Shown piece by piece: positions 1 through 64,000 of a stretch of 64,000 nucleotides of DNA. A program made the translations under genes and the position numbers. Numbering within the stretch: position 1 is the stretch's first letter; the number at the start of each line of letters is the position of its first letter. Under the pieces are notes generated by a model. The model did no database searches and was not told where the DNA came from. It saw only the letters and a program-made list of their open reading frames with translations. This DNA comes from Aequorivita vitellina (GTDB lineage: Bacteria; Bacteroidota; Bacteroidia; Flavobacteriales; Flavobacteriaceae), in NCBI RefSeq assembly GCF_022008365.1, contig NZ_JAIRBA010000001.1, positions 124,001 through 188,000 of the forward strand, in the 5' to 3' direction.

Positions 1-1285
1 GAAAGGCACACCGAATACTCCAGGAAAACCGAGTCCGTTTAGAAATCGCCCAGTTGAAGAAAATTTAGATTTGTTTGAAAAGATGAAAAATGGTGATACC
101 AAAGAAGGGGAGCACGTGCTTCGGGCAAAAATAAACATGGAATCGCCAAATATGTTAATGCGCGATCCAGTAATGTATCGAACCTTGTTTAAACATCACC
201 ACCGTACCGGCACGGATTGGAGAATATTCCCTATGTACGATTGGACACACGGCGAAAGCGATTACATTGAGCAAGTATCTCATTCCTTCTGTACGCTTGA
301 ATTTCTGCCGCATAGAGAGCTTTATGATTGGTTCTTGGACCAAGTAGTCGATGACAATAAATTACGCCCCAAACAGCGCGAATTTGCCCGTAGAAACCTA
401 AGCCATACTGTAGTGAGTAAACGAAAACTTGCACAATTGGTAAGCAGGGGTGTTGTTACCGGTTGGGACGATCCGCGTATGCCCACTATTTCTGGACTAC
501 GCCGAAGAGGATATACGCCAGAAGCTATCAAAAATTTTGCAGACAGCATTGGGGTTGGTAAACGTGAAAACTTGATTGATGTTTCGCATTTAGAATTCAA
601 CGTTCGTGAAGATTTAAACAAAAAAGCACCGCGAATTATGGTGGTCTTAGATCCGGTAAAATTGATTATAGACAATTATCCCGAAGGCAAAACTGAAATG
701 CTTGAGGCCGAAAATAATCAAGAAGATGAAAGTGCTGGTTTCCGTGAAATTCCATTTTCAAAAGAATTATTAATTGAGCGGGAGGATTTTAAAGAAGAAG
801 CAAACCGTAAGTTTTTCCGCCTTACTATTGGGAAAGAAGTGCGATTAAAAAATGCCTACATTATAAAAGGTGAAAGTGTCGTTAAGGATTCCGAAGGAAA
901 TATTACCGCAATACATTGCACCTACGATCCCGATAGCAAGAGTGGAAGTGGTACCGAAGCATCTTTACGCAAAGTAAAGGGAACATTACATTGGGTTTCC
1001 GAGGCACAGGCTCTTCCAGTAGAGGTGCGACTTTACGATCGTCTTTTTACAGTTCCATCACCCGATACAGATAAAGAAAAAGACTTTATGGAATTTATAA
1101 ATCCAGATTCGTTGCAAGTATTAACAGGGTATGCCGAACCAAGCGTAAAGGATTCCAAAACAGAAGATAAATTTCAATTTCAACGTTTGGGATATTTTGT
1201 GGTGGATCGTGATTCAACAGCTGAAAAATTAGTTTTCAATCGAACGGTTCCTTTACGAGATTCTTGGGCTAAATTGAGCGTATAA
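1..1285 (+). CDS. glnS: Glutaminyl-tRNA synthetase, 5'-truncated by window edge
   Basis: This enzyme charges tRNA-Gln with glutamine in the cytoplasm. The frame is open to the left edge (first full codon at base 2), giving 427 residues; family members are about 550, so roughly the first 125, including the HIGH motif, lie outside the window. The visible part starts with GTPNTPGKPSPFRNR, typical of GlnRS. It then has the WTHGESDYIEQVSHSFC block and the VVSKRKL version of KMSKS, followed by the two-barrel anticodon-binding region ending near FNRTVPLRDSW. These blocks favour GlnRS over GluRS; a separate GluRS gene is also present in this window. A TTG at 71 is not the start, because conserved residues precede it. 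Confidence 0.96.
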   Translation, partial: KGTPNTPGKPSPFRNRPVEENLDLFEKMKNGDTKEGEHVLRAKINMESPNMLMRDPVMYRTLFKHHHRTGTDWRIFPMYDWTHGESDYIEQVSHSFCTLEFLPHRELYDWFLDQVVDDNKLRPKQREFARRNLSHTVVSKRKLAQLVSRGVVTGWDDPRMPTISGLRRRGYTPEAIKNFADSIGVGKRENLIDVSHLEFNVREDLNKKAPRIMVVLDPVKLIIDNYPEGKTEMLEAENNQEDESAGFREIPFSKELLIEREDFKEEANRKFFRLTIGKEVRLKNAYIIKGESVVKDSEGNITAIHCTYDPDSKSGSGTEASLRKVKGTLHWVSEAQALPVEVRLYDRLFTVPSPDTDKEKDFMEFINPDSLQVLTGYAEPSVKDSKTEDKFQFQRLGYFVVDRDSTAEKLVFNRTVPLRDSWAKLSV

Positions 1286-1385
1286 TTAACAGTTATTCTA
1301 CAAAATGTTTGCTGTTTTAGGAGAAATTGGCTAGAATTTTCAGTTTTTATGATAAATTTATATGTTGAAAATTAACTATTAACCG

Positions 1386-1424
1386 GTTGTTAACAACATG
1401 CTGAGTAGCCGTTGTATATCTTTG
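1386..1424 (+). promoter_or_regulatory. Promoter region of the ytxH operon with palindrome
   Basis: A -7 element TATCTTTG (1417-1424) fits the Bacteroidota consensus TAnnTTTG. A perfect 12-bp palindrome GTTGTTAACAAC occupies 1386-1397, where the -33 region should be, and contains a TTG. The start codon of the YtxH gene lies 29 nt downstream of the -7 element. The promoter call is a consensus match; an operator role for the palindrome is inference. Confidence 0.5.
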
Positions 1425-1453
1425 AAATTATTAACTAATTAAACACAGAAAAA

Positions 1454-1831
1454 ATGGCATCAAATACAGGTCAAACATTATTAGCATTAATTACTGGCGC
1501 AGTAATAGGCGCAGGAATTGGAATTCTTTACGCACCAGATAAAGGGTCTAAAACCAGAGATAAATTAAGCAAAGAAGCTAAAAAAGCTCAAAAACAATTA
1601 AACAAACAATATCAAGAAACTACCAGCAATTTGAGTGATCGTGCCCAAAAGGCAAGATTTAGTTTTGAGCAAAAATTAAATGAGACACTTTCTTCCGCAA
1701 GCTATAAAGCAGACGATATTCTTTTAGCTATGGAAGATAAACTTGAAGCGTTAAGAAAACAAAACGCAAAGTTACAAATGGATTCTACTGCAGATCAAAC
1801 TAAAGCAAAGGCCAAAAAAGTAACATCGTAA
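1454..1831 (+). CDS. YtxH domain-containing protein
   Basis: This is a 125-residue small envelope protein. An N-terminal glycine-rich hydrophobic segment (about residues 6-27, GAVIGAGIGILYAPDKGSKT) matches the YtxH family, members of which are often stress-induced. The rest is a lysine- and glutamine-rich amphipathic helix, probably a coiled coil, with a basic tail. It is the first gene of a tight operon: the next start codon follows its stop after 1 nt. The TATCTTTG element upstream would drive all three genes. The biochemical function is unknown; a role in envelope stress is suggested only by the family. Confidence 0.85.
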   Translation: MASNTGQTLLALITGAVIGAGIGILYAPDKGSKTRDKLSKEAKKAQKQLNKQYQETTSNLSDRAQKARFSFEQKLNETLSSASYKADDILLAMEDKLEALRKQNAKLQMDSTADQTKAKAKKVTS

Positions 1832-1832
1832 T

Positions 1833-2282
1833 ATGGCATTTAGCAGCCTTAAAGAAAGCTTAAATCGCGTCGTTGACAGAGTAGAAGAATTTAGCATTAG
1901 TACGGCAGAGTACTATAAACTCCGCTTGTTTAAATCTACTATGAAAGGGGCAATATCTCTCGTAAACTTGCTTGTTTACGGTAGTTTATCGCTCTTTGTA
2001 ATGCTTTTTATTTCAATTGGGGCGGCATTTTGGCTAGGTACTTTTTTTGAGCACCAATACGTTGGGTTTCTCTTAATTGGAGCGTTTTACGGAATAATCC
2101 TTATTTTTATGTTTATCTATGGTCGAAAGATTATTGAACGTAATTTACTACATAAATTTTCAGGACTATTATATGATGAAGAGGACCTAGATCCAAAAAT
2201 TGCAGCTGAAAATGAATTAAATGAATATCAGGAAACATTGCAAGAGAACAAGATTAAGAAAGAAAATATTTCAAATTCATGA
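1833..2282 (+). CDS. Holin-like (phage holin family/Holin-X type) membrane protein
   Basis: This 149-residue protein has two hydrophobic segments (about residues 44-66 and 73-97) joined by a short turn. It is flanked by an amphipathic N-terminal helix and a charged C-terminal tail, the layout of the 'phage holin family' proteins found next to YtxH genes across Bacteroidota. Despite the name there is no phage context here. It sits between the YtxH gene (1-nt gap) and a small gene that overlaps its stop (ATGA), so the three are almost certainly co-translated. The function is unknown; a role in inner-membrane homeostasis is inference. Confidence 0.75.
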   Translation: MAFSSLKESLNRVVDRVEEFSISTAEYYKLRLFKSTMKGAISLVNLLVYGSLSLFVMLFISIGAAFWLGTFFEHQYVGFLLIGAFYGIILIFMFIYGRKIIERNLLHKFSGLLYDEEDLDPKIAAENELNEYQETLQENKIKKENISNS

Positions 2283-2527
2283 AGCGATATACAACTTTTG
2301 AAGAAATAGATAGAGATTTGAAATACCTTAGACTTAAGTCGCAAATTGACTTAGAGGAAGTGAAGCTCGGTTTAAATCAAAGTAAAGAAACTATGAGCGA
2401 AACCTTTTCACCCATCAATCTTATTGCAAGTACTTTAGGTTCCATAATAAAAAAAGCTTTCGTTTTAAAAGTTGTAGATAAATTGATAGGTATAAAACCG
2501 GTTAAAAAGAAAGAATACGAGGATTAA
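2279..2527 (+). CDS. Small conserved protein, DUF6327-like
   Basis: This 82-residue protein starts MKRYTTFEEIDRDLKYLRLK, which resembles the small DUF6327 proteins I recall from YtxH/holin operons in flavobacteria. It has a charged N-terminal helix and a short weakly hydrophobic stretch (about residues 43-68, ending in a KVVDKLIGIKP block) that may lie on the membrane. Its ATG overlaps the previous stop by 4 nt, so translation is coupled. No catalytic motif is visible. The DUF name is from memory and not verified. Confidence 0.7.
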   Translation: MKRYTTFEEIDRDLKYLRLKSQIDLEEVKLGLNQSKETMSETFSPINLIASTLGSIIKKAFVLKVVDKLIGIKPVKKKEYED

Positions 2528-2545
2528 AAATGTTTAAAATAAAAA

Positions 2546-2578
2546 GTAGAGCCCCTCAATTTTTTTGAAGGGCTCTAC
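2546..2578. terminator. Bidirectional stem-loop terminator
   Basis: A 14-bp stem with one mismatch (2546-2559 with 2565-2578, GTAGAGCCC...GGGCTCTAC) encloses a T-rich loop. It lies between the convergent DUF6327-like gene and the SPFH gene and has A-rich and T-rich flanks, so it can end transcripts from both sides. Confidence 0.8.
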
Positions 2579-2597
2579 TCGTTTTAATAAACACATT

Positions 2598-3590
2598 TTA
2601 GTAATTTAAATCTTCACCTTCTTCTGGTCGTGGCGGGGTTTCCCGTTTTGGTTTCTTTTTATGTACAATACCTTTTTCAAGATTTTTCTTCTTCATTTCT
2701 TCACCAATTTGATTACTCGCTACAAAAGAGGCAATCATATTATTGAGCATTTCACTACCTGCTTGAGGTGAATTTGGCATTAAAATTAAATTGGTATTTG
2801 TTTCTTCACCAATAGATTGTAGTGTGTCATAATGTTGTGTAACAACAATTAAAGCCGAAGCTTCCTGCGAATTAATACCAACATTGTTTAAAACATCTAC
2901 ACTTTCCTCTAAACCGCGTGCAATTTCACGACGCTGGTCTGCAATACCTTGCCCTTGTAAACGCTTGCTTTCAGCCTCTGCGCGGGCTTTAGCTACAATT
3001 TTAATACGTTCTGCTTCTGCCTCAAATTCTGCGGCAACTTTTTCGCGCTCGGCAGCGTTAATTCTATTCATTGCAGCCTTTACTTGAATATCTGGATCAA
3101 TATCGGTAACTAATGTTTTAATTATGTCGTATCCGTACGTGCTCATAGCTTCATTCAACTCTGCCTTTACAGCAATAGCTACATCGTCTTTTCTTTCAAA
3201 AACATCGTCTAATTTCATCTTCGGTACTTCGGCACGCACTACATCAAAAACGTACGAGGTAATTTGATCGTGGGGGTTTTCCAATTTGTAAAACGCATCG
3301 TAAACCTTCTGTTCCAAAACTTGAAATTGAACTGATATTTTCAGTCTAACAAAAACATCATCTTTCGTTTTTGTTTCAACTATAACATCTAACTGCTGAA
3401 TTTTAAGATTAATACGCCCAGCAATTTTATCGATTACGGGAATCTTTAATTGCAAACCAGAATGCCGAATGCTTAAAAATTTTCCAAATCGTTCTACTAT
3501 TGCGGCCGTTTGTTGTTTAACGGTAAAAAAGCTCGCAAATAAAATAAACAAACCAACTATTACGATTGGCACCAAAATAAACCCACCCAT
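2598..3590 (-). CDS. SPFH/band 7 domain membrane protein (stomatin-like)
   Basis: This 330-residue protein has one N-terminal membrane segment (about residues 3-21) and then an SPFH/band 7 domain (about 22-200) with the typical FGKFLSIRHSGLQLKIPVID and RAEVPKMKLDDVF blocks. An alanine/glutamate-rich coiled coil (AEREKVAAEFEAEAERIK) follows, then a basic, proline-containing tail. Family members form large oligomeric rings at the membrane and scaffold microdomains or control membrane proteases. No NfeD partner gene is next to it, so the partner is unknown. A possible minus-strand -7 element (TAATTTTG, 3637-3630) lies 39 nt upstream of the ATG. Confidence 0.92.
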   Translation of the reverse strand: MGGFILVPIVIVGLFILFASFFTVKQQTAAIVERFGKFLSIRHSGLQLKIPVIDKIAGRINLKIQQLDVIVETKTKDDVFVRLKISVQFQVLEQKVYDAFYKLENPHDQITSYVFDVVRAEVPKMKLDDVFERKDDVAIAVKAELNEAMSTYGYDIIKTLVTDIDPDIQVKAAMNRINAAEREKVAAEFEAEAERIKIVAKARAEAESKRLQGQGIADQRREIARGLEESVDVLNNVGINSQEASALIVVTQHYDTLQSIGEETNTNLILMPNSPQAGSEMLNNMIASFVASNQIGEEMKKKNLEKGIVHKKKPKRETPPRPEEGEDLNY

Positions 3591-3672
3591 ATTTTTTAAA
3601 TATTAATTATTTATACTTCGTGGAAGATACAAAATTAAAGCTATTTTCACGCCTCATTTTTATTCCCCATAT

Positions 3673-4332
3673 ATGAGTCTCTCTAAGTTACTTTTTGCTA
3701 CAATTTTCCTGCTATCTTTTCAACAAACAAGTGCACAACGCAACTACGACAGCTATAATTTTCTTGGAATACAAGCTGGAATACTGCTTTTTGATATACA
3801 TACAAACGATCTGGTAACCGAACAACGAGAAGGTTTTAGCGCAGGTTTTACTACGCGCGGTGCGTTTAGAAATAATTTCGATTTAATTTACGGAATTAGT
3901 TTTCTAAATGCTGCCGTTGGAATTGAAGGCAACGATCTTTTAAACACAGACACGCAATATATTGGTTACACTATTCACGGGGTAACGTTTAAATTAATTG
4001 GAAGCTATAACATAATTGTTAACCATTTAAGTCTTGAATTGGGACCTATTTTTGGTTTAAATGGTAAGATGAAATTGAATAATAATAGATTCGAAAATTA
4101 TGTGCTTACGGGTTATAATACCTTAACTGCTAGTGAAATTCAAGATATTTCAAAATTCAATGCTTTAATAGCTGCAGGTATTACCGGCGGCTTTAAGCAT
4201 TTTCGATTAAGTGCACAATATCATTATGGCTTAACAAATATATTAAGTGCATTGAATAAGAGAAATTTAGAAAACAATAGTTTTAAAGGAAATAGTTCCA
4301 CTGTAATTTTAAGCGGAGTAATTTACTTTTAA
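3673..4332 (+). CDS. Outer-membrane beta-barrel protein (PorT-like family)
   Basis: This 219-residue protein starts with a signal peptide (about residues 1-21, ending QQTSAQ). Alternating hydrophobic/polar strands follow, and it ends in an aromatic residue (VILSGVIYF), typical of a small eight-stranded outer-membrane barrel. Flavobacterial genomes contain many such 'porin family/outer membrane beta-barrel' proteins, and PorT of the type IX system is a distant relative; nothing here ties this copy to a function. It is convergent with gltX, and the two stop codons share the bases TTAA at 4329-4332. Confidence 0.75.
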   Translation: MSLSKLLFATIFLLSFQQTSAQRNYDSYNFLGIQAGILLFDIHTNDLVTEQREGFSAGFTTRGAFRNNFDLIYGISFLNAAVGIEGNDLLNTDTQYIGYTIHGVTFKLIGSYNIIVNHLSLELGPIFGLNGKMKLNNNRFENYVLTGYNTLTASEIQDISKFNALIAAGITGGFKHFRLSAQYHYGLTNILSALNKRNLENNSFKGNSSTVILSGVIYF

Positions 4333-5840
4333 CCTATAAACTCTATAGCATTTTCAATTCTTGAAATACTTTCTTCTTTTCCTAAAATGAAAAGAATATC
4401 GAAAACTTCCGGCCCTTTCATTTCACCGACCAGTGCTAAACGCAACGGCATCATTACTTTTCCAAAACCAATACCTTCTGAAGTAATCCATCCCTTAACT
4501 TTTTCTGATAAGTTTTCTGTTGAAAAATCTTCAGTTTCAGTTAAAATTGAAATTACCTGCTGTAGAATTTGAGGGGTATCCGCTTTAAATGCTTTGCCGG
4601 ATGCTTTGGCGTCGTAGGTTTGTGGGGCTTCAAAAAAGAAACTTCCCTGTTCCCAAAGGTCGCTTACGAATGTTGCGCGTTCTTTTAAAAGAGAAACGAT
4701 CGTTGTTAGATCGAGCGCAGTCGAAACCTTTTTTTCACTTAAAAATTTGGAAAAATCTTCGGCGAGCTTTTCATCATCTACCATTTGAAGATATTGATGC
4801 TGAAACCATTTCGTTTTTTCGGGATCAAACTTAGCACCTGCTTTATTTACGCGATCTAATTCAAATGCAGAAACCAATTCATATAAACTAAAAATTTCTT
4901 GCTCGGTTCCTGGATTCCAACCTAAAAAAGCGAGCATATTAAGTACTGCTTCGGGTAGATAGCCATCTTCGCGATAGCCGGAAAATACATCACCTTCAGC
5001 GGTTTTCCATTCCAAAGGAAATACTGGGAAACCCATTTTATCGCCATCGCGTTTGCTGAGTTTTCCGTTGCCAGTTGGTTTTAAAATCAACGGTAAATGT
5101 GCGAATTGAGGGGCATTCCAGTCAAAAGCGCGGTATAATAAAACGTGCAGCGCCAAAGATGGCAACCACTCTTCGCCGCGAATTACGTGGGTAATTTTCA
5201 TTAAATGATCGTCTACAATATTTGCCAAGTGATAAGTTGGCATCCCGTCGCTTTTAAAGAGCACTTTATCGTCGAGAACATTGGTTTCCACTTGCATGCT
5301 GCCGCGAATAATATCGTTTAAATAAAGCGTTTCATCTTCGGGCGACTTAAAACGAATTACATATTCTTCGCCATTCGCTATTTTTCGCTGCGTTTCTTCC
5401 GCGGAAAAAGTAAGTGAATTTTTTAGTTTTAAACGGTTGTGCCAATTGTAAATAAAAGTTTTTCCTTTGGCTTCGTGGTCTTTGCGGTGTGCGTCTAATT
5501 CTTCAGTTGTATCAAAAGCGTAATATGCGTTTCCAGATTCAAGCAACCTATCTGCGTATTGTTTGTATAGATTTTTTCTTTCGCTTTGGCGGTACGGGCC
5601 ATAGTTAGCTTCTTTCTCGGGGCCTTCGTCATAAGAAATGTTTAACCAATTTAAGGCTTCAATAATATACGCCTCGGCACCTTCCACATAACGGGTTTGG
5701 TCTGTATCTTCAATTCGCAAAAGGAAATCGCCACCGTGCTTTTTCGCAAATAAATAATTGAACAAAGCAGTGCGAACACCACCAATATGTAAAGGACCAG
5801 TTGGACTTGGGGCAAAACGCACCCGAACTTTTTGAGACAT
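4329..5840 (-). CDS. gltX: Glutamate--tRNA ligase
   Basis: This cytoplasmic enzyme attaches glutamate to tRNA-Glu. The 503-residue protein has the normal family length. The Rossmann signature FAPSPTGPLHIGGVRTALFN (HIGH variant at residues 18-21) and the KLSKRDGDKMGFP form of KMSKS are both present, followed by a helical anticodon-binding region. The ATG at 5840 gives the conserved start MSQKVRVRFAPSPTG. A consensus -7 element (TACCTTTG on the minus strand) lies 25 nt upstream. Its stop overlaps that of the convergent barrel gene. Confidence 0.98.
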   Translation of the reverse strand: MSQKVRVRFAPSPTGPLHIGGVRTALFNYLFAKKHGGDFLLRIEDTDQTRYVEGAEAYIIEALNWLNISYDEGPEKEANYGPYRQSERKNLYKQYADRLLESGNAYYAFDTTEELDAHRKDHEAKGKTFIYNWHNRLKLKNSLTFSAEETQRKIANGEEYVIRFKSPEDETLYLNDIIRGSMQVETNVLDDKVLFKSDGMPTYHLANIVDDHLMKITHVIRGEEWLPSLALHVLLYRAFDWNAPQFAHLPLILKPTGNGKLSKRDGDKMGFPVFPLEWKTAEGDVFSGYREDGYLPEAVLNMLAFLGWNPGTEQEIFSLYELVSAFELDRVNKAGAKFDPEKTKWFQHQYLQMVDDEKLAEDFSKFLSEKKVSTALDLTTIVSLLKERATFVSDLWEQGSFFFEAPQTYDAKASGKAFKADTPQILQQVISILTETEDFSTENLSEKVKGWITSEGIGFGKVMMPLRLALVGEMKGPEVFDILFILGKEESISRIENAIEFIG

Positions 5841-5865
5841 AATTTACATTCTTTTTATGAAGTTG

Positions 5866-5873
5866 CAAAGGTA
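5866..5873 (-). promoter_or_regulatory. -7 promoter element for gltX
   Basis: On the minus strand the sequence reads TACCTTTG, an exact match to TAnnTTTG, 25 nt before the gltX ATG. No clear TTG was found at -33. Confidence 0.5.
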
Positions 5874-6060
5874 CAATTATGCTACGGTTTTTTAAAGTTA
5901 TTGCACGCTGCGGTTTTTTCTTTTTTTGGAGTGATTATTGTGCCGTGGTAAGCACAAAATATTATTGTATTTTAGCTCCTCCTGCAAGGTTTCTAAAATT
6001 GCGGAGGTAGATTATTGTTATAAAATTTGGCAGGTGAGATTCCTGTCTTTAAAAGAATTT

Positions 6061-9000
6061 ATGAGCACATTTAACATCATCCAGCAAAAACTGGAGGAAT
6101 TTATTAAAAAATACTACACAAATGAGCTGATTAAAGGAACCATTCTTTTCTTTGCCATTGGGTTGCTGTATTTACTGCTCACACTACTTATTGAATATTT
6201 TTTATGGCTGAGCCCACTGGGAAGACAGTTGCTGTTTTGGGCTTTTATAATTGTTGAATTGGGCTTGTTTGTTAGGTTTATAGCTTTTCCGCTGGCGAAA
6301 CTTTTCAAACTTCAAACAGGAATTAATTACGAAGAAGCTTCAAAAATAATTGGCAACCATTTTCCTGAGGTTAGCGATAAATTGCTCAATGTAATTCAGC
6401 TAAATCAAAATCAACGTGAAAGTGAATTGCTTGCGGCAAGCATTGACCAAAAAGCCATCGAACTGAAACCTGTTCCTTTTAAAAGTGCCGTAAATTTTAA
6501 AAAGAATGCTAAATATCTAAAATACGCTGCCATTCCAATTTTCGTGTTTTTAGCATTTAGCGTCTTGGGCGGAATGGATATTTTTTCGAGCAGTTACAAA
6601 CGTGTTGTGCATTACGACACGGCATTTGAGCCACCTGCACCTTTCGCTTTTATTGTTATGAATAACGAATTGAACGCAGTAGAAAACAAACCTTTCACTT
6701 TAAAAATTAGAACACAGGGAAACACTATTCCCGAAAATGCGAGCATCAATTATAGTGGCGAAACTTATTATATGCAGCAGACAGCGCCCGGATTGTTTGA
6801 ATATACTTTTCAACAACCTGTGGAATCCATAGATTTCAATTTAAAGGCAAATAAAGTGAATTCGCGCAATTACACTTTAGATGTTGTAAAAACCCCCTCG
6901 CTACTTAATTTTGAAATGTATTTAGATTATCCTTCGTATACCGGCAAAAGAGATGAAACCTTGAAAAGCACCGGTAATGCTACTATTCCCGAGGGAACCA
7001 CAGTAAAATGGAACGTCGCTACAAAAAATACAAAGTTGGTAACTTTGAAAACTTCAGACACCGCAGTTTACTTCAAATCGAAAGGGGAGAACTTCAATTT
7101 TGAAAAGGGAATTTACCGCAAGCTTGATTATGCTATTACCACTTCCAACGAAAAATTGAAAGATTATGAAAATCTTGCTTTTACTTTAAATGTGGTGAAA
7201 GATCAGTTTCCTGAAATTGAGGTTCAATCAAAACAAGACAGCACGAATAGTCAGCGGGTTTTCTTTTTGGGACAGATTTCGGACGATTACGGACTCACAA
7301 AGTTGCGATTGGTCTATTTCCCCGAAGGCGACGAAAAGCAGGCTAAAACAGAAGCATTGCCACTAAACAAAACAAACTTTGACCAGTTTACATATGCTTT
7401 TCCGGGAAACCTTTCTTTGGAAGAAGGCGTTGCTTACGAGTACTATTTTGAAGTTTTTGACAACGACGCTATTCACAATTACAAATCTTCAAAATCCGGA
7501 GTTTATTCCTTCAGAAAACTCACAAAAGAAGAATTGGAAAATGAGCAGCTTCAAAATCAGCAAAACGCGATAAAAGGTTTAGACAAATCTTTGGAAGAAT
7601 TTAAGGACCAAAAACAAACTTTGGAGGAATTGTCGCGAACGCAAAAAGAGAAGAATGATCTTAATTACAACGACAAAAAGAAACTCCAAAATTTCCTAAA
7701 GCGCCAAAAGCAACAAGAGGAAATGATGAAGAATTTTTCGAAGGAATTGAAAGAAGAACTGCAAAATTTTCAACCTGAGAAGGAGGAAGAAGATCCGTTT
7801 AAAGAAGAACTTGAAAAGCGATTGGATGAAAATGAAGAACAGTTAAAAGAGAATGAAAAATTACTCGAGGAATTGGAAAAATTGCTTGAAAAAATTCAAA
7901 AGGAAGATTTAACTGAAAAACTTGAGGACCTTTCAAAACAAAACAAGAATCAAGAGAAGAATTTGGATCAATTACTTGAATTGACTAAACGATATTACGT
8001 TGAAAAGAAAGCTGAGAAATTAGCGGAGCAACTTTATGAATTGGGTGAAGAACAAGAAAAACTTGCAGACAAACCCTCCGAAGAAAACACCAAGGAGGCC
8101 CAGGAAGAATTAAATGAAAAGTTTGAGGAGCATAAAAAGCAAATGGAAGAGCTTCAAAAGGAAAACGAGAATTTAAAGAAACCTTTAGACATTCCAAAAG
8201 ATAAACCAAGCGAACAGCAGATTGATGAAGAGCAGGAAAAGGCCACTGATAAGTTGGGTGAAAAGAAACCTAATGAAGCGGGAAAAAATCAAAAAAAGGC
8301 TGGACAAAAAATGAAACAAATGGGGAAAGCAATGCAAATGCAAATGCAAGCTGGCCAAATGGAATCTATTGATGAAGACGTAAAAATGCTTCGACAGATA
8401 GTTGATAACTTGGTTGTTTTCTCTTTCCAGCAAGAAGATTTGATGGAAGTCTTCAAAAAGATTGAATACGGCAATCCTATTTTTGGTAAAAAATTGAATA
8501 TTCAAAACGATTTAAAAACCAATTTTGAACATATTGATGATAGCTTATTTGCGCTTTCATTACGTCAACCCTTGCTTGGAACACAAATAAATTCGTCGCT
8601 AACTGAAATTCAGTACAATATTGACAAATCTTTGGAGCGATTGGCACAAAACCAAACTCGGCAAGGCATTGGAAATCAGCAATATACAATTACAGGGGCT
8701 AATGATTTGGCTGTGTTATTAAGCGATATTTTAAGCAACATGCAAATGCAGATGGCTATGGCTATGGGTTCCGGCTCTGGAAAAGGTATGCCAAGCCCAG
8801 GTTCAGGTAGTGGAGAGGGTTTTCAGCTTCCGGATATTATTAAGAAACAAGAAAGCCTAAACGAACAGATGAAAGAGGGAATTGAGAAGGGTAAAAAGGG
8901 CTCAAAAGGTGAGGGCAAAGGAGAAGGCAAAGGAGAAGGTGAGGGTGAAGGGGAAAGCGAAGGAAGTGGCGATGGTAAAGGTGATAATGGAGAAAATGGA

Positions 9001-9474
9001 TCTGACGGTAAAAATGGCGATAAAGATGGGAAAGGAGAAAACGGAAATGGCGAGAGTGAAAAAATGAATGGCGAGCTTTATGAGATTTACAAGCAACAAC
9101 AGAACTTACGCCAACAACTTCAAGACAGATTAAACAAAGAGGGTTTAAAGGGAAATGGAGGTAATTTGTTGAGGAAAATGGAAGGAATTGAACAACAATT
9201 GTTGGACAAGGGTTTTAATGAAAATACGCTTCAGCAAATGCTTAATTTAAAATATGAATTCTTAAAATTGGATAATGCAGAACTAGAACAGGGGCAAGAA
9301 AATAGAAGAGAATCTAAAACAAATAAAAGAGATTATCACAACAATGTGCAGCTTGCTCCCGAGGACATAAAAAAATACTTTAATACTACCGAAATATTAA
9401 ACCGTGAGGCCTTACCTTTGCGCCAAGATTACAAAAATAAGGTGCAAGAATATTTTAAGGAGACCAATGATTGA
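6061..9474 (+). CDS. DUF4175 family large membrane/coiled-coil protein
   Basis: This 1137-residue protein has two N-terminal membrane segments and a third near residues 148-168. An extracytoplasmic region with beta-sandwich-like stretches follows, then a long coiled coil (about residues 490-760) rich in Glu, Lys and Gln. Later comes a methionine/glutamine-rich segment (QMQMQAGQMESIDEDVKMLR), a Gly/Glu/Lys low-complexity tract (bases about 8890-9060) and a conserved C-terminal domain. This is the architecture of the DUF4175 proteins of Bacteroidota, whose function is unknown. ATG 6061 is preferred over in-frame upstream codons because it directly precedes the first amphipathic helix and conserved residues. 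The ybeY gene overlaps its 3' end by 8 nt. Confidence 0.88.
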   Translation: MSTFNIIQQKLEEFIKKYYTNELIKGTILFFAIGLLYLLLTLLIEYFLWLSPLGRQLLFWAFIIVELGLFVRFIAFPLAKLFKLQTGINYEEASKIIGNHFPEVSDKLLNVIQLNQNQRESELLAASIDQKAIELKPVPFKSAVNFKKNAKYLKYAAIPIFVFLAFSVLGGMDIFSSSYKRVVHYDTAFEPPAPFAFIVMNNELNAVENKPFTLKIRTQGNTIPENASINYSGETYYMQQTAPGLFEYTFQQPVESIDFNLKANKVNSRNYTLDVVKTPSLLNFEMYLDYPSYTGKRDETLKSTGNATIPEGTTVKWNVATKNTKLVTLKTSDTAVYFKSKGENFNFEKGIYRKLDYAITTSNEKLKDYENLAFTLNVVKDQFPEIEVQSKQDSTNSQRVFFLGQISDDYGLTKLRLVYFPEGDEKQAKTEALPLNKTNFDQFTYAFPGNLSLEEGVAYEYYFEVFDNDAIHNYKSSKSGVYSFRKLTKEELENEQLQNQQNAIKGLDKSLEEFKDQKQTLEELSRTQKEKNDLNYNDKKKLQNFLKRQKQQEEMMKNFSKELKEELQNFQPEKEEEDPFKEELEKRLDENEEQLKENEKLLEELEKLLEKIQKEDLTEKLEDLSKQNKNQEKNLDQLLELTKRYYVEKKAEKLAEQLYELGEEQEKLADKPSEENTKEAQEELNEKFEEHKKQMEELQKENENLKKPLDIPKDKPSEQQIDEEQEKATDKLGEKKPNEAGKNQKKAGQKMKQMGKAMQMQMQAGQMESIDEDVKMLRQIVDNLVVFSFQQEDLMEVFKKIEYGNPIFGKKLNIQNDLKTNFEHIDDSLFALSLRQPLLGTQINSSLTEIQYNIDKSLERLAQNQTRQGIGNQQYTITGANDLAVLLSDILSNMQMQMAMAMGSGSGKGMPSPGSGSGEGFQLPDIIKKQESLNEQMKEGIEKGKKGSKGEGKGEGKGEGEGEGESEGSGDGKGDNGENGSDGKNGDKDGKGENGNGESEKMNGELYEIYKQQQNLRQQLQDRLNKEGLKGNGGNLLRKMEGIEQQLLDKGFNENTLQQMLNLKYEFLKLDNAELEQGQENRRESKTNKRDYHNNVQLAPEDIKKYFNTTEILNREALPLRQDYKNKVQEYFKETND

Positions 9475-9883
9475 GTTTAATTTTGAAACCGATTTTAGCT
9501 TAGAGAACACGCCAAAAATTATTAATTGGATTACGGATGTTATAATTTCTGAAGGTTGCGAATTGGGTGAAATCCTATACGTTTTTTGTGATGATGAGTA
9601 TTTACACAAATTAAATATTGAATTTTTAAATCACGATACACTTACTGATATTTTAAGTTTTGATTATGGTCTTGGGAAGCAAATTAACGGCGAAATTTTT
9701 ATTTCAGTGGAGCGTGTTGCAGACAATGCTACTGATTTTAAAACTAGTTTTACTGAAGAACTTCACCGGGTAATGATTCATGGGATTCTTCATTTCTGTG
9801 GATATAAAGACAAAACAGAAAGCGAGGAAACACAGATGCGCAAAAAGGAAAATGCAGCGCTTCGGTTGCTATCTAGTATTTAG
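9467..9883 (+). CDS. ybeY: Endoribonuclease YbeY (rRNA maturation factor)
   Basis: YbeY is a metal-dependent endoribonuclease that acts in 16S rRNA 3'-end maturation and ribosome quality control. This copy has 138 residues with the signature HGILHFCGYKDKTESEE near the C-terminus. The first two zinc-ligand histidines are present, but the position of the third (His in HGxLHxxGYDH) is Asp. I recall the same KDKT form in other Bacteroidota, so the enzyme is probably active. ATG 9467 is chosen because AAGGAG sits just upstream (9457-9462) and the product then begins MIEFNFETDF; it overlaps the DUF4175 gene by 8 nt, implying coupled translation. Confidence 0.93.
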   Translation: MIEFNFETDFSLENTPKIINWITDVIISEGCELGEILYVFCDDEYLHKLNIEFLNHDTLTDILSFDYGLGKQINGEIFISVERVADNATDFKTSFTEELHRVMIHGILHFCGYKDKTESEETQMRKKENAALRLLSSI

Positions 9884-9927
9884 TTTTAAGTTCTAAATCT
9901 AAATAACTATATATAAGATATTTATTG

Positions 9928-9935
9928 TAAATTTG
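9928..9935 (+). promoter_or_regulatory. -7 promoter element for mnmG
   Basis: TAAATTTG matches TAnnTTTG and lies in the 80-bp gap between ybeY and the first parS site. The expected transcript start would be near 9942, upstream of the parS site and the mnmG ATG at 9994. Confidence 0.45.
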
Positions 9936-9964
9936 CGCCCCCTAAAAAAAATTTAAGTTTAATA

Positions 9965-9980
9965 TGTTCCACGTGGAACA
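9965..9980. promoter_or_regulatory. parS: parS site (ParB-binding), copy 1
   Basis: TGTTCCACGTGGAACA is a perfect 16-bp palindrome. It fits the widely conserved bacterial parS consensus TGTTTCACGTGAAACA, with symmetric T-to-C and A-to-G changes at positions 5 and 12. It lies just upstream of mnmG and overlaps the upstream extension of the mnmG frame. A second copy follows mnmG. ParB bound here would nucleate the segregation complex; parA and parB are not in the window. Confidence 0.88.
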
Positions 9981-9993
9981 ATGGAGAATGAAT

Positions 9994-11865
9994 ATGTTTC
10001 AAGAAGAATATGATGTTATAGTTGTTGGTGGTGGTCACGCAGGTTCTGAAGCTGCCGCTGCTGCAGCAAATATGGGTTCCAAAACGCTTTTAGTTACCAT
10101 GAACCTGCAAAATATAGCTCAAATGAGTTGTAATCCTGCTATGGGGGGTATTGCCAAAGGACAGATTGTTCGCGAAATTGATGCTATGGGTGGTTACAGT
10201 GGAATTGTATCTGATAAAACCGCTATCCAGTTTAAAATGTTGAACAAGTCCAAAGGTCCCGCAATGTGGAGTCCACGTGTTCAAAGTGACCGGATGCGAT
10301 TTGCCGAAACCTGGAGATTAATGCTAGAGGGCACTCCAAATTTAGATTTTTATCAAGAAATGATTTCGGGCATAATTTCTGAAAATGGAATAATAAAAGG
10401 AGTTCGAACTTCTCTTGGTTTAGAAATAAGAGGGAAAAGTGTTGTCTTGACAAATGGAACTTTTTTAAATGGATTAATTCACATTGGTGAAAAGCAATTT
10501 GGCGGAGGCCGTGCGGGTGAAAAAGCTTCAACAGGAATAACAAAGGATTTAATTGATTTAGGTTTTGAAGCAGGAAGAATGAAAACCGGAACGCCCCCAA
10601 GAGTCGATGGCCGTTCGTTGGATTTCGCCAAAATGATTGAGCAACCGGGTGATGCAATTCCTGAGAAATTTTCATATTCTGATGAAACCACAACTTTAAA
10701 AAAGCAACGTTCCTGCCATATGAGCTATACCAGTCTCGATGTTCACGATATTTTGCGTGAAGGTTTTGATAGGTCGCCAATGTTTAATGGCTCAATTCAA
10801 AGTTTAGGACCAAGATACTGTCCTTCCATTGAAGATAAAATTAATCGCTTTGCCGATAAAGAAAGACATCAACTGTTTGTTGAACCTGAAGGCTGGGATA
10901 CTGTAGAGTATTATATTAATGGTTTTTCTACTTCTTTGCCAGAAGATATTCAGTTTAAAGCATTGAGAAAAGTTGCTGGTTTTGAAAAGGTAAAATTGTT
11001 CCGTCCAGGTTATGCTATTGAATACGATTACTTCCCACCAACACAGTTAGAACATACCCTTGAAACCAAATTGGTTTCCGGACTTTATTTCGCAGGACAA
11101 ATTAACGGTACTACGGGTTATGAAGAAGCGGCGTCGCAAGGATTAATGGCCGGAATTAACGCACATTTAAAGGTGCATGAAAAGGAAGCCTTTATTTTAC
11201 AACGGAATGAAGCCTATATTGGGGTATTAATCGATGATCTTATTACAAAAGGAACAGAAGAACCGTACCGAATGTTTACATCGCGAGCCGAATACAGAAC
11301 ATTACTTCGTCAAGATAATGCAGATTTTAGATTAACGCCTAAATCTTTTGACATTGGCTTGGCTAGTGAAAAACGTATGCGCAAAATGGAAGAGAAACGT
11401 GAAAAGTCTGACGCATTTGTGCAGTTCTTCAAAGACACGAGTGTTGCGCCCGATGAAATAAATCCTATTTTTAAAGAACGAGATTCTGCTTTGGTTCAAC
11501 AGAGCGATAAAATGTTTAAATTCTTTTCGCGTCCTGAAGTGAATATGGAAGATATGAAAACAGTGGCTTCAGTTAAAAAATTTATCGACGAAAATGAATT
11601 GGATGATGAAATGATTCAGCAAGCCGAGATTCAAGTAAAATACTCGGGTTATATAGCGAAAGAAAAAAACAATGCCGATAAACTGAACAGATTGGAAGGA
11701 TTGAAAATCCCAGAAAGCTTTGATTATTCAAAATTAAAATCACTTTCTTATGAAGCGAGAGAGAAACTTACAAAAATAAAACCTGCAACTGTTTCGCAAG
11801 CATCGCGTATAAGCGGCGTTTCTCCAAATGATGTATCGGTGCTTCTAGTATATATGGGACGTTAG
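9994..11865 (+). CDS. mnmG: tRNA uridine-5-carboxymethylaminomethyl modification enzyme MnmG (GidA)
   Basis: Together with MnmE, MnmG builds the cmnm5 group on the wobble uridine of certain tRNAs, using FAD and NADH. The 623-residue protein has the N-terminal FAD-binding motif GGGHAG (residues 12-17), the MSCNPAMGGIAKGQIVREID block, the KTGTPPRVDGR block and the helical C-terminal domain ending VSPNDVSVLLVYMGR. ATG 9994 is chosen because GGAGA lies 6-10 nt upstream and the start MFQEEYDVIVVGGGHAG matches the family. A longer frame from 9964 would translate through the parS palindrome. Two parS sites bracket the gene. Confidence 0.97.
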   Translation: MFQEEYDVIVVGGGHAGSEAAAAAANMGSKTLLVTMNLQNIAQMSCNPAMGGIAKGQIVREIDAMGGYSGIVSDKTAIQFKMLNKSKGPAMWSPRVQSDRMRFAETWRLMLEGTPNLDFYQEMISGIISENGIIKGVRTSLGLEIRGKSVVLTNGTFLNGLIHIGEKQFGGGRAGEKASTGITKDLIDLGFEAGRMKTGTPPRVDGRSLDFAKMIEQPGDAIPEKFSYSDETTTLKKQRSCHMSYTSLDVHDILREGFDRSPMFNGSIQSLGPRYCPSIEDKINRFADKERHQLFVEPEGWDTVEYYINGFSTSLPEDIQFKALRKVAGFEKVKLFRPGYAIEYDYFPPTQLEHTLETKLVSGLYFAGQINGTTGYEEAASQGLMAGINAHLKVHEKEAFILQRNEAYIGVLIDDLITKGTEEPYRMFTSRAEYRTLLRQDNADFRLTPKSFDIGLASEKRMRKMEEKREKSDAFVQFFKDTSVAPDEINPIFKERDSALVQQSDKMFKFFSRPEVNMEDMKTVASVKKFIDENELDDEMIQQAEIQVKYSGYIAKEKNNADKLNRLEGLKIPESFDYSKLKSLSYEAREKLTKIKPATVSQASRISGVSPNDVSVLLVYMGR

Positions 11866-11871
11866 CGTTGT

Positions 11872-11887
11872 TGTTTCACGTGGAACA
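11872..11887. promoter_or_regulatory. parS: parS site (ParB-binding), copy 2
   Basis: TGTTTCACGTGGAACA matches the parS consensus at every conserved position, with one half-site in the T form and the other in the G form. It begins 7 nt after the mnmG stop codon and is 1.9 kb from copy 1, in the same intergenic-style position on the other side of the gene. Confidence 0.88.
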
Positions 11888-11941
11888 ATATTAAAAATAG
11901 TTTTTGGGCTCGAAATAATTCTTCATAATCTAACCTGCATT

Positions 11942-12787
11942 TTGAAAAATCACGAAAAAATATATTTATCAGTTAAGGACAATTTAGTTACTGGCGAAGT
12001 TTTTAATCTAGTATGTAATGCTGAGATGGATTTTTTAAGAACCACTCCAATGCCGAAATCTGAAGATCTTCCCTTGTATTATGAAAGTGATGAATACATT
12101 TCGCATACTGATAAAAAAAAGGGCTTATTTTCATTTTTATATCAACTCGTGAAAAAGTGGTCACTTCAAATGAAGGTTAAGTTAATACTTGAACAAACTG
12201 GAACCATTGGATTATTACTAGATGTTGGTGCCGGAACCGGAGATTTTTTAAGAGCTGCTAAAGAAAATGGTTGGGCGGTGAATGGCATGGAACCAAACAG
12301 AAATGCTTCTAAATTGGCATTGGAAAAAGGAATACATTTAAAATCCTCACTAAAACATTTTGAGGGAAAACAATTTGATGTAATAACTCTTTGGCATGTT
12401 TTGGAACATATTCCTAATTTGGATGAAACCGTTTTAGCACTTTCGAAGTTAGTTAAACCTGACGGAGTATTGATTATTGCAGTTCCAAATTTTAAAAGTT
12501 ACGATGCCGATCATTACGGAATGTTTTGGGCGGCTTATGATGCACCTCGCCATCTCTGGCATTTTTCTAAAAAATCTATTCAAAATATTTTTTCAAAGGC
12601 TTTTATTTTAGAAAAAACGAAACCTATGATTTTTGATTCGTTTTATGTAAGTCTACTTTCTGAAAAGTATATTTCTGGAAGAAAATTTTCGCTAAACGCG
12701 CTTTGGGTTGGATTAGTATCAAATTTAAAGGCAATTCAATCAAAGGAGTATTCTTCGCATATTTATTGCTTTAGAAAGACAAAATAA
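11942..12787 (+). CDS. Class I SAM-dependent methyltransferase
   Basis: This is a 281-residue methyltransferase of unknown substrate. The SAM-binding motif LLLDVGAGTGDFLRAA is followed by the acidic loop MEPN and motif FDVITLWHVLEHIPN, as in MetW/UbiE-like families. Related flavobacterial proteins usually start with a CxxC...CxxC zinc ribbon followed by a LSVKD-like stretch. Here only IYLSVKDNLVTGEVF remains recognisable and the cysteine pairs are incomplete. The start is uncertain: TTG 11942 is the only standard start near the family N-terminus, but the frame is open upstream through the parS site and a Cys codon lies just before the TTG. Confidence in the family is high, in the start low. 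Confidence 0.82.
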   Translation: MKNHEKIYLSVKDNLVTGEVFNLVCNAEMDFLRTTPMPKSEDLPLYYESDEYISHTDKKKGLFSFLYQLVKKWSLQMKVKLILEQTGTIGLLLDVGAGTGDFLRAAKENGWAVNGMEPNRNASKLALEKGIHLKSSLKHFEGKQFDVITLWHVLEHIPNLDETVLALSKLVKPDGVLIIAVPNFKSYDADHYGMFWAAYDAPRHLWHFSKKSIQNIFSKAFILEKTKPMIFDSFYVSLLSEKYISGRKFSLNALWVGLVSNLKAIQSKEYSSHIYCFRKTK

Positions 12788-12930
12788 CTAATTTTAAGCT
12801 GTTTTAAGAGGGTTTGCGTTCAAATGCAGTGTGTTCCCCTAAAAATTTGGTGAAAACTCGATTATAACGCTCTAAATAGAGCTCTTTCTATAGTAAAATT
12901 CTATTAAAATGTTATTTCGATAACAAATAT

Positions 12931-14085
12931 TTATACCAATTCTTTTTTGTGAATTAGTCGCGTTAATTTAATGGATAGATCGGTGAAGATTATTTTCGCA
13001 TTTCCATTTCGTTCAATGTGGTAAGTTGCATCTTCCAAGGCGGTAGTTATTTCAAAAATATTATTTTGATGCACGAAGGGCGCAAATTTGTTAAGTGAAA
13101 ACGAGGCGTCATTCGCTTCAAAGTACAATAGTGAATGGGCGCCATAATTATCTAAAAGTGCTTCTCTAAAAACGTCGGTGCAATAGGCTAAAAATTTCTT
13201 TTGTGTTTCGCGGCCCTGTTTCGCCAACTCGTCACTCCATTCTAACAAATTGTTGATAGCCCCTTTGTTTCCTTTGGCTCTAAAGGCGGTGCGCACCCAA
13301 CTTATAAACCACTTTTCAAAAACTTCGTCTTCTCCAGTTTCGTCCAGTAATTGTAATGCCTTATTATAATCGCCACGCGCTCTGCGGGCCATTTGGACTG
13401 CCACATTTTCCTTTATTTGCAAACTTTTAATTAAAGCTTCTGAAATATCGGCTTCCGAAAGAAGTGGAAAAGTTAGTTTTTGACAACGCGATTTAATTGT
13501 AGTAATAATTTGGCCTTCCTTTTCGGTTAACAGTAAAAGCACGGTCTTATCCGTTGGTTCTTCAACCAATTTTAAAATTTTGTTGGCACATTCCCCGTTC
13601 ATATTGTCTGCCATCCAAATAATCATCACTTTATATCCACCTTCAAAGGCTTTTAGCGAAAGTTTTTTTGAAATATTTTCAGCTTCATATTTACTAATAT
13701 TTCCCTGTTTATTTTCAATCCCAAGGCTTTGTAGCCACTCAAAAAGTGAAGCATACGGATTATTTAAAACGAATTTTCGCCAAGCTTCAGCGTAATTGTC
13801 CGAAATAGCATTCTTTTTCGCAATATCGCTGGTATTAACAGGGTAGACAAAATGCAAATCGGGATGTGCCAATTTTGAAACTTTGCTTTTACAGGCAAAA
13901 TAGGCGTCGCTATCTTTTTTAAAATGACTGCATAAAAGTGCCGAAGCATACGCAATTGCCATAGGAAGCAAACCACTACCATTAACGCCCGAAAACAGCT
14001 GGGCGTGCGGAATCCTGCCGTTTTCAATAGTTTTTGAAAGATGCGATTTTATATGTTGGTGGCCTATTACTTCTGAAAAATCCAT
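12931..14085 (-). CDS. holB: DNA polymerase III subunit delta'
   Basis: This 384-residue clamp-loader subunit is an AAA+ protein with a degenerate P-loop (LFSGVNGSGLLPMAIA) that lacks the GKT lysine, as expected for delta'. The N-terminal MDFSEVIGHQHIKSHLSKTI and the sensor/SRC region (EPTDKTVLLLLTE...TTIKSRCQKLTF) identify it. The usual zinc module appears reduced, with few cysteines between residues 52 and 70. ATG 14085 is preferred to an in-frame TTG at 14091, because the minus-strand -7 element TAGATTTG (14096-14089) overlaps that codon. The ATG is only 3 nt beyond the element, so the mRNA may be leaderless. Confidence 0.9.
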   Translation of the reverse strand: MDFSEVIGHQHIKSHLSKTIENGRIPHAQLFSGVNGSGLLPMAIAYASALLCSHFKKDSDAYFACKSKVSKLAHPDLHFVYPVNTSDIAKKNAISDNYAEAWRKFVLNNPYASLFEWLQSLGIENKQGNISKYEAENISKKLSLKAFEGGYKVMIIWMADNMNGECANKILKLVEEPTDKTVLLLLTEKEGQIITTIKSRCQKLTFPLLSEADISEALIKSLQIKENVAVQMARRARGDYNKALQLLDETGEDEVFEKWFISWVRTAFRAKGNKGAINNLLEWSDELAKQGRETQKKFLAYCTDVFREALLDNYGAHSLLYFEANDASFSLNKFAPFVHQNNIFEITTALEDATYHIERNGNAKIIFTDLSIKLTRLIHKKELV

Positions 14086-14088
14086 TCG

Positions 14089-14096
14089 CAAATCTA
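14089..14096 (-). promoter_or_regulatory. -7 promoter element for holB
   Basis: On the minus strand the sequence reads TAGATTTG, matching TAnnTTTG. It ends 3 nt before the holB ATG, so transcription would start at or very near the initiation codon. No -33 TTG was identified. Confidence 0.4.
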
Positions 14097-14208
14097 ATCA
14101 ATTTTATGCTTTTTTAAGGACTGAAAATTTTAGACATTTAATTCGTATTAATTGTATGAAAGCACTATTTTCAATGAATTTCTAAAAGGGATTTAAAAAT
14201 GAAAAGGA

Positions 14209-14216
14209 GTATATTT
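14209..14216 (+). promoter_or_regulatory. -7 promoter element for pgk
   Basis: TATATTTG matches TAnnTTTG, 19 nt upstream of the pgk ATG at 14236. It overlaps the TTG at 14215 that would otherwise extend the frame, supporting the shorter gene. Confidence 0.5.
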
Positions 14217-14235
14217 GCAGCCTAAATTTATAGAG

Positions 14236-15423
14236 ATGAAAACCGTAAACGACATAGATTTTAAAAGCAAGAAGGCATTGATTCGTGTAGATTTTAATGT
14301 GCCGCTTGACGATGACTTCAACGTAACAGACGATACGCGCATTCGTGCCGCCAAACCTACTATTTTGAAAATTTTAGAAGACGGGGGCAGTTGTGTTTTA
14401 ATGTCGCATTTGGGAAGACCAAAAAATAGAGAAGCTGAATTTTCACTTCAACATATTTTAAAACCTTTATCTACAATTTTGGGAGTTCAAGTGAAATTTG
14501 TGGATGATTGTGTGGGGCCGAAGGTTGAAGAAGCGGTAAGAATTTTAAAATCTGGTGAAATTCTTTTACTTGAAAACCTCCGTTATTACGAAGAAGAAAC
14601 AAACGGAGATCGTGCTTTTGCCGAAAAACTTTCAAAATTTGGCGATGTTTACGTTAATGATGCCTTTGGAACTGCGCACCGAGCACACGCCTCCACTGCA
14701 ATTATCGCTGAGTTTTTTCCAGAGAATAAATGCTTCGGACTCTTATTGGCTTCGGAAATAGAAAACGTAAAAAAAGTTTTGGAAAGTAATGAAAAGCCAG
14801 TGACAGCTATTATAGGCGGCGCAAAAGTTTCTTCAAAAATTACCATTATTGAAAACATTCTCAATAAAATTGATCATTTAATTATTGGCGGTGGAATGGC
14901 TTTCACGTTTATAAAGGCGCAAGGCGGTAAAATAGGAAATTCATTAGTTGAAGATGATAAGCAAGATTTGGCACTCGAAATTTTGAAAATGGCAAAAAAC
15001 AAGGGTGTTTCGGTACATTTACCAGTAGATGCGGTTATTGCCGATGATTTTTCGGGAACTGCCAATACAAAGATTTCATCAATAAATAACATTCCCGATG
15101 GTTGGATGGGTTTGGATGCGGGTCCTGATTCCAATGAAATATTTGCTAATGTATTAGCCAATTCTAAAACAATTTTATGGAACGGTCCCGTAGGTGTTTT
15201 TGAAATGGAAAAATTTGCTGAAGGCACTAAAATTCTGGGTCAGAATATCGCTAAAGCAACTGAAAATGGGGCGTTTTCGTTAGTGGGCGGCGGCGATTCG
15301 GTAGCGGCGGTTCAGCAATTTAACCTATCAAATAAAGTAAGTTATGTTTCAACGGGAGGCGGCGCAATGCTCGAAATGTTAGAAGGAAAAACGCTGCCGG
15401 GTATAAAAGCACTGTTGGCATAA
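14236..15423 (+). CDS. pgk: Phosphoglycerate kinase
   Basis: Phosphoglycerate kinase transfers phosphate from 1,3-bisphosphoglycerate to ADP in glycolysis, in the cytoplasm. The 395-residue protein has normal length. The N-lobe shows [10 protein letters not shown], the substrate arginine block SHLGRPK and [15 protein letters not shown]. The C-lobe shows the nucleotide-binding [19 protein letters not shown] and the terminal GGGDSVAAV and [16 protein letters not shown] 14236 ([20 protein letters not shown]) is chosen over the TTG at 14215, which lies inside the promoter element. It is transcribed divergently from holB with about 150 bp between them. Confidence 0.97.
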
Positions 15424-15457
15424 AAGTTAAATAGCATCAGATTAGGCTTTTGAGTAT

Positions 15458-15465
15458 TAAATTTG
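15458..15465 (+). promoter_or_regulatory. -7 promoter element upstream of the lytic transglycosylase gene
   Basis: TAAATTTG matches TAnnTTTG. It is 146 nt before the start codon, which would give an unusually long leader containing a TTTCGCGAAA palindrome and a 27-codon open frame (15542-15625). A closer, non-consensus promoter is possible. Confidence 0.35.
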
Positions 15466-15611
15466 CGTAATTTCGCGAAAAGATTATTTTTGATAAAATT
15501 TTTTATTTCAAAAGGCGTTTCAACTGTTGACTAGTTAAAAAATGAAACCCTTGATAAAAGGAGTAATAATCAGGCGTACTTGCCAAAATCCCCAAATGCA
15601 ATTAATAGCTG

Positions 15612-17177
15612 ATGAAACTAAATAAAATCTTTCTCTTTATACTGTTGCTGGCCTGCAGTATTAGTTTTGCCCAAGTGGGTAAAAAACAAAATAAAAGGCT
15701 GAACACCAAAGAAATTCAGGTTGTTGATTCTATTAAAGTGACAAAAATTTCGGAAGAATTACCTGCAACTGTAGTGGCTACTTCTTTTAAAGATAGCATT
15801 GTTTATGATCTTCAAGATATGGCCTTGGCACGTAAAAAAGACAGCTTATGGCTAAAGGAACTTTACAAATCTGATCTTTTTGAAGACATATATAACAGTG
15901 TTACAAACCAGAATTTTGACCCAGTAGATTACGATGAACTCCCTACTGAATTGCTCAAGCAACGCTTAAAAGAGCTAGATGCGCGTACGCCGTTTAAAGT
16001 TGAATACAATCCTTCATTAGAAAGTGTTATTAAGCAATACTTAAAAAATCGCCGCAGAGGATTAGAGCGTTTAATGGGGCTTAGTGAATTTTATTTCCCG
16101 TTGTTTGAACAGGAATTAGATAAGCATAACCTACCCTTGGAACTAAAATATTTAGCCGTAATTGAATCGGCATTAAATCCGAAGGCTCGGTCTCGAGTTG
16201 GGGCTACGGGGCTTTGGCAATTTATGTTCCCAACTGGTAAAATGTTTGGACTTGATGTAAGTTCTTATGTTGATGAGCGTTCAGACCCGTATTTAGCTAC
16301 AGAAGCTGCGTGTAAATATTTAAAAAGCTTAAACAACAGTTTTAACGATTGGGATTTAGCACTTGCAGCCTACAATTCGGGTCCTGGAAATGTTTCAAAG
16401 GCAATTCGTCGTTCGGGCGGAGAGACAGATTATTGGAGTCTTCGCAGCTTTCTTCCACGTGAAACTGCTGGTTATGTGCCTGCGTTTTTAGCAACGATGT
16501 ACATTTTTGAATACGCACAGGAACACGGCTTTAAAAAACAATCGGCACGAATTCCATTTGTAGCTACAGATACCATTCGCGTTAAGCAACAAATTACATT
16601 AGATCAAGTTGCAAAACTCACCAATCTTGATAAAGAAGAGCTTGAGTTTCTTAACCCTTCCTATAAGTTGGGAATTATTCCGGTTATAAAAAATGAAAAC
16701 TATGTATTGCGACTTCCGCTAACGGCAGTAGGCACATTTGTAACCAACGAAGATGCAATATATACATTTGCACAAATAGAGCAGGAGGAAGCTGAAAAAC
16801 CACTTCCCGAATTATACGAGCAACCAGAGAAACTACGTTATCGTGTAAAAAGAGGGGATTATTTGGGAAGAATTGCTGAAAGATATGGCGTAGGCGTTAG
16901 CCAAATTAGAAGATGGAATGGCATGCGCAATAACACAGTAAAAGTGGGTCAGAATTTAATTATTTACCCCCGAAAAAGTACGCAAGATATTGCCAGAAAC
17001 ACGCCGGTGCAATCCAGTAATACTTCAGATAGAACCTATACCGTACGCAATGGCGATTCCTTGTGGAGCATTTCGCAAAAATTTCCTGGAGTTTCGGTCC
17101 AAAATATCAAAAAATGGAACGATATTAGTGGTACTAACTTAAAGCCTGGAACTAAACTTAAAATTCACAAAGGATAG
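15612..17177 (+). CDS. Membrane-bound lytic murein transglycosylase (MltD-like) with two LysM domains
   Basis: This 521-residue secreted enzyme cleaves peptidoglycan glycan strands. It has a signal peptide (residues 1-20, ending SISFA). An SLT domain (about 165-300) follows with the catalytic Glu at residue 185 in YLAVIESALNPKARSRVGAT, then GLWQFM and ALAAYNSGPGNV. Two LysM domains (about 406-453 and 473-519) each begin with the Y-V-x-x-G-D pattern. This layout matches MltD, except that the LysM count varies in the family. It lies directly upstream of a DUF4837 lipoprotein gene (21-nt gap), so the two may be co-transcribed. Confidence 0.93.
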   Translation: MKLNKIFLFILLLACSISFAQVGKKQNKRLNTKEIQVVDSIKVTKISEELPATVVATSFKDSIVYDLQDMALARKKDSLWLKELYKSDLFEDIYNSVTNQNFDPVDYDELPTELLKQRLKELDARTPFKVEYNPSLESVIKQYLKNRRRGLERLMGLSEFYFPLFEQELDKHNLPLELKYLAVIESALNPKARSRVGATGLWQFMFPTGKMFGLDVSSYVDERSDPYLATEAACKYLKSLNNSFNDWDLALAAYNSGPGNVSKAIRRSGGETDYWSLRSFLPRETAGYVPAFLATMYIFEYAQEHGFKKQSARIPFVATDTIRVKQQITLDQVAKLTNLDKEELEFLNPSYKLGIIPVIKNENYVLRLPLTAVGTFVTNEDAIYTFAQIEQEEAEKPLPELYEQPEKLRYRVKRGDYLGRIAERYGVGVSQIRRWNGMRNNTVKVGQNLIIYPRKSTQDIARNTPVQSSNTSDRTYTVRNGDSLWSISQKFPGVSVQNIKKWNDISGTNLKPGTKLKIHKG

Positions 17178-17198
17178 TTCCAAAAAAACATCCTTTAA

Positions 17199-18176
17199 AT
17201 GAGACTATTTACTATTGCATTGTTATCGCTTTTTGTTGCACTTGCATCGTGCAACAGTAGTGGCACTAAAGACAAATCACTTGTTCCCAATTCTGTAGGA
17301 AACATTAATGCGCTTCAAATTATTACGCCCAACGATCTTTGGAATGGGGTAGTAGGTGAGGCCATTCGAAATAACTTCGCAGCTCCTACAGATGGTCTTC
17401 CGCAGGACGAACCACTTTTTTCAATGAACCAAATGCCTCCCGAAGGCTTTTCTGGTTTCGCTCGCAGCAATAGGCTTTTTTTATATGTAGTTATAAGCGA
17501 AGAAGAAAAAGTAACCATTGCGACCAACGAATATGCCAAACCACAAACTGGGGCAATAATTAAAGCTCCTTCCGAAGAGAAATTAGTTGAACTCATCAAT
17601 AAAAATGCAGCTCAAATTATTGAAAAATTTCACGCTTCCGAAATAAAGGAACGCCAACGCAGAACCGCTATTTCACTAATGAAAACCGATTCGCTTAAAA
17701 ATGTGATGGGTGTTTCGCTGCAAATTCCCAGTGCATACAGAATTGCAAAAGCTACGGACAGTTTTTTCTGGATGCGGAAAGATTTAAAAGACGGCACAAC
17801 TAACATACTTGTTTATCAAGTGCCATTATCAATGATTACCAACGACAGTACAGCAGTTGGAGACATTATAAAAATTCGTGATTCTATAGGCAGCAAACTG
17901 CTTCCCGTTGAAGATGACGGCCAGTTTGTTACCGAAGATGCCTACGCTCCCTATCTTTTCACAACAAAAATTGATGGAAAATTTGCGTATGAAACAAAGG
18001 GTACCTGGGAAGTAAAAGACGACTGGATGGGCGGTCCTTTTGTAAACTACGCCGTGCGCGACGAGAAAAACAATCGTTATTTAATTTTAGAAGGGTTTAC
18101 GTATGCCCCGGCAGTATCAAAAAGAGATCTTCAATTTGAGCTGGAATCTATCTTGAATTCTGCCAAATTTGAGTAG
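17199..18176 (+). CDS. DUF4837 family lipoprotein
   Basis: This 325-residue lipoprotein has a lipobox ending LASC with Cys18. The body matches the DUF4837 family of Bacteroidota, including the NDLWNGVVGEAIRNNF block and the C-terminal VSKRDLQFELESILNSAKF block. The residues after Cys (NSSG) are not acidic, so periplasmic retention is more likely than surface display. The function is unknown. Its position 21 nt behind the lytic transglycosylase gene hints at cell-envelope work, but that is inference. Confidence 0.85.
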   Translation: MRLFTIALLSLFVALASCNSSGTKDKSLVPNSVGNINALQIITPNDLWNGVVGEAIRNNFAAPTDGLPQDEPLFSMNQMPPEGFSGFARSNRLFLYVVISEEEKVTIATNEYAKPQTGAIIKAPSEEKLVELINKNAAQIIEKFHASEIKERQRRTAISLMKTDSLKNVMGVSLQIPSAYRIAKATDSFFWMRKDLKDGTTNILVYQVPLSMITNDSTAVGDIIKIRDSIGSKLLPVEDDGQFVTEDAYAPYLFTTKIDGKFAYETKGTWEVKDDWMGGPFVNYAVRDEKNNRYLILEGFTYAPAVSKRDLQFELESILNSAKFE

Positions 18177-18200
18177 AATTTAAAAAGTATTTATATAAAA

Positions 18201-18233
18201 AAGAGCCTTTCAATTTAAAACTGAAAGGCTCTT
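18201..18233. terminator. Rho-independent terminator
   Basis: A perfect 12-bp stem (AAGAGCCTTTCA, 18201-18212, with 18222-18233) closes a 9-nt loop and is followed by a run of seven T. A-rich sequence on the other side makes it usable from both strands, between the DUF4837 gene and the convergent tatA. Confidence 0.9.
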
Positions 18234-18255
18234 TTTTTAAGTATAAAACGAAAAT

Positions 18256-18447
18256 TTACTTCTTCTCGTCTATCTTATTATCTGTTGGTTCTTCTTTTGA
18301 AGCATCCTTAAATTCCTTAAGTCCGCTACCCAGACCGCGCATAAGCTCTGGAATTTTCTTGCCTCCGAAAAGCAATAATACAATCACTACAATTAATACA
18401 ATCTGCCACGGGCCAATAACACCTAAAGGAATAAATAATGCATTCAT
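18256..18447 (-). CDS. tatA: Sec-independent translocase protein TatA/TatE
   Basis: This 63-residue component of the twin-arginine translocation pore has one membrane helix (about residues 9-25, [17 protein letters not shown]). The hinge [21 protein letters not shown] and a charged amphipathic tail follow, the standard TatA signature. ATG 18447 (MNALFIPLG) is chosen because the minus-strand promoter element TACCTTTG at 18476-18469 lies between it and a further upstream in-frame ATG. TatC is not in the window. Confidence 0.94.
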
Positions 18448-18468
18448 AATTTCGAAATTTAAATTAAG

Positions 18469-18497
18469 CAAAGGTAACAAGAAATGTTTAGATACAA
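18469..18497 (-). promoter_or_regulatory. Promoter of tatA (-33 and -7 elements)
   Basis: Read on the minus strand, TTG (18497-18495), 18 nt, then TACCTTTG (18476-18469). Spacing and sequence fit the Bacteroidota -33/-7 promoter. The ATG follows 21 nt downstream. Confidence 0.6.
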
Positions 18498-18539
18498 CGT
18501 TTTGAGGGAAACTTTAGCGTATAGCGCTTTAGTTTATTT

Positions 18540-18547
18540 TATATTTG
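18540..18547 (+). promoter_or_regulatory. -7 promoter element for the M23 peptidase gene
   Basis: TATATTTG matches TAnnTTTG and ends 19 nt before the ATG at 18567. AAAGG at 18551-18555 could serve as ribosome-binding site. Confidence 0.5.
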
Positions 18548-18566
18548 TAAAAAGGAATTGCAGATT

Positions 18567-19430
18567 ATGACTCAAAAAGAAAAAAGGGGCAAAAAGTTTA
18601 AAAAAAAACTCCTGCACAAATACCGGCTGGTAATTTTAAACGAAGAAACCTTTGAGGAGCGTTTTTCGTTTAAACTAAACAGGTTGAATGTATTTGTGTT
18701 CAGTACACTTTTTGCATTGTTCCTTATTTTGTTAACCACTGTAATCATTGCTTTTACACCACTTCGCGAATATATTCCCGGGTATTCATCTACCGCATTA
18801 AAAAAGAAAGCTACACAATTAACCTACAAAACAGACTCGCTACAGCAGATTCTTTCAGTAAATGAGCAATACCTCGCTTCTATTAAAAAAGTGCTTACAG
18901 GCGACGTTAAAACGGTTAATTTCAATAAAGATTCTATCATTGAAGTTGCCAAAACCGATCCGTCTGTTTTAATACGAACTTCGCGAAAAGATTCATTACT
19001 TCGCGATGCGGTGGCGAAAGAAGATAAATACAATCCGTTAATTGCGCCGCGAGTGCAGGAATATTCACTTTTTGCTCCAGTAAAAGGCACAATTACAGAA
19101 CAGTATGATTCTAAAGCAAAGCATTATGCCGTAGATGTAGTAACGGTAAAGGATTCGCCAGTTAAAGCAGTTGCAGATGGCACAGTTATTTTTGCCGAAT
19201 GGACTGCCGCTACAGGCAATGTTATTATTTTAAAACACGATAACAATCTAATTTCAGTGTATAAACACAACGCGATGCTCACCAAAGGGCAGGGCGAAAT
19301 TGTTAAAGCCGGTGAAGTAATTGGCACCGTTGGCAATACCGGCGAACTTACAACGGGCCCCCATTTGCACTTTGAATTGTGGCGCGATGGCTTCCCCGTA
19401 AATCCAACTAATTTTATAGATTTTGATTAA
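18567..19430 (+). CDS. M23 family metallopeptidase (LytM-type) with N-terminal membrane anchor
   Basis: This 287-residue envelope protein has a basic cytoplasmic N-terminus, one membrane segment (about residues 41-63), a helical linker and a C-terminal M23 domain (about 170-285). Zinc ligands are visible as the HxxxD motif in HYAVDVV and the HxH motif in GPHLHFELW, so it should be an active peptidoglycan endopeptidase and not a degenerate EnvC-type activator. ATG 18567 is chosen because AAAGG precedes it at a suitable distance; a TTG lies 9 nt upstream. The next gene starts within 7 nt of its stop, suggesting an operon. Confidence 0.92.
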   Translation: MTQKEKRGKKFKKKLLHKYRLVILNEETFEERFSFKLNRLNVFVFSTLFALFLILLTTVIIAFTPLREYIPGYSSTALKKKATQLTYKTDSLQQILSVNEQYLASIKKVLTGDVKTVNFNKDSIIEVAKTDPSVLIRTSRKDSLLRDAVAKEDKYNPLIAPRVQEYSLFAPVKGTITEQYDSKAKHYAVDVVTVKDSPVKAVADGTVIFAEWTAATGNVIILKHDNNLISVYKHNAMLTKGQGEIVKAGEVIGTVGNTGELTTGPHLHFELWRDGFPVNPTNFIDFD

Positions 19431-19436
19431 TTGCCT

Positions 19437-20933
19437 ATGTCTCTAAAGACCGTTTCTGCTAAAATTTTCTCTAAAATTGTTGTACTCCGAATTCAAAAAT
19501 GGGCAAAGAACCCTGTTGAAACGCAACAAAAAGTTTTTGAAAAACTGATTGCCGATGCAAAGAATACTGCCTTCGGAAAAGATCATAATTTTAAAAATAT
19601 AAACTCCTTTAAGGAATTTGCAAAGCGCGTTCCCGTTCGCGATTACGAAGCTTTAAAACCCTATGTTGACCGTGTAGTTTCTGGCGAAGAAAACGTGCTG
19701 TGGCCCGGGAAACCGCTCTATTTTGCTAAAACTTCGGGTACAACTTCGGGGGCAAAATACATTCCGTTAACCAAGGAATCTATGCCGCATCACATTGAAG
19801 CTGCTCGAAATGCAATTTTGTGTTATATAAACGAAACTGGAAATGCAGAATTTGTAGATGGTAAAATGATTTTTCTGCAGGGAAGCCCAGAAATGCAGGA
19901 AAAGAACGGCATTAAATTGGGCAGACTTTCGGGAATTGTGGCGCATTACGTGCCTGCCTATCTTCAAAAAAACCGATTGCCCAGTTGGGAAACAAATTGC
20001 ATAGACGATTGGGAAACTAAGGTTGACGCCGTTGTAGAAGAAACCAAAAACGAAAACATGACCGTAATCAGCGGTATTCCGTCGTGGGTGCAAATGTATT
20101 TTGAAAAACTTCAAAAAAATACGGGGAAGAAAGTAGGCGACCTTTTCAAAAACTTCAACTTGTTTATTTATGGCGGTGTAAACTTTGAACCCTATCGCGC
20201 CAAATTTGAAAATTTAATAGGAAGAAAAGTGGACAGCATCGAACTTTTCCCAGCAAGTGAAGGGTTTTTCGCCTTTCAAGATAGCCAGAAAGACAAAGGA
20301 ATGTTGCTGCTTTTAAATTCAGGAATATTTTATGAATTTATTGAAGCTTCAACCTTTTTTGAAGAAAATCCAAAACGATTAACCATTGGCGAAGTGGAAA
20401 TTGGCATTAATTACGTGATGATTATTTCAACAGATGCGGGGCTTTGGGCGTATAATTTGGGCGATACCGTTCAGTTTACTTCTACTAAACCGTACCGCGT
20501 TATTGTTTCGGGAAGAATAAAGCATTTTATTTCAGCCTTTGGCGAACACGTTATTGGGAAAGAGGTTGAAGAAGCGATGAATACTGCAATTGCAAAGTTT
20601 AATTTTTCAATAACGGAATTCACTGTTGCGCCGCAAATAACGCCTTCGGAAGCAAATCTTCCGTATCACGAATGGTTGGTAGAATTTGAAAATGAACCAG
20701 AAAATCTTCAACAAGTGGCCGAATTTCTCGATGCCGAAATGCAACAACAAAACTCGTATTACTTCGATTTAATAGAAGGAAAAGTACTTCAACCTTTAAA
20801 AATTACTTCGCTTAAAAAGGATAGTTTTCAGCAGTATATGAAATCGCAAGGCAAGCTGGGTGGCCAAAACAAAGTGCCACGACTTGCAAACGACCGTAAA
20901 ATCGCTGATGCTTTAATAAAGATTCAGCCTTAA
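19437..20933 (+). CDS. GH3 auxin-responsive promoter family protein (acyl-adenylating enzyme)
   Basis: This 498-residue member of the ANL adenylating superfamily is annotated as GH3 after the plant acyl-acid amido synthetases. The ATP-binding loop YFAKTSGTTSGAKYIPLT is clear, followed by LYGG-like IYGGVNFEPYR, the ELFPASEGFFAFQ block and AFGEHVIGKEVEEAM. In plants these enzymes join amino acids to acyl acids; the bacterial substrate is unknown. ATG 19437 (MSLKTVSAKIFSKI) is preferred, with a TTG two codons earlier as alternative. It directly follows the M23 gene. Confidence 0.9.
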   Translation: MSLKTVSAKIFSKIVVLRIQKWAKNPVETQQKVFEKLIADAKNTAFGKDHNFKNINSFKEFAKRVPVRDYEALKPYVDRVVSGEENVLWPGKPLYFAKTSGTTSGAKYIPLTKESMPHHIEAARNAILCYINETGNAEFVDGKMIFLQGSPEMQEKNGIKLGRLSGIVAHYVPAYLQKNRLPSWETNCIDDWETKVDAVVEETKNENMTVISGIPSWVQMYFEKLQKNTGKKVGDLFKNFNLFIYGGVNFEPYRAKFENLIGRKVDSIELFPASEGFFAFQDSQKDKGMLLLLNSGIFYEFIEASTFFEENPKRLTIGEVEIGINYVMIISTDAGLWAYNLGDTVQFTSTKPYRVIVSGRIKHFISAFGEHVIGKEVEEAMNTAIAKFNFSITEFTVAPQITPSEANLPYHEWLVEFENEPENLQQVAEFLDAEMQQQNSYYFDLIEGKVLQPLKITSLKKDSFQQYMKSQGKLGGQNKVPRLANDRKIADALIKIQP

Positions 20934-20942
20934 AATTAGTGT

Positions 20943-20950
20943 TATCTTTG
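20943..20950 (+). promoter_or_regulatory. -7 promoter element just before the start codon at 20957
   Basis: TATCTTTG is an exact TAnnTTTG match that ends 6 nt before the ATG, so the predicted transcript would begin at or within a few bases of the ATG (leaderless). No -33 TTG at standard spacing was seen. Confidence 0.45.
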
Positions 20951-20956
20951 CACCAC

Positions 20957-22657
20957 ATGAATAAATTGAAATCACATACCCGTACCCGCGCCCAGGAAAG
21001 TACACAAGCCATTGAGCGGCTTTATATAACGATGCGCCACCTTTTTAACCGTGGGTTTTACAAACCTATGGGAGTTTCCGGAGAGACACTCCGTGAATCA
21101 TTATTAACACTTCGCCCAGAAATTTATGGCTCCATTACGGATGACAAAATTGAATTGCAGGGTTTATTGTACGTAATGGACCGTTTGCCATACGGAATTG
21201 AAGAATGCAGGTTTATTAATTTAACCAGCGATGAAGGTTATAAAAACTCACATTTTGAGCCAATAATTCCGTTAAAACGCCGCAGAAATTGTTACCGAAT
21301 AGATTCGGAACAGATGAATATTGAGGTAACGCGGGGCCGTTCGGAAATCTATGATATACTTACGCATTTAACGTTCCTTTTTATCGAGTCGCACAAAATT
21401 ATGAAACAAGTGCTCATAAACGAAAATGGCGACGTAATTCGCGATTGGAAAAAACTGGAGCAGGCCGTTTTAAAGAAGGGCAAGCTAACACAGGAAGAAA
21501 AAGAAGTTGCATTGACGCACACCGCGAATTTTCTGGGAAGAACTTTTGAAGAAGTAAAAAACGTATATCCTTTTTTTGCAAGTGAAAAGAACGAAAACCG
21601 CTTTTTCAGTATCATTTACTATTTGGGAAAATTGGCAATTGACGAGGTGCTGCCAGACAACCAGCGAATAATAACTTTTAGTCCGGTCCTTCGCGAGCGC
21701 TTGGGTCACCATATTCACGGTGAGCAGTGGGCGTTTCGCATTAAGCAAACGCTACAGGAAAAGGGATTGTTAAAACGGCCGTTGCACATTATTAGCGCGA
21801 ACATGCACAGCGTTATGAATAGTATTTACGCACCAAAAGCACTTTCTGCAGAGTTTTTAAAGAAAAAACCAATGGAAGTTTTTGAGGCTTTAAGCAATAA
21901 TGTGAATTTAAAGCTGCGGGAAAAAGTAACTAAAACCGCTATGGCTGAAGGAATGATTTTTATTGAAGATCAAAGCGGAACCAATATCGACATTCAGATA
22001 ATTGATACTTCAAAAATAAAACAAAGCCCGTACACCGAAGGTTTAAAAGAAGTTGAAGATTCAAAAAAACCAGTAATTGTGGTTATGGATTACGCTTTTG
22101 GCGAACAAGCGTACGAAACGATGGACGAACTTTTAAAACCATACATAGACTTCAACAAAAAGCGTTATTTATTAAATGTAGTTTCTGTTTCAATTATGGG
22201 TAAAGCAGGAATTTTAGAAGGCGGAAAGGGCGATATAATGATTCCGTCAGCCCACGTTTTTGAAGGCACCGCAGACAATTATCCGTTTAAAAATCTATTG
22301 GACAAAAGTGATTTTGAGGAAGACGACGTAAATGTTTATACCGGAACTATGATTTCGGTTTTGGGAACTTCGCTTCAAAACCGCGATGTGCTTAAGTTTT
22401 TTCACAATTCAACGTGGAATGTAATTGGACTTGAAATGGAAGGTGCACATTATCAAAAAGCAATACAAGCAGCGGCAAAAATTCGGCGAAGCATTAGCTC
22501 AAAAGTGGAAGTTCGTTATGCCTATTACGCATCAGATAATCCGTTGGAGACGGGAAGCACTTTGGCATCGGGCGGATTGGGTACAACTGGAGTGAAACCT
22601 ACCTATTCTATCACCGATAAAATGTTAAAACAGATTTTAGACACTCCTAAAAATTAA
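20957..22657 (+). CDS. Conserved Bacteroidota protein (DUF6909-like) with nucleoside-phosphorylase-like C-terminus
   Basis: This 566-residue cytoplasmic protein has no signal or membrane segment. The N-terminal half is helical and unrecognised. The C-terminal part holds motifs reminiscent of purine nucleoside phosphorylases and AMP nucleosidases: SIMGKAGILEGGKGDIMIPS (glycine-rich loop then GDIMIP) and NVIGLEMEGAHYQKAIQAA (the EMEG segment that contacts ribose). I recall similar proteins annotated as DUF6909; neither the name nor an activity was verified. ATG 20957 is chosen because the promoter element overlaps the longer frame. rfbB follows after 5 nt but belongs to a different pathway. Confidence 0.72.
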   Translation: MNKLKSHTRTRAQESTQAIERLYITMRHLFNRGFYKPMGVSGETLRESLLTLRPEIYGSITDDKIELQGLLYVMDRLPYGIEECRFINLTSDEGYKNSHFEPIIPLKRRRNCYRIDSEQMNIEVTRGRSEIYDILTHLTFLFIESHKIMKQVLINENGDVIRDWKKLEQAVLKKGKLTQEEKEVALTHTANFLGRTFEEVKNVYPFFASEKNENRFFSIIYYLGKLAIDEVLPDNQRIITFSPVLRERLGHHIHGEQWAFRIKQTLQEKGLLKRPLHIISANMHSVMNSIYAPKALSAEFLKKKPMEVFEALSNNVNLKLREKVTKTAMAEGMIFIEDQSGTNIDIQIIDTSKIKQSPYTEGLKEVEDSKKPVIVVMDYAFGEQAYETMDELLKPYIDFNKKRYLLNVVSVSIMGKAGILEGGKGDIMIPSAHVFEGTADNYPFKNLLDKSDFEEDDVNVYTGTMISVLGTSLQNRDVLKFFHNSTWNVIGLEMEGAHYQKAIQAAAKIRRSISSKVEVRYAYYASDNPLETGSTLASGGLGTTGVKPTYSITDKMLKQILDTPKN

Positions 22658-22662
22658 TTTTA

Positions 22663-23670
22663 ATGAATGATAAAGTTCTGATTACTGGAGGTGCAGGATT
22701 TATAGGTTCCAATTATGTGGAATACGTCCTAGAAAATTCAAAAGACGAAATTTTCGTGCTGGACAAGCTTACTTATGCCGGAAATTTGAAGAATTTGGAA
22801 AATATTTCGCATAAAATCACCTTCATAAAAGGAGATATTTGTGATGCTGAATTGGTTCAAAATTTATTTGCCGAACATCAATTTAAAAAGGTAGTTCACT
22901 TTGCCGCAGAAAGCCATGTGGACAATTCTATTTCGGGTCCTTCGGAATTTATTCAAACAAATATTGTAGGCACGTTCAATTTACTTCAAAGTGCTTATAA
23001 AACCTGGATGAACGGCCCAAATGATTTAAAAGAGGAATTCAAAAAAGCAAGATTTTTACATATTTCAACAGATGAAGTTTACGGTACTTTGGGCGAGACA
23101 GGACTTTTCACCGAAGAAACCTCTTATGCACCTAATAGTCCGTATAGCGCTTCAAAAGCATCGTCAGATTTTATTGTGCGCAGCTATTTTCACACCTACG
23201 GATTGCCAGTTGTAACTACAAACTGTTCTAATAATTACGGGCCAAACCAGCATAAAGAAAAATTGATTCCAACGATTATTCGCAAAGCAATTTCTGGGGA
23301 ACCCATCCCTATTTATGGCGATGGAAAAAACGTGCGCGACTGGCTTTATGTAATGGATCATTGCAGTGGAATACATTTGGCTTTAGAAGAAGGAAAACTC
23401 GGCGAAACCTACAACATTGGCGGTCGTAACGAACGGGAAAACCTTTATATTGCCAATGTTATTTGTGAGTTGTTAGATGAAATGCAACCGAAGAATACAT
23501 CGTATAAAGAACAAATTACTTTTGTAAAAGACCGTCCCGGCCACGATTTTAGATACGCTATTGATGCTTCAAAAATTGAAGGTGAATTGGGTTGGAAAGC
23601 AAAGGAAAATTTTGAAACCGGTATTCAAAAAACAATTGCTTGGTATTTGGATAATCGGGATAGATTGTAA
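22663..23670 (+). CDS. rfbB: dTDP-glucose 4,6-dehydratase
   Basis: This is the second enzyme of dTDP-L-rhamnose synthesis and converts dTDP-glucose to the 4-keto-6-deoxy sugar. The 335-residue SDR protein has GGAGFIG (residues 9-15) for NAD, the STDEVYG active-site block with Asp/Glu, and the YSASKASSD YxxxK motif. The length is normal. rfbA, rfbC and rfbD follow downstream, but a toxin-antitoxin pair and a hairpin separate rfbB from rfbA. In most genomes the rml genes are directly adjacent. Confidence 0.96.
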   Translation: MNDKVLITGGAGFIGSNYVEYVLENSKDEIFVLDKLTYAGNLKNLENISHKITFIKGDICDAELVQNLFAEHQFKKVVHFAAESHVDNSISGPSEFIQTNIVGTFNLLQSAYKTWMNGPNDLKEEFKKARFLHISTDEVYGTLGETGLFTEETSYAPNSPYSASKASSDFIVRSYFHTYGLPVVTTNCSNNYGPNQHKEKLIPTIIRKAISGEPIPIYGDGKNVRDWLYVMDHCSGIHLALEEGKLGETYNIGGRNERENLYIANVICELLDEMQPKNTSYKEQITFVKDRPGHDFRYAIDASKIEGELGWKAKENFETGIQKTIAWYLDNRDRL

Positions 23671-23673
23671 ATG

Positions 23674-23727
23674 TTAACCATGAATACACGAATAATTATA
23701 AAAGAATATTCGTGTATTCACGGTCAA
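23674..23727. repeat. Long imperfect hairpin after rfbB; right arm is also direct-repeat copy 1
   Basis: Two 21-nt arms (23674-23694 and 23707-23727) are complementary at 19 of 21 positions around a 12-nt loop. The right arm, containing TATTCGTGTATTCACGGTCA, recurs in the same orientation at 24344-24364 on the other side of the toxin-antitoxin genes with 2 differences. It may act as a terminator-like structure for rfbB, but it lacks a following T-run, so a mobile or dispersed repeat is as likely. Confidence 0.75.
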
Positions 23728-23736
23728 TTATAACAC

Positions 23737-23767
23737 TTGTATAACAGGTTGTTATTGCATATATTTG
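23737..23767 (+). promoter_or_regulatory. Promoter and candidate operator of the toxin-antitoxin operon
   Basis: TTG (23737-23739), 20 nt, then TATATTTG (23760-23767) gives a full Bacteroidota -33/-7 promoter. Between the elements lies an inverted repeat ATAACA-GGT-TGTTAT (23741-23755), well placed for repression by the ribbon-helix-helix antitoxin. The autoregulation is inference from toxin-antitoxin biology. Confidence 0.65.
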
Positions 23768-23791
23768 AAGAAATATTTAAGAATTGATATT

Positions 23792-24031
23792 ATGAAGGTA
23801 CAAACAGCATTAAGATTTGACAAAGATTTGTTGGAGCTCGTAAAAGCAAAAGCAAAAGCCCAAAAACGAAGCTTAAATAATTATATTGAGTTTTTATTGT
23901 ACCAAGATGTTGGCAATATTCCAAATACCGAAACACAGCAAGCTATTTATGAAGCCCATAACGATATAAATCTTACAAAAATTACTAATCTAGACAAGTA
24001 TTTAGAAGATATAATGAATGATAGAGACTGA
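23792..24031 (+). CDS. Type II antitoxin, ribbon-helix-helix type
   Basis: This 79-residue protein has an N-terminal ribbon-helix-helix DNA-binding fold: VQTALRFDKDLLELVKAKAK, then RSLNNYIEFLLYQDV. A short acidic C-terminal part presumably wraps the toxin. ATG 23792 is chosen because the upstream in-frame TTG lies within the -7 element. Its stop codon overlaps the toxin ATG by 1 nt, the usual coupled antitoxin-first order. It probably represses its own promoter through the inverted repeat at 23741-23755. Confidence 0.85.
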   Translation: MKVQTALRFDKDLLELVKAKAKAQKRSLNNYIEFLLYQDVGNIPNTETQQAIYEAHNDINLTKITNLDKYLEDIMNDRD

Positions 24032-24312
24032 TGTACGAATTAATTGAAACTTCTAAATTTAGAAAAGATATTAAAAGAATTTTTAAAAGAAGCGGAGCAG
24101 ACTTTGCGTTAGTTTCAGAAGTTCTTCATCTGCTTGAAATCAAAGGTGTTAAGGGTATACCGTCGACTATGAAACCCCATAAACTGAAGGGGAAATATAA
24201 GGATGATTGGGAATGCCATTTAAAACCTGATATTTTGATTATTTGGTTTCAAATTGAATCTCCAAAAACCATAAAATTGATTAGAATCGGCTCCCACTCC
24301 GATTTGTTTTGA
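24031..24312 (+). CDS. yafQ: YafQ-family mRNA interferase toxin (RelE/ParE superfamily)
   Basis: This 93-residue toxin is predicted to cleave mRNA on the ribosome. The C-terminal pattern KPHKLKGKYK...WECHLKPDILIIW...RIGSHSDLF aligns with YafQ. His50, His63 and Asp67 fall at the same numbers as the catalytic residues of the E. coli protein, and the SHSDLF end supplies the last His and Phe. The Trp that follows Asp in E. coli is Ile here. It is coupled to the antitoxin gene and sits between rfbB and rfbA, flanked by direct repeats, which suggests insertion into the rhamnose operon. Confidence 0.9.
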   Translation: MYELIETSKFRKDIKRIFKRSGADFALVSEVLHLLEIKGVKGIPSTMKPHKLKGKYKDDWECHLKPDILIIWFQIESPKTIKLIRIGSHSDLF

Positions 24313-24320
24313 ACATATAA

Positions 24321-24336
24321 AAAACGATTTCGTTTT
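24321..24336. terminator. Hairpin after the toxin gene
   Basis: AAAACGA-TT-TCGTTTT is a perfect 7-bp inverted repeat 8 nt after the toxin stop, followed by TACACTT. The stem is weak, so it may only attenuate transcription. Confidence 0.4.
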
Positions 24337-24343
24337 ACACTTC

Positions 24344-24364
24344 TATTCGTGTATTCGTGGTCAA
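24344..24364 (+). repeat. Direct-repeat copy 2 flanking the toxin-antitoxin pair
   Basis: This 21-nt copy of 23707-23727 has 19 of 21 bases identical, same orientation (core ATTCGTGTATTC, then GTGGTCAA). It lies between the toxin gene and rfbA. It lacks the complementary left arm found at copy 1. It could be a scar of insertion or recombination, or a dispersed flavobacterial repeat. Confidence 0.7.
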
Positions 24365-24378
24365 AAAAAAACACGTAG

Positions 24379-25236
24379 ATGAAAGGAATAATTTTAGCAG
24401 GAGGTTCAGGTACACGTTTACACCCAATAACATTGGCGGTAAGCAAGCAATTAATGCCGGTGTATGACAAACCGATGATTTATTATCCGCTGTCAACACT
24501 AATGATTGCTGGCATTCGCGATATTTTAATTATTTCTACACCGCAGGATCTTCCGCTTTTCAAACAACTTTTGGGCGATGGTAAAAAACTGGGCTGTAAC
24601 TTTCAATATGCCGAACAAGCAAACCCCAACGGATTAGCAGAAGCATTTATTATTGGGAAAGATTTCATCGGAAATGATAAAGTGGCTTTAATTCTGGGCG
24701 ATAATATATTTTACGGTTCTGGCTTAAAGGAATTATTGCAATCAAACAACAATCCTGATGGAGGTGTAATTTACGCATACCACGTGTTAGACCCCGAACG
24801 CTACGGTGTTGTGGAATTCGATAAAAGCGGAAAAGCACTTTCAATTGAAGAAAAACCTAAAACACCAAAATCTAATTACGCGGTTCCGGGAATTTATTTT
24901 TACGACAACAGCGTAGTAAAAATTGCCGAAAACATAAAACCCAGTGCCCGAGGCGAACTGGAAATAACCGATGTAAATAACGAATATTTAAAACAAGGCA
25001 AGCTAAGCGTAAGCATACTCGATAAAGGCACCGCTTGGCTAGATACCGGAACATTTGCATCATTAATGCAGGCAGCTCAATTTGTCGAGGTTATTGAAGA
25101 ACGACAAGGTTTAAAAATTGGCGCTATTGAAGAAGCTGCGTATGAAATGGGTTATATTTCAAAAGAACAATTAATAGCGCTTGCAGAACCTTTACTGAAA
25201 AGCGGCTACGGAAAACATTTACTTCAACTAGATTAG
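24379..25236 (+). CDS. rfbA: Glucose-1-phosphate thymidylyltransferase
   Basis: This is the first enzyme of dTDP-L-rhamnose synthesis and joins dTTP and glucose-1-phosphate. The 285-residue protein begins [18 protein letters not shown], with the nucleotide-binding loop GGSGTRL at residues 8-14. It then has [14 protein letters not shown], the [10 protein letters not shown] metal site and the [16 protein letters not shown] block. The length is normal. rfbC follows after 2 nt. Confidence 0.97.
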
Positions 25237-25238
25237 AT

Positions 25239-25784
25239 TTGGAACTACAAAAAACCCCTTTAAAAGATTGTTTTATTATAAAACCGAACGTTTTTAGAGA
25301 CGAACGCGGCCTTTTTTATGAAACGTATAATCAAAAAGCATTCGAAAAGACCACTGGATTAAAAGTAGATTTTGTGCAGGATAATCAATCTGTTTCTTCA
25401 AAAGGCGTTTTGCGCGGACTTCATTTTCAAACCGGCGAAATGGCGCAAGCTAAATTGGTTCGCGTTGTAAAAGGAAAGGTTTTGGACATAGTAGTTGACA
25501 TTCGCAATGATTCCGAGACTTTCGGAAAATCATTTTCCATTGTTTTGGACGATGTGGAGCACCTGCAACTCTTTGTACCGAGAGGTTTTGCGCATGGTTT
25601 TATTACACTTTCGGAGGAATCTATTTTTTCGTACAAATGCGATAATTTTTACAATAAAGCCTCAGAAAGCGGAATCATCTATAATGACGCAACCTTAGCG
25701 CTGGATTGGCATCTTCCAAAGGAAGAATTTATTATTTCCGAAAAAGATTTGGAACTTCTCACTTTCGAGGAAGTACTTTCATGA
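25239..25784 (+). CDS. rfbC: dTDP-4-dehydrorhamnose 3,5-epimerase
   Basis: This is the third rhamnose enzyme. It has 181 residues with a cupin fold; RDERGLFYETYN, the catalytic His in LRGLHFQTGEMAQAKLVRV, the Asp in VLDIVVDIRNDS and the FVPRGFAHGF block are present. The start is TTG at 25239, only 2 nt after the rfbA stop: the family needs the N-terminal KTPLKDCFIIKPNVF region and no ATG lies upstream in frame. The next gene, rfbD, overlaps its stop (ATGA). Confidence 0.95.
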   Translation: MELQKTPLKDCFIIKPNVFRDERGLFYETYNQKAFEKTTGLKVDFVQDNQSVSSKGVLRGLHFQTGEMAQAKLVRVVKGKVLDIVVDIRNDSETFGKSFSIVLDDVEHLQLFVPRGFAHGFITLSEESIFSYKCDNFYNKASESGIIYNDATLALDWHLPKEEFIISEKDLELLTFEEVLS

Positions 25785-26638
25785 AAAAAATACTAGTTAC
25801 AGGCGCAAACGGACAATTGGGAAAATGCATAAAGGATGCGGCAGCCGAATTTTCTGACTTTGAGTTTGTCTTTGTTTCGAGAGAAGAATTAGATATTGAA
25901 AATGCAGATTTTCTTCGGAAATATTTCATCAAAAATAACTTCACACATTGCATAAATACTGCTGCATACACAAATGTTGAGCAAGCAGAAAGTGAAGAAG
26001 AAAAAGCATTTGCAATAAATGCAGAAGCCGTGAAAAACTTGGCTTCAGCTTGCAAAGCGAATGATGTTGTTTTACTACACGTTTCTACAGATTACGTTTT
26101 TGACGGCAAAAGGAAATCGCCATATTCGGAAACGGATCTTACAAACCCCATCAATGTTTACGGAGCTTCAAAGTTGAAGGGAGAAAACTATATTCAAGAA
26201 ATCTGCGAAAAATTCTTCATTTTACGCACTTCGTGGCTGTATTCGCAATACGGTCATAATTTTCTAAAGACTATTTTGAAATTCGCCGAAGCGGGAAAAC
26301 CACTCACAATTACGACCGAACAAACGGGAGCCCCCACAAATGCAAATGATTTAGCGGAAGCCTTATTGCAAATAATTGCACAAGATTCCACAAAATATGG
26401 CGTTTACCATTACAGTAATAGCGGGCAAACAACTTGGTTTGGCTTTGCACAGGCCATTCTCCAGCACACGGGAAAATTAAAAGATACAAATCTTGCAAAA
26501 ACCAACCAATACCGTACTTTTGCCGCAAGGCCCGAATATAGTGTTTTGGATAACGCAAAGGCGCAGAATAAGTTAAAATTAAAACATATAGATTGGCAAG
26601 AGAGCTTGCAGTCTGTTCTAAAAAAAGACAGTCATTAA
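25781..26638 (+). CDS. rfbD: dTDP-4-dehydrorhamnose reductase
   Basis: This is the final enzyme of dTDP-L-rhamnose synthesis, an NAD(P)H-dependent SDR protein of 285 residues. It starts MKKILVTGANGQLGK (nucleotide-binding loop at residues 8-14), has STDYVFDGKRKSPYSE, and the catalytic YxxxK in YGASKLKGE. ATG 25781 overlaps the rfbC stop by 4 nt and gives the family N-terminus; a longer in-frame extension into rfbC is not supported. Completing rfbB-A-C-D, it shows that the locus polymer contains rhamnose or a related 6-deoxy sugar. Confidence 0.95.
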   Translation: MKKILVTGANGQLGKCIKDAAAEFSDFEFVFVSREELDIENADFLRKYFIKNNFTHCINTAAYTNVEQAESEEEKAFAINAEAVKNLASACKANDVVLLHVSTDYVFDGKRKSPYSETDLTNPINVYGASKLKGENYIQEICEKFFILRTSWLYSQYGHNFLKTILKFAEAGKPLTITTEQTGAPTNANDLAEALLQIIAQDSTKYGVYHYSNSGQTTWFGFAQAILQHTGKLKDTNLAKTNQYRTFAARPEYSVLDNAKAQNKLKLKHIDWQESLQSVLKKDSH

Positions 26639-26656
26639 TTTTTAATATTAATTGGT

Positions 26657-27619
26657 ATGGCAAAACAAAACTCATCAGAAGAGGTTGATTTAGGGTATTT
26701 ATTAGGAAAGTTTGGCGATTTTTCCAAGAGTCTAGCGCGAAGCCTTTTCTTAGTTATTGATTTCTTTAAAAAGTATCTTATAGTCATAATAATACTTGTG
26801 ATTGTTGGACTTGCTTATGGTTTTTATAAAGACTATACCTCCACTAAGTCTTATAGCAATGAATTAATTGTTATTCCAAACTTTCAAAGTGTAGATTATC
26901 TTTATGATAAAGTAAACGAGCTTAATTTAAAAATAGCTGCTAAGGATTCTGCCTACCTCAAGACGGTGTTAGACACCAATTATTCTAAATTAAAACTCAT
27001 TGAGATTGAGCCAATTGTAGATTTATACAATTTTATTTCTGAATCGCGTCAATATGTTGATATTCTTAAAATTATTTCGCAAAATCAAGATTTTTCGGAA
27101 TATGTAGAAAATATGGCAACCAGTAAATACTACAAATATCATAGAATACGGGTATTTGCCAAAGGAAAAAATACTTCACAGAAAATAGTAAACGACCTAC
27201 TTGCTTATTTTAACAGTAATGAGCATCTGCAAGAGTATCAGAAAATCTATAAAGAAGTAAAGGATTTTGAGGTAAAGGAACACTATATAATGATAGCGCA
27301 GTTGGATTCGCTCATCAAATCGAACTTTGATGGCCCCAAAGCAGGTGCTTCCGTATCGGTAAACAATATTGCCGATCAATACAATTTGGTAGAAAAGAAA
27401 AGACAGCTTGTAGAGTATTTACAGCAACTTGAAATAGAGCAAAATGATTATACTGTACCAATAAAACTGGTAAGTGCCAACTTTAATATGGAACCAGAGA
27501 AATTTATTAATATTTCGAACAAAGTGAAGTACCCATTACTATTGGTCTTTTTGTTTTCTTTAGTCTTTTTTGTGCTTTATCTTTTTAAAAGCCTGAAAAA
27601 ATATGCTAATGCAGATTAG
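26657..27619 (+). CDS. Wzz-like polysaccharide chain-length/co-polymerase protein
   Basis: This 320-residue inner-membrane protein has two membrane segments (about residues 40-57 and 292-311) enclosing a helical extracytoplasmic domain of about 230 residues, the topology of Wzz-type co-polymerases. The sequence is divergent: the proline-glycine motif usual near the second membrane segment is not obvious, so the call rests on topology and on its place between the rhamnose genes and wecB. Wzz proteins set the chain length produced by Wzy polymerase; two Wzy-like proteins are encoded downstream. Confidence 0.65.
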   Translation: MAKQNSSEEVDLGYLLGKFGDFSKSLARSLFLVIDFFKKYLIVIIILVIVGLAYGFYKDYTSTKSYSNELIVIPNFQSVDYLYDKVNELNLKIAAKDSAYLKTVLDTNYSKLKLIEIEPIVDLYNFISESRQYVDILKIISQNQDFSEYVENMATSKYYKYHRIRVFAKGKNTSQKIVNDLLAYFNSNEHLQEYQKIYKEVKDFEVKEHYIMIAQLDSLIKSNFDGPKAGASVSVNNIADQYNLVEKKRQLVEYLQQLEIEQNDYTVPIKLVSANFNMEPEKFINISNKVKYPLLLVFLFSLVFFVLYLFKSLKKYANAD

Positions 27620-27665
27620 GTTTCAGCAACAATAAAAAACATTGTGATTCTTCAAAAAATATTTA

Positions 27666-28790
27666 ATGTCTAGAACAAATTTAATTGTATTTGGCACGCG
27701 CCCCGAAGCTATAAAAATGGCGCCTTTGGTTCAGAAGTTTTTAAAGAACAAAAATTTTGTCACTAAAGTTTGTGTTACCGCTCAACATCGAGAAATGCTA
27801 GATCAGGTATTGGATTTTTTCGAAATAACACCAGATTTTGATCTGGATTTAATGCGGCCCAACCAAAATCTGTACTCGCTAACAGCTACCATAATTGAAA
27901 ATATGAAACCTGTTTTAGAAGAGGTTAAACCAGATTATGTTTACGTTCACGGCGACACCACAACTTCTATGGCTGTTGGCATTGCCGCTTTTTACAGTGG
28001 TGCAAAAATTTGCCACGTAGAAGCAGGTTTACGAACCTTTAATAGACAATATCCGTTCCCCGAAGAATTTAACAGGCAGCTTACCGGAAAAATTGCAGAT
28101 TATCACTTTTCGCCTACGGAACTTTCTAAAAGTAATCTTTTGGCAGAAAACACAAAGGAAGAAAATATTTTGGTTACCGGAAATACGGTTATCGATGCAC
28201 TTCTCTACGGAATTGATAAAGTAAATGCCGAAAATTTTAAGGATGCAGAAATTGAAAATTTAAAAACTATTTTGAATTTTCAGAATAAAATAATACTTGT
28301 AACAGGGCATCGAAGAGAAAATCACGGAGATGGACTTATTAGTATATGCGCTGCGTTAAAAACAATTGCAGAGAAGCATCCAGAGGTTGAAATAATATAT
28401 CCCGTACACCTCAACCCCAACGTGGTTGGCCCGGTAAATGAACTTCTCGGCGGGATTAAAAATATATTTTTAGTTTCCCCATTAGCCTATCCCGCATTTA
28501 TTTGGTTGATGGAAAAATCGTATCTAATTATTACAGATAGTGGCGGAATTCAAGAAGAGGCACCAAGCTTGGGGAAACCAGTTTTGGTAACTAGAACTAC
28601 TACCGAACGTCCCGAAGCCGTTGAAGAAGGCACCGTAATTTTATTGGGAACTAATACCGATAGCATAATTGAAGAAACCGAAAAATTATTGACAAATGTT
28701 GATTACTACGAGGGCATGAGTATGTTGCACAACCCTTACGGAGATGGAAAATCAGCAGAACGAATTGTAAATTTTATAGAAGCGTTATAA
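27666..28790 (+). CDS. wecB: UDP-N-acetylglucosamine 2-epimerase (non-hydrolysing)
   Basis: This enzyme converts UDP-GlcNAc to UDP-ManNAc. The 374-residue protein has FGTRPEAIKMAPL at the N-terminus, the VHGDTTTSMA block, HVEAGLRTFNRQYPFPEEFNR, TGHRRENHGDG and DSGGIQEEAPSLGKPVLVTR, all diagnostic of the non-hydrolysing epimerase. The next gene, wecC, begins 1 nt after its stop; together they make UDP-ManNAcA. Confidence 0.97.
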   Translation: MSRTNLIVFGTRPEAIKMAPLVQKFLKNKNFVTKVCVTAQHREMLDQVLDFFEITPDFDLDLMRPNQNLYSLTATIIENMKPVLEEVKPDYVYVHGDTTTSMAVGIAAFYSGAKICHVEAGLRTFNRQYPFPEEFNRQLTGKIADYHFSPTELSKSNLLAENTKEENILVTGNTVIDALLYGIDKVNAENFKDAEIENLKTILNFQNKIILVTGHRRENHGDGLISICAALKTIAEKHPEVEIIYPVHLNPNVVGPVNELLGGIKNIFLVSPLAYPAFIWLMEKSYLIITDSGGIQEEAPSLGKPVLVTRTTTERPEAVEEGTVILLGTNTDSIIEETEKLLTNVDYYEGMSMLHNPYGDGKSAERIVNFIEAL

Positions 28791-28791
28791 A

Positions 28792-30003
28792 ATGGAAAAT
28801 AAACCCACAGTGGTAATGATGGGGCTTGGCTATATTGGTTTGCCAACAGCCGCCTTAATAGCGAGTAAAAAACTAAATGTTACTGGAGTAGATATTTCAC
28901 AACACGTAGTAGATACCATAAACGAGGGCAAAATACACATTGTAGAACCCGAACTTGATGGTTTGGTGCATCACGTAGTTAAACAAGGCTATCTAAAAGC
29001 CGCAACTAAACCCGTAACGGCAGATGTTTATTTAATAGCGGTGCCAACTCCTTTTAAAGAAGCGCATGTGCCAGATCTATCTTATGTTGAAAGTGCAGTA
29101 AAAAATATTATTCCTACATTACAAAAAGGAGCATTGGTTATTTTGGAATCTACCAGCCCTGTTGGCACTACGCGCAAAATACGAGAAATAATCTTTAACG
29201 AGCGTCCTGATTTAAAGGGCGAAATTTACATTGCATATTGTCCCGAGCGCGTTTTGCCTGGAAATGTAATTTACGAACTGGAACAAAACGATCGCGCAAT
29301 TGGCGGAATTGATGAAGCGTCAACCGAAAAAGCCGTATCGTTTTACAAGTATTTTGTAAAGGGCGAACTTCACAAAACAAATTCGCAAACGGCTGAAATG
29401 TGCAAACTGGTTGAAAATTCATCGCGCGATGTGCAAATAGCTTTCGCAAATGAACTTTCAATGATTTGCGACAAGGCAAACATAAACGTTTGGGAATTAA
29501 TCCATTTGGCAAACAAACATCCGCGCGTAAATATTTTACAGCCGGGAACGGGCGTTGGCGGTCACTGTATTGCCGTTGATCCTTGGTTTATTGTTTCTGA
29601 ATTTCCGGAAGAATCGAAAATAATTCGTTCGGCTCGCGAAATCAATAATTTTAAAACCGAATGGGCTATCGAAAAAGTAAAAAATACGGCGCTTCAGTTT
29701 AAAATAGATACCGGAAAAGAAGCCAAAATAGCCTGTATGGGCCTAGCTTTTAAACCCAATATTGACGATCTGCGCGAATCTCCCGCACTTCACGTTGCGC
29801 AACAACTAAAAACCGATGGGTTTAATGTTCAGTTTGTTGAACCAAACCTAAAATCTCACAGTAAATTTAATTTAACTTCAGTAGCAGAAGCTACAGAAAC
29901 CTGCGACATTATGGTGTTTTTGGTGGCTCACACCGAGTTTAAAGGGCTAGAGATACAACCTCAAACTAAAGTTGTAGATTTTTGTGGAATATTAAATAGC
30001 TAG
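28792..30003 (+). CDS. wecC: UDP-N-acetyl-D-mannosamine dehydrogenase
   Basis: This enzyme oxidises UDP-ManNAc to UDP-ManNAcA with NAD. The 403-residue protein has the N-terminal GLGYIGLP (residues 11-18), ESTSPVGTTRKI, CPERVLPGN, and the catalytic Cys in GTGVGGHCIAVDP. A C-terminal UDP-binding domain with AFKPNIDDLRESPA completes it. The adjacent wecB makes the WecC call more likely than a generic UDP-glucose/ManNAc-type dehydrogenase. An N-acetylhexosaminuronic acid in the polymer is therefore expected. Confidence 0.95.
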   Translation: MENKPTVVMMGLGYIGLPTAALIASKKLNVTGVDISQHVVDTINEGKIHIVEPELDGLVHHVVKQGYLKAATKPVTADVYLIAVPTPFKEAHVPDLSYVESAVKNIIPTLQKGALVILESTSPVGTTRKIREIIFNERPDLKGEIYIAYCPERVLPGNVIYELEQNDRAIGGIDEASTEKAVSFYKYFVKGELHKTNSQTAEMCKLVENSSRDVQIAFANELSMICDKANINVWELIHLANKHPRVNILQPGTGVGGHCIAVDPWFIVSEFPEESKIIRSAREINNFKTEWAIEKVKNTALQFKIDTGKEAKIACMGLAFKPNIDDLRESPALHVAQQLKTDGFNVQFVEPNLKSHSKFNLTSVAEATETCDIMVFLVAHTEFKGLEIQPQTKVVDFCGILNS

Positions 30004-30026
30004 AAATTTTTTAAAAGAAAACTACA

Positions 30027-31229
30027 ATGAAAATACTATTTGTAAACCCACATCTAAAAATGGGAGGAATAGCAAATTCATTGTACAATCTGCTTATTGA
30101 ACTTCAAAAGAATAATCAGTTTACAATAGAACTGGTGTGCTTTAATCCGTATTTCGGCGAAAAATTTAGTGACTTAAACACTAAAATAAAGGTTCATTCC
30201 CCATTCTTTCTGAAATGTTTATACATCAACTTTAAAGAGGCAAAAAAACACCTCTCCTGGTATCATTTGGCGGCTTACGCGGTTATTAAGCCGGCTTCAA
30301 AAATCTTGGGCGATAAAGTTTCTCGAAAACTAGCGATGCGATTTCTGTATGGCAATTGGAATAAAAAAACCGAGTACGATGCTGCAATTTCATTTTCAAA
30401 CGACATTCCAAAAAACAAGGCTGAGATGGGGACAAACGATTTTGTTCAAATCTCTGTAACGGCGAAACAGAAGATAGCTTGGATTCACAATGACCTCGAT
30501 AAGTTGGGCTTTACCACCGAGTATATTTTGAAACGTTACAAGAATTTTGATAAAGTGGTTTCGGTTTCAAAAAGCTGTAAGGAAGATTTTGATAGGTTGG
30601 CCCCTGAGTTTTCTAATAAATCGTTTTTGGTTCATAATTTTATCGACCCAAAGATTATTATTGAAAAAGCACGTGGCTCAAACCCGTATTCAGAAATTAA
30701 AAGCGATATAGTTTTTGTTACCGTTGCACGAATTGAAAACAATCAAAAACGGATTGATAGAATTCTAAAAGTTGCTAAAGAACTCCACGAGAAAAAATAT
30801 TCATTTAAATGGTATATTATTGGCGACGGTCCCGATTTGGAGTCGTTAAAAACTCAAGCGAAGTCATATAATCTAGAAAGCATAATGGTTTTTGAAGGAT
30901 TTCAACAAAATCCATATCCGTATATAAAATATGCAGATTGTTTTGTACTATCTTCTGCCTATGAAGCTCAAGGAATGGTTTTAAGTGAAGCAATTATGCT
31001 GAATACCCCTGTAATAACTACAGATTTCCCAGCGGCCAAAGAATTTGTAGTAGCACATGTAAACGGGAAGATTGTGGGCAATAACACAGTATCCTTATTA
31101 AGTGGGATTGAAGCTTTTCTGCAAAACCCAGAAACTTTGGTTACGCTAAGAAAGCAAATGGAAAGCCAATCGGCCGCCATAGCAGCAAACGATAGCATTG
31201 AAGAATTTAAGGCAATGCTACATACTTAA
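30027..31229 (+). CDS. Glycosyltransferase, GT4-like
   Basis: This 400-residue GT-B-fold transferase starts MKILFVNPHLKMGGIANSLYN (acceptor-side glycine loop). The C-terminal donor site shows FVTVARIENNQKRIDRILKV and the E-x7-E motif in YEAQGMVLSEAIMLNTPVITTDFP, typical of GT4. The donor and linkage are unknown. It lies between wecC and the flippase gene, so it probably adds one sugar of the repeat unit at the cytoplasmic face of the membrane. Confidence 0.9.
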   Translation: MKILFVNPHLKMGGIANSLYNLLIELQKNNQFTIELVCFNPYFGEKFSDLNTKIKVHSPFFLKCLYINFKEAKKHLSWYHLAAYAVIKPASKILGDKVSRKLAMRFLYGNWNKKTEYDAAISFSNDIPKNKAEMGTNDFVQISVTAKQKIAWIHNDLDKLGFTTEYILKRYKNFDKVVSVSKSCKEDFDRLAPEFSNKSFLVHNFIDPKIIIEKARGSNPYSEIKSDIVFVTVARIENNQKRIDRILKVAKELHEKKYSFKWYIIGDGPDLESLKTQAKSYNLESIMVFEGFQQNPYPYIKYADCFVLSSAYEAQGMVLSEAIMLNTPVITTDFPAAKEFVVAHVNGKIVGNNTVSLLSGIEAFLQNPETLVTLRKQMESQSAAIAANDSIEEFKAMLHT

Positions 31230-31238
31230 AAGATACAG

Positions 31239-32543
31239 ATGGATCCAATAAGAGGAAGCGTAATAAAAGGCGTAAAATGGACCACAATGGGCACCATTGG
31301 TGTTGCGGTATGCTCGCTTTTAAGATTGTCAATCATGGCTCGTTTTCTTGACAAAACAGATTTTGGATTGATGGCCTTAACGCTTTTTATTTTGGGCATT
31401 ATAAATCTTTTTATGGATATGGGCTTAACATCGGCCATATTTCACAAGCAAAATATTTCAAAAAACGAATACTCCAGCCTTTATTGGATAAATTTAATTT
31501 TTGGGGTTTTAGTTTTTGGTATTATCTTTTTCGTTTCGCCATATATTGCATCATTTTACAACGAACCATTATTGGCAGAGCTCATTATAATAATGGCTGT
31601 GGCCGTTTTGGCGGCAGCACTTGGTGGCCAATTTAAGACCATAGAGCACAAAAAACTCAACTTTAAAATAATAGCCATTGTTGAATTAACTTGCGCCATT
31701 CTCTCTCTTGGAATAGCAGTTATACTTGCAATTTATGGCTTTGGTATTTACGCATTAATATTTTCAGCGCTGTTTCAATATGCGGTTCCCAATCTATTCT
31801 TTTGGCTTAGAGGCGTGTTTTTAAATCCGGTACGATTTCACTTTAAATTAAGCGAAGCCTTGCCCTTTTTAAAGATTGGTATTTATGAAGTGGGAAGCCA
31901 ATTTGTAAATTATTTTAATCGCGATTTAGATATTATCGTTATCGGAAAGCTATTTAGCACAGAATTATTAGGTGGTTATAGTCTTGCAAAACAACTGGTT
32001 TTTAAACCGGCACAAATCATCAATCCGATAATCACAAAAATTGCAAACCCGTTGTTGGCAAAATTCCAAACAGACATTCATGTGCTCAAAAAGAATTATT
32101 TAAAGCTAATAAACATCATTTCTTCGCTAAACTTTTTTGTGTATTTGGGCATTATAATTTTTGCACCAATAGTTGTAAATATATTGTATGGATCAAAATA
32201 TGAAAGCATAGTAACACTGGTACGTATCCTTTCGCTGTATATGTATCTTCGCAGTTTGGGCAACCCAATTGGCAGCCTTGTAATAGCAACGGGACGCACA
32301 AACCTTTCGTTTTACTGGAATTTGTTTTCTATGGCTATAATGGCAATATTTGTTTTCTTGGGCAGTCTGGTTTCCATACAGACGGTTGCTTGGGCCGTTA
32401 CCTTGGGATTTCTGTTTTTATTTGTACCCAATTGGTGGTTTTTGGTAAGACGAATGACTGGCGCAAGTTTAAAGGAATTTGTATTGGCCATTGTTCCCAA
32501 GCTTTATATTGATGAAATTAGACAAATGGTTTCAAAGAAATAA
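31239..32543 (+). CDS. Oligosaccharide flippase (Wzx/WzxC-like, MOP superfamily)
   Basis: This 434-residue polytopic membrane protein has about 12 hydrophobic segments. The start VIKGVKWTTMGTIGVAVCSL and ARFLDKTDFGLMALTLFILG match the WzxC/polysaccharide transporter family. It is predicted to move undecaprenyl-linked repeat units across the inner membrane. It starts 9 nt after the preceding glycosyltransferase gene. It pairs functionally with the Wzz-like and Wzy-like proteins of the locus. Confidence 0.9.
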   Translation: MDPIRGSVIKGVKWTTMGTIGVAVCSLLRLSIMARFLDKTDFGLMALTLFILGIINLFMDMGLTSAIFHKQNISKNEYSSLYWINLIFGVLVFGIIFFVSPYIASFYNEPLLAELIIIMAVAVLAAALGGQFKTIEHKKLNFKIIAIVELTCAILSLGIAVILAIYGFGIYALIFSALFQYAVPNLFFWLRGVFLNPVRFHFKLSEALPFLKIGIYEVGSQFVNYFNRDLDIIVIGKLFSTELLGGYSLAKQLVFKPAQIINPIITKIANPLLAKFQTDIHVLKKNYLKLINIISSLNFFVYLGIIIFAPIVVNILYGSKYESIVTLVRILSLYMYLRSLGNPIGSLVIATGRTNLSFYWNLFSMAIMAIFVFLGSLVSIQTVAWAVTLGFLFLFVPNWWFLVRRMTGASLKEFVLAIVPKLYIDEIRQMVSKK

Positions 32544-32605
32544 AAAGATAGGCAACTTGCTTTTCTATTATTTCTGAAGTAGAAATCGCTTAAATTTAAA
32601 GGGAA

Positions 32606-35398
32606 ATGAAAAGAATATTAGGAGTAACGGGATTGGTGGCTTTAATTATTGGATGTGTTACCATTTTCGGGTCTTGTGAAGATAACAATAGCGAAAATGC
32701 AAATCTGATTGGTGAAGGCTCCCATGATTTAAGCCTCCCGCAGTGGGGTCCGTACACTAAAAAATACGTTGGAATTTCGCATATCCCAAATACCGAGGAT
32801 GGGCTTCGTTTTGATTTGGCTGTTTTTCCATCGTTTTACAACAAAGCCATTGCACCTCCCAACGTTTTAAAAACATCGAATTTTCATCCTTGGGAAGCTT
32901 CGCCTAATCTCGATTACTATTCGTATCGCCACGACTTAGAATGGAAAGACAAGGTATATGCAGATGTAGCCTATGCAAAAATTGATGCCGATGCAAGGGC
33001 GATAGCAATGACCTGTGTTAATAATACAGATTCAATTCAAAACCTTTCGATGCACTTAATGGCTTCAATGCACTTTCCGCCTTTGGCTCCACATAAGCCA
33101 GAAATACCACTGATTTACGGAATTGTAAACTTACCTGAAAACGGTGTTTGGTTTGATGCTTTGGATTATGAAACTTTCACGTTTAAAAACCCTTGGATAA
33201 AAGATCAATTGGTTCCAGACGGAATGTTGCGCGGAGAAGTTCGCGAAAACGGACTTGTAAACGGAAGTGGGATCGGTAACGGATTTGGAAGGAGAACAGG
33301 CGATTTGGTGACCTATAAATTTTCAATTTCGGAAAATATAAAGGATGCGGTAATAGCTATTCGATATAAAACCGAAAAAGAGGAAAACGCAAAATTGCAA
33401 TTAGGCGGAATTGTAAATACTGAGGTAAGTCTTCCCGCTTCAACTGACCTTAATTTTGCTAAAACATCAATTGGGGAAATACAAAAAGGCGAATTTCAAC
33501 TTACCGTTGAAACCAAAACAAGAACACCTTTAATTATTGACGGCTATGCAATTGTATCGAAAAATGATTTAGATGCAATTAAAATAGAGCCTATTAAATG
33601 GAATAGTGTCCCAAAAATAATTGAAGGTTCAGCTCCTACTTCCGTAATATTGAAATATGAAAACACAGATACGTATTACGGCGTTTACTGGAACTATCCT
33701 GACTTTAAAACGGCAGAATGGTTCGCAAAAGATTTGCCTAACGATTTCAACGAACAGCTTAACGCAACTGAAGAGTCTAAGTTTTATGGTGATAAAGGCG
33801 GGCATTTTACAGATGCCGCAATTCAATCCATAAATTTAGAACCTAATACTTCTAAAACCATACATGCAATGGTTTGTTCGGGAAGCTTGGAAGAAGTAAA
33901 AACTAGACTTGAAAGCGTAGCAAGTATAGATTATGAAAAGATTTTTACCGCTGCGAAAAAAGATTTGTATAAATACAATACTGTTCCTGAAGGAAAGCAA
34001 TATTTATTTAGCCAAAAAAGAATGGCAGCCACCACAATTACAAACGTGGTTTATCCTATTTATACACAACATCAATACATTCGGCATCATGCGCCAGGGC
34101 GTAAGTGGGATTGCTTGTACACTTGGGATTCTGGCTTCATCGGTATTGGACTTAGCCAGTTAGATATTAAGCGCGGAACCGAAAACCTCAATGCCTATTT
34201 AACGGGACCCGAAGCGCAATCGGCTTTTATACATCACGGCACGCCGCTTCCGGTGCAGATTTATTTATTTCAGGAATTGTGGAACAAAACCCAGTCGGAA
34301 AAATTTCTAAAAGAAGAATACCCCAGATTAAAGCGGTATTATGATTTTTTAATAGGAAACACAAGTACTTCTACCACTCGAAACTTAGCTTCCGGCCTTA
34401 TTCGTACTTGGGATTATTTCTACAATTCTGGAGGCTGGGACGATTATCCACCTCAAAAATATATGCACGAGAATAAGCTGGCAAAGATTACGGCTCCAGT
34501 GGTCAGTTCAGCTCATATAATTCGTGTTGCGAAAATCTTAAAAATGGCAGCTGAGGCTTTGGATAATTCCGAAGATGTTGTTGGGTATAACAAAGACATT
34601 GAAAGCCTCTCTGCGGCCTTAAACGACTATGCTTGGGATGAGGAAAGTGGTTACTACGGTTATGTGCTGCATTCAGATTCTGGGAGGCCTAAAGAAATTT
34701 TAAAATACAACGATTCCGTTAATTATAATATGGGCTTGGGCGGTGTTTCACCATTAATAGCCGGAATTGGAAATGAAGTACAAATACAAAAAACCCTATC
34801 CCATCTAAAAACGGAAGGCGAATTATGGTCAGATGTAGGTTTGTCAACGGTAGATCAATCTGCCCCTTATTTCAACAAAAGAGGCTATTGGAATGGGCGC
34901 GTTTGGATGCCGCACCAATGGTTTTACTGGAAAGCTATGCTAGATTTAGGCGAAGCAGATTTCGCACATAAAATTGCTACAACAGCGCTGGATGTATGGA
35001 AACGGGAAACAGAAAAAACCTATAATTGTTATGAAAGCTTTTCCATTGAAACCAAAGGTGGAAAAGGTTGGTATCAATTTAGTGGCCTATCGGCACCAGT
35101 GTTGGCTTGGTTTAATGCCTATTACCAAATAGGGAATCTTACAACGGGTTATGATGTTTGGGTTGAAAAGCAAGCATTTAATAAGGATTTTACTGAATTA
35201 AAGGCTAGTTTAAAAATACAAAATCACGCCAATAAGCCATTTTCGGTTATAGTCTGTCTTAATCCAAACTATTCCTACGATGTTTATTGGAATGATAAAA
35301 AAGTTTCGCATAAAGAATTTAATAAAGGGACTTTGAGTGTTACTATTACGGGAGATGCTGATACCGGGGAATTGCGCATTGAAAAAGTTAAAACATAA
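32606..35398 (+). CDS. Glycoside hydrolase-like lipoprotein, GH63-type (alpha/alpha)6 barrel
   Basis: This 930-residue lipoprotein has a hydrophobic signal ending in IFGSC24 followed by Glu-Asp (an alternative lipobox Cys lies at 17). A beta-rich N-terminal half precedes a helical barrel (about residues 480-840) with GH63-like motifs: GRKWDCLYTWDSGFIGIG, IRTWDYFYNSGGWDD, YWNGRVWMPHQWFYWKAM and a C-terminal SIETKGGKGWYQFSGLSAPV. GH63 enzymes cleave alpha-glucosidic or mannosyl-glycerate bonds; the substrate here is not predictable. The acidic residues after Cys24 may direct it to the cell surface. It stands inside a polysaccharide synthesis locus, 62 nt after the flippase gene. Confidence 0.75.
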   Translation: MKRILGVTGLVALIIGCVTIFGSCEDNNSENANLIGEGSHDLSLPQWGPYTKKYVGISHIPNTEDGLRFDLAVFPSFYNKAIAPPNVLKTSNFHPWEASPNLDYYSYRHDLEWKDKVYADVAYAKIDADARAIAMTCVNNTDSIQNLSMHLMASMHFPPLAPHKPEIPLIYGIVNLPENGVWFDALDYETFTFKNPWIKDQLVPDGMLRGEVRENGLVNGSGIGNGFGRRTGDLVTYKFSISENIKDAVIAIRYKTEKEENAKLQLGGIVNTEVSLPASTDLNFAKTSIGEIQKGEFQLTVETKTRTPLIIDGYAIVSKNDLDAIKIEPIKWNSVPKIIEGSAPTSVILKYENTDTYYGVYWNYPDFKTAEWFAKDLPNDFNEQLNATEESKFYGDKGGHFTDAAIQSINLEPNTSKTIHAMVCSGSLEEVKTRLESVASIDYEKIFTAAKKDLYKYNTVPEGKQYLFSQKRMAATTITNVVYPIYTQHQYIRHHAPGRKWDCLYTWDSGFIGIGLSQLDIKRGTENLNAYLTGPEAQSAFIHHGTPLPVQIYLFQELWNKTQSEKFLKEEYPRLKRYYDFLIGNTSTSTTRNLASGLIRTWDYFYNSGGWDDYPPQKYMHENKLAKITAPVVSSAHIIRVAKILKMAAEALDNSEDVVGYNKDIESLSAALNDYAWDEESGYYGYVLHSDSGRPKEILKYNDSVNYNMGLGGVSPLIAGIGNEVQIQKTLSHLKTEGELWSDVGLSTVDQSAPYFNKRGYWNGRVWMPHQWFYWKAMLDLGEADFAHKIATTALDVWKRETEKTYNCYESFSIETKGGKGWYQFSGLSAPVLAWFNAYYQIGNLTTGYDVWVEKQAFNKDFTELKASLKIQNHANKPFSVIVCLNPNYSYDVYWNDKKVSHKEFNKGTLSVTITGDADTGELRIEKVKT

Positions 35399-35443
35399 CA
35401 AATGTGAGGATTTTCAATTTTGCATAAATTTCTAATCCTATGA

Positions 35444-36499
35444 TTAATTCTTCATAAACTTTTTTGTAATGGAATTACCCCGTGAATAAACCTTAATAAT
35501 ATATAAACCCGAACTTAAATTTGATACGTCAATGTTTAGTTCAGACGTTTCTTTAACTAATATACCTTGAATTGAATATATCTGAACAAGTTCTGGCGCC
35601 TCTGTTGCTTGGATGTTAATACTATTTTTTGCTGGATTTGGGTATAAATTAAAAGAAACTGCCATATTATCTTCCACCCCTATCATTTCACATTCTGTTT
35701 GACCTTCTTCCTCAACAAAAATAGTAGTTGGGTCAATGTCTGTCCAGTTTAAGGTGCTATATTCACAATCATCAACATAAATATAAGGGAGGTTTGGGCT
35801 GTTATATAACAAGAATTGATCGATATGAATATTATTGCCATTGCGAATATCTACTTTGTTTAAAGGTGGATTGCTATGCGCACGGACTTCCAGGAGATTG
35901 GTATTATTCGAGAGATCTAATTCGGTAAGCTGATTTAACGAACATCCCAAATACCTTAAACTAATGTGCTGGCTCACATCAAGAGATGTTAGGTTATTTC
36001 CAGTACAATTAAATTCAAACAGATTCATTTGAGGATTAAAGACTATCTCTGTCAGTTGATTTTGGCCGCAGATTAAATCTTTTAAACTTGGGTTTTGGCT
36101 TAAATCCAGAGAAGTGAGGTTATTTCCTGCACAAGCTAAAGTATTTAAATTTGTGTGAGGGGTGAGGTCTAACTCTGTAATTTCAGTGTATTGACAAATT
36201 AGAAATGTAAGATTAACATTGGGGTGAAACGGTATGTTCCCAACGGGATTACCGTCTAAAATAATATGGGTTAAGCTGCTAAACGTCTCAAGCCCTGTTG
36301 GATCTGAAATGTTTTTATTACTAATATCTAAATGCGTAACTCCAGAAATATTACTGGTTAAAACGTAATCATCTAAAACATCATCTAACCCTAAATCTAT
36401 TAATGCCTGTTCAAAATTATTATCGGGTACATAAGTAGTTTGTGCACTTAATATTGCAAAAGGGATTAAACAAATAATTGATGTAAATAGATATTTCAT
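35444..36499 (-). CDS. Secreted leucine-rich-repeat protein with type IX secretion C-terminal domain
   Basis: This 351-residue protein has a signal peptide (about residues 1-19, ending ILSA). About eight irregular leucine-rich repeats follow (LTSLDLSQNPSLKDL, LTELDLSNNTNLLEV types). The C-terminal sorting domain from about residue 283 begins NLYPNPAKNSINIQ and ends GLYIIKVYSRGNSITKKFMKN, a type A T9SS signal. It should be exported and attached to the cell surface. Binding function is suggested by the repeats but no ligand is known. It is encoded opposite to the surrounding polysaccharide genes. Confidence 0.88.
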   Translation of the reverse strand: MKYLFTSIICLIPFAILSAQTTYVPDNNFEQALIDLGLDDVLDDYVLTSNISGVTHLDISNKNISDPTGLETFSSLTHIILDGNPVGNIPFHPNVNLTFLICQYTEITELDLTPHTNLNTLACAGNNLTSLDLSQNPSLKDLICGQNQLTEIVFNPQMNLFEFNCTGNNLTSLDVSQHISLRYLGCSLNQLTELDLSNNTNLLEVRAHSNPPLNKVDIRNGNNIHIDQFLLYNSPNLPYIYVDDCEYSTLNWTDIDPTTIFVEEEGQTECEMIGVEDNMAVSFNLYPNPAKNSINIQATEAPELVQIYSIQGILVKETSELNIDVSNLSSGLYIIKVYSRGNSITKKFMKN

Positions 36500-36564
36500 A
36501 ATTATCTCAATTTTATGTTAATATACAAAATTATTCAATAAGATTTATGCTAGTCTTAACCGAG

Positions 36565-38391
36565 CTACAATGCTAGGGTGTACTTTTCACCATCTTTTTC
36601 ATACTTAATTTTCCCTTTTTGAATACTGATACTCGAAACAGGGCTTTTGTAAGCTGGAGACTGAACCTCTATTACGGTAATTAATTTATTGCTCGCTTTT
36701 TGAACCTTAATTTGATAAATAGGAACTTTGGAATATTGAATTCTCGATCTATAAGATTCTTTTAAAGTGATTTTATCATTATCAGTAAATGACTTTACAG
36801 TTGCGGTAATATTCTTTGGAAAAGTTATAACAGCACTATTTTCTGAAACCTGTGCATCCGTAGCTTGTTCTCCAAAGTTGAATTGCTGGCTTATATCTTT
36901 AATTAGATTTGGATAATCCGACTCAGCCCAATCTTGCAACACAATTACGTTAGGCTTTATAAAATACAAGTTACGTTTCACGGTTATAGAATCATACATA
37001 GTATGCTCTCCAGAAACAATTTCTGTGTTAGGTGTTTTTAAATATCCGGTTAATTTAGAATATTGTCCTTCTTTTCCGGGCCAATAATCTTCACTATTAA
37101 TTGTAACAGAATTATGAGCAAATACTGACATTAAATAAGGTCTGTATTCTTTTTCATATCCATAATACCCTTGGTCGGTTAAAATATCCGTTCCCAAGGT
37201 TTGAAAAATAAAAGAGAGATCGTCATTGTGTTTATGTACACGAGAGTAATAGTTCGCAAACAAAGCCACATAACTGCTATCGTTTTGTTGGGTTCTTAGT
37301 GTGGCAATATTATTGTCAAAATTTACCATGGAAGGCAATTTCTTACCTGCCAATACGTCCAAAACACGCTGATCATTGCCAAACTCCTCAACTCGTTGAG
37401 CATTCAATACCTCTACTTGGCTATCACCCCATAGCGGAAAAGTTTGGTCTGGCTTTACCAACTGTAAGAACACATCATTTTTTCGCAACATCTTTAGCTG
37501 AAAAGCAGGGTTTATGTCTTTTTCTTCAATAAATTTTAATATAGTCTTATTTAAATTGTGGTTAAATATATGATATGTAGTAGAATGTTCTCGTGCGAGC
37601 CCTGTGGGATCTATAATCTTATCGATGTTTTCCTCTGTGCGTGTTACTGTTGGATAATATATTTTATTATAAAAAGAAGGATGGGTTTTTATAATTTTTG
37701 CTAGGTAAAGAAGGCTACGATCCATCATTAAAGAATGATTATTGGATTTGTAGTTTTTTGGGTCCATCATAAAAGTTATGTTCAGTGAAATATGGCCGAA
37801 CACTTTCTGTATAAAATTTGTATCTGGGTCTTCTTCTTCCAATTCATCTGCAACAGTCTGTAACAAGTGCAAAGTTCTAAAGGCCACTGCATGGTCATAC
37901 CAAGTATATTCTGAAGTTTTTTCGGCCAATGATGGGTGCTTTTCAATATAGTTTAAAATGTATTTTTTTGCTTTTTGATGATATGCTTCTGTTCCATAAT
38001 CATGATAGGCATGGTTAAGGATAGATACAAAAAAGAGAGCTTCGTAATAATTTTGCCAAGTATTGTTTTTCTCTGGATTTTCAGACCAAGTTATTTTATC
38101 GAGAGGCATAAAATAGGGCTTAAAAGAGTGAAGCACCACAATAGAGTCTTTCATTATGAGATCTGCATAGCGTTTGTTTTTTATGGAATCGTAAGGAACC
38201 GTTCTCGGAATTTCTTCAAATCGTAATTCTTTTGAGATATCATATAAACTCAAGGCATAGGAAGTGCTATCTGGTGTAATTTTTATAGAGGTATCCTTTA
38301 TTTTTTCGGTTTTATTACTATCATTAATATTGTTATTACATGAAAGAAGCAGTATTAATGGTGTTAAAAGAATAAAATAGATATTTTTCAT
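36565..38391 (-). CDS. Heparinase II/III family lipoprotein (polysaccharide lyase-like)
   Basis: This 608-residue lipoprotein has a lipobox LLLSC with Cys18, followed by Asn residues, so it is probably periplasmic. The helical N-terminal domain contains NNHSLMMDRSLLYLA and REHSTTYHIFNHNL. A beta-sandwich C-terminal domain contains YYSRVHKHNDDLSFIF and FAHNSVTINSEDYWP. These are the Tyr/His-containing segments of heparinase II/III-type lyases, which break uronic-acid-containing polysaccharides. The wecBC genes nearby predict a uronic acid in the locus polymer, which would make a self-directed editing enzyme plausible; that link is inference. Confidence 0.82.
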   Translation of the reverse strand: MKNIYFILLTPLILLLSCNNNINDSNKTEKIKDTSIKITPDSTSYALSLYDISKELRFEEIPRTVPYDSIKNKRYADLIMKDSIVVLHSFKPYFMPLDKITWSENPEKNNTWQNYYEALFFVSILNHAYHDYGTEAYHQKAKKYILNYIEKHPSLAEKTSEYTWYDHAVAFRTLHLLQTVADELEEEDPDTNFIQKVFGHISLNITFMMDPKNYKSNNHSLMMDRSLLYLAKIIKTHPSFYNKIYYPTVTRTEENIDKIIDPTGLAREHSTTYHIFNHNLNKTILKFIEEKDINPAFQLKMLRKNDVFLQLVKPDQTFPLWGDSQVEVLNAQRVEEFGNDQRVLDVLAGKKLPSMVNFDNNIATLRTQQNDSSYVALFANYYSRVHKHNDDLSFIFQTLGTDILTDQGYYGYEKEYRPYLMSVFAHNSVTINSEDYWPGKEGQYSKLTGYLKTPNTEIVSGEHTMYDSITVKRNLYFIKPNVIVLQDWAESDYPNLIKDISQQFNFGEQATDAQVSENSAVITFPKNITATVKSFTDNDKITLKESYRSRIQYSKVPIYQIKVQKASNKLITVIEVQSPAYKSPVSSISIQKGKIKYEKDGEKYTLAL

Positions 38392-38486
38392 AATATTTTT
38401 ACATCAAATTAATCCGCAATAAAAAGGAAATTGAGAGTATCGTATTTTGTAATTATAAGCAGCCCTTGAAATTTATGACATTTAGA

Positions 38487-39164
38487 TTATTTTTCCTCAA
38501 TCAAATAAGCCGTCAGCGACTTATTCATACCCAAAAACTTTTCCTTAAATATTTTCGCCCCAGGGAAAAGATGCTTCATGTCCTTTAGAGACAGTAATTG
38601 GATTTCTGCTATTTTGTCTTTTGCCTTTTCCATGGACAGTTTATTTCCTCTGGAAAGTCTGGTTTTGCTCAATACAAATAATTTTGTTTTCCGCGGAAGA
38701 AACTGAAAGTAGGGTAATAAATAATGCGGCTCAACGAAAAAATATTTGTTTGGGGTTTGTATGTAGTAATTTTTACCAACACGCTGTACTTCTTTTGCCA
38801 TTAGCTCTTGATTTTTAAAACTATAAAGGTGCTCAATTACCGAGTTTGAAAAAACGAGGTCGAAGGTGTTATCGCTATATTCAGAGAGATCGAAAGCATT
38901 ACCTACCACAGATTCCATGTTATCGTGTTGGGTTTCAGTTTTTGTTAAGTTCAAAAGCGTAATATGAATATTGGGGTTTTTATGGTAACCTCTGTTAACC
39001 CAAAAAGATTCCGTGCCCCCCACATCTAGAATTGTTAAAACGGCTCCTTTTTTAGGCGCTATTTTTTTTAACTGATTCTCAAAAAATCGAAATCGTCTAT
39101 CTCTGAATCTATTGGCCAAAGATTTTTTATTATTGTAATCTGCAAGTTCGTTTGTAAAAGACAT
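38487..39164 (-). CDS. Class I SAM-dependent methyltransferase
   Basis: This 225-residue cytoplasmic protein has a modified SAM-binding motif ILDVGGTESFWVNRG, a conserved GNAFDLSEYSDNTFDLVFSN segment and SVIEHLYSF. The rest matches methyltransferase family 11-like proteins found in polysaccharide loci, which may methylate a sugar or a lipid-linked intermediate. It is the first gene of a minus-strand group with the heparinase-like and leucine-rich-repeat genes. The substrate is unknown. Confidence 0.85.
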   Translation of the reverse strand: MSFTNELADYNNKKSLANRFRDRRFRFFENQLKKIAPKKGAVLTILDVGGTESFWVNRGYHKNPNIHITLLNLTKTETQHDNMESVVGNAFDLSEYSDNTFDLVFSNSVIEHLYSFKNQELMAKEVQRVGKNYYIQTPNKYFFVEPHYLLPYFQFLPRKTKLFVLSKTRLSRGNKLSMEKAKDKIAEIQLLSLKDMKHLFPGAKIFKEKFLGMNKSLTAYLIEEK

Positions 39165-39308
39165 TTAAAAGGTTTTTTTTAGGTAATGGCGCTTATTTTT
39201 ATGGTACAACCAAAACTACAATTAAATCTTTTATTTAAGCTATTTGATTACAGTCTTTGCTAAATTATTAAAGCCTTTTCTTTTTCTGCAATAAAATTTA
39301 AAAAATAG

Positions 39309-39316
39309 TAGCTTTG
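39309..39316 (+). promoter_or_regulatory. -7 promoter element for the second half of the polysaccharide locus
   Basis: TAGCTTTG matches TAnnTTTG, in the 214-bp gap between the divergent methyltransferase and polymerase-like genes, 62 nt before the TTG start at 39379. The rest of the gap shows no other recognisable feature. Confidence 0.4.
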
Positions 39317-39378
39317 CCAGAAGATTCCATTAAGATAGTTAAGCCATAGTTTTATAAATTTTACCCTAATTTGTCAAC

Positions 39379-40518
39379 TTGAAAGTATTTAATCAAATAG
39401 TATTAATAGTGCTTTTTCTTGCCATTGGCACAAAGACCTTGAGCGCTTTGGTTGCCATTTGTTTGGTAATATTGCTTGCAAGTGTATGGATTGACACCAA
39501 AAAAGGAAAATTGGAGATACCCCATTACATAATTTTGGTCTTTGGTCTTTATGTTTTTTTTCTTGTTTTAGGTATAATAAATGGTCACCCCAATCTGGTG
39601 CGCGACGTGAAGTTTCAGTTTTTTGGATTTGTATTTTATCTTTTTTTGGTAAACTTTAAGAACTTTAATCTGTTGCGCTTTTTGTTTATCCTAAATGCAA
39701 TAGTAAGCGCTGTTTATATTTTTATTTATCTGGGTTTGGTACCAAGTTTATGGAATGAATCTATAGCAGGAATGGAAGGAAGGTTGTATGGACCGTCCAT
39801 TATTCCTATCGTTCTCATCGGTTTTTATTATTTATACAACAGAATGTCTTTTGACATGCCCTTGGGTATTTCTTGGTTGTTAGCGTTGGTTTATCTGTTC
39901 ATGACGTCAAACCTTATGAATCTTGTAACCGCAGGAATACTTTTGGGTCTGATAGTAGTAAATGTTTATAAAATTTTTAAACCTGCATTTCTAGTTGGGT
40001 TTGCAATAATTCTGGTGGGTTCCATTGTTTTTTTTAATTCAGATTTTGCGCCAGAAGCTATCAAAACCAAATTACCTTATATTTTAAAACCTTGGGAATA
40101 CGCCAGTTTAAAGACTCGAATTACCGATTTTGGGAGAGCCTTAGATACCGAGGATTTTACTTGGTCTGAAAAAATTATTGGTGAGGGCTTTGGAGCAAGT
40201 ACTACTATTTATCGCGAAAACGAAATAGCCGTAAGTTTAAGCGGTAAAATCACTTTTCAAGAAATTGACAATGGATTTTATTACCTCTATCATCGAGGCG
40301 GATTTTTATTGCTGTTTTTGTTTTTACTAGCAAACATTTACTTAATTTATAAAATTCCATCACTCAAAGCGAAGTTGGGTTTTATATTCATTGTGGTTTT
40401 TACAAACTTGCTTTCCATTCACTACTTTAATAATGTTTTCTATTTAATAATACCATTTCTTATCTTAGAAACAGGAATAAATAAAAAAGAGGAAGACACA
40501 AAAAAGTTGGAGGCATGA
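39379..40518 (+). CDS. O-antigen polymerase-like membrane protein (Wzy-like)
   Basis: This 379-residue, very hydrophobic protein has about 10 membrane segments and a larger soluble loop (about residues 225-300, IKTKLPYILKPWEYASLKT to GKITFQEIDNGFYYLYHRGG). That loop fits the periplasmic loop of Wzy polymerases. The start is TTG 39379; no ATG lies in frame before the first membrane segment, so the start is uncertain. The next gene overlaps by 4 nt. A second Wzy/ligase-type protein is encoded at 41482. The function is assigned from topology and context. Confidence 0.7.
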   Translation: MKVFNQIVLIVLFLAIGTKTLSALVAICLVILLASVWIDTKKGKLEIPHYIILVFGLYVFFLVLGIINGHPNLVRDVKFQFFGFVFYLFLVNFKNFNLLRFLFILNAIVSAVYIFIYLGLVPSLWNESIAGMEGRLYGPSIIPIVLIGFYYLYNRMSFDMPLGISWLLALVYLFMTSNLMNLVTAGILLGLIVVNVYKIFKPAFLVGFAIILVGSIVFFNSDFAPEAIKTKLPYILKPWEYASLKTRITDFGRALDTEDFTWSEKIIGEGFGASTTIYRENEIAVSLSGKITFQEIDNGFYYLYHRGGFLLLFLFLLANIYLIYKIPSLKAKLGFIFIVVFTNLLSIHYFNNVFYLIIPFLILETGINKKEEDTKKLEA

Positions 40519-41516
40519 GGAACAGCTTATATGTAGTTCCAGATGTCGACAAGGTTTCTGGTGGACCCAAAACCAGAATCTCATTATTTAAAAATATTTT
40601 TGAAAAAGAAGGAAATTTTATCTTTAATAAAAAGAACAAGCATAATACGCTTTTCAGAAAATCAGAGATAGCCTACGTAGAATCCGCCACAAATCGCATT
40701 AATCTTATTGATATCCCTTCCCTCTTTTTCTTAAGACTGCGTTCAAAAAAAACAATCGTCTTTATCCGCGATATATATATTGAATTGTTTCCAGAAGAAT
40801 ACACCTCTATTAGAAGCAGGATAACCTATTTTTTCAATAAACTCAGCAACTTCTATTTAACTTTGATAGCGACCTCCATGGTTTTTCCAACGGAAGAAAT
40901 GGGAGAAGTGTTTTTTCAAAAAAACAAATTTTTCCCCAAGCGTCCTTTTACAGATTTACCACCGGGAACACACGATATTACACAGAACAGAACCCTTCCA
41001 AATTTTTCAGAAAAGCTCGGCATTCTGTATTTGGGAAGTTTGGGCTATACCAATTCTGGATATCAAAATTTTATAGACTTTGCGAATGAGTATAAAGCTG
41101 ATTACAACTTCTTTATTCTCTCGGGCGATAAAGATTTGAAAGAGAAAGTAACAGCAAATCACATAAAATTAGGCAAAGTACCTAGAAAGGATATTCCACA
41201 GTTTATTACCGACAACAATATTGCCTATGCTTTCCACACGCGCCCAAGAAATATGTACGACGATATTACGTTTCCTATAAAAGTATTTGATTTTTTAAGC
41301 TTTCAACTGCCGTTTTTTACTGAAAGACACGTTCCAGTACAAAAATTGTTAGGCAACGATTACCCACTTTTTGCATCTTTTGAAAACAACGAGGAAATCT
41401 ATCGAAAAATAAAAAGCATTAACCCACAGGAATATCAGGAAATACTGAACCTGATTAAAGAGACAGCCCTTAACAACACGTATGATAAAAGGTATAAAAA
41501 GCTACTGGAGCAATAA
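40515..41516 (+). CDS. Glycosyltransferase-like protein (GT-B fold)
   Basis: This 333-residue protein begins NSLYVVPDVDKVSGGPKTRI, a GT-B-type glycine-rich N-terminus. The second domain shows LGILYLGSLGYTNSGYQNF and FPIKVFDFLSFQLPFFTE, similar to the donor-binding region of GT4-like enzymes, but the canonical E-x7-E motif is replaced by FPIKVFDFLSF. A transferase for this polymer is likely; donor unknown. Its ATG overlaps the previous stop, and the next gene begins 35 nt inside it. Confidence 0.72.
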   Translation: MRNSLYVVPDVDKVSGGPKTRISLFKNIFEKEGNFIFNKKNKHNTLFRKSEIAYVESATNRINLIDIPSLFFLRLRSKKTIVFIRDIYIELFPEEYTSIRSRITYFFNKLSNFYLTLIATSMVFPTEEMGEVFFQKNKFFPKRPFTDLPPGTHDITQNRTLPNFSEKLGILYLGSLGYTNSGYQNFIDFANEYKADYNFFILSGDKDLKEKVTANHIKLGKVPRKDIPQFITDNNIAYAFHTRPRNMYDDITFPIKVFDFLSFQLPFFTERHVPVQKLLGNDYPLFASFENNEEIYRKIKSINPQEYQEILNLIKETALNNTYDKRYKKLLEQ

Positions 41517-42723
41517 ATCTATTTGGCAGATTTTATTTGAAACTAGCACCTATTTATTTGTAGCAACCCTACCCTTATGGGACAAGCTAAATACGTTGGT
41601 GTTGTGGCTTTTTGTAGCATCCTCCATTTTTCTATTGAAGCCCAAAGAACGTTTGGAAAACATTAAACAAAACAGAGCCGCTTTTTATGGCCTGTTTGCG
41701 CTTTACTCACTATTCATAGTGGGGTGGCTATTTTCAACTGAGACAAAGGATGCCCTGCGCGATATGGAACGCACGCTAACCCTCGTTATAATTCCCTTAA
41801 TTCTTTTGTCTCACAAACGTGAAGATTTCAATTTAAAAAAAATGTACGTTGCATTTGGAGTGGGACTCTTTACTGCAATGGTTATTTGTTGGGTGGTTAT
41901 TATTGAATCCATTTTAACCAACGCTACACCGTGGGTGCAAGCTGGTTATTTTTTTAAATGGGTTTATAATGGTTGGAATGCCGTAGCCCCTTTAGAAGGT
42001 CACCCTAGTTATTTTGCCGTTATGTTGGTGATATTTATAGTGGGGCTAATTCGGATGCCGGAATTCAATAAATTAAGAAGAAATAAATTTAGGTTTGTAC
42101 TTCTGTTGGCGCCCTATTTCCTTTTTTTAATTGAAACTAGTAGTAGAATTGGCATAATCTGTCTTGTTGTAATAGCGATAGTCACTATTTTTAAAAAGCT
42201 GGAAATCAAGAGGGTTTTTTATGTTATTGCACTGCTAATTGCATTAGGACTCTTGTCTGTGAAATTTGATTATTTAGGTTCAAAATTAACCACGATTGTT
42301 GACACTAAAGGAAATATTACTTTAGACAGATACGACAGGTGGGGTGCAATCCTTACCGATTTCACGGAACGCGGCAACTGGATTTTTGGCGTTGGCACAG
42401 GCGATTCGCAGTCTCTTTATAACCTTGCCTATAGCAAAAATGGGTTTATGATCGCTTTAAAAAATCAGTATAACGCCCACAACCAATATTTAGAATTTTT
42501 AGTTTCCAACGGACTTATTGGCCTTTTGGTTTATTTGAGTGTGCTATTTATATTTTTCAGAAAAACAAAATTAAAGGGAGAGGCACTGAGCTTTTTTATA
42601 ATAATCGTCTTGTTTTCTGGATCAGAAACCATCTTTGGAATAAGTAAAGGCGTTTTTATATTTTCTTTTTTCTATGCGCTTTTCATTCTTTTGTATTCAA
42701 AAAAAACGGTAAATGTCAACTAA
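41482..42723 (+). CDS. O-antigen ligase/polymerase family membrane protein (Wzy_C type)
   Basis: This 413-residue protein has about 11 membrane segments and a large loop after residue 260 (NITLDRYDRWGAILTDF). It ends in NAHNQYLEFLVSNGLIGLLVY, the hallmark of the Wzy_C/WaaL family. Such proteins polymerise repeat units or transfer finished chains to an acceptor. Since another Wzy-like protein lies just upstream, one may polymerise and the other ligate. It overlaps the previous gene by 35 nt and the next by 11 nt. Confidence 0.85.
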   Translation: MIKGIKSYWSNKSIWQILFETSTYLFVATLPLWDKLNTLVLWLFVASSIFLLKPKERLENIKQNRAAFYGLFALYSLFIVGWLFSTETKDALRDMERTLTLVIIPLILLSHKREDFNLKKMYVAFGVGLFTAMVICWVVIIESILTNATPWVQAGYFFKWVYNGWNAVAPLEGHPSYFAVMLVIFIVGLIRMPEFNKLRRNKFRFVLLLAPYFLFLIETSSRIGIICLVVIAIVTIFKKLEIKRVFYVIALLIALGLLSVKFDYLGSKLTTIVDTKGNITLDRYDRWGAILTDFTERGNWIFGVGTGDSQSLYNLAYSKNGFMIALKNQYNAHNQYLEFLVSNGLIGLLVYLSVLFIFFRKTKLKGEALSFFIIIVLFSGSETIFGISKGVFIFSFFYALFILLYSKKTVNVN

Positions 42724-43783
42724 AAAACAGCGATTATTCCTTGTATCAAATATGTACCCGTCCACAGAAAATGTGCGGTATGGTATTTTCGTGAAGAATT
42801 TTGAGGCCGCGGTTTCAGATTTTTTTGAAGTTGAAAAAGTGGTGCTTACCAAAAAATATTCTTTTCTCTCCAAGTTTTTTGGGTATTTGAAATTGTATTT
42901 TCAAATAATACAACTCTATTTTAAATGCGAAAAAAATGATTTAGTCTATGTGCATTTTCCACTGCACGTTGCGCCTGCCTTATTGCCGTTATGGTGGCTA
43001 AACCGAAAAGTAATTTTGAATTTTCACGGCAGCGACTTAATTTTTAATTCCCCCTTTAAAAAAGCCCTTTCCCTTTTTTTAATACCGGGATTGAAGAAAT
43101 CTACCATTGTGCTGCCTTCAAATTATTACAAAGAAAAGTTGTTGGCAGAATTCAACGTTTCCCCATCAAGATTGTACGTTTATCCTTCCGGTGGCATTAA
43201 TAGCAAAGTGTTTTCCCTAAAACAGAAAGGTGAAAATTCAAGCTTTGTCATAGGTTTTGTGTCTAACTTCATCGAAGGAAAAGGGTGGCGTATTTTTTTA
43301 AATGCCCTTAAAAAGATTAAAGATGAAAACAGCCTCAGTACTTTTGAAATAATTATGGTTGGCGATGGACCGGACAAGCAAGAAATTCAAAAGTTACTTG
43401 CCACATTGGACGTTAAATTCAAAATTATTTCGAATATTTCACAGAAAGAACTTGCGGCTATTTATAATCAGATGGATGTTTTCGTTTTTCCTACCTATCG
43501 GGAAGAAGAAAGTCTTGGTCTTGTAGGCCTCGAAGCAATGGCCTGTGGAATCCCCGTAATTGCCACTAAAATTGGTGGTCCTTTGGGGTATATTGCGGAT
43601 AATAAAAATGGTTTTCTTTTTGATATAAAGAATGTCACTATGCTAGCTGAAAAAATTCTGGTTTTTTACAAACTGCCCGAAATTGAGAAAAATAAAATGA
43701 AACACAATGCAATCACTACAGCCCAAACTTATGATTCAGTGACTGTAAATAAAGACCTTGTAGCATTTTTAAAGAAATTGTAA
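42713..43783 (+). CDS. Glycosyltransferase, GT4 family
   Basis: This 356-residue GT-B enzyme has the N-terminal domain with NMYPSTENVRYGIFVKNFE. The donor domain has VIGFVSNFIEGKGWRIF, VGDGPDKQEI and the E-x7-E motif in EESLGLVGLEAMACGIPVIAT. These are standard GT4 features; the sugar is unknown. ATG 42713 overlaps the polymerase/ligase gene by 11 nt, indicating coupled translation. Confidence 0.92.
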   Translation: MSTKKQRLFLVSNMYPSTENVRYGIFVKNFEAAVSDFFEVEKVVLTKKYSFLSKFFGYLKLYFQIIQLYFKCEKNDLVYVHFPLHVAPALLPLWWLNRKVILNFHGSDLIFNSPFKKALSLFLIPGLKKSTIVLPSNYYKEKLLAEFNVSPSRLYVYPSGGINSKVFSLKQKGENSSFVIGFVSNFIEGKGWRIFLNALKKIKDENSLSTFEIIMVGDGPDKQEIQKLLATLDVKFKIISNISQKELAAIYNQMDVFVFPTYREEESLGLVGLEAMACGIPVIATKIGGPLGYIADNKNGFLFDIKNVTMLAEKILVFYKLPEIEKNKMKHNAITTAQTYDSVTVNKDLVAFLKKL

Positions 43784-43787
43784 ACAC

Positions 43788-43795
43788 TATCTTTG
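43788..43795 (+). promoter_or_regulatory. -7 promoter element for the WecG/TagA-type gene
   Basis: TATCTTTG matches TAnnTTTG, begins 5 nt after the stop of the preceding glycosyltransferase gene and lies 18 nt before the GTG start at 43814. It could give this gene a transcript independent of the locus operon. Confidence 0.5.
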
Positions 43796-43813
43796 CATCT
43801 CTAAATTGTTAAT

Positions 43814-44557
43814 GTGAGTACCGAGAAAAGAATAAAAATCCTAAACACCACGATAGATAACCTCTCCATGCAAGAAACACTTGCATTGGTACAGGAAAAA
43901 ATACAGACTGGCGAACAGCTACACCACGTAGTGGTAAATGCAGGCAAAGTCGTGGCGATGCAGAAGGATAGGGAATTGCGCCACAGCGTAAACGAGTGCA
44001 GTATTATAAACGCAGATGGGCAATCGGTAGTTTGGGCTTCGCGGTTTTTAGGGAAACCTTTAAAAGAGCGTGTTGCCGGTATAGACCTAATGGCCAGTCT
44101 TGTTGAAATGGCATATAAAAACCACAATAAAATCTTTCTTTTTGGCGCAAAAGAAGAAGTGGTTAAAAATGTAGTGGAAAAATACTCCGAAATTTACAGC
44201 CCCGATATTATTGCGGGTTACCGAAATGGTTACTTTTCTCCTTCAGAGGAGCAAGAAATTGCCCAACAAATAGCAGATAGCGGAACGCAAATGCTGTTCG
44301 TTGCAATCTCTTCCCCCATCAAAGAAAATTTTCTTTATAAATATCGCGACATCCTTAAAAACGTAAACTTAATTATGGGCGTTGGCGGCAGTTTTGACGT
44401 TGTGGCGGGAAAAACAAAACGCGCTCCGCATTGGATGCAGACTTCAGGTTTAGAATGGTTTTATCGCTTTGCCCAAGAACCAAGACGCATGTGGAAACGC
44501 TATCTTGTAGGCAATTCAAAGTTTATATACTTGGTGTTAAAAGAACGATTTTCATAA
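43814..44557 (+). CDS. WecG/TagA/CpsF family glycosyltransferase
   Basis: This 247-residue GT26 enzyme has VVNAGKVVAMQKDRELRHSV, NADGQSVVWASRFLGKPLKERVAGID and FLFGAKEEVVKNV. VGGSFDVVAGKTKRAPHWMQ and LEWFYRFAQEPRRMWKRYL complete the signature. WecG family members add ManNAcA or ManNAc to lipid-linked GlcNAc; wecB and wecC upstream supply UDP-ManNAcA, so this is the likely consumer. The start is GTG 43814; an ATG two bases earlier is out of frame. Confidence 0.93.
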   Translation: MSTEKRIKILNTTIDNLSMQETLALVQEKIQTGEQLHHVVVNAGKVVAMQKDRELRHSVNECSIINADGQSVVWASRFLGKPLKERVAGIDLMASLVEMAYKNHNKIFLFGAKEEVVKNVVEKYSEIYSPDIIAGYRNGYFSPSEEQEIAQQIADSGTQMLFVAISSPIKENFLYKYRDILKNVNLIMGVGGSFDVVAGKTKRAPHWMQTSGLEWFYRFAQEPRRMWKRYLVGNSKFIYLVLKERFS

Positions 44558-44591
44558 ACACAAAGGCTGTTAATTTCCCAAAATTCTATAT

Positions 44592-44690
44592 ATGGATTGG
44601 TTAAAATTTTTAGGTGGTCCCGGACTTTTTTTAGTATTGGCAGTTTTGGTAATTGCAGTCGTTATTTATCAAAAGTTGAAAAAACGCTAA
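44592..44690 (+). CDS. Short single-pass membrane protein (hypothetical)
   Basis: This 32-codon open frame starts ATG 44592 and encodes MDWLKFLGGPGLF, then a hydrophobic stretch of about 18 residues (LFLVLAVLVIAVVIYQ) and a basic end KLKKR. A single membrane helix with a positive C-terminus is typical of real small membrane proteins and unlikely by chance. It occupies most of the gap between the WecG-type gene and the next small gene. The function is unknown, and no clear ribosome-binding site or promoter is visible. Confidence 0.5.
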   Translation: MDWLKFLGGPGLFLVLAVLVIAVVIYQKLKKR

Positions 44691-44725
44691 AGTTTTCGTA
44701 CTTTTTCCTGTGAATATTTTTTGCC

Positions 44726-45037
44726 GTGAAAACACCTTCCGAAATCTTTAAAAATAATCCAAACTTGCTGGAAAACCCATCGGTTAAAGAACTGGTTTCA
44801 GAATATGAAGAAGTCTGCGATGCACTTATTGATTTGCAGCAGGTTTTAGAAATGAATAAAGAAAAGTACCTGAAAATTCTTTTACTTGAAATCCGACAAA
44901 GTATTTCGATGGAATTAAAACGCGATTTGGAAGCCGAACGTTTTGGCGAAACAGAACGCGTAAATTTTAAAACTGCCGTTGAAAATCTTAGCGATTATAT
45001 TGCTGAATATTGCCGCGACCACAAGATTTACTTATAA
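44726..45037 (+). CDS. Small conserved hypothetical protein
   Basis: This 103-residue protein is predicted all-helical and acidic, with no signal peptide or membrane segment. It begins MKTPSEIFKNNPNLLENPSV using GTG 44726. I do not recognise the family. The charge pattern and clear codon structure support a real gene. It follows the polysaccharide locus and precedes a convergent 2OG-Fe(II) oxygenase gene; neither suggests a function. Confidence 0.65.
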   Translation: MKTPSEIFKNNPNLLENPSVKELVSEYEEVCDALIDLQQVLEMNKEKYLKILLLEIRQSISMELKRDLEAERFGETERVNFKTAVENLSDYIAEYCRDHKIYL

Positions 45038-45103
45038 TTTTTTATTGGCTGGAAATCCAAATCTCGGGCAATAAACAATAGTAATAAACAATAACCAATA
45101 ACA

Positions 45104-45739
45104 TTACCGCGTCTTCAGCCAGCCCGTAATACTCATGCGTTCCGAAGCTTTTACCACTTTTACTTCGTGCTCCAAAATTTGACTTTCAAAAATAACAATA
45201 CGTCCGGGAATTGGTAAAATATCTAAATCTTCTTTTTCGGTATAAATAGTGAGTTCGCCGCCGTTTTCGGGCAACCAATTGTCTTCGTTTAAATAGCAAA
45301 CAATAGACAGTTTTCGGCGATCGTCGTTCTGAAACGTGTCTAAATGCCGTTTGTAAAAAGTGCCGGTTGGATATACAGCGTAGTGAAACTCTTTGTGCAG
45401 AATTCCCAGAAAACATGTTTTGTTTAAGTAATTAACAAGCTCATTTATTTTTCGAAAAAATAATTGTTCGGCTTGGTTGGCGCTATTTTCGTCCATCCAA
45501 AGAATAAAATCCCCGCGAACAGTTTTGTCAATTTCTTCGTTTGTCTTGCTGCCAATTGCCGATTTCTTAAATCTCTCTGCTTCGTATTTCGCAAGTAACG
45601 AATTGCGTAAAACCACTACTTCTTCCGAAGAAAAAAAGTTGTTTACAACACTGTATTGCTGAACCAACAGATTGTCGATAATAGTTTCGAACAGGGGGTT
45701 TTCAACAAATTCTAACTGTTCAAAAAGTTCTTCGGTCAT
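45104..45739 (-). CDS. 2OG-Fe(II) oxygenase (prolyl 4-hydroxylase-like)
   Basis: This 211-residue non-haem iron dioxygenase has the iron-binding HxD in YKRHLDTFQ, the distal His in ILEHEV and the 2-oxoglutarate-binding Arg in SERMSITGW. These are the three elements of the P4H/SM-20-like family. The substrate (protein, sugar or small molecule) is unknown. ATG 45739 is chosen over a longer frame from 45784 because a minus-strand promoter (TTG, 22 nt, TATATTTG at 45771-45764) lies between them. Confidence 0.9.
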   Translation of the reverse strand: MTEELFEQLEFVENPLFETIIDNLLVQQYSVVNNFFSSEEVVVLRNSLLAKYEAERFKKSAIGSKTNEEIDKTVRGDFILWMDENSANQAEQLFFRKINELVNYLNKTCFLGILHKEFHYAVYPTGTFYKRHLDTFQNDDRRKLSIVCYLNEDNWLPENGGELTIYTEKEDLDILPIPGRIVIFESQILEHEVKVVKASERMSITGWLKTR

Positions 45740-45763
45740 TTTATATTCATTTAAAAAAGCCGG

Positions 45764-45796
45764 CAAATATAGTGCAGAAACCAATTGGTTTTACAA
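45764..45796 (-). promoter_or_regulatory. Promoter of the 2OG-Fe(II) oxygenase gene
   Basis: On the minus strand, TTG (45796-45794), 22 nt, TATATTTG (45771-45764). The -7 element is exact; spacing is slightly long. The ATG lies 24 nt downstream. Confidence 0.5.
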
Positions 45797-45900
45797 GAGT
45801 TAAAAACTAGAATCGCTTATGTACGTAGCAGTATTGTTTTCTATAAAATGCGACGATTTTATTCACAAGGTTTAAACCAAAACCGAGGCGAAGAAAATTG

Positions 45901-45908
45901 TATCTTTG
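45901..45908 (+). promoter_or_regulatory. -7 promoter element for queD
   Basis: TATCTTTG matches TAnnTTTG and ends 17 nt before the queD ATG (45926). It excludes the longer in-frame extension that begins at 45785. Confidence 0.5.
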
Positions 45909-45925
45909 TCACCCAACTTCACCTT

Positions 45926-46375
45926 ATGAAAAAGATACGAATTACAAAGATTTTTTCTTTTGAAACCGGTCACGCACTGTACGGTTATGACGGTAAATGC
46001 CGAAACGTACACGGCCACAGCTACAAACTTTCTGTAACTGTAATTGGTTCGCCAATTGAAGATTCTGAAAATGTAAAATTTGGAATGGTAATCGATTTTA
46101 GCGACTTAAAAAAGATTGTAAAAGAAGAAATTGTCGATGTTTTTGATCATTCCACGGTTTTCAATAAAAACACCCCACACGTTGAACTTGCGAAAGAATT
46201 AAGCGACCGCGGCCACAGTGTGCTCTTGGTAGATTACCAGCCAACCAGCGAAATGATGGTGATAGATTTTTCTGAAAAAATAAAAAATCGTTTGCCAAAA
46301 AACATTCAACTTCACTCCCTAAGATTACAGGAAACCGACAGCAGTTATGCCGAATGGTTTGCCGCAGATAATTAA
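45926..46375 (+). CDS. queD: 6-carboxytetrahydropterin synthase (QueD/PTPS family)
   Basis: QueD makes 6-carboxy-5,6,7,8-tetrahydropterin from dihydroneopterin triphosphate, an early step to queuosine. The 149-residue protein has zinc ligands His16, His29 and His31 and the catalytic Cys25 in GKCRNVHGHSYKL. It ends with the conserved Glu in LRLQETDSSYAEW. ATG 45926 gives the family start MKKIRITKIFSFETGH and follows a -7 promoter element. A general PTPS-like function cannot be excluded, since no other queuosine genes are in the window. Confidence 0.9.
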   Translation: MKKIRITKIFSFETGHALYGYDGKCRNVHGHSYKLSVTVIGSPIEDSENVKFGMVIDFSDLKKIVKEEIVDVFDHSTVFNKNTPHVELAKELSDRGHSVLLVDYQPTSEMMVIDFSEKIKNRLPKNIQLHSLRLQETDSSYAEWFAADN

Positions 46376-46442
46376 TTTTACAATGTCACCCTGAGCATTT
46401 TGACTTCGTTCAATATAAACTTCGTTGAAGGGTCTTTTTATA

Positions 46443-46450
46443 TATCTTTG
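46443..46450 (+). promoter_or_regulatory. -7 promoter element just before the lpxH start codon
   Basis: TATCTTTG matches TAnnTTTG and ends 4 nt before the ATG at 46455, predicting a leaderless or nearly leaderless lpxH mRNA. Confidence 0.45.
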
Positions 46451-46454
46451 GCAA

Positions 46455-47216
46455 ATGCAAATCCCGCAAGGCAAAAAAATATACTTTTCGAGCGATAACC
46501 ATCTTGGCGCACCTACACAAGCCGAAAGCTTGCCGCGCGAAAAGATTTTTGTGAAATGGCTAGACACTATAAAACACGATGCCGAAGCAATTTTCCTGCT
46601 CGGCGACCTTTTCGATTTTTGGTTTGAATATAAAACTGTAGTGCCAAAAGGCTTTGTACGCGTTTTGGGGAAATTGGCTGAACTTCGTGATAGCGGCATC
46701 CAAATTCATTTTTTTGTGGGTAACCACGACCTGTGGATGCACGATTATTTTGAAACCGAACTAAACATCCCAGTGTATCACGACCCAAAAGAATTTGTTT
46801 TTAACAACAAACATTTCTTTATCGGTCACGGCGACGGAAAGGGTCCGGGAGACAAAGGCTACAAACGGATGAAGAAAGTTTTTACCAATCCGTTTTCGCA
46901 GTGGCTTTTCCGCTGGGTGCACCCCGATATTGGCGTGCGATTGGCACAACATCTTTCTGTAAAAAACAAATTGATTTCGGGTGATGAAGACAAAGCGTTT
47001 TTGGGTGAGGAAAAGGAATGGCTAGCACAATACGCCAAACGAAAACTGGAAAGCAAGCATTTTGATTATTTCGTTTTCGGGCACCGCCATTTGCCAATGG
47101 AAATAAAGGTTGGCGAAAATTCAACCTATTATAATCTTGGCGATTGGATAAACCATTATACCTACGGCATTTTTGATGGGGAAAAATTTGAATTAAAAGA
47201 ATTCAAATCAAAATAA
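46455..47216 (+). CDS. lpxH: UDP-2,3-diacylglucosamine diphosphatase
   Basis: LpxH hydrolyses UDP-2,3-diacylglucosamine to lipid X in lipid A synthesis at the inner membrane. The 253-residue calcineurin-type metallophosphatase has SSDNHLG (Asp14, His16), GDLFDFWFEY, VGNHDLWM, IGHGDGKG and FGHRHLPM, the full set of metal ligands. ATG 46455 gives MQIPQGKKIYFSSD; longer in-frame starts would cross the promoter element. The family is broad, but the FDFWFEY block supports LpxH. Confidence 0.9.
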   Translation: MQIPQGKKIYFSSDNHLGAPTQAESLPREKIFVKWLDTIKHDAEAIFLLGDLFDFWFEYKTVVPKGFVRVLGKLAELRDSGIQIHFFVGNHDLWMHDYFETELNIPVYHDPKEFVFNNKHFFIGHGDGKGPGDKGYKRMKKVFTNPFSQWLFRWVHPDIGVRLAQHLSVKNKLISGDEDKAFLGEEKEWLAQYAKRKLESKHFDYFVFGHRHLPMEIKVGENSTYYNLGDWINHYTYGIFDGEKFELKEFKSK

Positions 47217-47240
47217 ATCTATTGTTTTTGTCGTAGACCA

Positions 47241-47270
47241 TGTAGGGAAAAGGCATGCCTTTTCCCTACA
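47241..47270. repeat. Perfect 30-bp palindrome between lpxH and recJ
   Basis: Two 15-nt arms (47241-47255 TGTAGGGAAAAGGCA and its exact complement 47256-47270) meet without a loop. It lies between convergent genes, so it could work as a transcript-end hairpin for both, but there is no strong T-run. A dispersed palindromic repeat is an alternative. Confidence 0.85.
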
Positions 47271-47294
47271 TAAACAACAACGATGAACCAAATA

Positions 47295-48986
47295 TTATTC
47301 CCGAATATCCTTTAAACGTAATTGAAGGCTGATGTTTCCCTGCCATTCGTTTTCGTCGATACAATAGGTCGCTTTAAAAGGTTTTCCGCTACAGGCGATA
47401 TCGCTTTTTTCAGCCATGCTGAAACCAATTCCTGTAAATTGATTTGAATTTCCTTGTTTCACAACAACGCGGAGGTGCGTTTTGTCTTCACCCACACATT
47501 TACCCCAACCTGTATCCATTAAATTTTGGGTCATAAAAGTTGGCGTCATATTTCCCGGGCCAAAAGGGGCGAATTGTTTTAAAATTCTATAAAATTTTGG
47601 AGTGATATCCTGCAGATTTATTTCTGCATCTATCTTTATTTCGGGTGTAAGCAAATGTGGCTCGATGGTTTCAGAAACTACGCGTTCAAATTCATTTTTA
47701 AAGTTTTCGAAATCATTTTCAAATAAAGTTAAACCCGCGGCATACATATGTCCGCCAAATTGTTCAATGTGTTCGGCGCAGCATTCTAACGCATTGTAAA
47801 CATCAAAACCCTTTACGGAGCGTGCAGAAGCTGCCAATTTTTCGCCACTTTTCGTAAACACCAAAGTTGGTCGATAATACGTTTCTGTCAATCGGGAAGC
47901 AACGATGCCAATCACGCCTTTGTGCCAGTTTTCTTGATAGACAACGGTTGTTTTTCGTTCCTCTTCTTTATTTTGAATTATTTGCTGAAGCGCTTCTTCG
48001 GTGATTTGTTTGTCTGCTTCTCTTCGATCTGTATTAAAAGTTTCAATTTCTGCGGCAAATATTTCTGCTTTTTCTGGATCAATTTCTGTGAGTAAAGTAA
48101 CGGCATGGTTGCCGTGTTTCATTCTTCCCGCCGCATTTATCCTGGGAGCAATAATAAAAACTACATCGGTAATGGTGAGAGTTTCCTTTTTCACTTGTTT
48201 CAAAATTGCTTGCATCCCTGTTCGCGGATTGCTGTTTATTACTTTCAATCCGTAGTGGGCAAGGATTCTGTTTTCACCTGTAATGGGGACAATATCTGCG
48301 GCAATTGCTGTTGCAACCAAATCTAAATACAGCAGTAAATCTTTAAGCTTCAACCCTCTTTTTTCGGCTAATGCCTGTATCAATTTAAACCCAACCCCAC
48401 AACCGCAAAGTTCTTTGTACGGATATTCGCAATCTTCCCGTTTTGGGTCGAGTACTGCTACGGCTTTGGGAATTTCCTTCCCCGGACGATGATGATCGCA
48501 GATTATAAAATCGATATTTTTTTCAGCAGCATACGCAACTTTGTCGATGGCTTTTATGCCGCAATCTAAAGCGATAATGAGTGAAAAACCGTTGTCTTCG
48601 GCAAAGTCAATTCCTTTATACGAAACGCCGTAGCCTTCGTCGTACCTATCAGGAATATAGGTTGAAACGTTTGGGTAATAGCTTTTTAAATAGGAAGAAA
48701 GTAAGGCAACGCTTGTTGTTCCATCTACGTCGTAATCACCGTAAACCAATATATTTTCTTCATTTTCAATAGCTTTTTGAATGCGAATAACGGCTTTGTC
48801 CATATCTTTCATAAGATACGGATCGTGTAGATTGTCTAAACTTGGGCGGAAGAATTTTTCGGCTTCTTTATAGGTTTCAATACCGCGCTGTACCAAAAGC
48901 GAAGCAATAAGCGGTTCAACCTTCAAAGCTTTTGAAAGTGACTTTACTTTTTCGGGATCGGGTTTAGGTTTTAAAGTCCAGCGCAT
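47295..48986 (-). CDS. recJ: Single-stranded-DNA-specific exonuclease RecJ
   Basis: RecJ is a 5'-3' exonuclease for single-stranded DNA in recombination and mismatch repair. The 563-residue protein has the DHH-family motifs: VYGDYDVDGTTSVALL (DYDVDG at residues 84-89), IIALDCGIKA, FIICDHHRPG and, in the DHHA1 part, GCGVGFKLIQ and RINAAGRMKHGNHAV. The C-terminal OB-like region shows FGPGNMTPTF. The length is normal. Confidence 0.97.
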   Translation of the reverse strand: MRWTLKPKPDPEKVKSLSKALKVEPLIASLLVQRGIETYKEAEKFFRPSLDNLHDPYLMKDMDKAVIRIQKAIENEENILVYGDYDVDGTTSVALLSSYLKSYYPNVSTYIPDRYDEGYGVSYKGIDFAEDNGFSLIIALDCGIKAIDKVAYAAEKNIDFIICDHHRPGKEIPKAVAVLDPKREDCEYPYKELCGCGVGFKLIQALAEKRGLKLKDLLLYLDLVATAIAADIVPITGENRILAHYGLKVINSNPRTGMQAILKQVKKETLTITDVVFIIAPRINAAGRMKHGNHAVTLLTEIDPEKAEIFAAEIETFNTDRREADKQITEEALQQIIQNKEEERKTTVVYQENWHKGVIGIVASRLTETYYRPTLVFTKSGEKLAASARSVKGFDVYNALECCAEHIEQFGGHMYAAGLTLFENDFENFKNEFERVVSETIEPHLLTPEIKIDAEINLQDITPKFYRILKQFAPFGPGNMTPTFMTQNLMDTGWGKCVGEDKTHLRVVVKQGNSNQFTGIGFSMAEKSDIACSGKPFKATYCIDENEWQGNISLQLRLKDIRE

Positions 48987-49146
48987 ATATTTTTATAATT
49001 CCAAATTTTTGGATTGGGTGTATTTATTAAAAAGGGGGAGAGCTGTAAAATTACAAAATTTCGAGTAGTGAATGAATATTTATGGTATTTGATAATTTAG
49101 TATCTTGTAGGAATAATTCGCATCCTAACCTCTAAATGTTCAAAAT

Positions 49147-50628
49147 ATGAAAAAACCTTTACTCTTTTTTGCGTTTCTAATAACGTTCGTTTCATTTGCG
49201 CAGGATGGCAGTTTGGACCTTTCGTTTGGAGATGATGGGGTTGTAATTACGGATTTGCACGAAGGTTCAAATTTTTCAAGTGCTGTGATAGAGCAATTGG
49301 ATGGAAAAGTAATTTCTGGGGGTTTTTCTTTTGTGAATTCAACTGAAGAAAATGCGCTTATTAGATATAATTTAGATGGTACAGTTGATACTTCCTTTGG
49401 GAATAATGGGGTATTGATCACTCCAATTGTGGGAAATTTAGATTTAAAATTTCAGCAAGGTAATAAGCTTATTGTTAGTGGCTCTGTAGATCATTCAACA
49501 GGAAATATTTCCTTATTTAGATATTTAAGTGATGGAACCCTTGACAATACTTTTGCTACAAATGGTGTTTTAGCTACTGATTTACCAAATGGGAATTTAT
49601 ATAAGATAAATCTATTTGATGACGATAGTTTTTTATTGACAGGTTCTTACAATGCTAATAATATATTTTTTATAGTTTTTCAGAAATATCTCAACAATGG
49701 TACATTAGATACAAGTTTTGGAAATAATGGGAGAATTATTAATCAAATAGGATCTCCAGATTCTTTTATTGATGAAGTAAAGATACATTCTAATAGTATT
49801 TATGTTTTAGCCCCAAAGCAATCTTATAATGATTTTGTAATCAGTGTTTTGAAGTTTACTGAGGATTATATATTAGATGATAATTTCGGAACAAATGGCA
49901 TTGCAACAACTAGTATTGATATCATTCCAGGAAATTCTCAAAAAAGTATAGCTTTTGATTTATTTGATGATGGTAGTATTTATCTTGCTGGAGGGCATGG
50001 AAACTGTGATGATTTTTATATGGCATTTCATGCAAAATTAAAACCAGATGGAGAAAAGGACACTTCCTTTGGCAATTATGGTGTTCAGGTACTATCTTCA
50101 AATTACTATATGCCTGAACAGGTAATAATTCAAGAAAACAACCGCGTATTGATTGCGGGCAATGTTTCCGAGTGTTTTGAATGGAGTTTCGCTACAATTT
50201 CAAGATATTTCTCCGACGGATTTGAGGATGCTTCGTTTAACTTGCAGGATGACGGTCAAGAAGTATTCTTTGACGATATGCAAATATTGGCTGACGGCAA
50301 AATTATAATGGTTGGAACAACTCCTTGGTATAATGGGAATTTTGGTTCAGACTTTGCAATTGTTCGCTATAATAATAATACTCTTTCTATCTCTGAATTC
50401 GAAAACCAAAAAACAACCATTTACCCAAATCCATCAAACGGAATTTTCACTATTGAACGCGAACTATTTTCTGAAAACACACCTTTCCAAATAACCGATA
50501 TAACAGGAAAAATTATTATTTTGGGTGAATTGACTGAAAAGCAAACACAGCTAAATCTTTCTTCGGCGCAAAGCGGGGTTTATTTTCTGAAAACTTCAAA
50601 TAGTGTGTTTCGTTTAATGAAGAATTGA
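49147..50628 (+). CDS. Secreted delta-60 repeat protein with T9SS C-terminal domain (copy 1)
   Basis: This 493-residue protein has a signal peptide (about residues 1-18, ending SFAQ). Seven delta-60 repeats of the form DGTVDTSFGNNGV, spaced about 50-60 residues, probably fold as a beta-propeller. A type A sorting domain from about residue 424 (YPNPSNGIFTIERELF ... SAQSGVYFLKTSN) follows, so it should be exported by type IX secretion. The function is unknown; some repeats are degenerate. A paralogue follows directly, and the last 208 bp of the two genes are about 94% identical. Confidence 0.9.
   Translation: MKKPLLFFAFLITFVSFAQDGSLDLSFGDDGVVITDLHEGSNFSSAVIEQLDGKVISGGFSFVNSTEENALIRYNLDGTVDTSFGNNGVLITPIVGNLDLKFQQGNKLIVSGSVDHSTGNISLFRYLSDGTLDNTFATNGVLATDLPNGNLYKINLFDDDSFLLTGSYNANNIFFIVFQKYLNNGTLDTSFGNNGRIINQIGSPDSFIDEVKIHSNSIYVLAPKQSYNDFVISVLKFTEDYILDDNFGTNGIATTSIDIIPGNSQKSIAFDLFDDGSIYLAGGHGNCDDFYMAFHAKLKPDGEKDTSFGNYGVQVLSSNYYMPEQVIIQENNRVLIAGNVSECFEWSFATISRYFSDGFEDASFNLQDDGQEVFFDDMQILADGKIIMVGTTPWYNGNFGSDFAIVRYNNNTLSISEFENQKTTIYPNPSNGIFTIERELFSENTPFQITDITGKIIILGELTEKQTQLNLSSAQSGVYFLKTSNSVFRLMKN
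50421..50628 (+). repeat. 208-bp direct repeat, copy 1 (3' end of delta-60 gene 1)
   Basis: The segment begins TTACCCAAATCC and ends at the stop codon. Compared by eye with 51934-52141 it has 12 differences in 208 bases, while sequence just upstream is clearly divergent. Both encode the T9SS sorting domain. Confidence 0.85.
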
Positions 50629-50668
50629 GTTGAAAAAATTTCTTAAGAAGCATTAAAACTTAAAAACT

Positions 50669-52141
50669 ATGAAAACACTTTTACTTTTTTTTATTGGAAT
50701 AATTTCATCACTCACCTATGCGCAGGATGGAACACTTGATACATCTTTTGGGAATAATGGCTTTGCAATTACCGATTTTTTTGGAAGGAGCGACAGAGGT
50801 ACTTCCATAGCTGTTCAAGATAATGGAAGAATAATAATTTATGGTTTTGCAAGCCACTCCGGAGGCGGTTTTTCTTACGCACTTGCTGGACATCTGCCCG
50901 ATGGCAGCTTGGATCCTACTTTTGGAATAGGAGGATTGGTAACTACGCAAATTGGAGATTTTTACGAGGAATACTTTAATTCACTTCACATTCAGCCCGA
51001 TCAAAAAATTATAACCTCCACAACATTTTTTGAAAATGGAGAAGTAGGCTTTCTATTGGTTCGCTATTTACCAAATGGCACTTTAGATACATCTTTTGGC
51101 ACGGACGGAATTGTAAAAACCAGTTATGCCGAAAACTATTTAAGCGGTACTGTGTTGCTTCCCGACGGGAAAATATTGGCAGGGGGAAGTTCAACAAATG
51201 GAGGCGACAATTCTATTTTACTGGTAAAATATTTGCCCGATGGGTCACTGGATACCTCATTTGGCACAAATGGAAGTCTCTTTCATTTTATAAATAATGA
51301 ATCCTTTAAAGTTTTTGGCATTAAGGTGCAAAGCGATGGTAAAATATTAGTGCCTTATAAAACCGAAGAGAATTTTGTAAAAAAATTCCAAATTGCCAGA
51401 TTTTTACCTAATGGAGTTTTAGATACCGATTTTGGGGTAGTGGGTATTGTTGAAATAGAATCGTCAACTGAAGTATTTCATTCATCTATCACTATTCAAG
51501 ACGATGGAAAAATACTAATGTCGTTGAGAACACAACCTGGAACTTCAATAAAAAGATTCCTGCCTAGCGGTGAAATTGACACTTCATTTGGAAATAATGG
51601 AACGACAATAATTGATGGCGATATGTTTACTGCTCTTAAAATTTTGGTACAGCCAGATGACGCCATCATTGTTTTTGGTATTACGTTTGGTTTTGAGCCT
51701 GATTTTAACAGAACTTATAGATTTAATTCAGAGGGAATACTTGACACTACTTTTGGAGCTAACGGCTACACTGCGCTGGGTTTTGAAGGTGCCGATATTG
51801 CTTTTCAGCAGGACGGAAAACTCGTAATTGGAGGCAATACATTTTTCTACAGTGGCAGCGAAAGCTTTGTTGTGGCACGACTTAATAATGGCTCATTAAG
51901 TGTTTCAGAATTTGAAAACGATAGCTTTAAAATTTACCCAAATCCATCAAATGGAATTTTTACTATTGAACGCGAATTGTTTTCTGAAAACACACCTTTC
52001 CAAATAACAGATAGTACAGGAAAAATTATTGTTTTGGGTGAATTGACTGAAAAGCAAACACAGCTGAATCTTTCTTCGGCACAAAGCGGGGTTTATTTTC
52101 TGAAAACTTCAAATAGTGTGTTTCGTTTATTGAAGAATTAA
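50669..52141 (+). CDS. Secreted delta-60 repeat protein with T9SS C-terminal domain (copy 2)
   Basis: This 490-residue paralogue of the preceding gene lies 40 nt downstream. It has a signal peptide (about residues 1-18, ending LTYAQ) and seven delta-60 repeats (DGTLDTSFGNNGF, NGTLDTSFGTDGI and similar). Its type A sorting domain is almost identical to that of copy 1. Tandem duplication explains the pair; the divergent repeat parts with conserved ends suggest later gene conversion or strong selection on the sorting signal. A surface beta-propeller of unknown ligand is the likely product. Confidence 0.9.
   Translation: MKTLLLFFIGIISSLTYAQDGTLDTSFGNNGFAITDFFGRSDRGTSIAVQDNGRIIIYGFASHSGGGFSYALAGHLPDGSLDPTFGIGGLVTTQIGDFYEEYFNSLHIQPDQKIITSTTFFENGEVGFLLVRYLPNGTLDTSFGTDGIVKTSYAENYLSGTVLLPDGKILAGGSSTNGGDNSILLVKYLPDGSLDTSFGTNGSLFHFINNESFKVFGIKVQSDGKILVPYKTEENFVKKFQIARFLPNGVLDTDFGVVGIVEIESSTEVFHSSITIQDDGKILMSLRTQPGTSIKRFLPSGEIDTSFGNNGTTIIDGDMFTALKILVQPDDAIIVFGITFGFEPDFNRTYRFNSEGILDTTFGANGYTALGFEGADIAFQQDGKLVIGGNTFFYSGSESFVVARLNNGSLSVSEFENDSFKIYPNPSNGIFTIERELFSENTPFQITDSTGKIIVLGELTEKQTQLNLSSAQSGVYFLKTSNSVFRLLKN
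51934..52141 (+). repeat. 208-bp direct repeat, copy 2 (3' end of delta-60 gene 2)
   Basis: This is the partner of 50421-50628, about 94% identical over 208 bp. It encodes the sorting domain from YPNPSNG to the stop. Confidence 0.85.
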
Positions 52142-52274
52142 ATATTCTATTTCATATTGATTCAGTTCAGTTTGACACATTTAGATGTTGAAATTTATTT
52201 TAATTTTGAAGCGGTGTTTTGGTATTTGCCATTGGCAATTCATATCTTCGGCAAAAATTATTTAAAAATCACCG

Positions 52275-52865
52275 ATGGCTCTAGTAATTCCACTTTCTCC
52301 AAACTACGATGCAGACACCCAACAGTTAGCCAAGTTTTTTAATGAAACACTTGGTTTTTGTCCTAACAGCGTGCTTACTATGCAGCATCGACCGGCAATT
52401 AGCAAAGCGTTTATAAACCTCAACAAAGCCGTAATGGCGAATGAAGGCCGCGTTACTTCAGCTTTAAAACGAATGATTGCTTGGGTGAGCAGTAATGCCA
52501 CGGGTTGCCGCTATTGCCAAGCACACGCCATTCGCGCTGCCGAACGTTACGGAGCCGAGCAGGAGCAACTTGATAATATTTGGGAATACAGAACCCATCC
52601 CGCTTTTTCGGAAGCGGAACGAGCTGCGTTAGACTTTTCTTTAGCCGCCAGTCAAGTGCCAAATGCCGTTGATGATGAAATTAAAGAACGACTTTACAAA
52701 TACTGGAACGAAGGTGAAATTGTTGAAATGTTGGGAGTTATTTCACTTTTCGGCTATTTAAACCGTTGGAACGATTCAATGGGGACAACCATCGAAGATG
52801 GTGCAGTGGAAAGCGGCGAGCAGTATCTTGGTAAACACGGCTGGAATAAAGGAAAACACGAGTAA
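52275..52865 (+). CDS. Carboxymuconolactone decarboxylase (AhpD-like) family protein
   Basis: This 196-residue all-helical protein has the AhpD-type active-site motif TGCRYCQAHAIRAAERYG, with two redox cysteines and the following His, near the middle. Such proteins (often annotated as peroxidase-related) have alkylhydroperoxidase activity or reduce peroxiredoxin partners. No ahpC is nearby. ATG 52275 gives MALVIPLSPNYD. The neighbours give no functional clue. Confidence 0.9.
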   Translation: MALVIPLSPNYDADTQQLAKFFNETLGFCPNSVLTMQHRPAISKAFINLNKAVMANEGRVTSALKRMIAWVSSNATGCRYCQAHAIRAAERYGAEQEQLDNIWEYRTHPAFSEAERAALDFSLAASQVPNAVDDEIKERLYKYWNEGEIVEMLGVISLFGYLNRWNDSMGTTIEDGAVESGEQYLGKHGWNKGKHE

Positions 52866-52881
52866 TTTTTATTGGCAATTT

Positions 52882-54078
52882 TTAATACAGGAGTCCAAAA
52901 AGATGTAAAGGAATAATGTTTAAGGCTCCAATTTCAATATCATCTTTTAATACATAAGCATTTTTAACGCCCTTAATTTGATGCGTGGTTTTATTTTTGC
53001 CTCCTATTTCTATAGTATATTTCCGGTTTACAATAAAATCACCTTTTTTGGCAAGATGAATTTCGTGAAGATGCTTTAATTGATTGGCAAAAAAAGTTTC
53101 ACGCAGACTGCCTTGTTCTATTTGACTTTGTGCGAAGGCATAAATTAAATTAGTATTGTTGAGGTACAATTTTTCAGGTTTGGTGAATGCTCCGATACCT
53201 TTTGAAGGAGTGAAAAATTCGTGAATAAGTTCGGCTCGATCTAATATTTTGAGTGAATTCAACAGAAAATTCCTTGAAAAACCCAAGCGTTCACTAAGTT
53301 TTGAAACGTTGGGCGTAAATGGGGCACTTTGTGCAATAGCAACGAGCAGCTTTTTTATTTTCCGACTTTCCTGATACGGGATGTTTTCTACCGAACTTAC
53401 ATCAATCTCAAGCATTAAATTAACAGTGTCTAAAAGTTTGGGATAGTAATTATCAACTCCTTCAAAGCTATAAGGATAACAACCGTATTTAAGATATTCT
53501 TTAAATTCAGCAACTGGGAAATTAACTTGCTTTTTAAGCTTCAAAGCTACATCTTTTTGATTTTTCAGAATATATTCGAAATCGAAAAAAGGCACATCCA
53601 GATTGTGTTTTATATTCAAATATTCTCTGAACGACATTTCCTTTAAAATATATTTTACTGCCCGCCTACTTAAATCAGATTCTCCTTTGTTTATTTCGAG
53701 AATGGAGGAAGATGTAAATACTACGTTTAATGTAGGTAATTGGTCGTAAATCAGCTTTAATTCCCGGGACCAATTTGGGTATTTATGTATTTCGTCCAAA
53801 AACAGATGCGTTCCACCTTGCACTGCAAATTCCTCCGCCAAACCAATTAAGGTATGGTTCATAAAATATAGATTGTCTAAGGAAGTATACAAAGGCTTTT
53901 CCGCTTCGGAAAGATGAAATTTTATACGTTGAAGTAATAAAGTGGTTTTGCCGGAACCTCTAGCGCCCTTTACACCAATAAGCCGCTGCGACCAATCAAT
54001 TTGCGCCAACAAGTACCGTTCTTTTTGGGTATTTAAAGCATCTAAAATACGTTCGCTGATTATGAAAAGCTCTTTCAT
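52882..54078 (-). CDS. AAA family ATPase of the DUF4143 type
   Basis: This 398-residue protein has Walker A GARGSGKTT (residues 38-46), Walker B in HLFLDEIHKYPNWSRELK and the SSSILE sensor segment. A winged-helix region and a C-terminal DUF4143-like part (LYLNNTNLIYAF ... KGDFIVNRKYTIEIGGKNK) follow. These ATPases are common, scattered and horizontally mobile; their role is unknown. ATG 54078 is chosen because the minus-strand -7 element TATATTTG lies 18 nt upstream and overlaps a longer TTG start. Confidence 0.87.
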   Translation of the reverse strand: MKELFIISERILDALNTQKERYLLAQIDWSQRLIGVKGARGSGKTTLLLQRIKFHLSEAEKPLYTSLDNLYFMNHTLIGLAEEFAVQGGTHLFLDEIHKYPNWSRELKLIYDQLPTLNVVFTSSSILEINKGESDLSRRAVKYILKEMSFREYLNIKHNLDVPFFDFEYILKNQKDVALKLKKQVNFPVAEFKEYLKYGCYPYSFEGVDNYYPKLLDTVNLMLEIDVSSVENIPYQESRKIKKLLVAIAQSAPFTPNVSKLSERLGFSRNFLLNSLKILDRAELIHEFFTPSKGIGAFTKPEKLYLNNTNLIYAFAQSQIEQGSLRETFFANQLKHLHEIHLAKKGDFIVNRKYTIEIGGKNKTTHQIKGVKNAYVLKDDIEIGALNIIPLHLFGLLY

Positions 54079-54096
54079 TTTGTTTTTGGTGAAAAA

Positions 54097-54104
54097 CAAA
54101 TATA
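54097..54104 (-). promoter_or_regulatory. -7 promoter element for the AAA ATPase gene
   Basis: On the minus strand the sequence reads TATATTTG, 18 nt upstream of the ATG, in a very AT-rich gap (54079-54179) with no other recognisable feature. Confidence 0.5.
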
Positions 54105-54179
54105 ATAAATATTGTTTACGACAAAAAACAAAATAAACAAAAAGTGTTTTTTATAAAAAACATTATGTAAAACGAAAAA

Positions 54180-54854
54180 TTATTTCTTCCCAGCAACCAC
54201 AACAACAATCTCCCCCTTCGGCGGCTTGTTTTCAAAATGGTTTAAAACCTCTTCGGCAGTGCCGCGGACGGTTTCTTCGTGTAGTTTTGTGAGTTCGCGC
54301 GAAACGGAAACTCGTCTTTCTGCGCCAAAATATTCCACAAACTGTGCAAGTGTTTTTAGTAACTTGTGGGGTGATTCGTAAAAAATAATGGTTCGCGTTT
54401 CTTCGGCTAAAAGTTCGAGGCGTGTTTGTCGTCCCTTTTTTACAGGAAGAAAGCCTTCAAAAACAAACTTATCATTCGGGAAACCGCTGTTTACAAGTGC
54501 TGGAACAAAGGCGGTGGCGCCGGGAAGGCAGTCTACTTCAATGCCTGATTCAACGCAAGCGCGGGTTAATAAAAATCCGGGATCGCTGATGGCTGGGGTT
54601 CCGGCATCGCTAATTAGCGCAATATTTTCACCGTTTTCAATTCGTTTTACAATGCCTTCCACTGTTTTATGCTCGTTATGCATGTGGTGGGAGTGCATTT
54701 GGGTGCCAATTTCAAAATGCTTCAAAAGTTTTCCGCTGTTGCGGGTGTCTTCGGCAAGAATTAAATCTACTTCTTTTAGCACGTCAACCGCGCGAAAAGT
54801 CATGTCTTTTAAATTGCCGATTGGTGTTGGTATCAAGTAGAGTTTTCCTGCCAT
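54180..54854 (-). CDS. rsmI: 16S rRNA (cytidine(1402)-2'-O)-methyltransferase
   Basis: RsmI methylates C1402 of 16S rRNA. The 224-residue protein has the tetrapyrrole-methylase fold with YLIPTPIGNLKDMTFRA at the start, LAEDTRNSGKLL, the SAM site ISDAGTPAISDPG, CLPGATAFVPALVNSG and FYESPHKL. The length is slightly shorter than in E. coli because the C-terminal domain is trimmed to PPKGEIVVVVAGKK, common in this phylum. It is followed on the same strand by no close partner and preceded by a DoxX-like gene. Confidence 0.96.
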   Translation of the reverse strand: MAGKLYLIPTPIGNLKDMTFRAVDVLKEVDLILAEDTRNSGKLLKHFEIGTQMHSHHMHNEHKTVEGIVKRIENGENIALISDAGTPAISDPGFLLTRACVESGIEVDCLPGATAFVPALVNSGFPNDKFVFEGFLPVKKGRQTRLELLAEETRTIIFYESPHKLLKTLAQFVEYFGAERRVSVSRELTKLHEETVRGTAEEVLNHFENKPPKGEIVVVVAGKK

Positions 54855-54857
54855 AGC

Positions 54858-55214
54858 TTATGGGCGTACCGTTTTTCCGAAGAAATAAGATAACAATAAA
54901 AATAAAATTCCTAACAGCGGAAGCGTGAGTCCGGGGTCGCCAATTCTATAGAGTGCGAAACAGGCCAAAACCAAATCAAAAAACAATCCTGCGTATGCCC
55001 ATTCCATTACCCATTTTGGCTTTCGCAAAACAATAAATACAATTGCAAAAATTTTTGCTATGGCCATTGGTATCACCAAATATCCTGGATATTGATAATC
55101 TTGATAGGTGCCTTCAATTACTGCTGTATCTGTTAAATATGTGAAAGCAGAGTACAGAAATAACACGCTGAGTAGGCCTGTGGCTATCCAGTAAATGGTT
55201 TTTTGGGCTGACAT
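54858..55214 (-). CDS. DoxX-like small membrane protein
   Basis: This 118-residue protein has four hydrophobic segments (about residues 6-24, 46-63, 69-87 and 95-114). The start KTIYWIATGLLSVLFLYSAF is typical of the DoxX-like (DoxX_2) family. The function is unknown. Its stop is 3 nt before the rsmI start, so the two may be co-transcribed; a functional link is not implied. Confidence 0.8.
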   Translation of the reverse strand: MSAQKTIYWIATGLLSVLFLYSAFTYLTDTAVIEGTYQDYQYPGYLVIPMAIAKIFAIVFIVLRKPKWVMEWAYAGLFFDLVLACFALYRIGDPGLTLPLLGILFLLLSYFFGKTVRP

Positions 55215-55225
55215 AAATTATGGAT

Positions 55226-56038
55226 TTAGTTGAAACTCTTTTCAACAATATTCATAAAACGATCTGAATATTCCTCCTTATTTAACCAAAAATTATAATC
55301 TGGTTTTACATTTTTCTTGATAAAGTTTTGAGCTTCTTCAAAACTTTCCATTGTATTTATTTGCGAAAGAACGCGGGTGTAATCTTCGGCGTGGCCATCA
55401 AACAAGTGTTTTGTAAAAGCCAAACGATCGTTAAGCCCAATGTTTAATCCTTTGTTTATTGTTTCATTTAACGATTTTGGGCGCGATTCGGTTAGGGTTT
55501 TACTGGCTTTTTCTCCTTCGGTAGATTTTGGGAAAAGCGCAGAATCTTTTCGTTCAAATTCTGGCATCTGTTGATAGTTTGATGCAAATTCTTCCAAATC
55601 GTTTTTCACTTGTTTTGTTGAAGGCTTTTCTATTGAAATGACTGGTGCTGCTTCAGTGCTTTTTGGCAACATTCGATCGAGTAATTCATCAATTCGTTCG
55701 CTTTCTTCGGGCATTTGCGCAACAATGTCTTTTATTTTTTCCATTAAAGGTTCAATAAGATCTTCTTTGTGTTCGGGTTGTGGCACGGGTTCGGGCTCGG
55801 TAAACCAGTTTTCTTCGCGGAAACTTTTAGAATCTAAAGACTCAATTGTAGAATCGTCGGCCGTATCTTCTAACTGATTTTCAAGAAATTCAAGCACGGC
55901 TAATCTTTCATACAAATCGCCTACTAACCTTTTTACGTAAGCGGTTTTAAACCTTTTTTTCTGCCCGTTGGTGGGCGCTGCTTCTTCAATTAGTTGCTTA
56001 GCGAGCTCTGTTACTTGCGCGCGGACTTTCTTCTTCAT
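55226..56038 (-). CDS. Conserved hypothetical protein, cytoplasmic
   Basis: This 270-residue protein has no signal peptide or membrane segment. A basic helical start (MKKKVRAQVTELAKQLIEEA) is followed by a low-complexity acidic and proline-containing middle (TEPEPVPQPEHKED). The conserved-looking C-terminal domain is NDRLAFTKHLFDGHAEDYTRVLSQINTM and FIKKNVKPDYNFWLNKEEY. Related proteins occur across flavobacteria beside rsmI and tdk as far as I recall. The helical middle could be a protein-interaction linker; the function is unknown. Confidence 0.75.
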   Translation of the reverse strand: MKKKVRAQVTELAKQLIEEAAPTNGQKKRFKTAYVKRLVGDLYERLAVLEFLENQLEDTADDSTIESLDSKSFREENWFTEPEPVPQPEHKEDLIEPLMEKIKDIVAQMPEESERIDELLDRMLPKSTEAAPVISIEKPSTKQVKNDLEEFASNYQQMPEFERKDSALFPKSTEGEKASKTLTESRPKSLNETINKGLNIGLNDRLAFTKHLFDGHAEDYTRVLSQINTMESFEEAQNFIKKNVKPDYNFWLNKEEYSDRFMNIVEKSFN

Positions 56039-56172
56039 ATCTTTTTAAATTAAACGGATTTTCTATTTTGTTTTTATAAATTTACGCATCCTATATGTAA
56101 ACGTCAACTATTTTTGTTTCTTGTTTAAAACCAATATTTTAGACAGTTTTCGAGCAATCTTAAAGTTGCATC

Positions 56173-56180
56173 TACTTTTG
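56173..56180 (+). promoter_or_regulatory. -7 promoter element for tdk
   Basis: TACTTTTG matches TAnnTTTG, 39 nt before the tdk start codon, in the 181-bp gap between divergent genes. Confidence 0.35.
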
Positions 56181-56219
56181 AAAATAGATTAGGGCTCATG
56201 TTTCGCGTAAAATTAAACT

Positions 56220-56897
56220 ATGTTTCTTGAAAATACCGTAAATCAGAAAGAACAATTTGGATGGATTGAAGTAATCTGCGGTTCCATGTTTTCAGGAAAA
56301 ACTGAAGAACTCATCCGCAGGTTAAAACGCGCCCAATTTGCGCGTCAAAAAGTTGAGATTTTTACCCCTTCGTTAGATACGCGCTACGCCGAGGATGCAG
56401 TAACCAGTCACGATAGTAATCAAATTCGCTCAACGCCTGTTCCTGCAGCGGCAAATATTCCAATCTTGGCAGATAATTGCGAAGTGGTTGGGATTGACGA
56501 AGCCCAATTTTTTGATGACGAAATTGTAAAGGTGTGCAACGACCTCGCCAACCGGGGCGTTCGGGTTATAGTTGCAGGACTCGACATGGATTATAAAGGA
56601 AACCCGTTTGGCCCAATGCCGGCTTTAATGGCAACTGCCGAATATGTTACCAAAGTACACGCCGTTTGCACGCGCACCGGAAATCTCGCCCATTACAGTT
56701 ATCGAAAAGCGAAAAGCGAAGCCTTGGTTTTGCTCGGCGAAACTGAAGAATACGAACCGTTGAGCAGGGCTGCATATTATAAAGTACAACTTCGGGACAA
56801 GGTGGTAAAATTGGATGTGAAAGATGCCGAAGAAATAAACAATAAAAACACAACACACCAAGACGAAGAGGTCAAAAAAACTGGAAAACAAGCTTGA
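56220..56897 (+). CDS. tdk: Thymidine kinase
   Basis: This salvage enzyme phosphorylates thymidine with ATP. The 225-residue type II kinase has the P-loop [17 protein letters not shown], the catalytic DEAQFF, and the [13 protein letters not shown] lasso region. The usual four-cysteine zinc site is incomplete: [18 protein letters not shown] keeps one Cys where CxxC is typical, a form I recall in other Bacteroidota. A charged tail of about 25 residues extends the C-terminus. alr starts 1 nt after its stop, so the two form an operon. Confidence 0.95.
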
Positions 56898-56898
56898 T

Positions 56899-58008
56899 AT
56901 GCCCAAAGCCCATGAAACCTTATTAGAGATCGACCTAAACGCGCTCGACAATAATTATAAATACATTACTTCAAAAATTACTCCCACAACTCAAATGCTT
57001 GCTGTAGTAAAGGCTTTTGCTTACGGAAGCGATGCAGTAATTGTTGCAAGAGAACTTGTAACATTGGGTGTAAATTATTTTGCAGTTGCTTATACTAAAG
57101 AGGGTGAAACACTTAGAAATGCCGCAATAGATACGCCAATATTGGTATTACATCCACTACCGGTAGATTTTGAATCTATAGTTAACCGTTGTTTGGAACC
57201 GAGCATTTATTCGCGTAAAACTTTGAGTGAATTTATCGCTTTCGCGGAAGCAAACAATCAAACCAATTATCCAATTCACTTAAAATTCAATACAGGTTTA
57301 AATCGATTGGGATTTAATGAAAGTGATATTTTATGGATTGTAAAAACCCTATCAAAAACAAAAAGTGTAAAAGTGAAATCGGCTTTTTCGCATTTGGCGG
57401 CAAGTGAAGATTTAAAATTAAAGGAATTTACGATTGGGCAGATTGGCGTATTTCGAAAGATTTCTGAAAAATTAATCGCACAACTGGGTTACAAACCGTT
57501 GCTTCACTGCGCAAACACTTCGGGAATTATAAATTATCCCGAGGCGCATTTTAATATGGTTCGTTCCGGAATTGGGCTTTACGGTTATGGAAATGATTCC
57601 GAAGTAAACAAATATTTAAAACCCGTAGCAACTTTAAAAACGGTTATTTCGCAAATTCACGAAGTGCAAAAAAATCAAAGCGTTGGCTACAATCGCGGGT
57701 TTATTGCTGAAAAAACCACTAAATCTGCAACGCTTCCCATTGGCCACGCAGACGGTATTCCGCGTTCGTACGGTAACGAAAATGGTTGGGTAACCATTGC
57801 TGGTAAAAAAGCTCCAATTTTAGGAAATGTTTGTATGGATATGATAATGGTTGATGTTACAAATATTGAATGTGAAGAAGGCGATGAAGTAATTGTTTTT
57901 GGTCCATCTGCCACTGCTGAAGAGTTAGCTGCCGCTGTTAATTCAATTTCGTATGAATTGATTACTGCAATTTCACAACGAGTAAAACGGGTTATTTGTA
58001 GGAAATGA
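56899..58008 (+). CDS. alr: Alanine racemase
   Basis: Alanine racemase makes D-alanine for peptidoglycan with PLP. The 369-residue protein has the PLP lysine at residue 38 in MLAVVKAFAYGSD, HLKFNTGLNRLGF, HCANTSGIINYPE, the catalytic tyrosine in SVGYNRGFIA and the C-terminal GNVCMDMIMVDVT. It is a stand-alone racemase and not the MurF-Alr fusion that some Bacteroidota carry. It directly follows tdk. Confidence 0.96.
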   Translation: MPKAHETLLEIDLNALDNNYKYITSKITPTTQMLAVVKAFAYGSDAVIVARELVTLGVNYFAVAYTKEGETLRNAAIDTPILVLHPLPVDFESIVNRCLEPSIYSRKTLSEFIAFAEANNQTNYPIHLKFNTGLNRLGFNESDILWIVKTLSKTKSVKVKSAFSHLAASEDLKLKEFTIGQIGVFRKISEKLIAQLGYKPLLHCANTSGIINYPEAHFNMVRSGIGLYGYGNDSEVNKYLKPVATLKTVISQIHEVQKNQSVGYNRGFIAEKTTKSATLPIGHADGIPRSYGNENGWVTIAGKKAPILGNVCMDMIMVDVTNIECEEGDEVIVFGPSATAEELAAAVNSISYELITAISQRVKRVICRK

Positions 58009-58088
58009 TTTCTTTAGCCAAGGATTATTACAATTTTTGAATAGTTTTTAATTAAATTAGCAATTATTAACCATTTAAACCATCAATT

Positions 58089-58499
58089 ATGTTAAAAGAA
58101 TTTAGAGATTTTATTATGACCGGCAATGTGGTAGACCTTGCCGTTGCGGTAATTTTGGCGAGCGCTGTAGGGCTTGTTGTTACAGGGTTTACAAATGATA
58201 TGATAATGCCAATTGTGGGTCATTTTACAGGCGGCGTAGATTTTGCCGATCTTAAATATGTATTAGATCCTGCAGTTCTTGGGCCAGACGGCGAGGTGGT
58301 AGAACCAGAGAATGCGGTTATGTGGGGTAGATGGGTAAATTCCATCATTAACTTAATTATCGTTGGATTTGTGTTGTTTTTAATTGTTAAGGCCTACGCA
58401 AAAGTGCGCAAGAAAAAAGAAGCAGCTCCAGCACCAGATCCGGGACCCTCTGAAAAAGATATCCTTATGGAAATCCGTGATGAGCTTAGAAAAAAATAA
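58089..58499 (+). CDS. mscL: Large-conductance mechanosensitive channel
   Basis: MscL is an inner-membrane channel that opens under membrane tension to release solutes after hypo-osmotic shock. The 136-residue protein starts MLKEFRDFIMTGNVVDLAVAV (amphipathic helix and first membrane segment). A periplasmic loop of about 40 residues, a second segment (INLIIVGFVLFLIVKAY) and a cytoplasmic C-terminal helix (PSEKDILMEIRDELRKK) follow. All conserved parts are present. It ends with a terminator 37 nt downstream. Confidence 0.96.
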   Translation: MLKEFRDFIMTGNVVDLAVAVILASAVGLVVTGFTNDMIMPIVGHFTGGVDFADLKYVLDPAVLGPDGEVVEPENAVMWGRWVNSIINLIIVGFVLFLIVKAYAKVRKKKEAAPAPDPGPSEKDILMEIRDELRKK

Positions 58500-58535
58500 A
58501 TTTATTCACCGTTACATAACATATTCTAATCCTTA

Positions 58536-58566
58536 AACTCTCTTTCGTTTCTAGCGGAAGAGGGTT
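58536..58566 (+). terminator. Rho-independent terminator after mscL
   Basis: A 12-bp stem including two G-T pairs (58536-58547 with 58555-58566) closes a 7-nt loop and is followed by a T-rich run. Confidence 0.8.
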
Positions 58567-58596
58567 CTTTTTATTTAGCTATCAAAAGAAATTTTT

Positions 58597-59187
58597 ATGA
58601 GAAACAACTTGAGAATTTTTGGATTGATTTTTCTGCTCTTTACTTTTTCATTTTCACATGCACGTGAAAAAATAATTGTTATTGATGTGGGTCATGGCGG
58701 CAATGACAATGGATTTTCAATAGATGGGTTTATTGAAAAGGATCTTGTTTTTGAAATTGCCCTACAAATTGTTGCTTTAAATACAGAGGAAGATGTAAAA
58801 ATAATTTTAACTCGGGAAGGAGATTATCCTATGTCATTAAAAGACCGAGTGGATCATATAAACTCATTAAATGCAGATTATGTAATTTCACTTCACATTA
58901 ATTCAAATGAAGATGTTAGCGTCAATGGCTTCGATTTCTTTGTTAGTGCTAAGAATGCTGTAAGCGAAAAATCTAATGCGTTAGCGCAACGAATTGAAAA
59001 AACTATAGCCAGTGAATTCTCGAGCAATGGAATTAAAAATGCAAATCTTTTTCTTTTAAAAAATGTTTCGAATCCTGTCACACTTATTGAAATGGGCTAT
59101 TTAAGTAATCCGAAAGATTTTGCGTTATTAACTTCCGTGGCAGGACAAAATAAAATAGCTGAAGTAATTTACAATTCAATAAAGTAA
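58597..59187 (+). CDS. N-acetylmuramoyl-L-alanine amidase (Amidase_3)
   Basis: This 196-residue secreted enzyme removes the peptide stem from peptidoglycan. It has a signal peptide (residues 1-22, ending FSHA), then IVIDVGHGGND with zinc His33, the Glu47 ligand in FIEKDLVFE, the second zinc His in YVISLHINSN and the catalytic Glu in LIEMGYLSNP. It lacks an extra targeting domain and is shorter than AmiC, so it is a minimal AmiC/CwlM-type amidase. Confidence 0.93.
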   Translation: MRNNLRIFGLIFLLFTFSFSHAREKIIVIDVGHGGNDNGFSIDGFIEKDLVFEIALQIVALNTEEDVKIILTREGDYPMSLKDRVDHINSLNADYVISLHINSNEDVSVNGFDFFVSAKNAVSEKSNALAQRIEKTIASEFSSNGIKNANLFLLKNVSNPVTLIEMGYLSNPKDFALLTSVAGQNKIAEVIYNSIK

Positions 59188-59303
59188 CCTTTCATCTTAA
59201 TACGAAAAATTCGCAGTACAAAACCTAATTTTACCACAACTACTTTGTGTTCTTTGCCAAAAACTTTGCGACCTTTGCGGTTAATTAATTGAATCCCGAA
59301 ATT

Positions 59304-60293
59304 ATGAAATTAGCCTTAGTTGGTGCCACCGGAATGGTTGGCGAAGTAATGTTAAAAGTGTTAGCGGAACGCAATTTTCCCGTGGACGAACTGCTTTTGG
59401 TGGCTTCAGAAAGGTCTGTGGGAAAGGAAATTTCGTTTAAAGGCAAAACCATTTCAGTAATTAGTTTAAAAGACGCTGTTGCCGCAAACCCGGATATTGC
59501 ACTATTTTCGGCTGGCGGGAGCACATCGTTAGAATGGGCGCCAAAATTTGCTGAGGTTGGAACTACGGTAATCGATAACTCTTCCGCTTGGCGCATGGAG
59601 CCCGACAAAAAACTTATCGTTCCTGAAATAAACGCGCATTTGTTGACCAAAGACGATAAAATTATTGCCAACCCAAATTGCTCAACCATACAATTAGTGA
59701 TGGCTTTGGCACCACTTCATAAAAAATATAAAATGAAAAGGGTTGTAGTTTCCACCTATCAGTCGGTTTCGGGGACTGGTTTAAAAGCGGTTAAACAGAT
59801 GGAAAATGAAATGGCTGGAATTAAAGGGGAAATGGCCTATCCGTATCCAATCCATAAAAATGCTTTACCGCATTGCGATGTTTTTGAAGAAAATGGATAC
59901 ACCAAAGAAGAAATGAAACTGGCCCGCGAGCCTCAAAAAATATTAGACGATCGCACGTTTTCAATTACTGCAACTGCGGTGCGAATTCCTACTGCCGGGG
60001 GCCACAGCGAATCGGTAAATGTTCAATTTGAAAATGATTTTGAACTGGGCGATATTCGCAAAATGCTTCACGAAACTCCCGGCATTGTGCTTCAGGACAA
60101 TCCAGACACCAACACCTACCCGATGCCAGTTTACGCCCACGATAAAGACGATGTTTTTGTGGGAAGAATTCGCCGGGACGAAACACAGTCTAACACGTTA
60201 AATATGTGGATAGTAAGCGACAATCTTAGAAAAGGCGCGGCTACCAATGCAATTCAAATTGCAGAATATTTAATAGAAAATAAATTAGTTTAG
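59304..60293 (+). CDS. asd: Aspartate-semialdehyde dehydrogenase
   Basis: Asd reduces aspartyl phosphate to aspartate semialdehyde for lysine, diaminopimelate, threonine and methionine synthesis. The 329-residue protein begins MKLALVGATGMVGEVML (NADP loop). It has the catalytic Cys in ANPNCSTIQLV, YQSVSGTGLKAVKQM and the catalytic His in RIPTAGGHSESVNV. ATG 59304 matches the family start; a TTG 15 nt upstream adds MNPEI and is less likely. Confidence 0.97.
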   Translation: MKLALVGATGMVGEVMLKVLAERNFPVDELLLVASERSVGKEISFKGKTISVISLKDAVAANPDIALFSAGGSTSLEWAPKFAEVGTTVIDNSSAWRMEPDKKLIVPEINAHLLTKDDKIIANPNCSTIQLVMALAPLHKKYKMKRVVVSTYQSVSGTGLKAVKQMENEMAGIKGEMAYPYPIHKNALPHCDVFEENGYTKEEMKLAREPQKILDDRTFSITATAVRIPTAGGHSESVNVQFENDFELGDIRKMLHETPGIVLQDNPDTNTYPMPVYAHDKDDVFVGRIRRDETQSNTLNMWIVSDNLRKGAATNAIQIAEYLIENKLV

Positions 60294-60409
60294 ATTTTTA
60301 GGAAATACGTAGAAAGGTAACTAAAGAAATGTTAAAAAAACGCACATATTATAAAGGTGTGTTCTCTTTTTTTCAGTATCTTTAATAATTAACCGTAAAC
60401 GTAAAGCCT

Positions 60410-60790
60410 ATGAATTCAACTTTTACTAAAATCCTAAGAATCGTTTTAGGCTTGGGATTACTTTTTTTTGGACTGAGCAAATTGCTACACTTCAAGATTA
60501 TGCCAACGCATATTTACACGGGAGATGCAGCTATTTTTATTGACTCGCTCAGCAACACCGGCTATATTCTAATAGTTGTTGGAATTTTTGAAATACTTAT
60601 CGGTGCGCTATTAGTTTTTAATAAATGGGTGCCATTTGCACTATTATTGTTGGCGCCAATTACGGTAAACATTTTATTATTTCATCTATTTTTAGATACT
60701 CCAGGGCTCATTGCGGCTTTGGTTGTAGTGGTTTTAAATGTTATACTAATTTATAAGCATTGGAAAGTTTATAGACCACTATTTATTTAA
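60410..60790 (+). CDS. DoxX family membrane protein
   Basis: This 126-residue protein has four hydrophobic segments. The start TKILRIVLGLGLLFFGLSKLLHF, then YILIVVGIFEILIGALLVFNKWVP, is typical of DoxX proteins. The family includes thiosulfate:quinone oxidoreductase subunits and many small membrane proteins of unknown role. It stands alone between asd and an S9 peptidase gene. A palindromic hairpin region follows its stop. Confidence 0.85.
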   Translation: MNSTFTKILRIVLGLGLLFFGLSKLLHFKIMPTHIYTGDAAIFIDSLSNTGYILIVVGIFEILIGALLVFNKWVPFALLLLAPITVNILLFHLFLDTPGLIAALVVVVLNVILIYKHWKVYRPLFI

Positions 60791-60811
60791 AACACTCCCT
60801 TGGGAGAAATT

Positions 60812-60838
60812 AAAAGGCTTCATAAATAGAGGCCTTTT
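60812..60838 (+). terminator. Terminator-like hairpin after the DoxX gene
   Basis: AAAAGGC (60812-60818) pairs with GCCTTTT (60832-60838) and is followed by GCTTTTT. A smaller inverted repeat CTCCC-TT-GGGAG (60795-60806) lies just before it. Confidence 0.65.
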
Positions 60839-60873
60839 GCTTTTTAGTTTATTCACAGTTAAGTTAAAAGAAG

Positions 60874-60881
60874 TATCTTTG
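60874..60881 (+). promoter_or_regulatory. -7 promoter element for the S9 peptidase gene
   Basis: TATCTTTG matches TAnnTTTG and ends 24 nt before the ATG at 60906. Confidence 0.5.
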
Positions 60882-60905
60882 CATTTCGAAAAAAATTAAA
60901 ATCTT

Positions 60906-63068
60906 ATGAAGTTTTCAATCGTTCCTGCAATCTTTATCCTTGCTTTAGTTGGATGTAAAGAAGAGCAAAAAAAAGAAACAATTTCTGTGACTTATCCTCA
61001 AACAAAAAAAGTTGATACCGTAACTACCTATTTTGGTGTTGAAGTAAAAGACCCCTACCGCTGGTTAGAAGATGACCGCAGCGAAGAAACGGCTGCTTGG
61101 GTAAAAGCCGAAAATGAAGTAACTTTTGATTACTTAGAAAAAATTCCTTTTCGCGAAGAATTAAAAAAACGGCTGTCCGATCTTTGGAATTACGAAAAAG
61201 TTGGCGCACCATTCCACGAAGGAGACTATACTTATTTTTACAAAAACGACGGATTGCAAAATCAGTACGTTATTTATCGCTACAAAACGGGGGAAGATCC
61301 AAGTTCTGCGGAAGTATTTTTAGACCCAAATACATTCAAAGAAGATGGGACTATTTCATTAGGTGAAACCAGTTTTTCAAAAGACGGCAGCAAGTTAGCT
61401 TACAGTATTTCTGAAGGTGGCAGCGATTGGCGAAAAGTGCTCGTAATGAATACCGAAACAAAAGAATTGGTTGGCGATACATTAAAAGACATCAAATTTA
61501 GTGGCCTTTCTTGGAAAGCCGAAGACGGATTTTACTACTCTAGCTACGATAAGCCGAAAGGCAGCGAGCTCTCCGCAAAAACCGATCAGCACAAAGTGTA
61601 TTACCATAAAATGGGAACGCCACAAAGTGAGGACCAAGTAATTTTTGGGGCAACCCCCGAAGAAAAACACCGCTATATAAACGCTAGTGTAACCGAAGAC
61701 AACAACTATTTAATAATTAGAGCCAGTACTTCTACTTCTGGAAACAAACTTTTTATTAAAGATCTTACACAGCCAAATTCAAAATTTGTAACAATTTTAG
61801 ACAATACAGATACAGATACGTTTATTCTTGAAAACGTAGGCTCTAAACTTTACATTGTAACAAATATGAATGCACCGAACAAAAAAATTGTTACGGTAGA
61901 TGCTAAAAACCCAACCCCCGATAATTGGTCTGACTTTCTTCCAGAAACCGAAAACGTACTTTCACCAAGTACAGGTGGCGGCTATATTTTTGCAAATTAC
62001 ATGGTAGATGCAGTTTCAAAAGTAAAGCAGTATGATTACGACGGAAAGCTAATACGCGAAGTAGAACTTCCTGGCATTGGTTCCGTTGGTGGTTTTGGTA
62101 CTAAAAAGGAAGAAGAAGAATTGTATTACTCTTTCACCAATTACGTTACACCGGGCAGTATTTATAAGTACGATATTGAAAGCGGTACTTCTGAATTATT
62201 TATAAAACCCGAAATAGATTTCAACCCAGAGAATTTTGAAAGTCAACAAGTATTCTATACTTCCAAAGATGGCACCAAAGTACCAATGATTATCACCCAT
62301 AAAAAGGGGCTTAAAATGGATGGAAAAAATCCAACGATTCTTTACGGTTACGGTGGGTTTAATATTAGTTTAACGCCAAGCTTTAGTATTGCCAATGCAG
62401 TATGGATGGAGCAAGGTGGGATTTATGCGGTACCAAACCTTCGCGGAGGTGGCGAATACGGTAAAAAATGGCACGATGCAGGTACGCAGATGAAAAAGCA
62501 AAATGTATTTGATGATTTTATAGCCGCTGCCGAATATTTAATTGCAAACAATTACACCTCAAGCGATTATTTAGCAATTCGCGGAGGGTCAAACGGAGGT
62601 TTATTAGTTGGCGCAACAATGACGCAACGACCTAATTTAATGAAAGTAGCATTGCCTGCAGTAGGCGTTTTAGACATGCTTCGTTACCACACTTTCACCG
62701 CGGGAGCTGGCTGGGCTTACGACTACGGAACAGCCGACGACAGCAAAGAAATGTTTGAATATTTAAAAGGCTATTCCCCAGTACACAATGTAAAAGAAGG
62801 CGTTGCGTATCCAGCAACATTAATTACAACAGGCGATCACGACGATAGAGTAGTGCCAGCCCACAGTTTTAAATTTGCTGCTGAACTTCAAGCTAAACAA
62901 ACCGGAAACAACCCAGTTTTAATTAGAATTGAAACCGATGCCGGTCACGGCGCTGGAACGCCAGTAAGTAAAACTATTGAGCAATATGCAGATATTTTTG
63001 GCTTCACCCTTTTCAATATGGGTTTTGAAGAACTTCCCGAAAATATTAATAAAGATATCAAACAATAA
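60906..63068 (+). CDS. Prolyl oligopeptidase family lipoprotein (S9A)
   Basis: This 720-residue serine peptidase probably cleaves after proline in short peptides. The lipobox LALVGC has Cys17 and is followed by Lys-Glu-Glu, which resembles the flavobacterial signal for surface lipoproteins. [22 protein letters not shown] start, a beta-propeller (about residues 70-420) and a C-terminal hydrolase domain follow. The catalytic Ser562 lies in RGGSNGG, Asp in [12 protein letters not shown] and His681 in DAGHGAG. The length equals that of classical prolyl oligopeptidases. Confidence 0.95.
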
Positions 63069-63071
63069 AAA

Positions 63072-63107
63072 AAAGGCCCCGCAAATAAATTTGCGGGGCT
63101 TTTTTTT
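63072..63107. terminator. Bidirectional rho-independent terminator
   Basis: A 10-bp GC-rich core (CCCCGCAAAT at 63077-63086 with 63089-63098) is flanked by A-tract and T-tract arms that extend the stem. It lies between the convergent S9 peptidase and gpsA genes. Confidence 0.9.
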
Positions 63108-64000
63108 AATTCAACTTTTCAGTTAATTTTTTAAATGTTTTCTTGGGGTCTTTGTTTTCATAAAGAATTCCGTAGACCGCATTTATAATTGGTGTTTTCG
63201 CCTTTTTCTTTCCTTTTTGTTGGTTTAATTTATAGGCGCTTTTTGTTGCGTAATAACCTTCAGCAATCATGCTCATCTCCAGTTGGGCGCTTTTTACTGT
63301 GTATCCTTTTCCTACCATGGTTCCGAAGAGTCTGTTTCTACTAAAAATGGAATAACCGGTTACAAGCAAATCGCCTAAATAGGCAGAATCGTTGATGTCG
63401 CGTTTCATTTTATGAACTTTTTTAACATACTTTTTCATTTCGCGAATGGCATTGCTCATCAACACACTTTGGAAGTTATCTCCATAGCCAAGTCCGTGTG
63501 CTATTCCCGCAGCTACCGCGTAAATGTTTTTAAGCATTGCAGCGTACTCTATTCCTAATACGTCGTCGCTTGTAGTGCAGTATATATAATCGCTGCTTAA
63601 AGCGTCTGCAATACGTTTTGCTTTTTCATCATCGGCGCTGGCTATTGTAAGGTAGGAGAGTCTTTCTAATGCAACTTCTTCGGCGTGGCAGGGACCGGAT
63701 ATTACGCCAATATTATTGAAGGGAACTTTATAATGTGTATTAAAGTGGTCGCCGACAATAAGGCTGGTTTCGGGAACAATTCCTTTAATAGCCGAAAACA
63801 CAATTTTATCTTCTAAAGAGACAGTCAATTTTTCTAACTCTGGGTGAAGAAAAGCAGAAGGAATTACGAATATGAGTATATCTGCATTAGTTACGGTTTC
63901 ATTTATGTCGCTACTGAGTTTTAATTGTTTTAAATTAAACTCTACCGAACTTAGGTAATTTGGATTGTGACCGTGCTTTTTAAGATGTTCCAAAGCATAA
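63106..64000 (-). CDS. gpsA: Glycerol-3-phosphate dehydrogenase [NAD(P)+], 5'-truncated by window edge
   Basis: GpsA makes sn-glycerol-3-phosphate from dihydroxyacetone phosphate for phospholipid synthesis. The frame stays open to the right edge, where the residues read YALEHLKKHGHNPNYLSS; about 30-35 N-terminal residues with the GxGxxG nucleotide loop are outside. Visible motifs are FSAIKGI, GVISGPCHAEEVA, GIEYAAMLKNIYAVAAGIA, the DLLVTGYS block and RNRLFGTMVGKG. A TTG at 63993 is not a real start. The gene ends against a shared terminator. Confidence 0.95.
   Translation of the reverse strand, partial: YALEHLKKHGHNPNYLSSVEFNLKQLKLSSDINETVTNADILIFVIPSAFLHPELEKLTVSLEDKIVFSAIKGIVPETSLIVGDHFNTHYKVPFNNIGVISGPCHAEEVALERLSYLTIASADDEKAKRIADALSSDYIYCTTSDDVLGIEYAAMLKNIYAVAAGIAHGLGYGDNFQSVLMSNAIREMKKYVKKVHKMKRDINDSAYLGDLLVTGYSIFSRNRLFGTMVGKGYTVKSAQLEMSMIAEGYYATKSAYKLNQQKGKKKAKTPIINAVYGILYENKDPKKTFKKLTEKLN

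Follow-up and report, generated by a model that had tools for sequence, protein, structure and literature searches.

Two parS sites flanking mnmG: a very probable origin-proximal chromosomal centromere in Aequorivita vitellina

mnmG and its two flanking palindromes

The window, by which we mean the whole stretch of 64,000 nucleotides analysed here (C109:124001-188000), belongs to a draft genome of 3,633,834 bases in 197 contigs. At 9994..11865 on its forward strand lies a gene for a protein of 623 residues that matches TIGR00136 (833 bits against a cut-off of 525) and the GIDA family PF01134, a secure sequence-based assignment to mnmG (gidA), whose product is the tRNA uridine-5-carboxymethylaminomethyl(34) synthesis enzyme. 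Two sites on the same strand enclose this gene. Site 1 (9965..9980), TGTTCCACGTGGAACA, is a perfect palindrome 13 bases 5' of the mnmG ATG, and site 2 (11872..11887), TGTTTCACGTGGAACA, is positioned 6 bases 3' of the stop codon. The upstream neighbour of mnmG is ybeY, for an rRNA maturation RNase (9404..9883, forward strand, start codon approximate; TIGR00043 over its cut-off), and the downstream neighbour is a gene of SAM methyltransferase type (11942..12787, forward strand, start codon approximate; PF13489). Directly upstream of ybeY-mnmG is an open reading frame of 1178 residues with a DUF4175 match (5938-9474), orthologues of which, 84-87% identical, occupy the equivalent position in the related genomes G001 and G016. 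An identification of this frame as SMC was rejected, since it scored only 22.7 bits where the cut-off is 729 and Pfam assigns it to DUF4175.

Both sites are 16-bp palindromes of the TGTTNCACGTGAAACA type and match TGTTYCACGTGRAACA without a mismatch, in agreement with the preliminary description, which had recognised the ParB-binding consensus in both and had placed them on the two sides of a single gene. That description also judged a chance match very unlikely, and base composition leads to the same view, with 6e-5 exact matches expected in the window and 0.003 genome-wide. This expectation was used because a shuffle control that allowed up to three mismatches (three matches, with 9 of 100 shuffles reaching three) is uninformative for exact sites. 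The 3.63-Mb draft contains two exact parS-type sites, both at this one locus and 1.9 kb apart, compared with none for the reversed control, so that the whole-genome scan proposed earlier as a check reveals no scattering of copies. When up to two mismatches are allowed, the draft has five sites, the two exact ones and three with two mismatches, and the reversed control also gives three. A third parS-like site in the window (16451-16466, two mismatches) lies inside an MltD-type lytic transglycosylase gene and recurs as TCTTCCACGTGAAACA in some relatives. This stretch codes for the conserved residues LPRETAGY, and its codons vary much like the other conserved codons of the gene, which is present in 51 of 80 related loci, so that we dismissed the site as a codon coincidence.

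Conservation of the sites beside mnmG

The pair is real and conserved. Within the genus, 25 of 28 genomes (our own included) carry two exact sites and two carry one; the single genome with no site is 69% complete, and mnmG was not found there. Over genus and order together, an exact site is present in 46 of 59 genomes. For 20 genomes of the order, our own among them, site and mnmG coordinates were both listed, and in every one an exact site lies within 1 kb of mnmG, on both sides in 7, upstream only in 11 and downstream only in 2. The flanks of mnmG were checked in 10 of the 13 genomes lacking an exact site, the other three being two in which mnmG was not found and one genome of 0.3 Mb: eight have a site with one mismatch and two have only sites with two mismatches. 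In G045 and G057 the single mismatch falls in the centre of the site, with ACAT replacing ACGT.

A similar pattern is seen in the best 80 of 572 related mnmG loci, which are close relatives because only the best 80 were kept, and which partly overlap the same-genus genomes; the six closest are from Aequorivita and are 84-92% identical. Among these best 80, an exact site lies within 200 bp of mnmG upstream in 72 and downstream in 34, and with up to one mismatch and a distance of up to 250 bp a site is found upstream in all 80 and additionally downstream in 68. Beyond 1 kb from mnmG, the 1.36 Mb of these best 80 loci contained no exact site. Four Flavobacterium loci (L279, L287, L289 and L309) have arrays of 6-8 parS-type sites (0-1 mismatch) upstream of mnmG, at a spacing of ~40-140 bp. 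Downstream of mnmG in L210 (G046), AGTTTCACGTGAAACT occurs twice within ~250 bases, with both outer bases changed symmetrically, and this sequence perhaps reflects a shifted ParB preference.

Across the phylum, as defined by GTDB, the 14-bp core of the site is present in 67 of 70 sampled genomes and absent from three (reversed control: 2 of 70), and occurs exactly twice in 48 of the 70. Among the genomes listed, 29 from this sample could be joined to mnmG, our own and G039 excluded (G053 has a listed site, yet lay outside the mnmG search). They represent eight families, with 6 genomes from our own family, 8 from six families of the same class, and 15 from one family of another class. A site lies within 1 kb of mnmG in 27 of these 29, with sites on both sides in at least 18, and the linkage is found in seven of the eight families. 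The exceptions are G094 and G121, members of one family within our own class: mnmG and their listed parS-core sites fall on different contigs, and the linkage seems to be broken there. The accessible parts of the literature searched yielded no published statement that parS brackets mnmG in Bacteroidota; the main parS survey, Livny et al. 2007, lay outside that search, and its tables may already contain the layout.

The recurrence of mnmG bracketing across several families, and the position of site 1 only 13 bases from the start codon, would also fit a role in which ParB at both sites chiefly controls transcription of mnmG, the bracket being kept because it links tRNA modification with the cell cycle. 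We regard this as very improbable, because exact sites are one-sided in many of the 20 genomes counted above, and because two genomes, G094 and G121, carry their sites away from mnmG.

Replication origin relative to parS, dnaA and parB

The preliminary description suggested that the replication origin may be near. As our genome is a draft that provides skew at the contig level only, the position of its origin was inferred from its relatives. On our own contig, C109, cumulative skew is rather flat to ~120 kb and then rises steadily. For five complete relatives, a two-arm model was fitted to the skew of 20-30 sampled stretches per chromosome, with skew values clipped at 0.12 and, in G037, the overlapping stretch L141 omitted. 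The fitted origin is 24-70 kb from parS in four of the five and 212 kb from it in the fifth, equivalent to 0.8-5.8% of the chromosome, and in all five it is 29-47% of the chromosome from dnaA and 30-45% from parB. parS falls within the near-best range (no more than 3% off the best score) in three of the five, ~12 kb outside it in G001 and 212 kb outside it in G002. With denser sampling, the local skew minimum is separated from parS by 21 kb in G037 and by ~25 kb in G016.

As rRNA genes should be directed away from the origin, their orientation provides a test that is independent of skew. In nine genomes (three of them with rounded chromosome lengths), 18 of 19 rRNA genes are directed away from parS, the one wrong-way gene being in G060. 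In the six genomes in which dnaA and parB were also placed, all 12 rRNA genes lead away from parS, 2 of 12 from dnaA and 2 of 12 from parB, and p-values from such counts overstate independence because the genomes are related. G109 and G120 gave zero rRNA matches, and a broken rRNA match in G037 was counted as one gene. In G046 and G090, which have no exact parS and are outside these counts, rRNA direction agrees with mnmG taken as the origin. Skew and rRNA orientation in complete relatives thus bear out the suggested nearness of the origin, and it is on these relatives, together with the change of skew slope on C109, that we call the parS pair origin-proximal.

In all six complete relatives (G001, G002, G016, G017, G037 and G048, four of them from one genus), dnaA lies 28-49% of the chromosome from parS, as does parB, suggesting that both are in the terminus half. 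That dnaA and parAB lie in this distant half in the relatives explains why the preliminary description, correctly, reported no dnaA, parA or parB in the window; in our draft, contig C122 carries dnaA and C116 carries parA-parB.

An AT-rich gap that precedes rpiB and lies ~15 kb upstream of mnmG (C109:118254-119278; ~1 kb, 74% AT, ~5 kb left of the window) is a candidate for oriC; it is bordered on the side opposite rpiB by a gene that we take to be RNase R-like. The gap was located through gene order and the skew minimum, which is at the rpiB gap in G037 and ~9-10 kb off in G016, a genome largely collinear with C109. A search of 22 genomes located rpiB in 21, at 0.2-85 kb from mnmG or parS in 18, at 419 kb in one and on another contig in two. 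In the zones surrounding the skew minima of G016 and G037, three strict DnaA boxes never fall within 600 bases of one another, and looser sets of boxes cluster at multiple places. In 20 rpiB-upstream regions there are 7 strict boxes against 1.4 in shuffles, and the DnaA-like word TTATYAACA, picked after viewing three of the same 20 regions, occurs 20 times against 1.7 in shuffles, being present in 12 regions and absent from 8. When DnaA-like clusters are ranked, the rpiB gap comes first in G037, ties with the dnaA promoter in our own genome, ties with three others in G016 and is outside the first six in G001. Other Flavobacteriaceae, the family of the present genome, have origins predicted by Ori-Finder 2022: the available text of the respective papers places the origin next to rpiB in 6 of 7 circular chromosomes of Tenacibaculum (PMC9864904), and at mnmG in Mariniflexile (PMC11278836) and Algorimicrobium (PMC12843772), with no mention in that text of parS sites for the predicted oriC. 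We note that the text of PMC11278836, in the part available, puts oriC at the mnmG region and ter at leuB, and that its Figure 3 legend has the two reversed.

In our own genome the region upstream of dnaA holds three DnaA-box-like words, a number equal to that in the rpiB gap. As parS clusters may sit some distance from oriC, the sites could be true parS while replication starts at dnaA, the mnmG locus then being a remote ParB site. Such an arrangement is highly implausible, given that dnaA is far from the skew-derived origin in five of five relatives, that only two of the 12 rRNA genes point away from dnaA, and that no further exact sites were found in the draft. The available part of a Prevotella study describes origins commonly far from dnaA in Bacteroidetes (PMC4755523).

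ParB, ParA and comparison with known parS systems

Our reading of the pair as parS presupposes a ParB homologue, and both ParB and ParA are encoded in the genome. The ParB protein (C116, 299 residues) has ParB_N, HTH_ParB and ParB_C domains as well as the motifs GERR and ENIQR, and it matches ParB and Spo0J chains of known structure; parA adjoins parB on its upstream side. When aligned by counting from the GK-R motif, and not by structure, the protein has DNA-binding residues of the parS type, namely the equivalents of Caulobacter Q162, G170, K171, R173, N178, G201 and R204, with N in place of S172, and also Y179 and K184 at the equivalent positions. R173 and G201 are described, in the available part of the source, as conserved in all ParB and altered in Noc (PMC7383237). 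The present protein has R and G there and not the Q173/R201-type residues of Noc, and its top NCBIfam score, 239.5 to the Noc model TIGR04285, is under the cut-off of 315.

The two exact sites stand together, no more than 5.8% of the chromosome from the skew origin in five of five complete relatives, in a genome with ParA and ParB genes and no scattered exact copies, and these observations support the earlier proposal of a chromosomal centromere. It is very probable that the two sites form a chromosomal parS centromere, ParB-loaded, ParA-segregated and origin-proximal. ParB, encoded beside ParA elsewhere on the chromosome, would recognise each 16-bp palindrome and load there, and would spread across mnmG and its neighbour genes, while ParA would separate the newly replicated origin regions. 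Both palindromes can also be folded as RNA (a hairpin of 6-9 bp with the loop ACGU; z-scores -1.6 and -2.3), and site 1 directly precedes the mnmG start codon, but that they are RNA hairpins or a terminator regulating mnmG expression, with the parS match incidental, is the least probable of the explanations considered and close to negligible: in the best 80 of 572 loci the ACGT centre, the would-be loop, is invariant at all 80 upstream and all 73 downstream sites (selected with up to two mismatches, which favours conservation; the order genomes G045 and G057, counted separately from these loci, have ACAT as noted above), the sole internal variation of these named-locus sites is C/T at position 5 and G/A at position 12, the variant TGTTCCACGTGAAACA, which would place a C-A mismatch in the RNA stem, makes up 13 of the 34 exact sites downstream and 4 of the 89 upstream, and some genomes have upstream arrays or one-sided sites.

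Loading of SMC-ScpAB is the other common job of parS. In nine Flavobacteriales, comprising our own draft and eight complete single-contig genomes, a search for SMC and ScpA gave neither a match to ScpA nor an SMC match above the cut-off, whereas it found ScpA and an SMC above the cut-off in four of four genomes of the phylum outside this order. As the SMC and ScpA genes were not found, SMC-ScpAB loading at these parS sites is unlikely, and in this lineage parS probably has ParA, and not SMC-ScpAB, as its partner. In G109 (C1:416677-420188) the smc frame consists of two overlapping pieces, one with two internal TGA codons, a break that is a frameshift or a sequence error. Tentatively, and as a proposal that we rate as somewhat less than probable, the mnmG parS bracket of Flavobacteriales may be a condensin-free centromere, in which two-site ParB and ParA segregate the origin without SMC-ScpAB while both dnaA and parAB stay in the half distant from parS; the linkage of parS with mnmG, which is also present in relatives bearing SMC-ScpAB, would then predate and have outlasted the loss of SMC-ScpAB. 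The lineage could allow ParABS to be studied without SMC-ScpAB, which would separate the two jobs of parS. In Flavobacteriales and their relatives, where dnaA, ordinarily taken as the marker, misleads, parS beside mnmG could also serve to mark the origin region by sequence.

As an element, the parS pair is of a known kind. What is less familiar is that it sits beside mnmG in seven of the eight families joined, that it is far from parAB and dnaA, and that SMC-ScpAB is missing. Within the same phylum, Bacteroides caecimuris and Muribaculum intestinale are among the gut bacteria in which parS clusters were mapped together with Hi-C; in the available part of that work, the origin was determined from parS, GC skew and read coverage and was not systematically at dnaA, and in these two species parS was at the origin and no known condensin was found (PMC10197239). 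The flanked gene is mnmG in our case, whereas the available part of PMC10197239 names none for its parS clusters. The resemblance to the ParABS system of P. aeruginosa, as given in the available part of PMC4368675, extends to the sequence itself, TGTTCCACGTGGAACA being that of both parS2 and parS3 and therefore identical to site 1. parA is adjacent to parB here as well, and the sites are near the origin, in our case in relatives. Unlike the P. aeruginosa system, ScpA and SMC over the cut-off were not found in the nine Flavobacteriales searched, the sites are far from parAB (28-49% of the chromosome in six of six complete relatives), and there are just two exact sites, which bracket mnmG.
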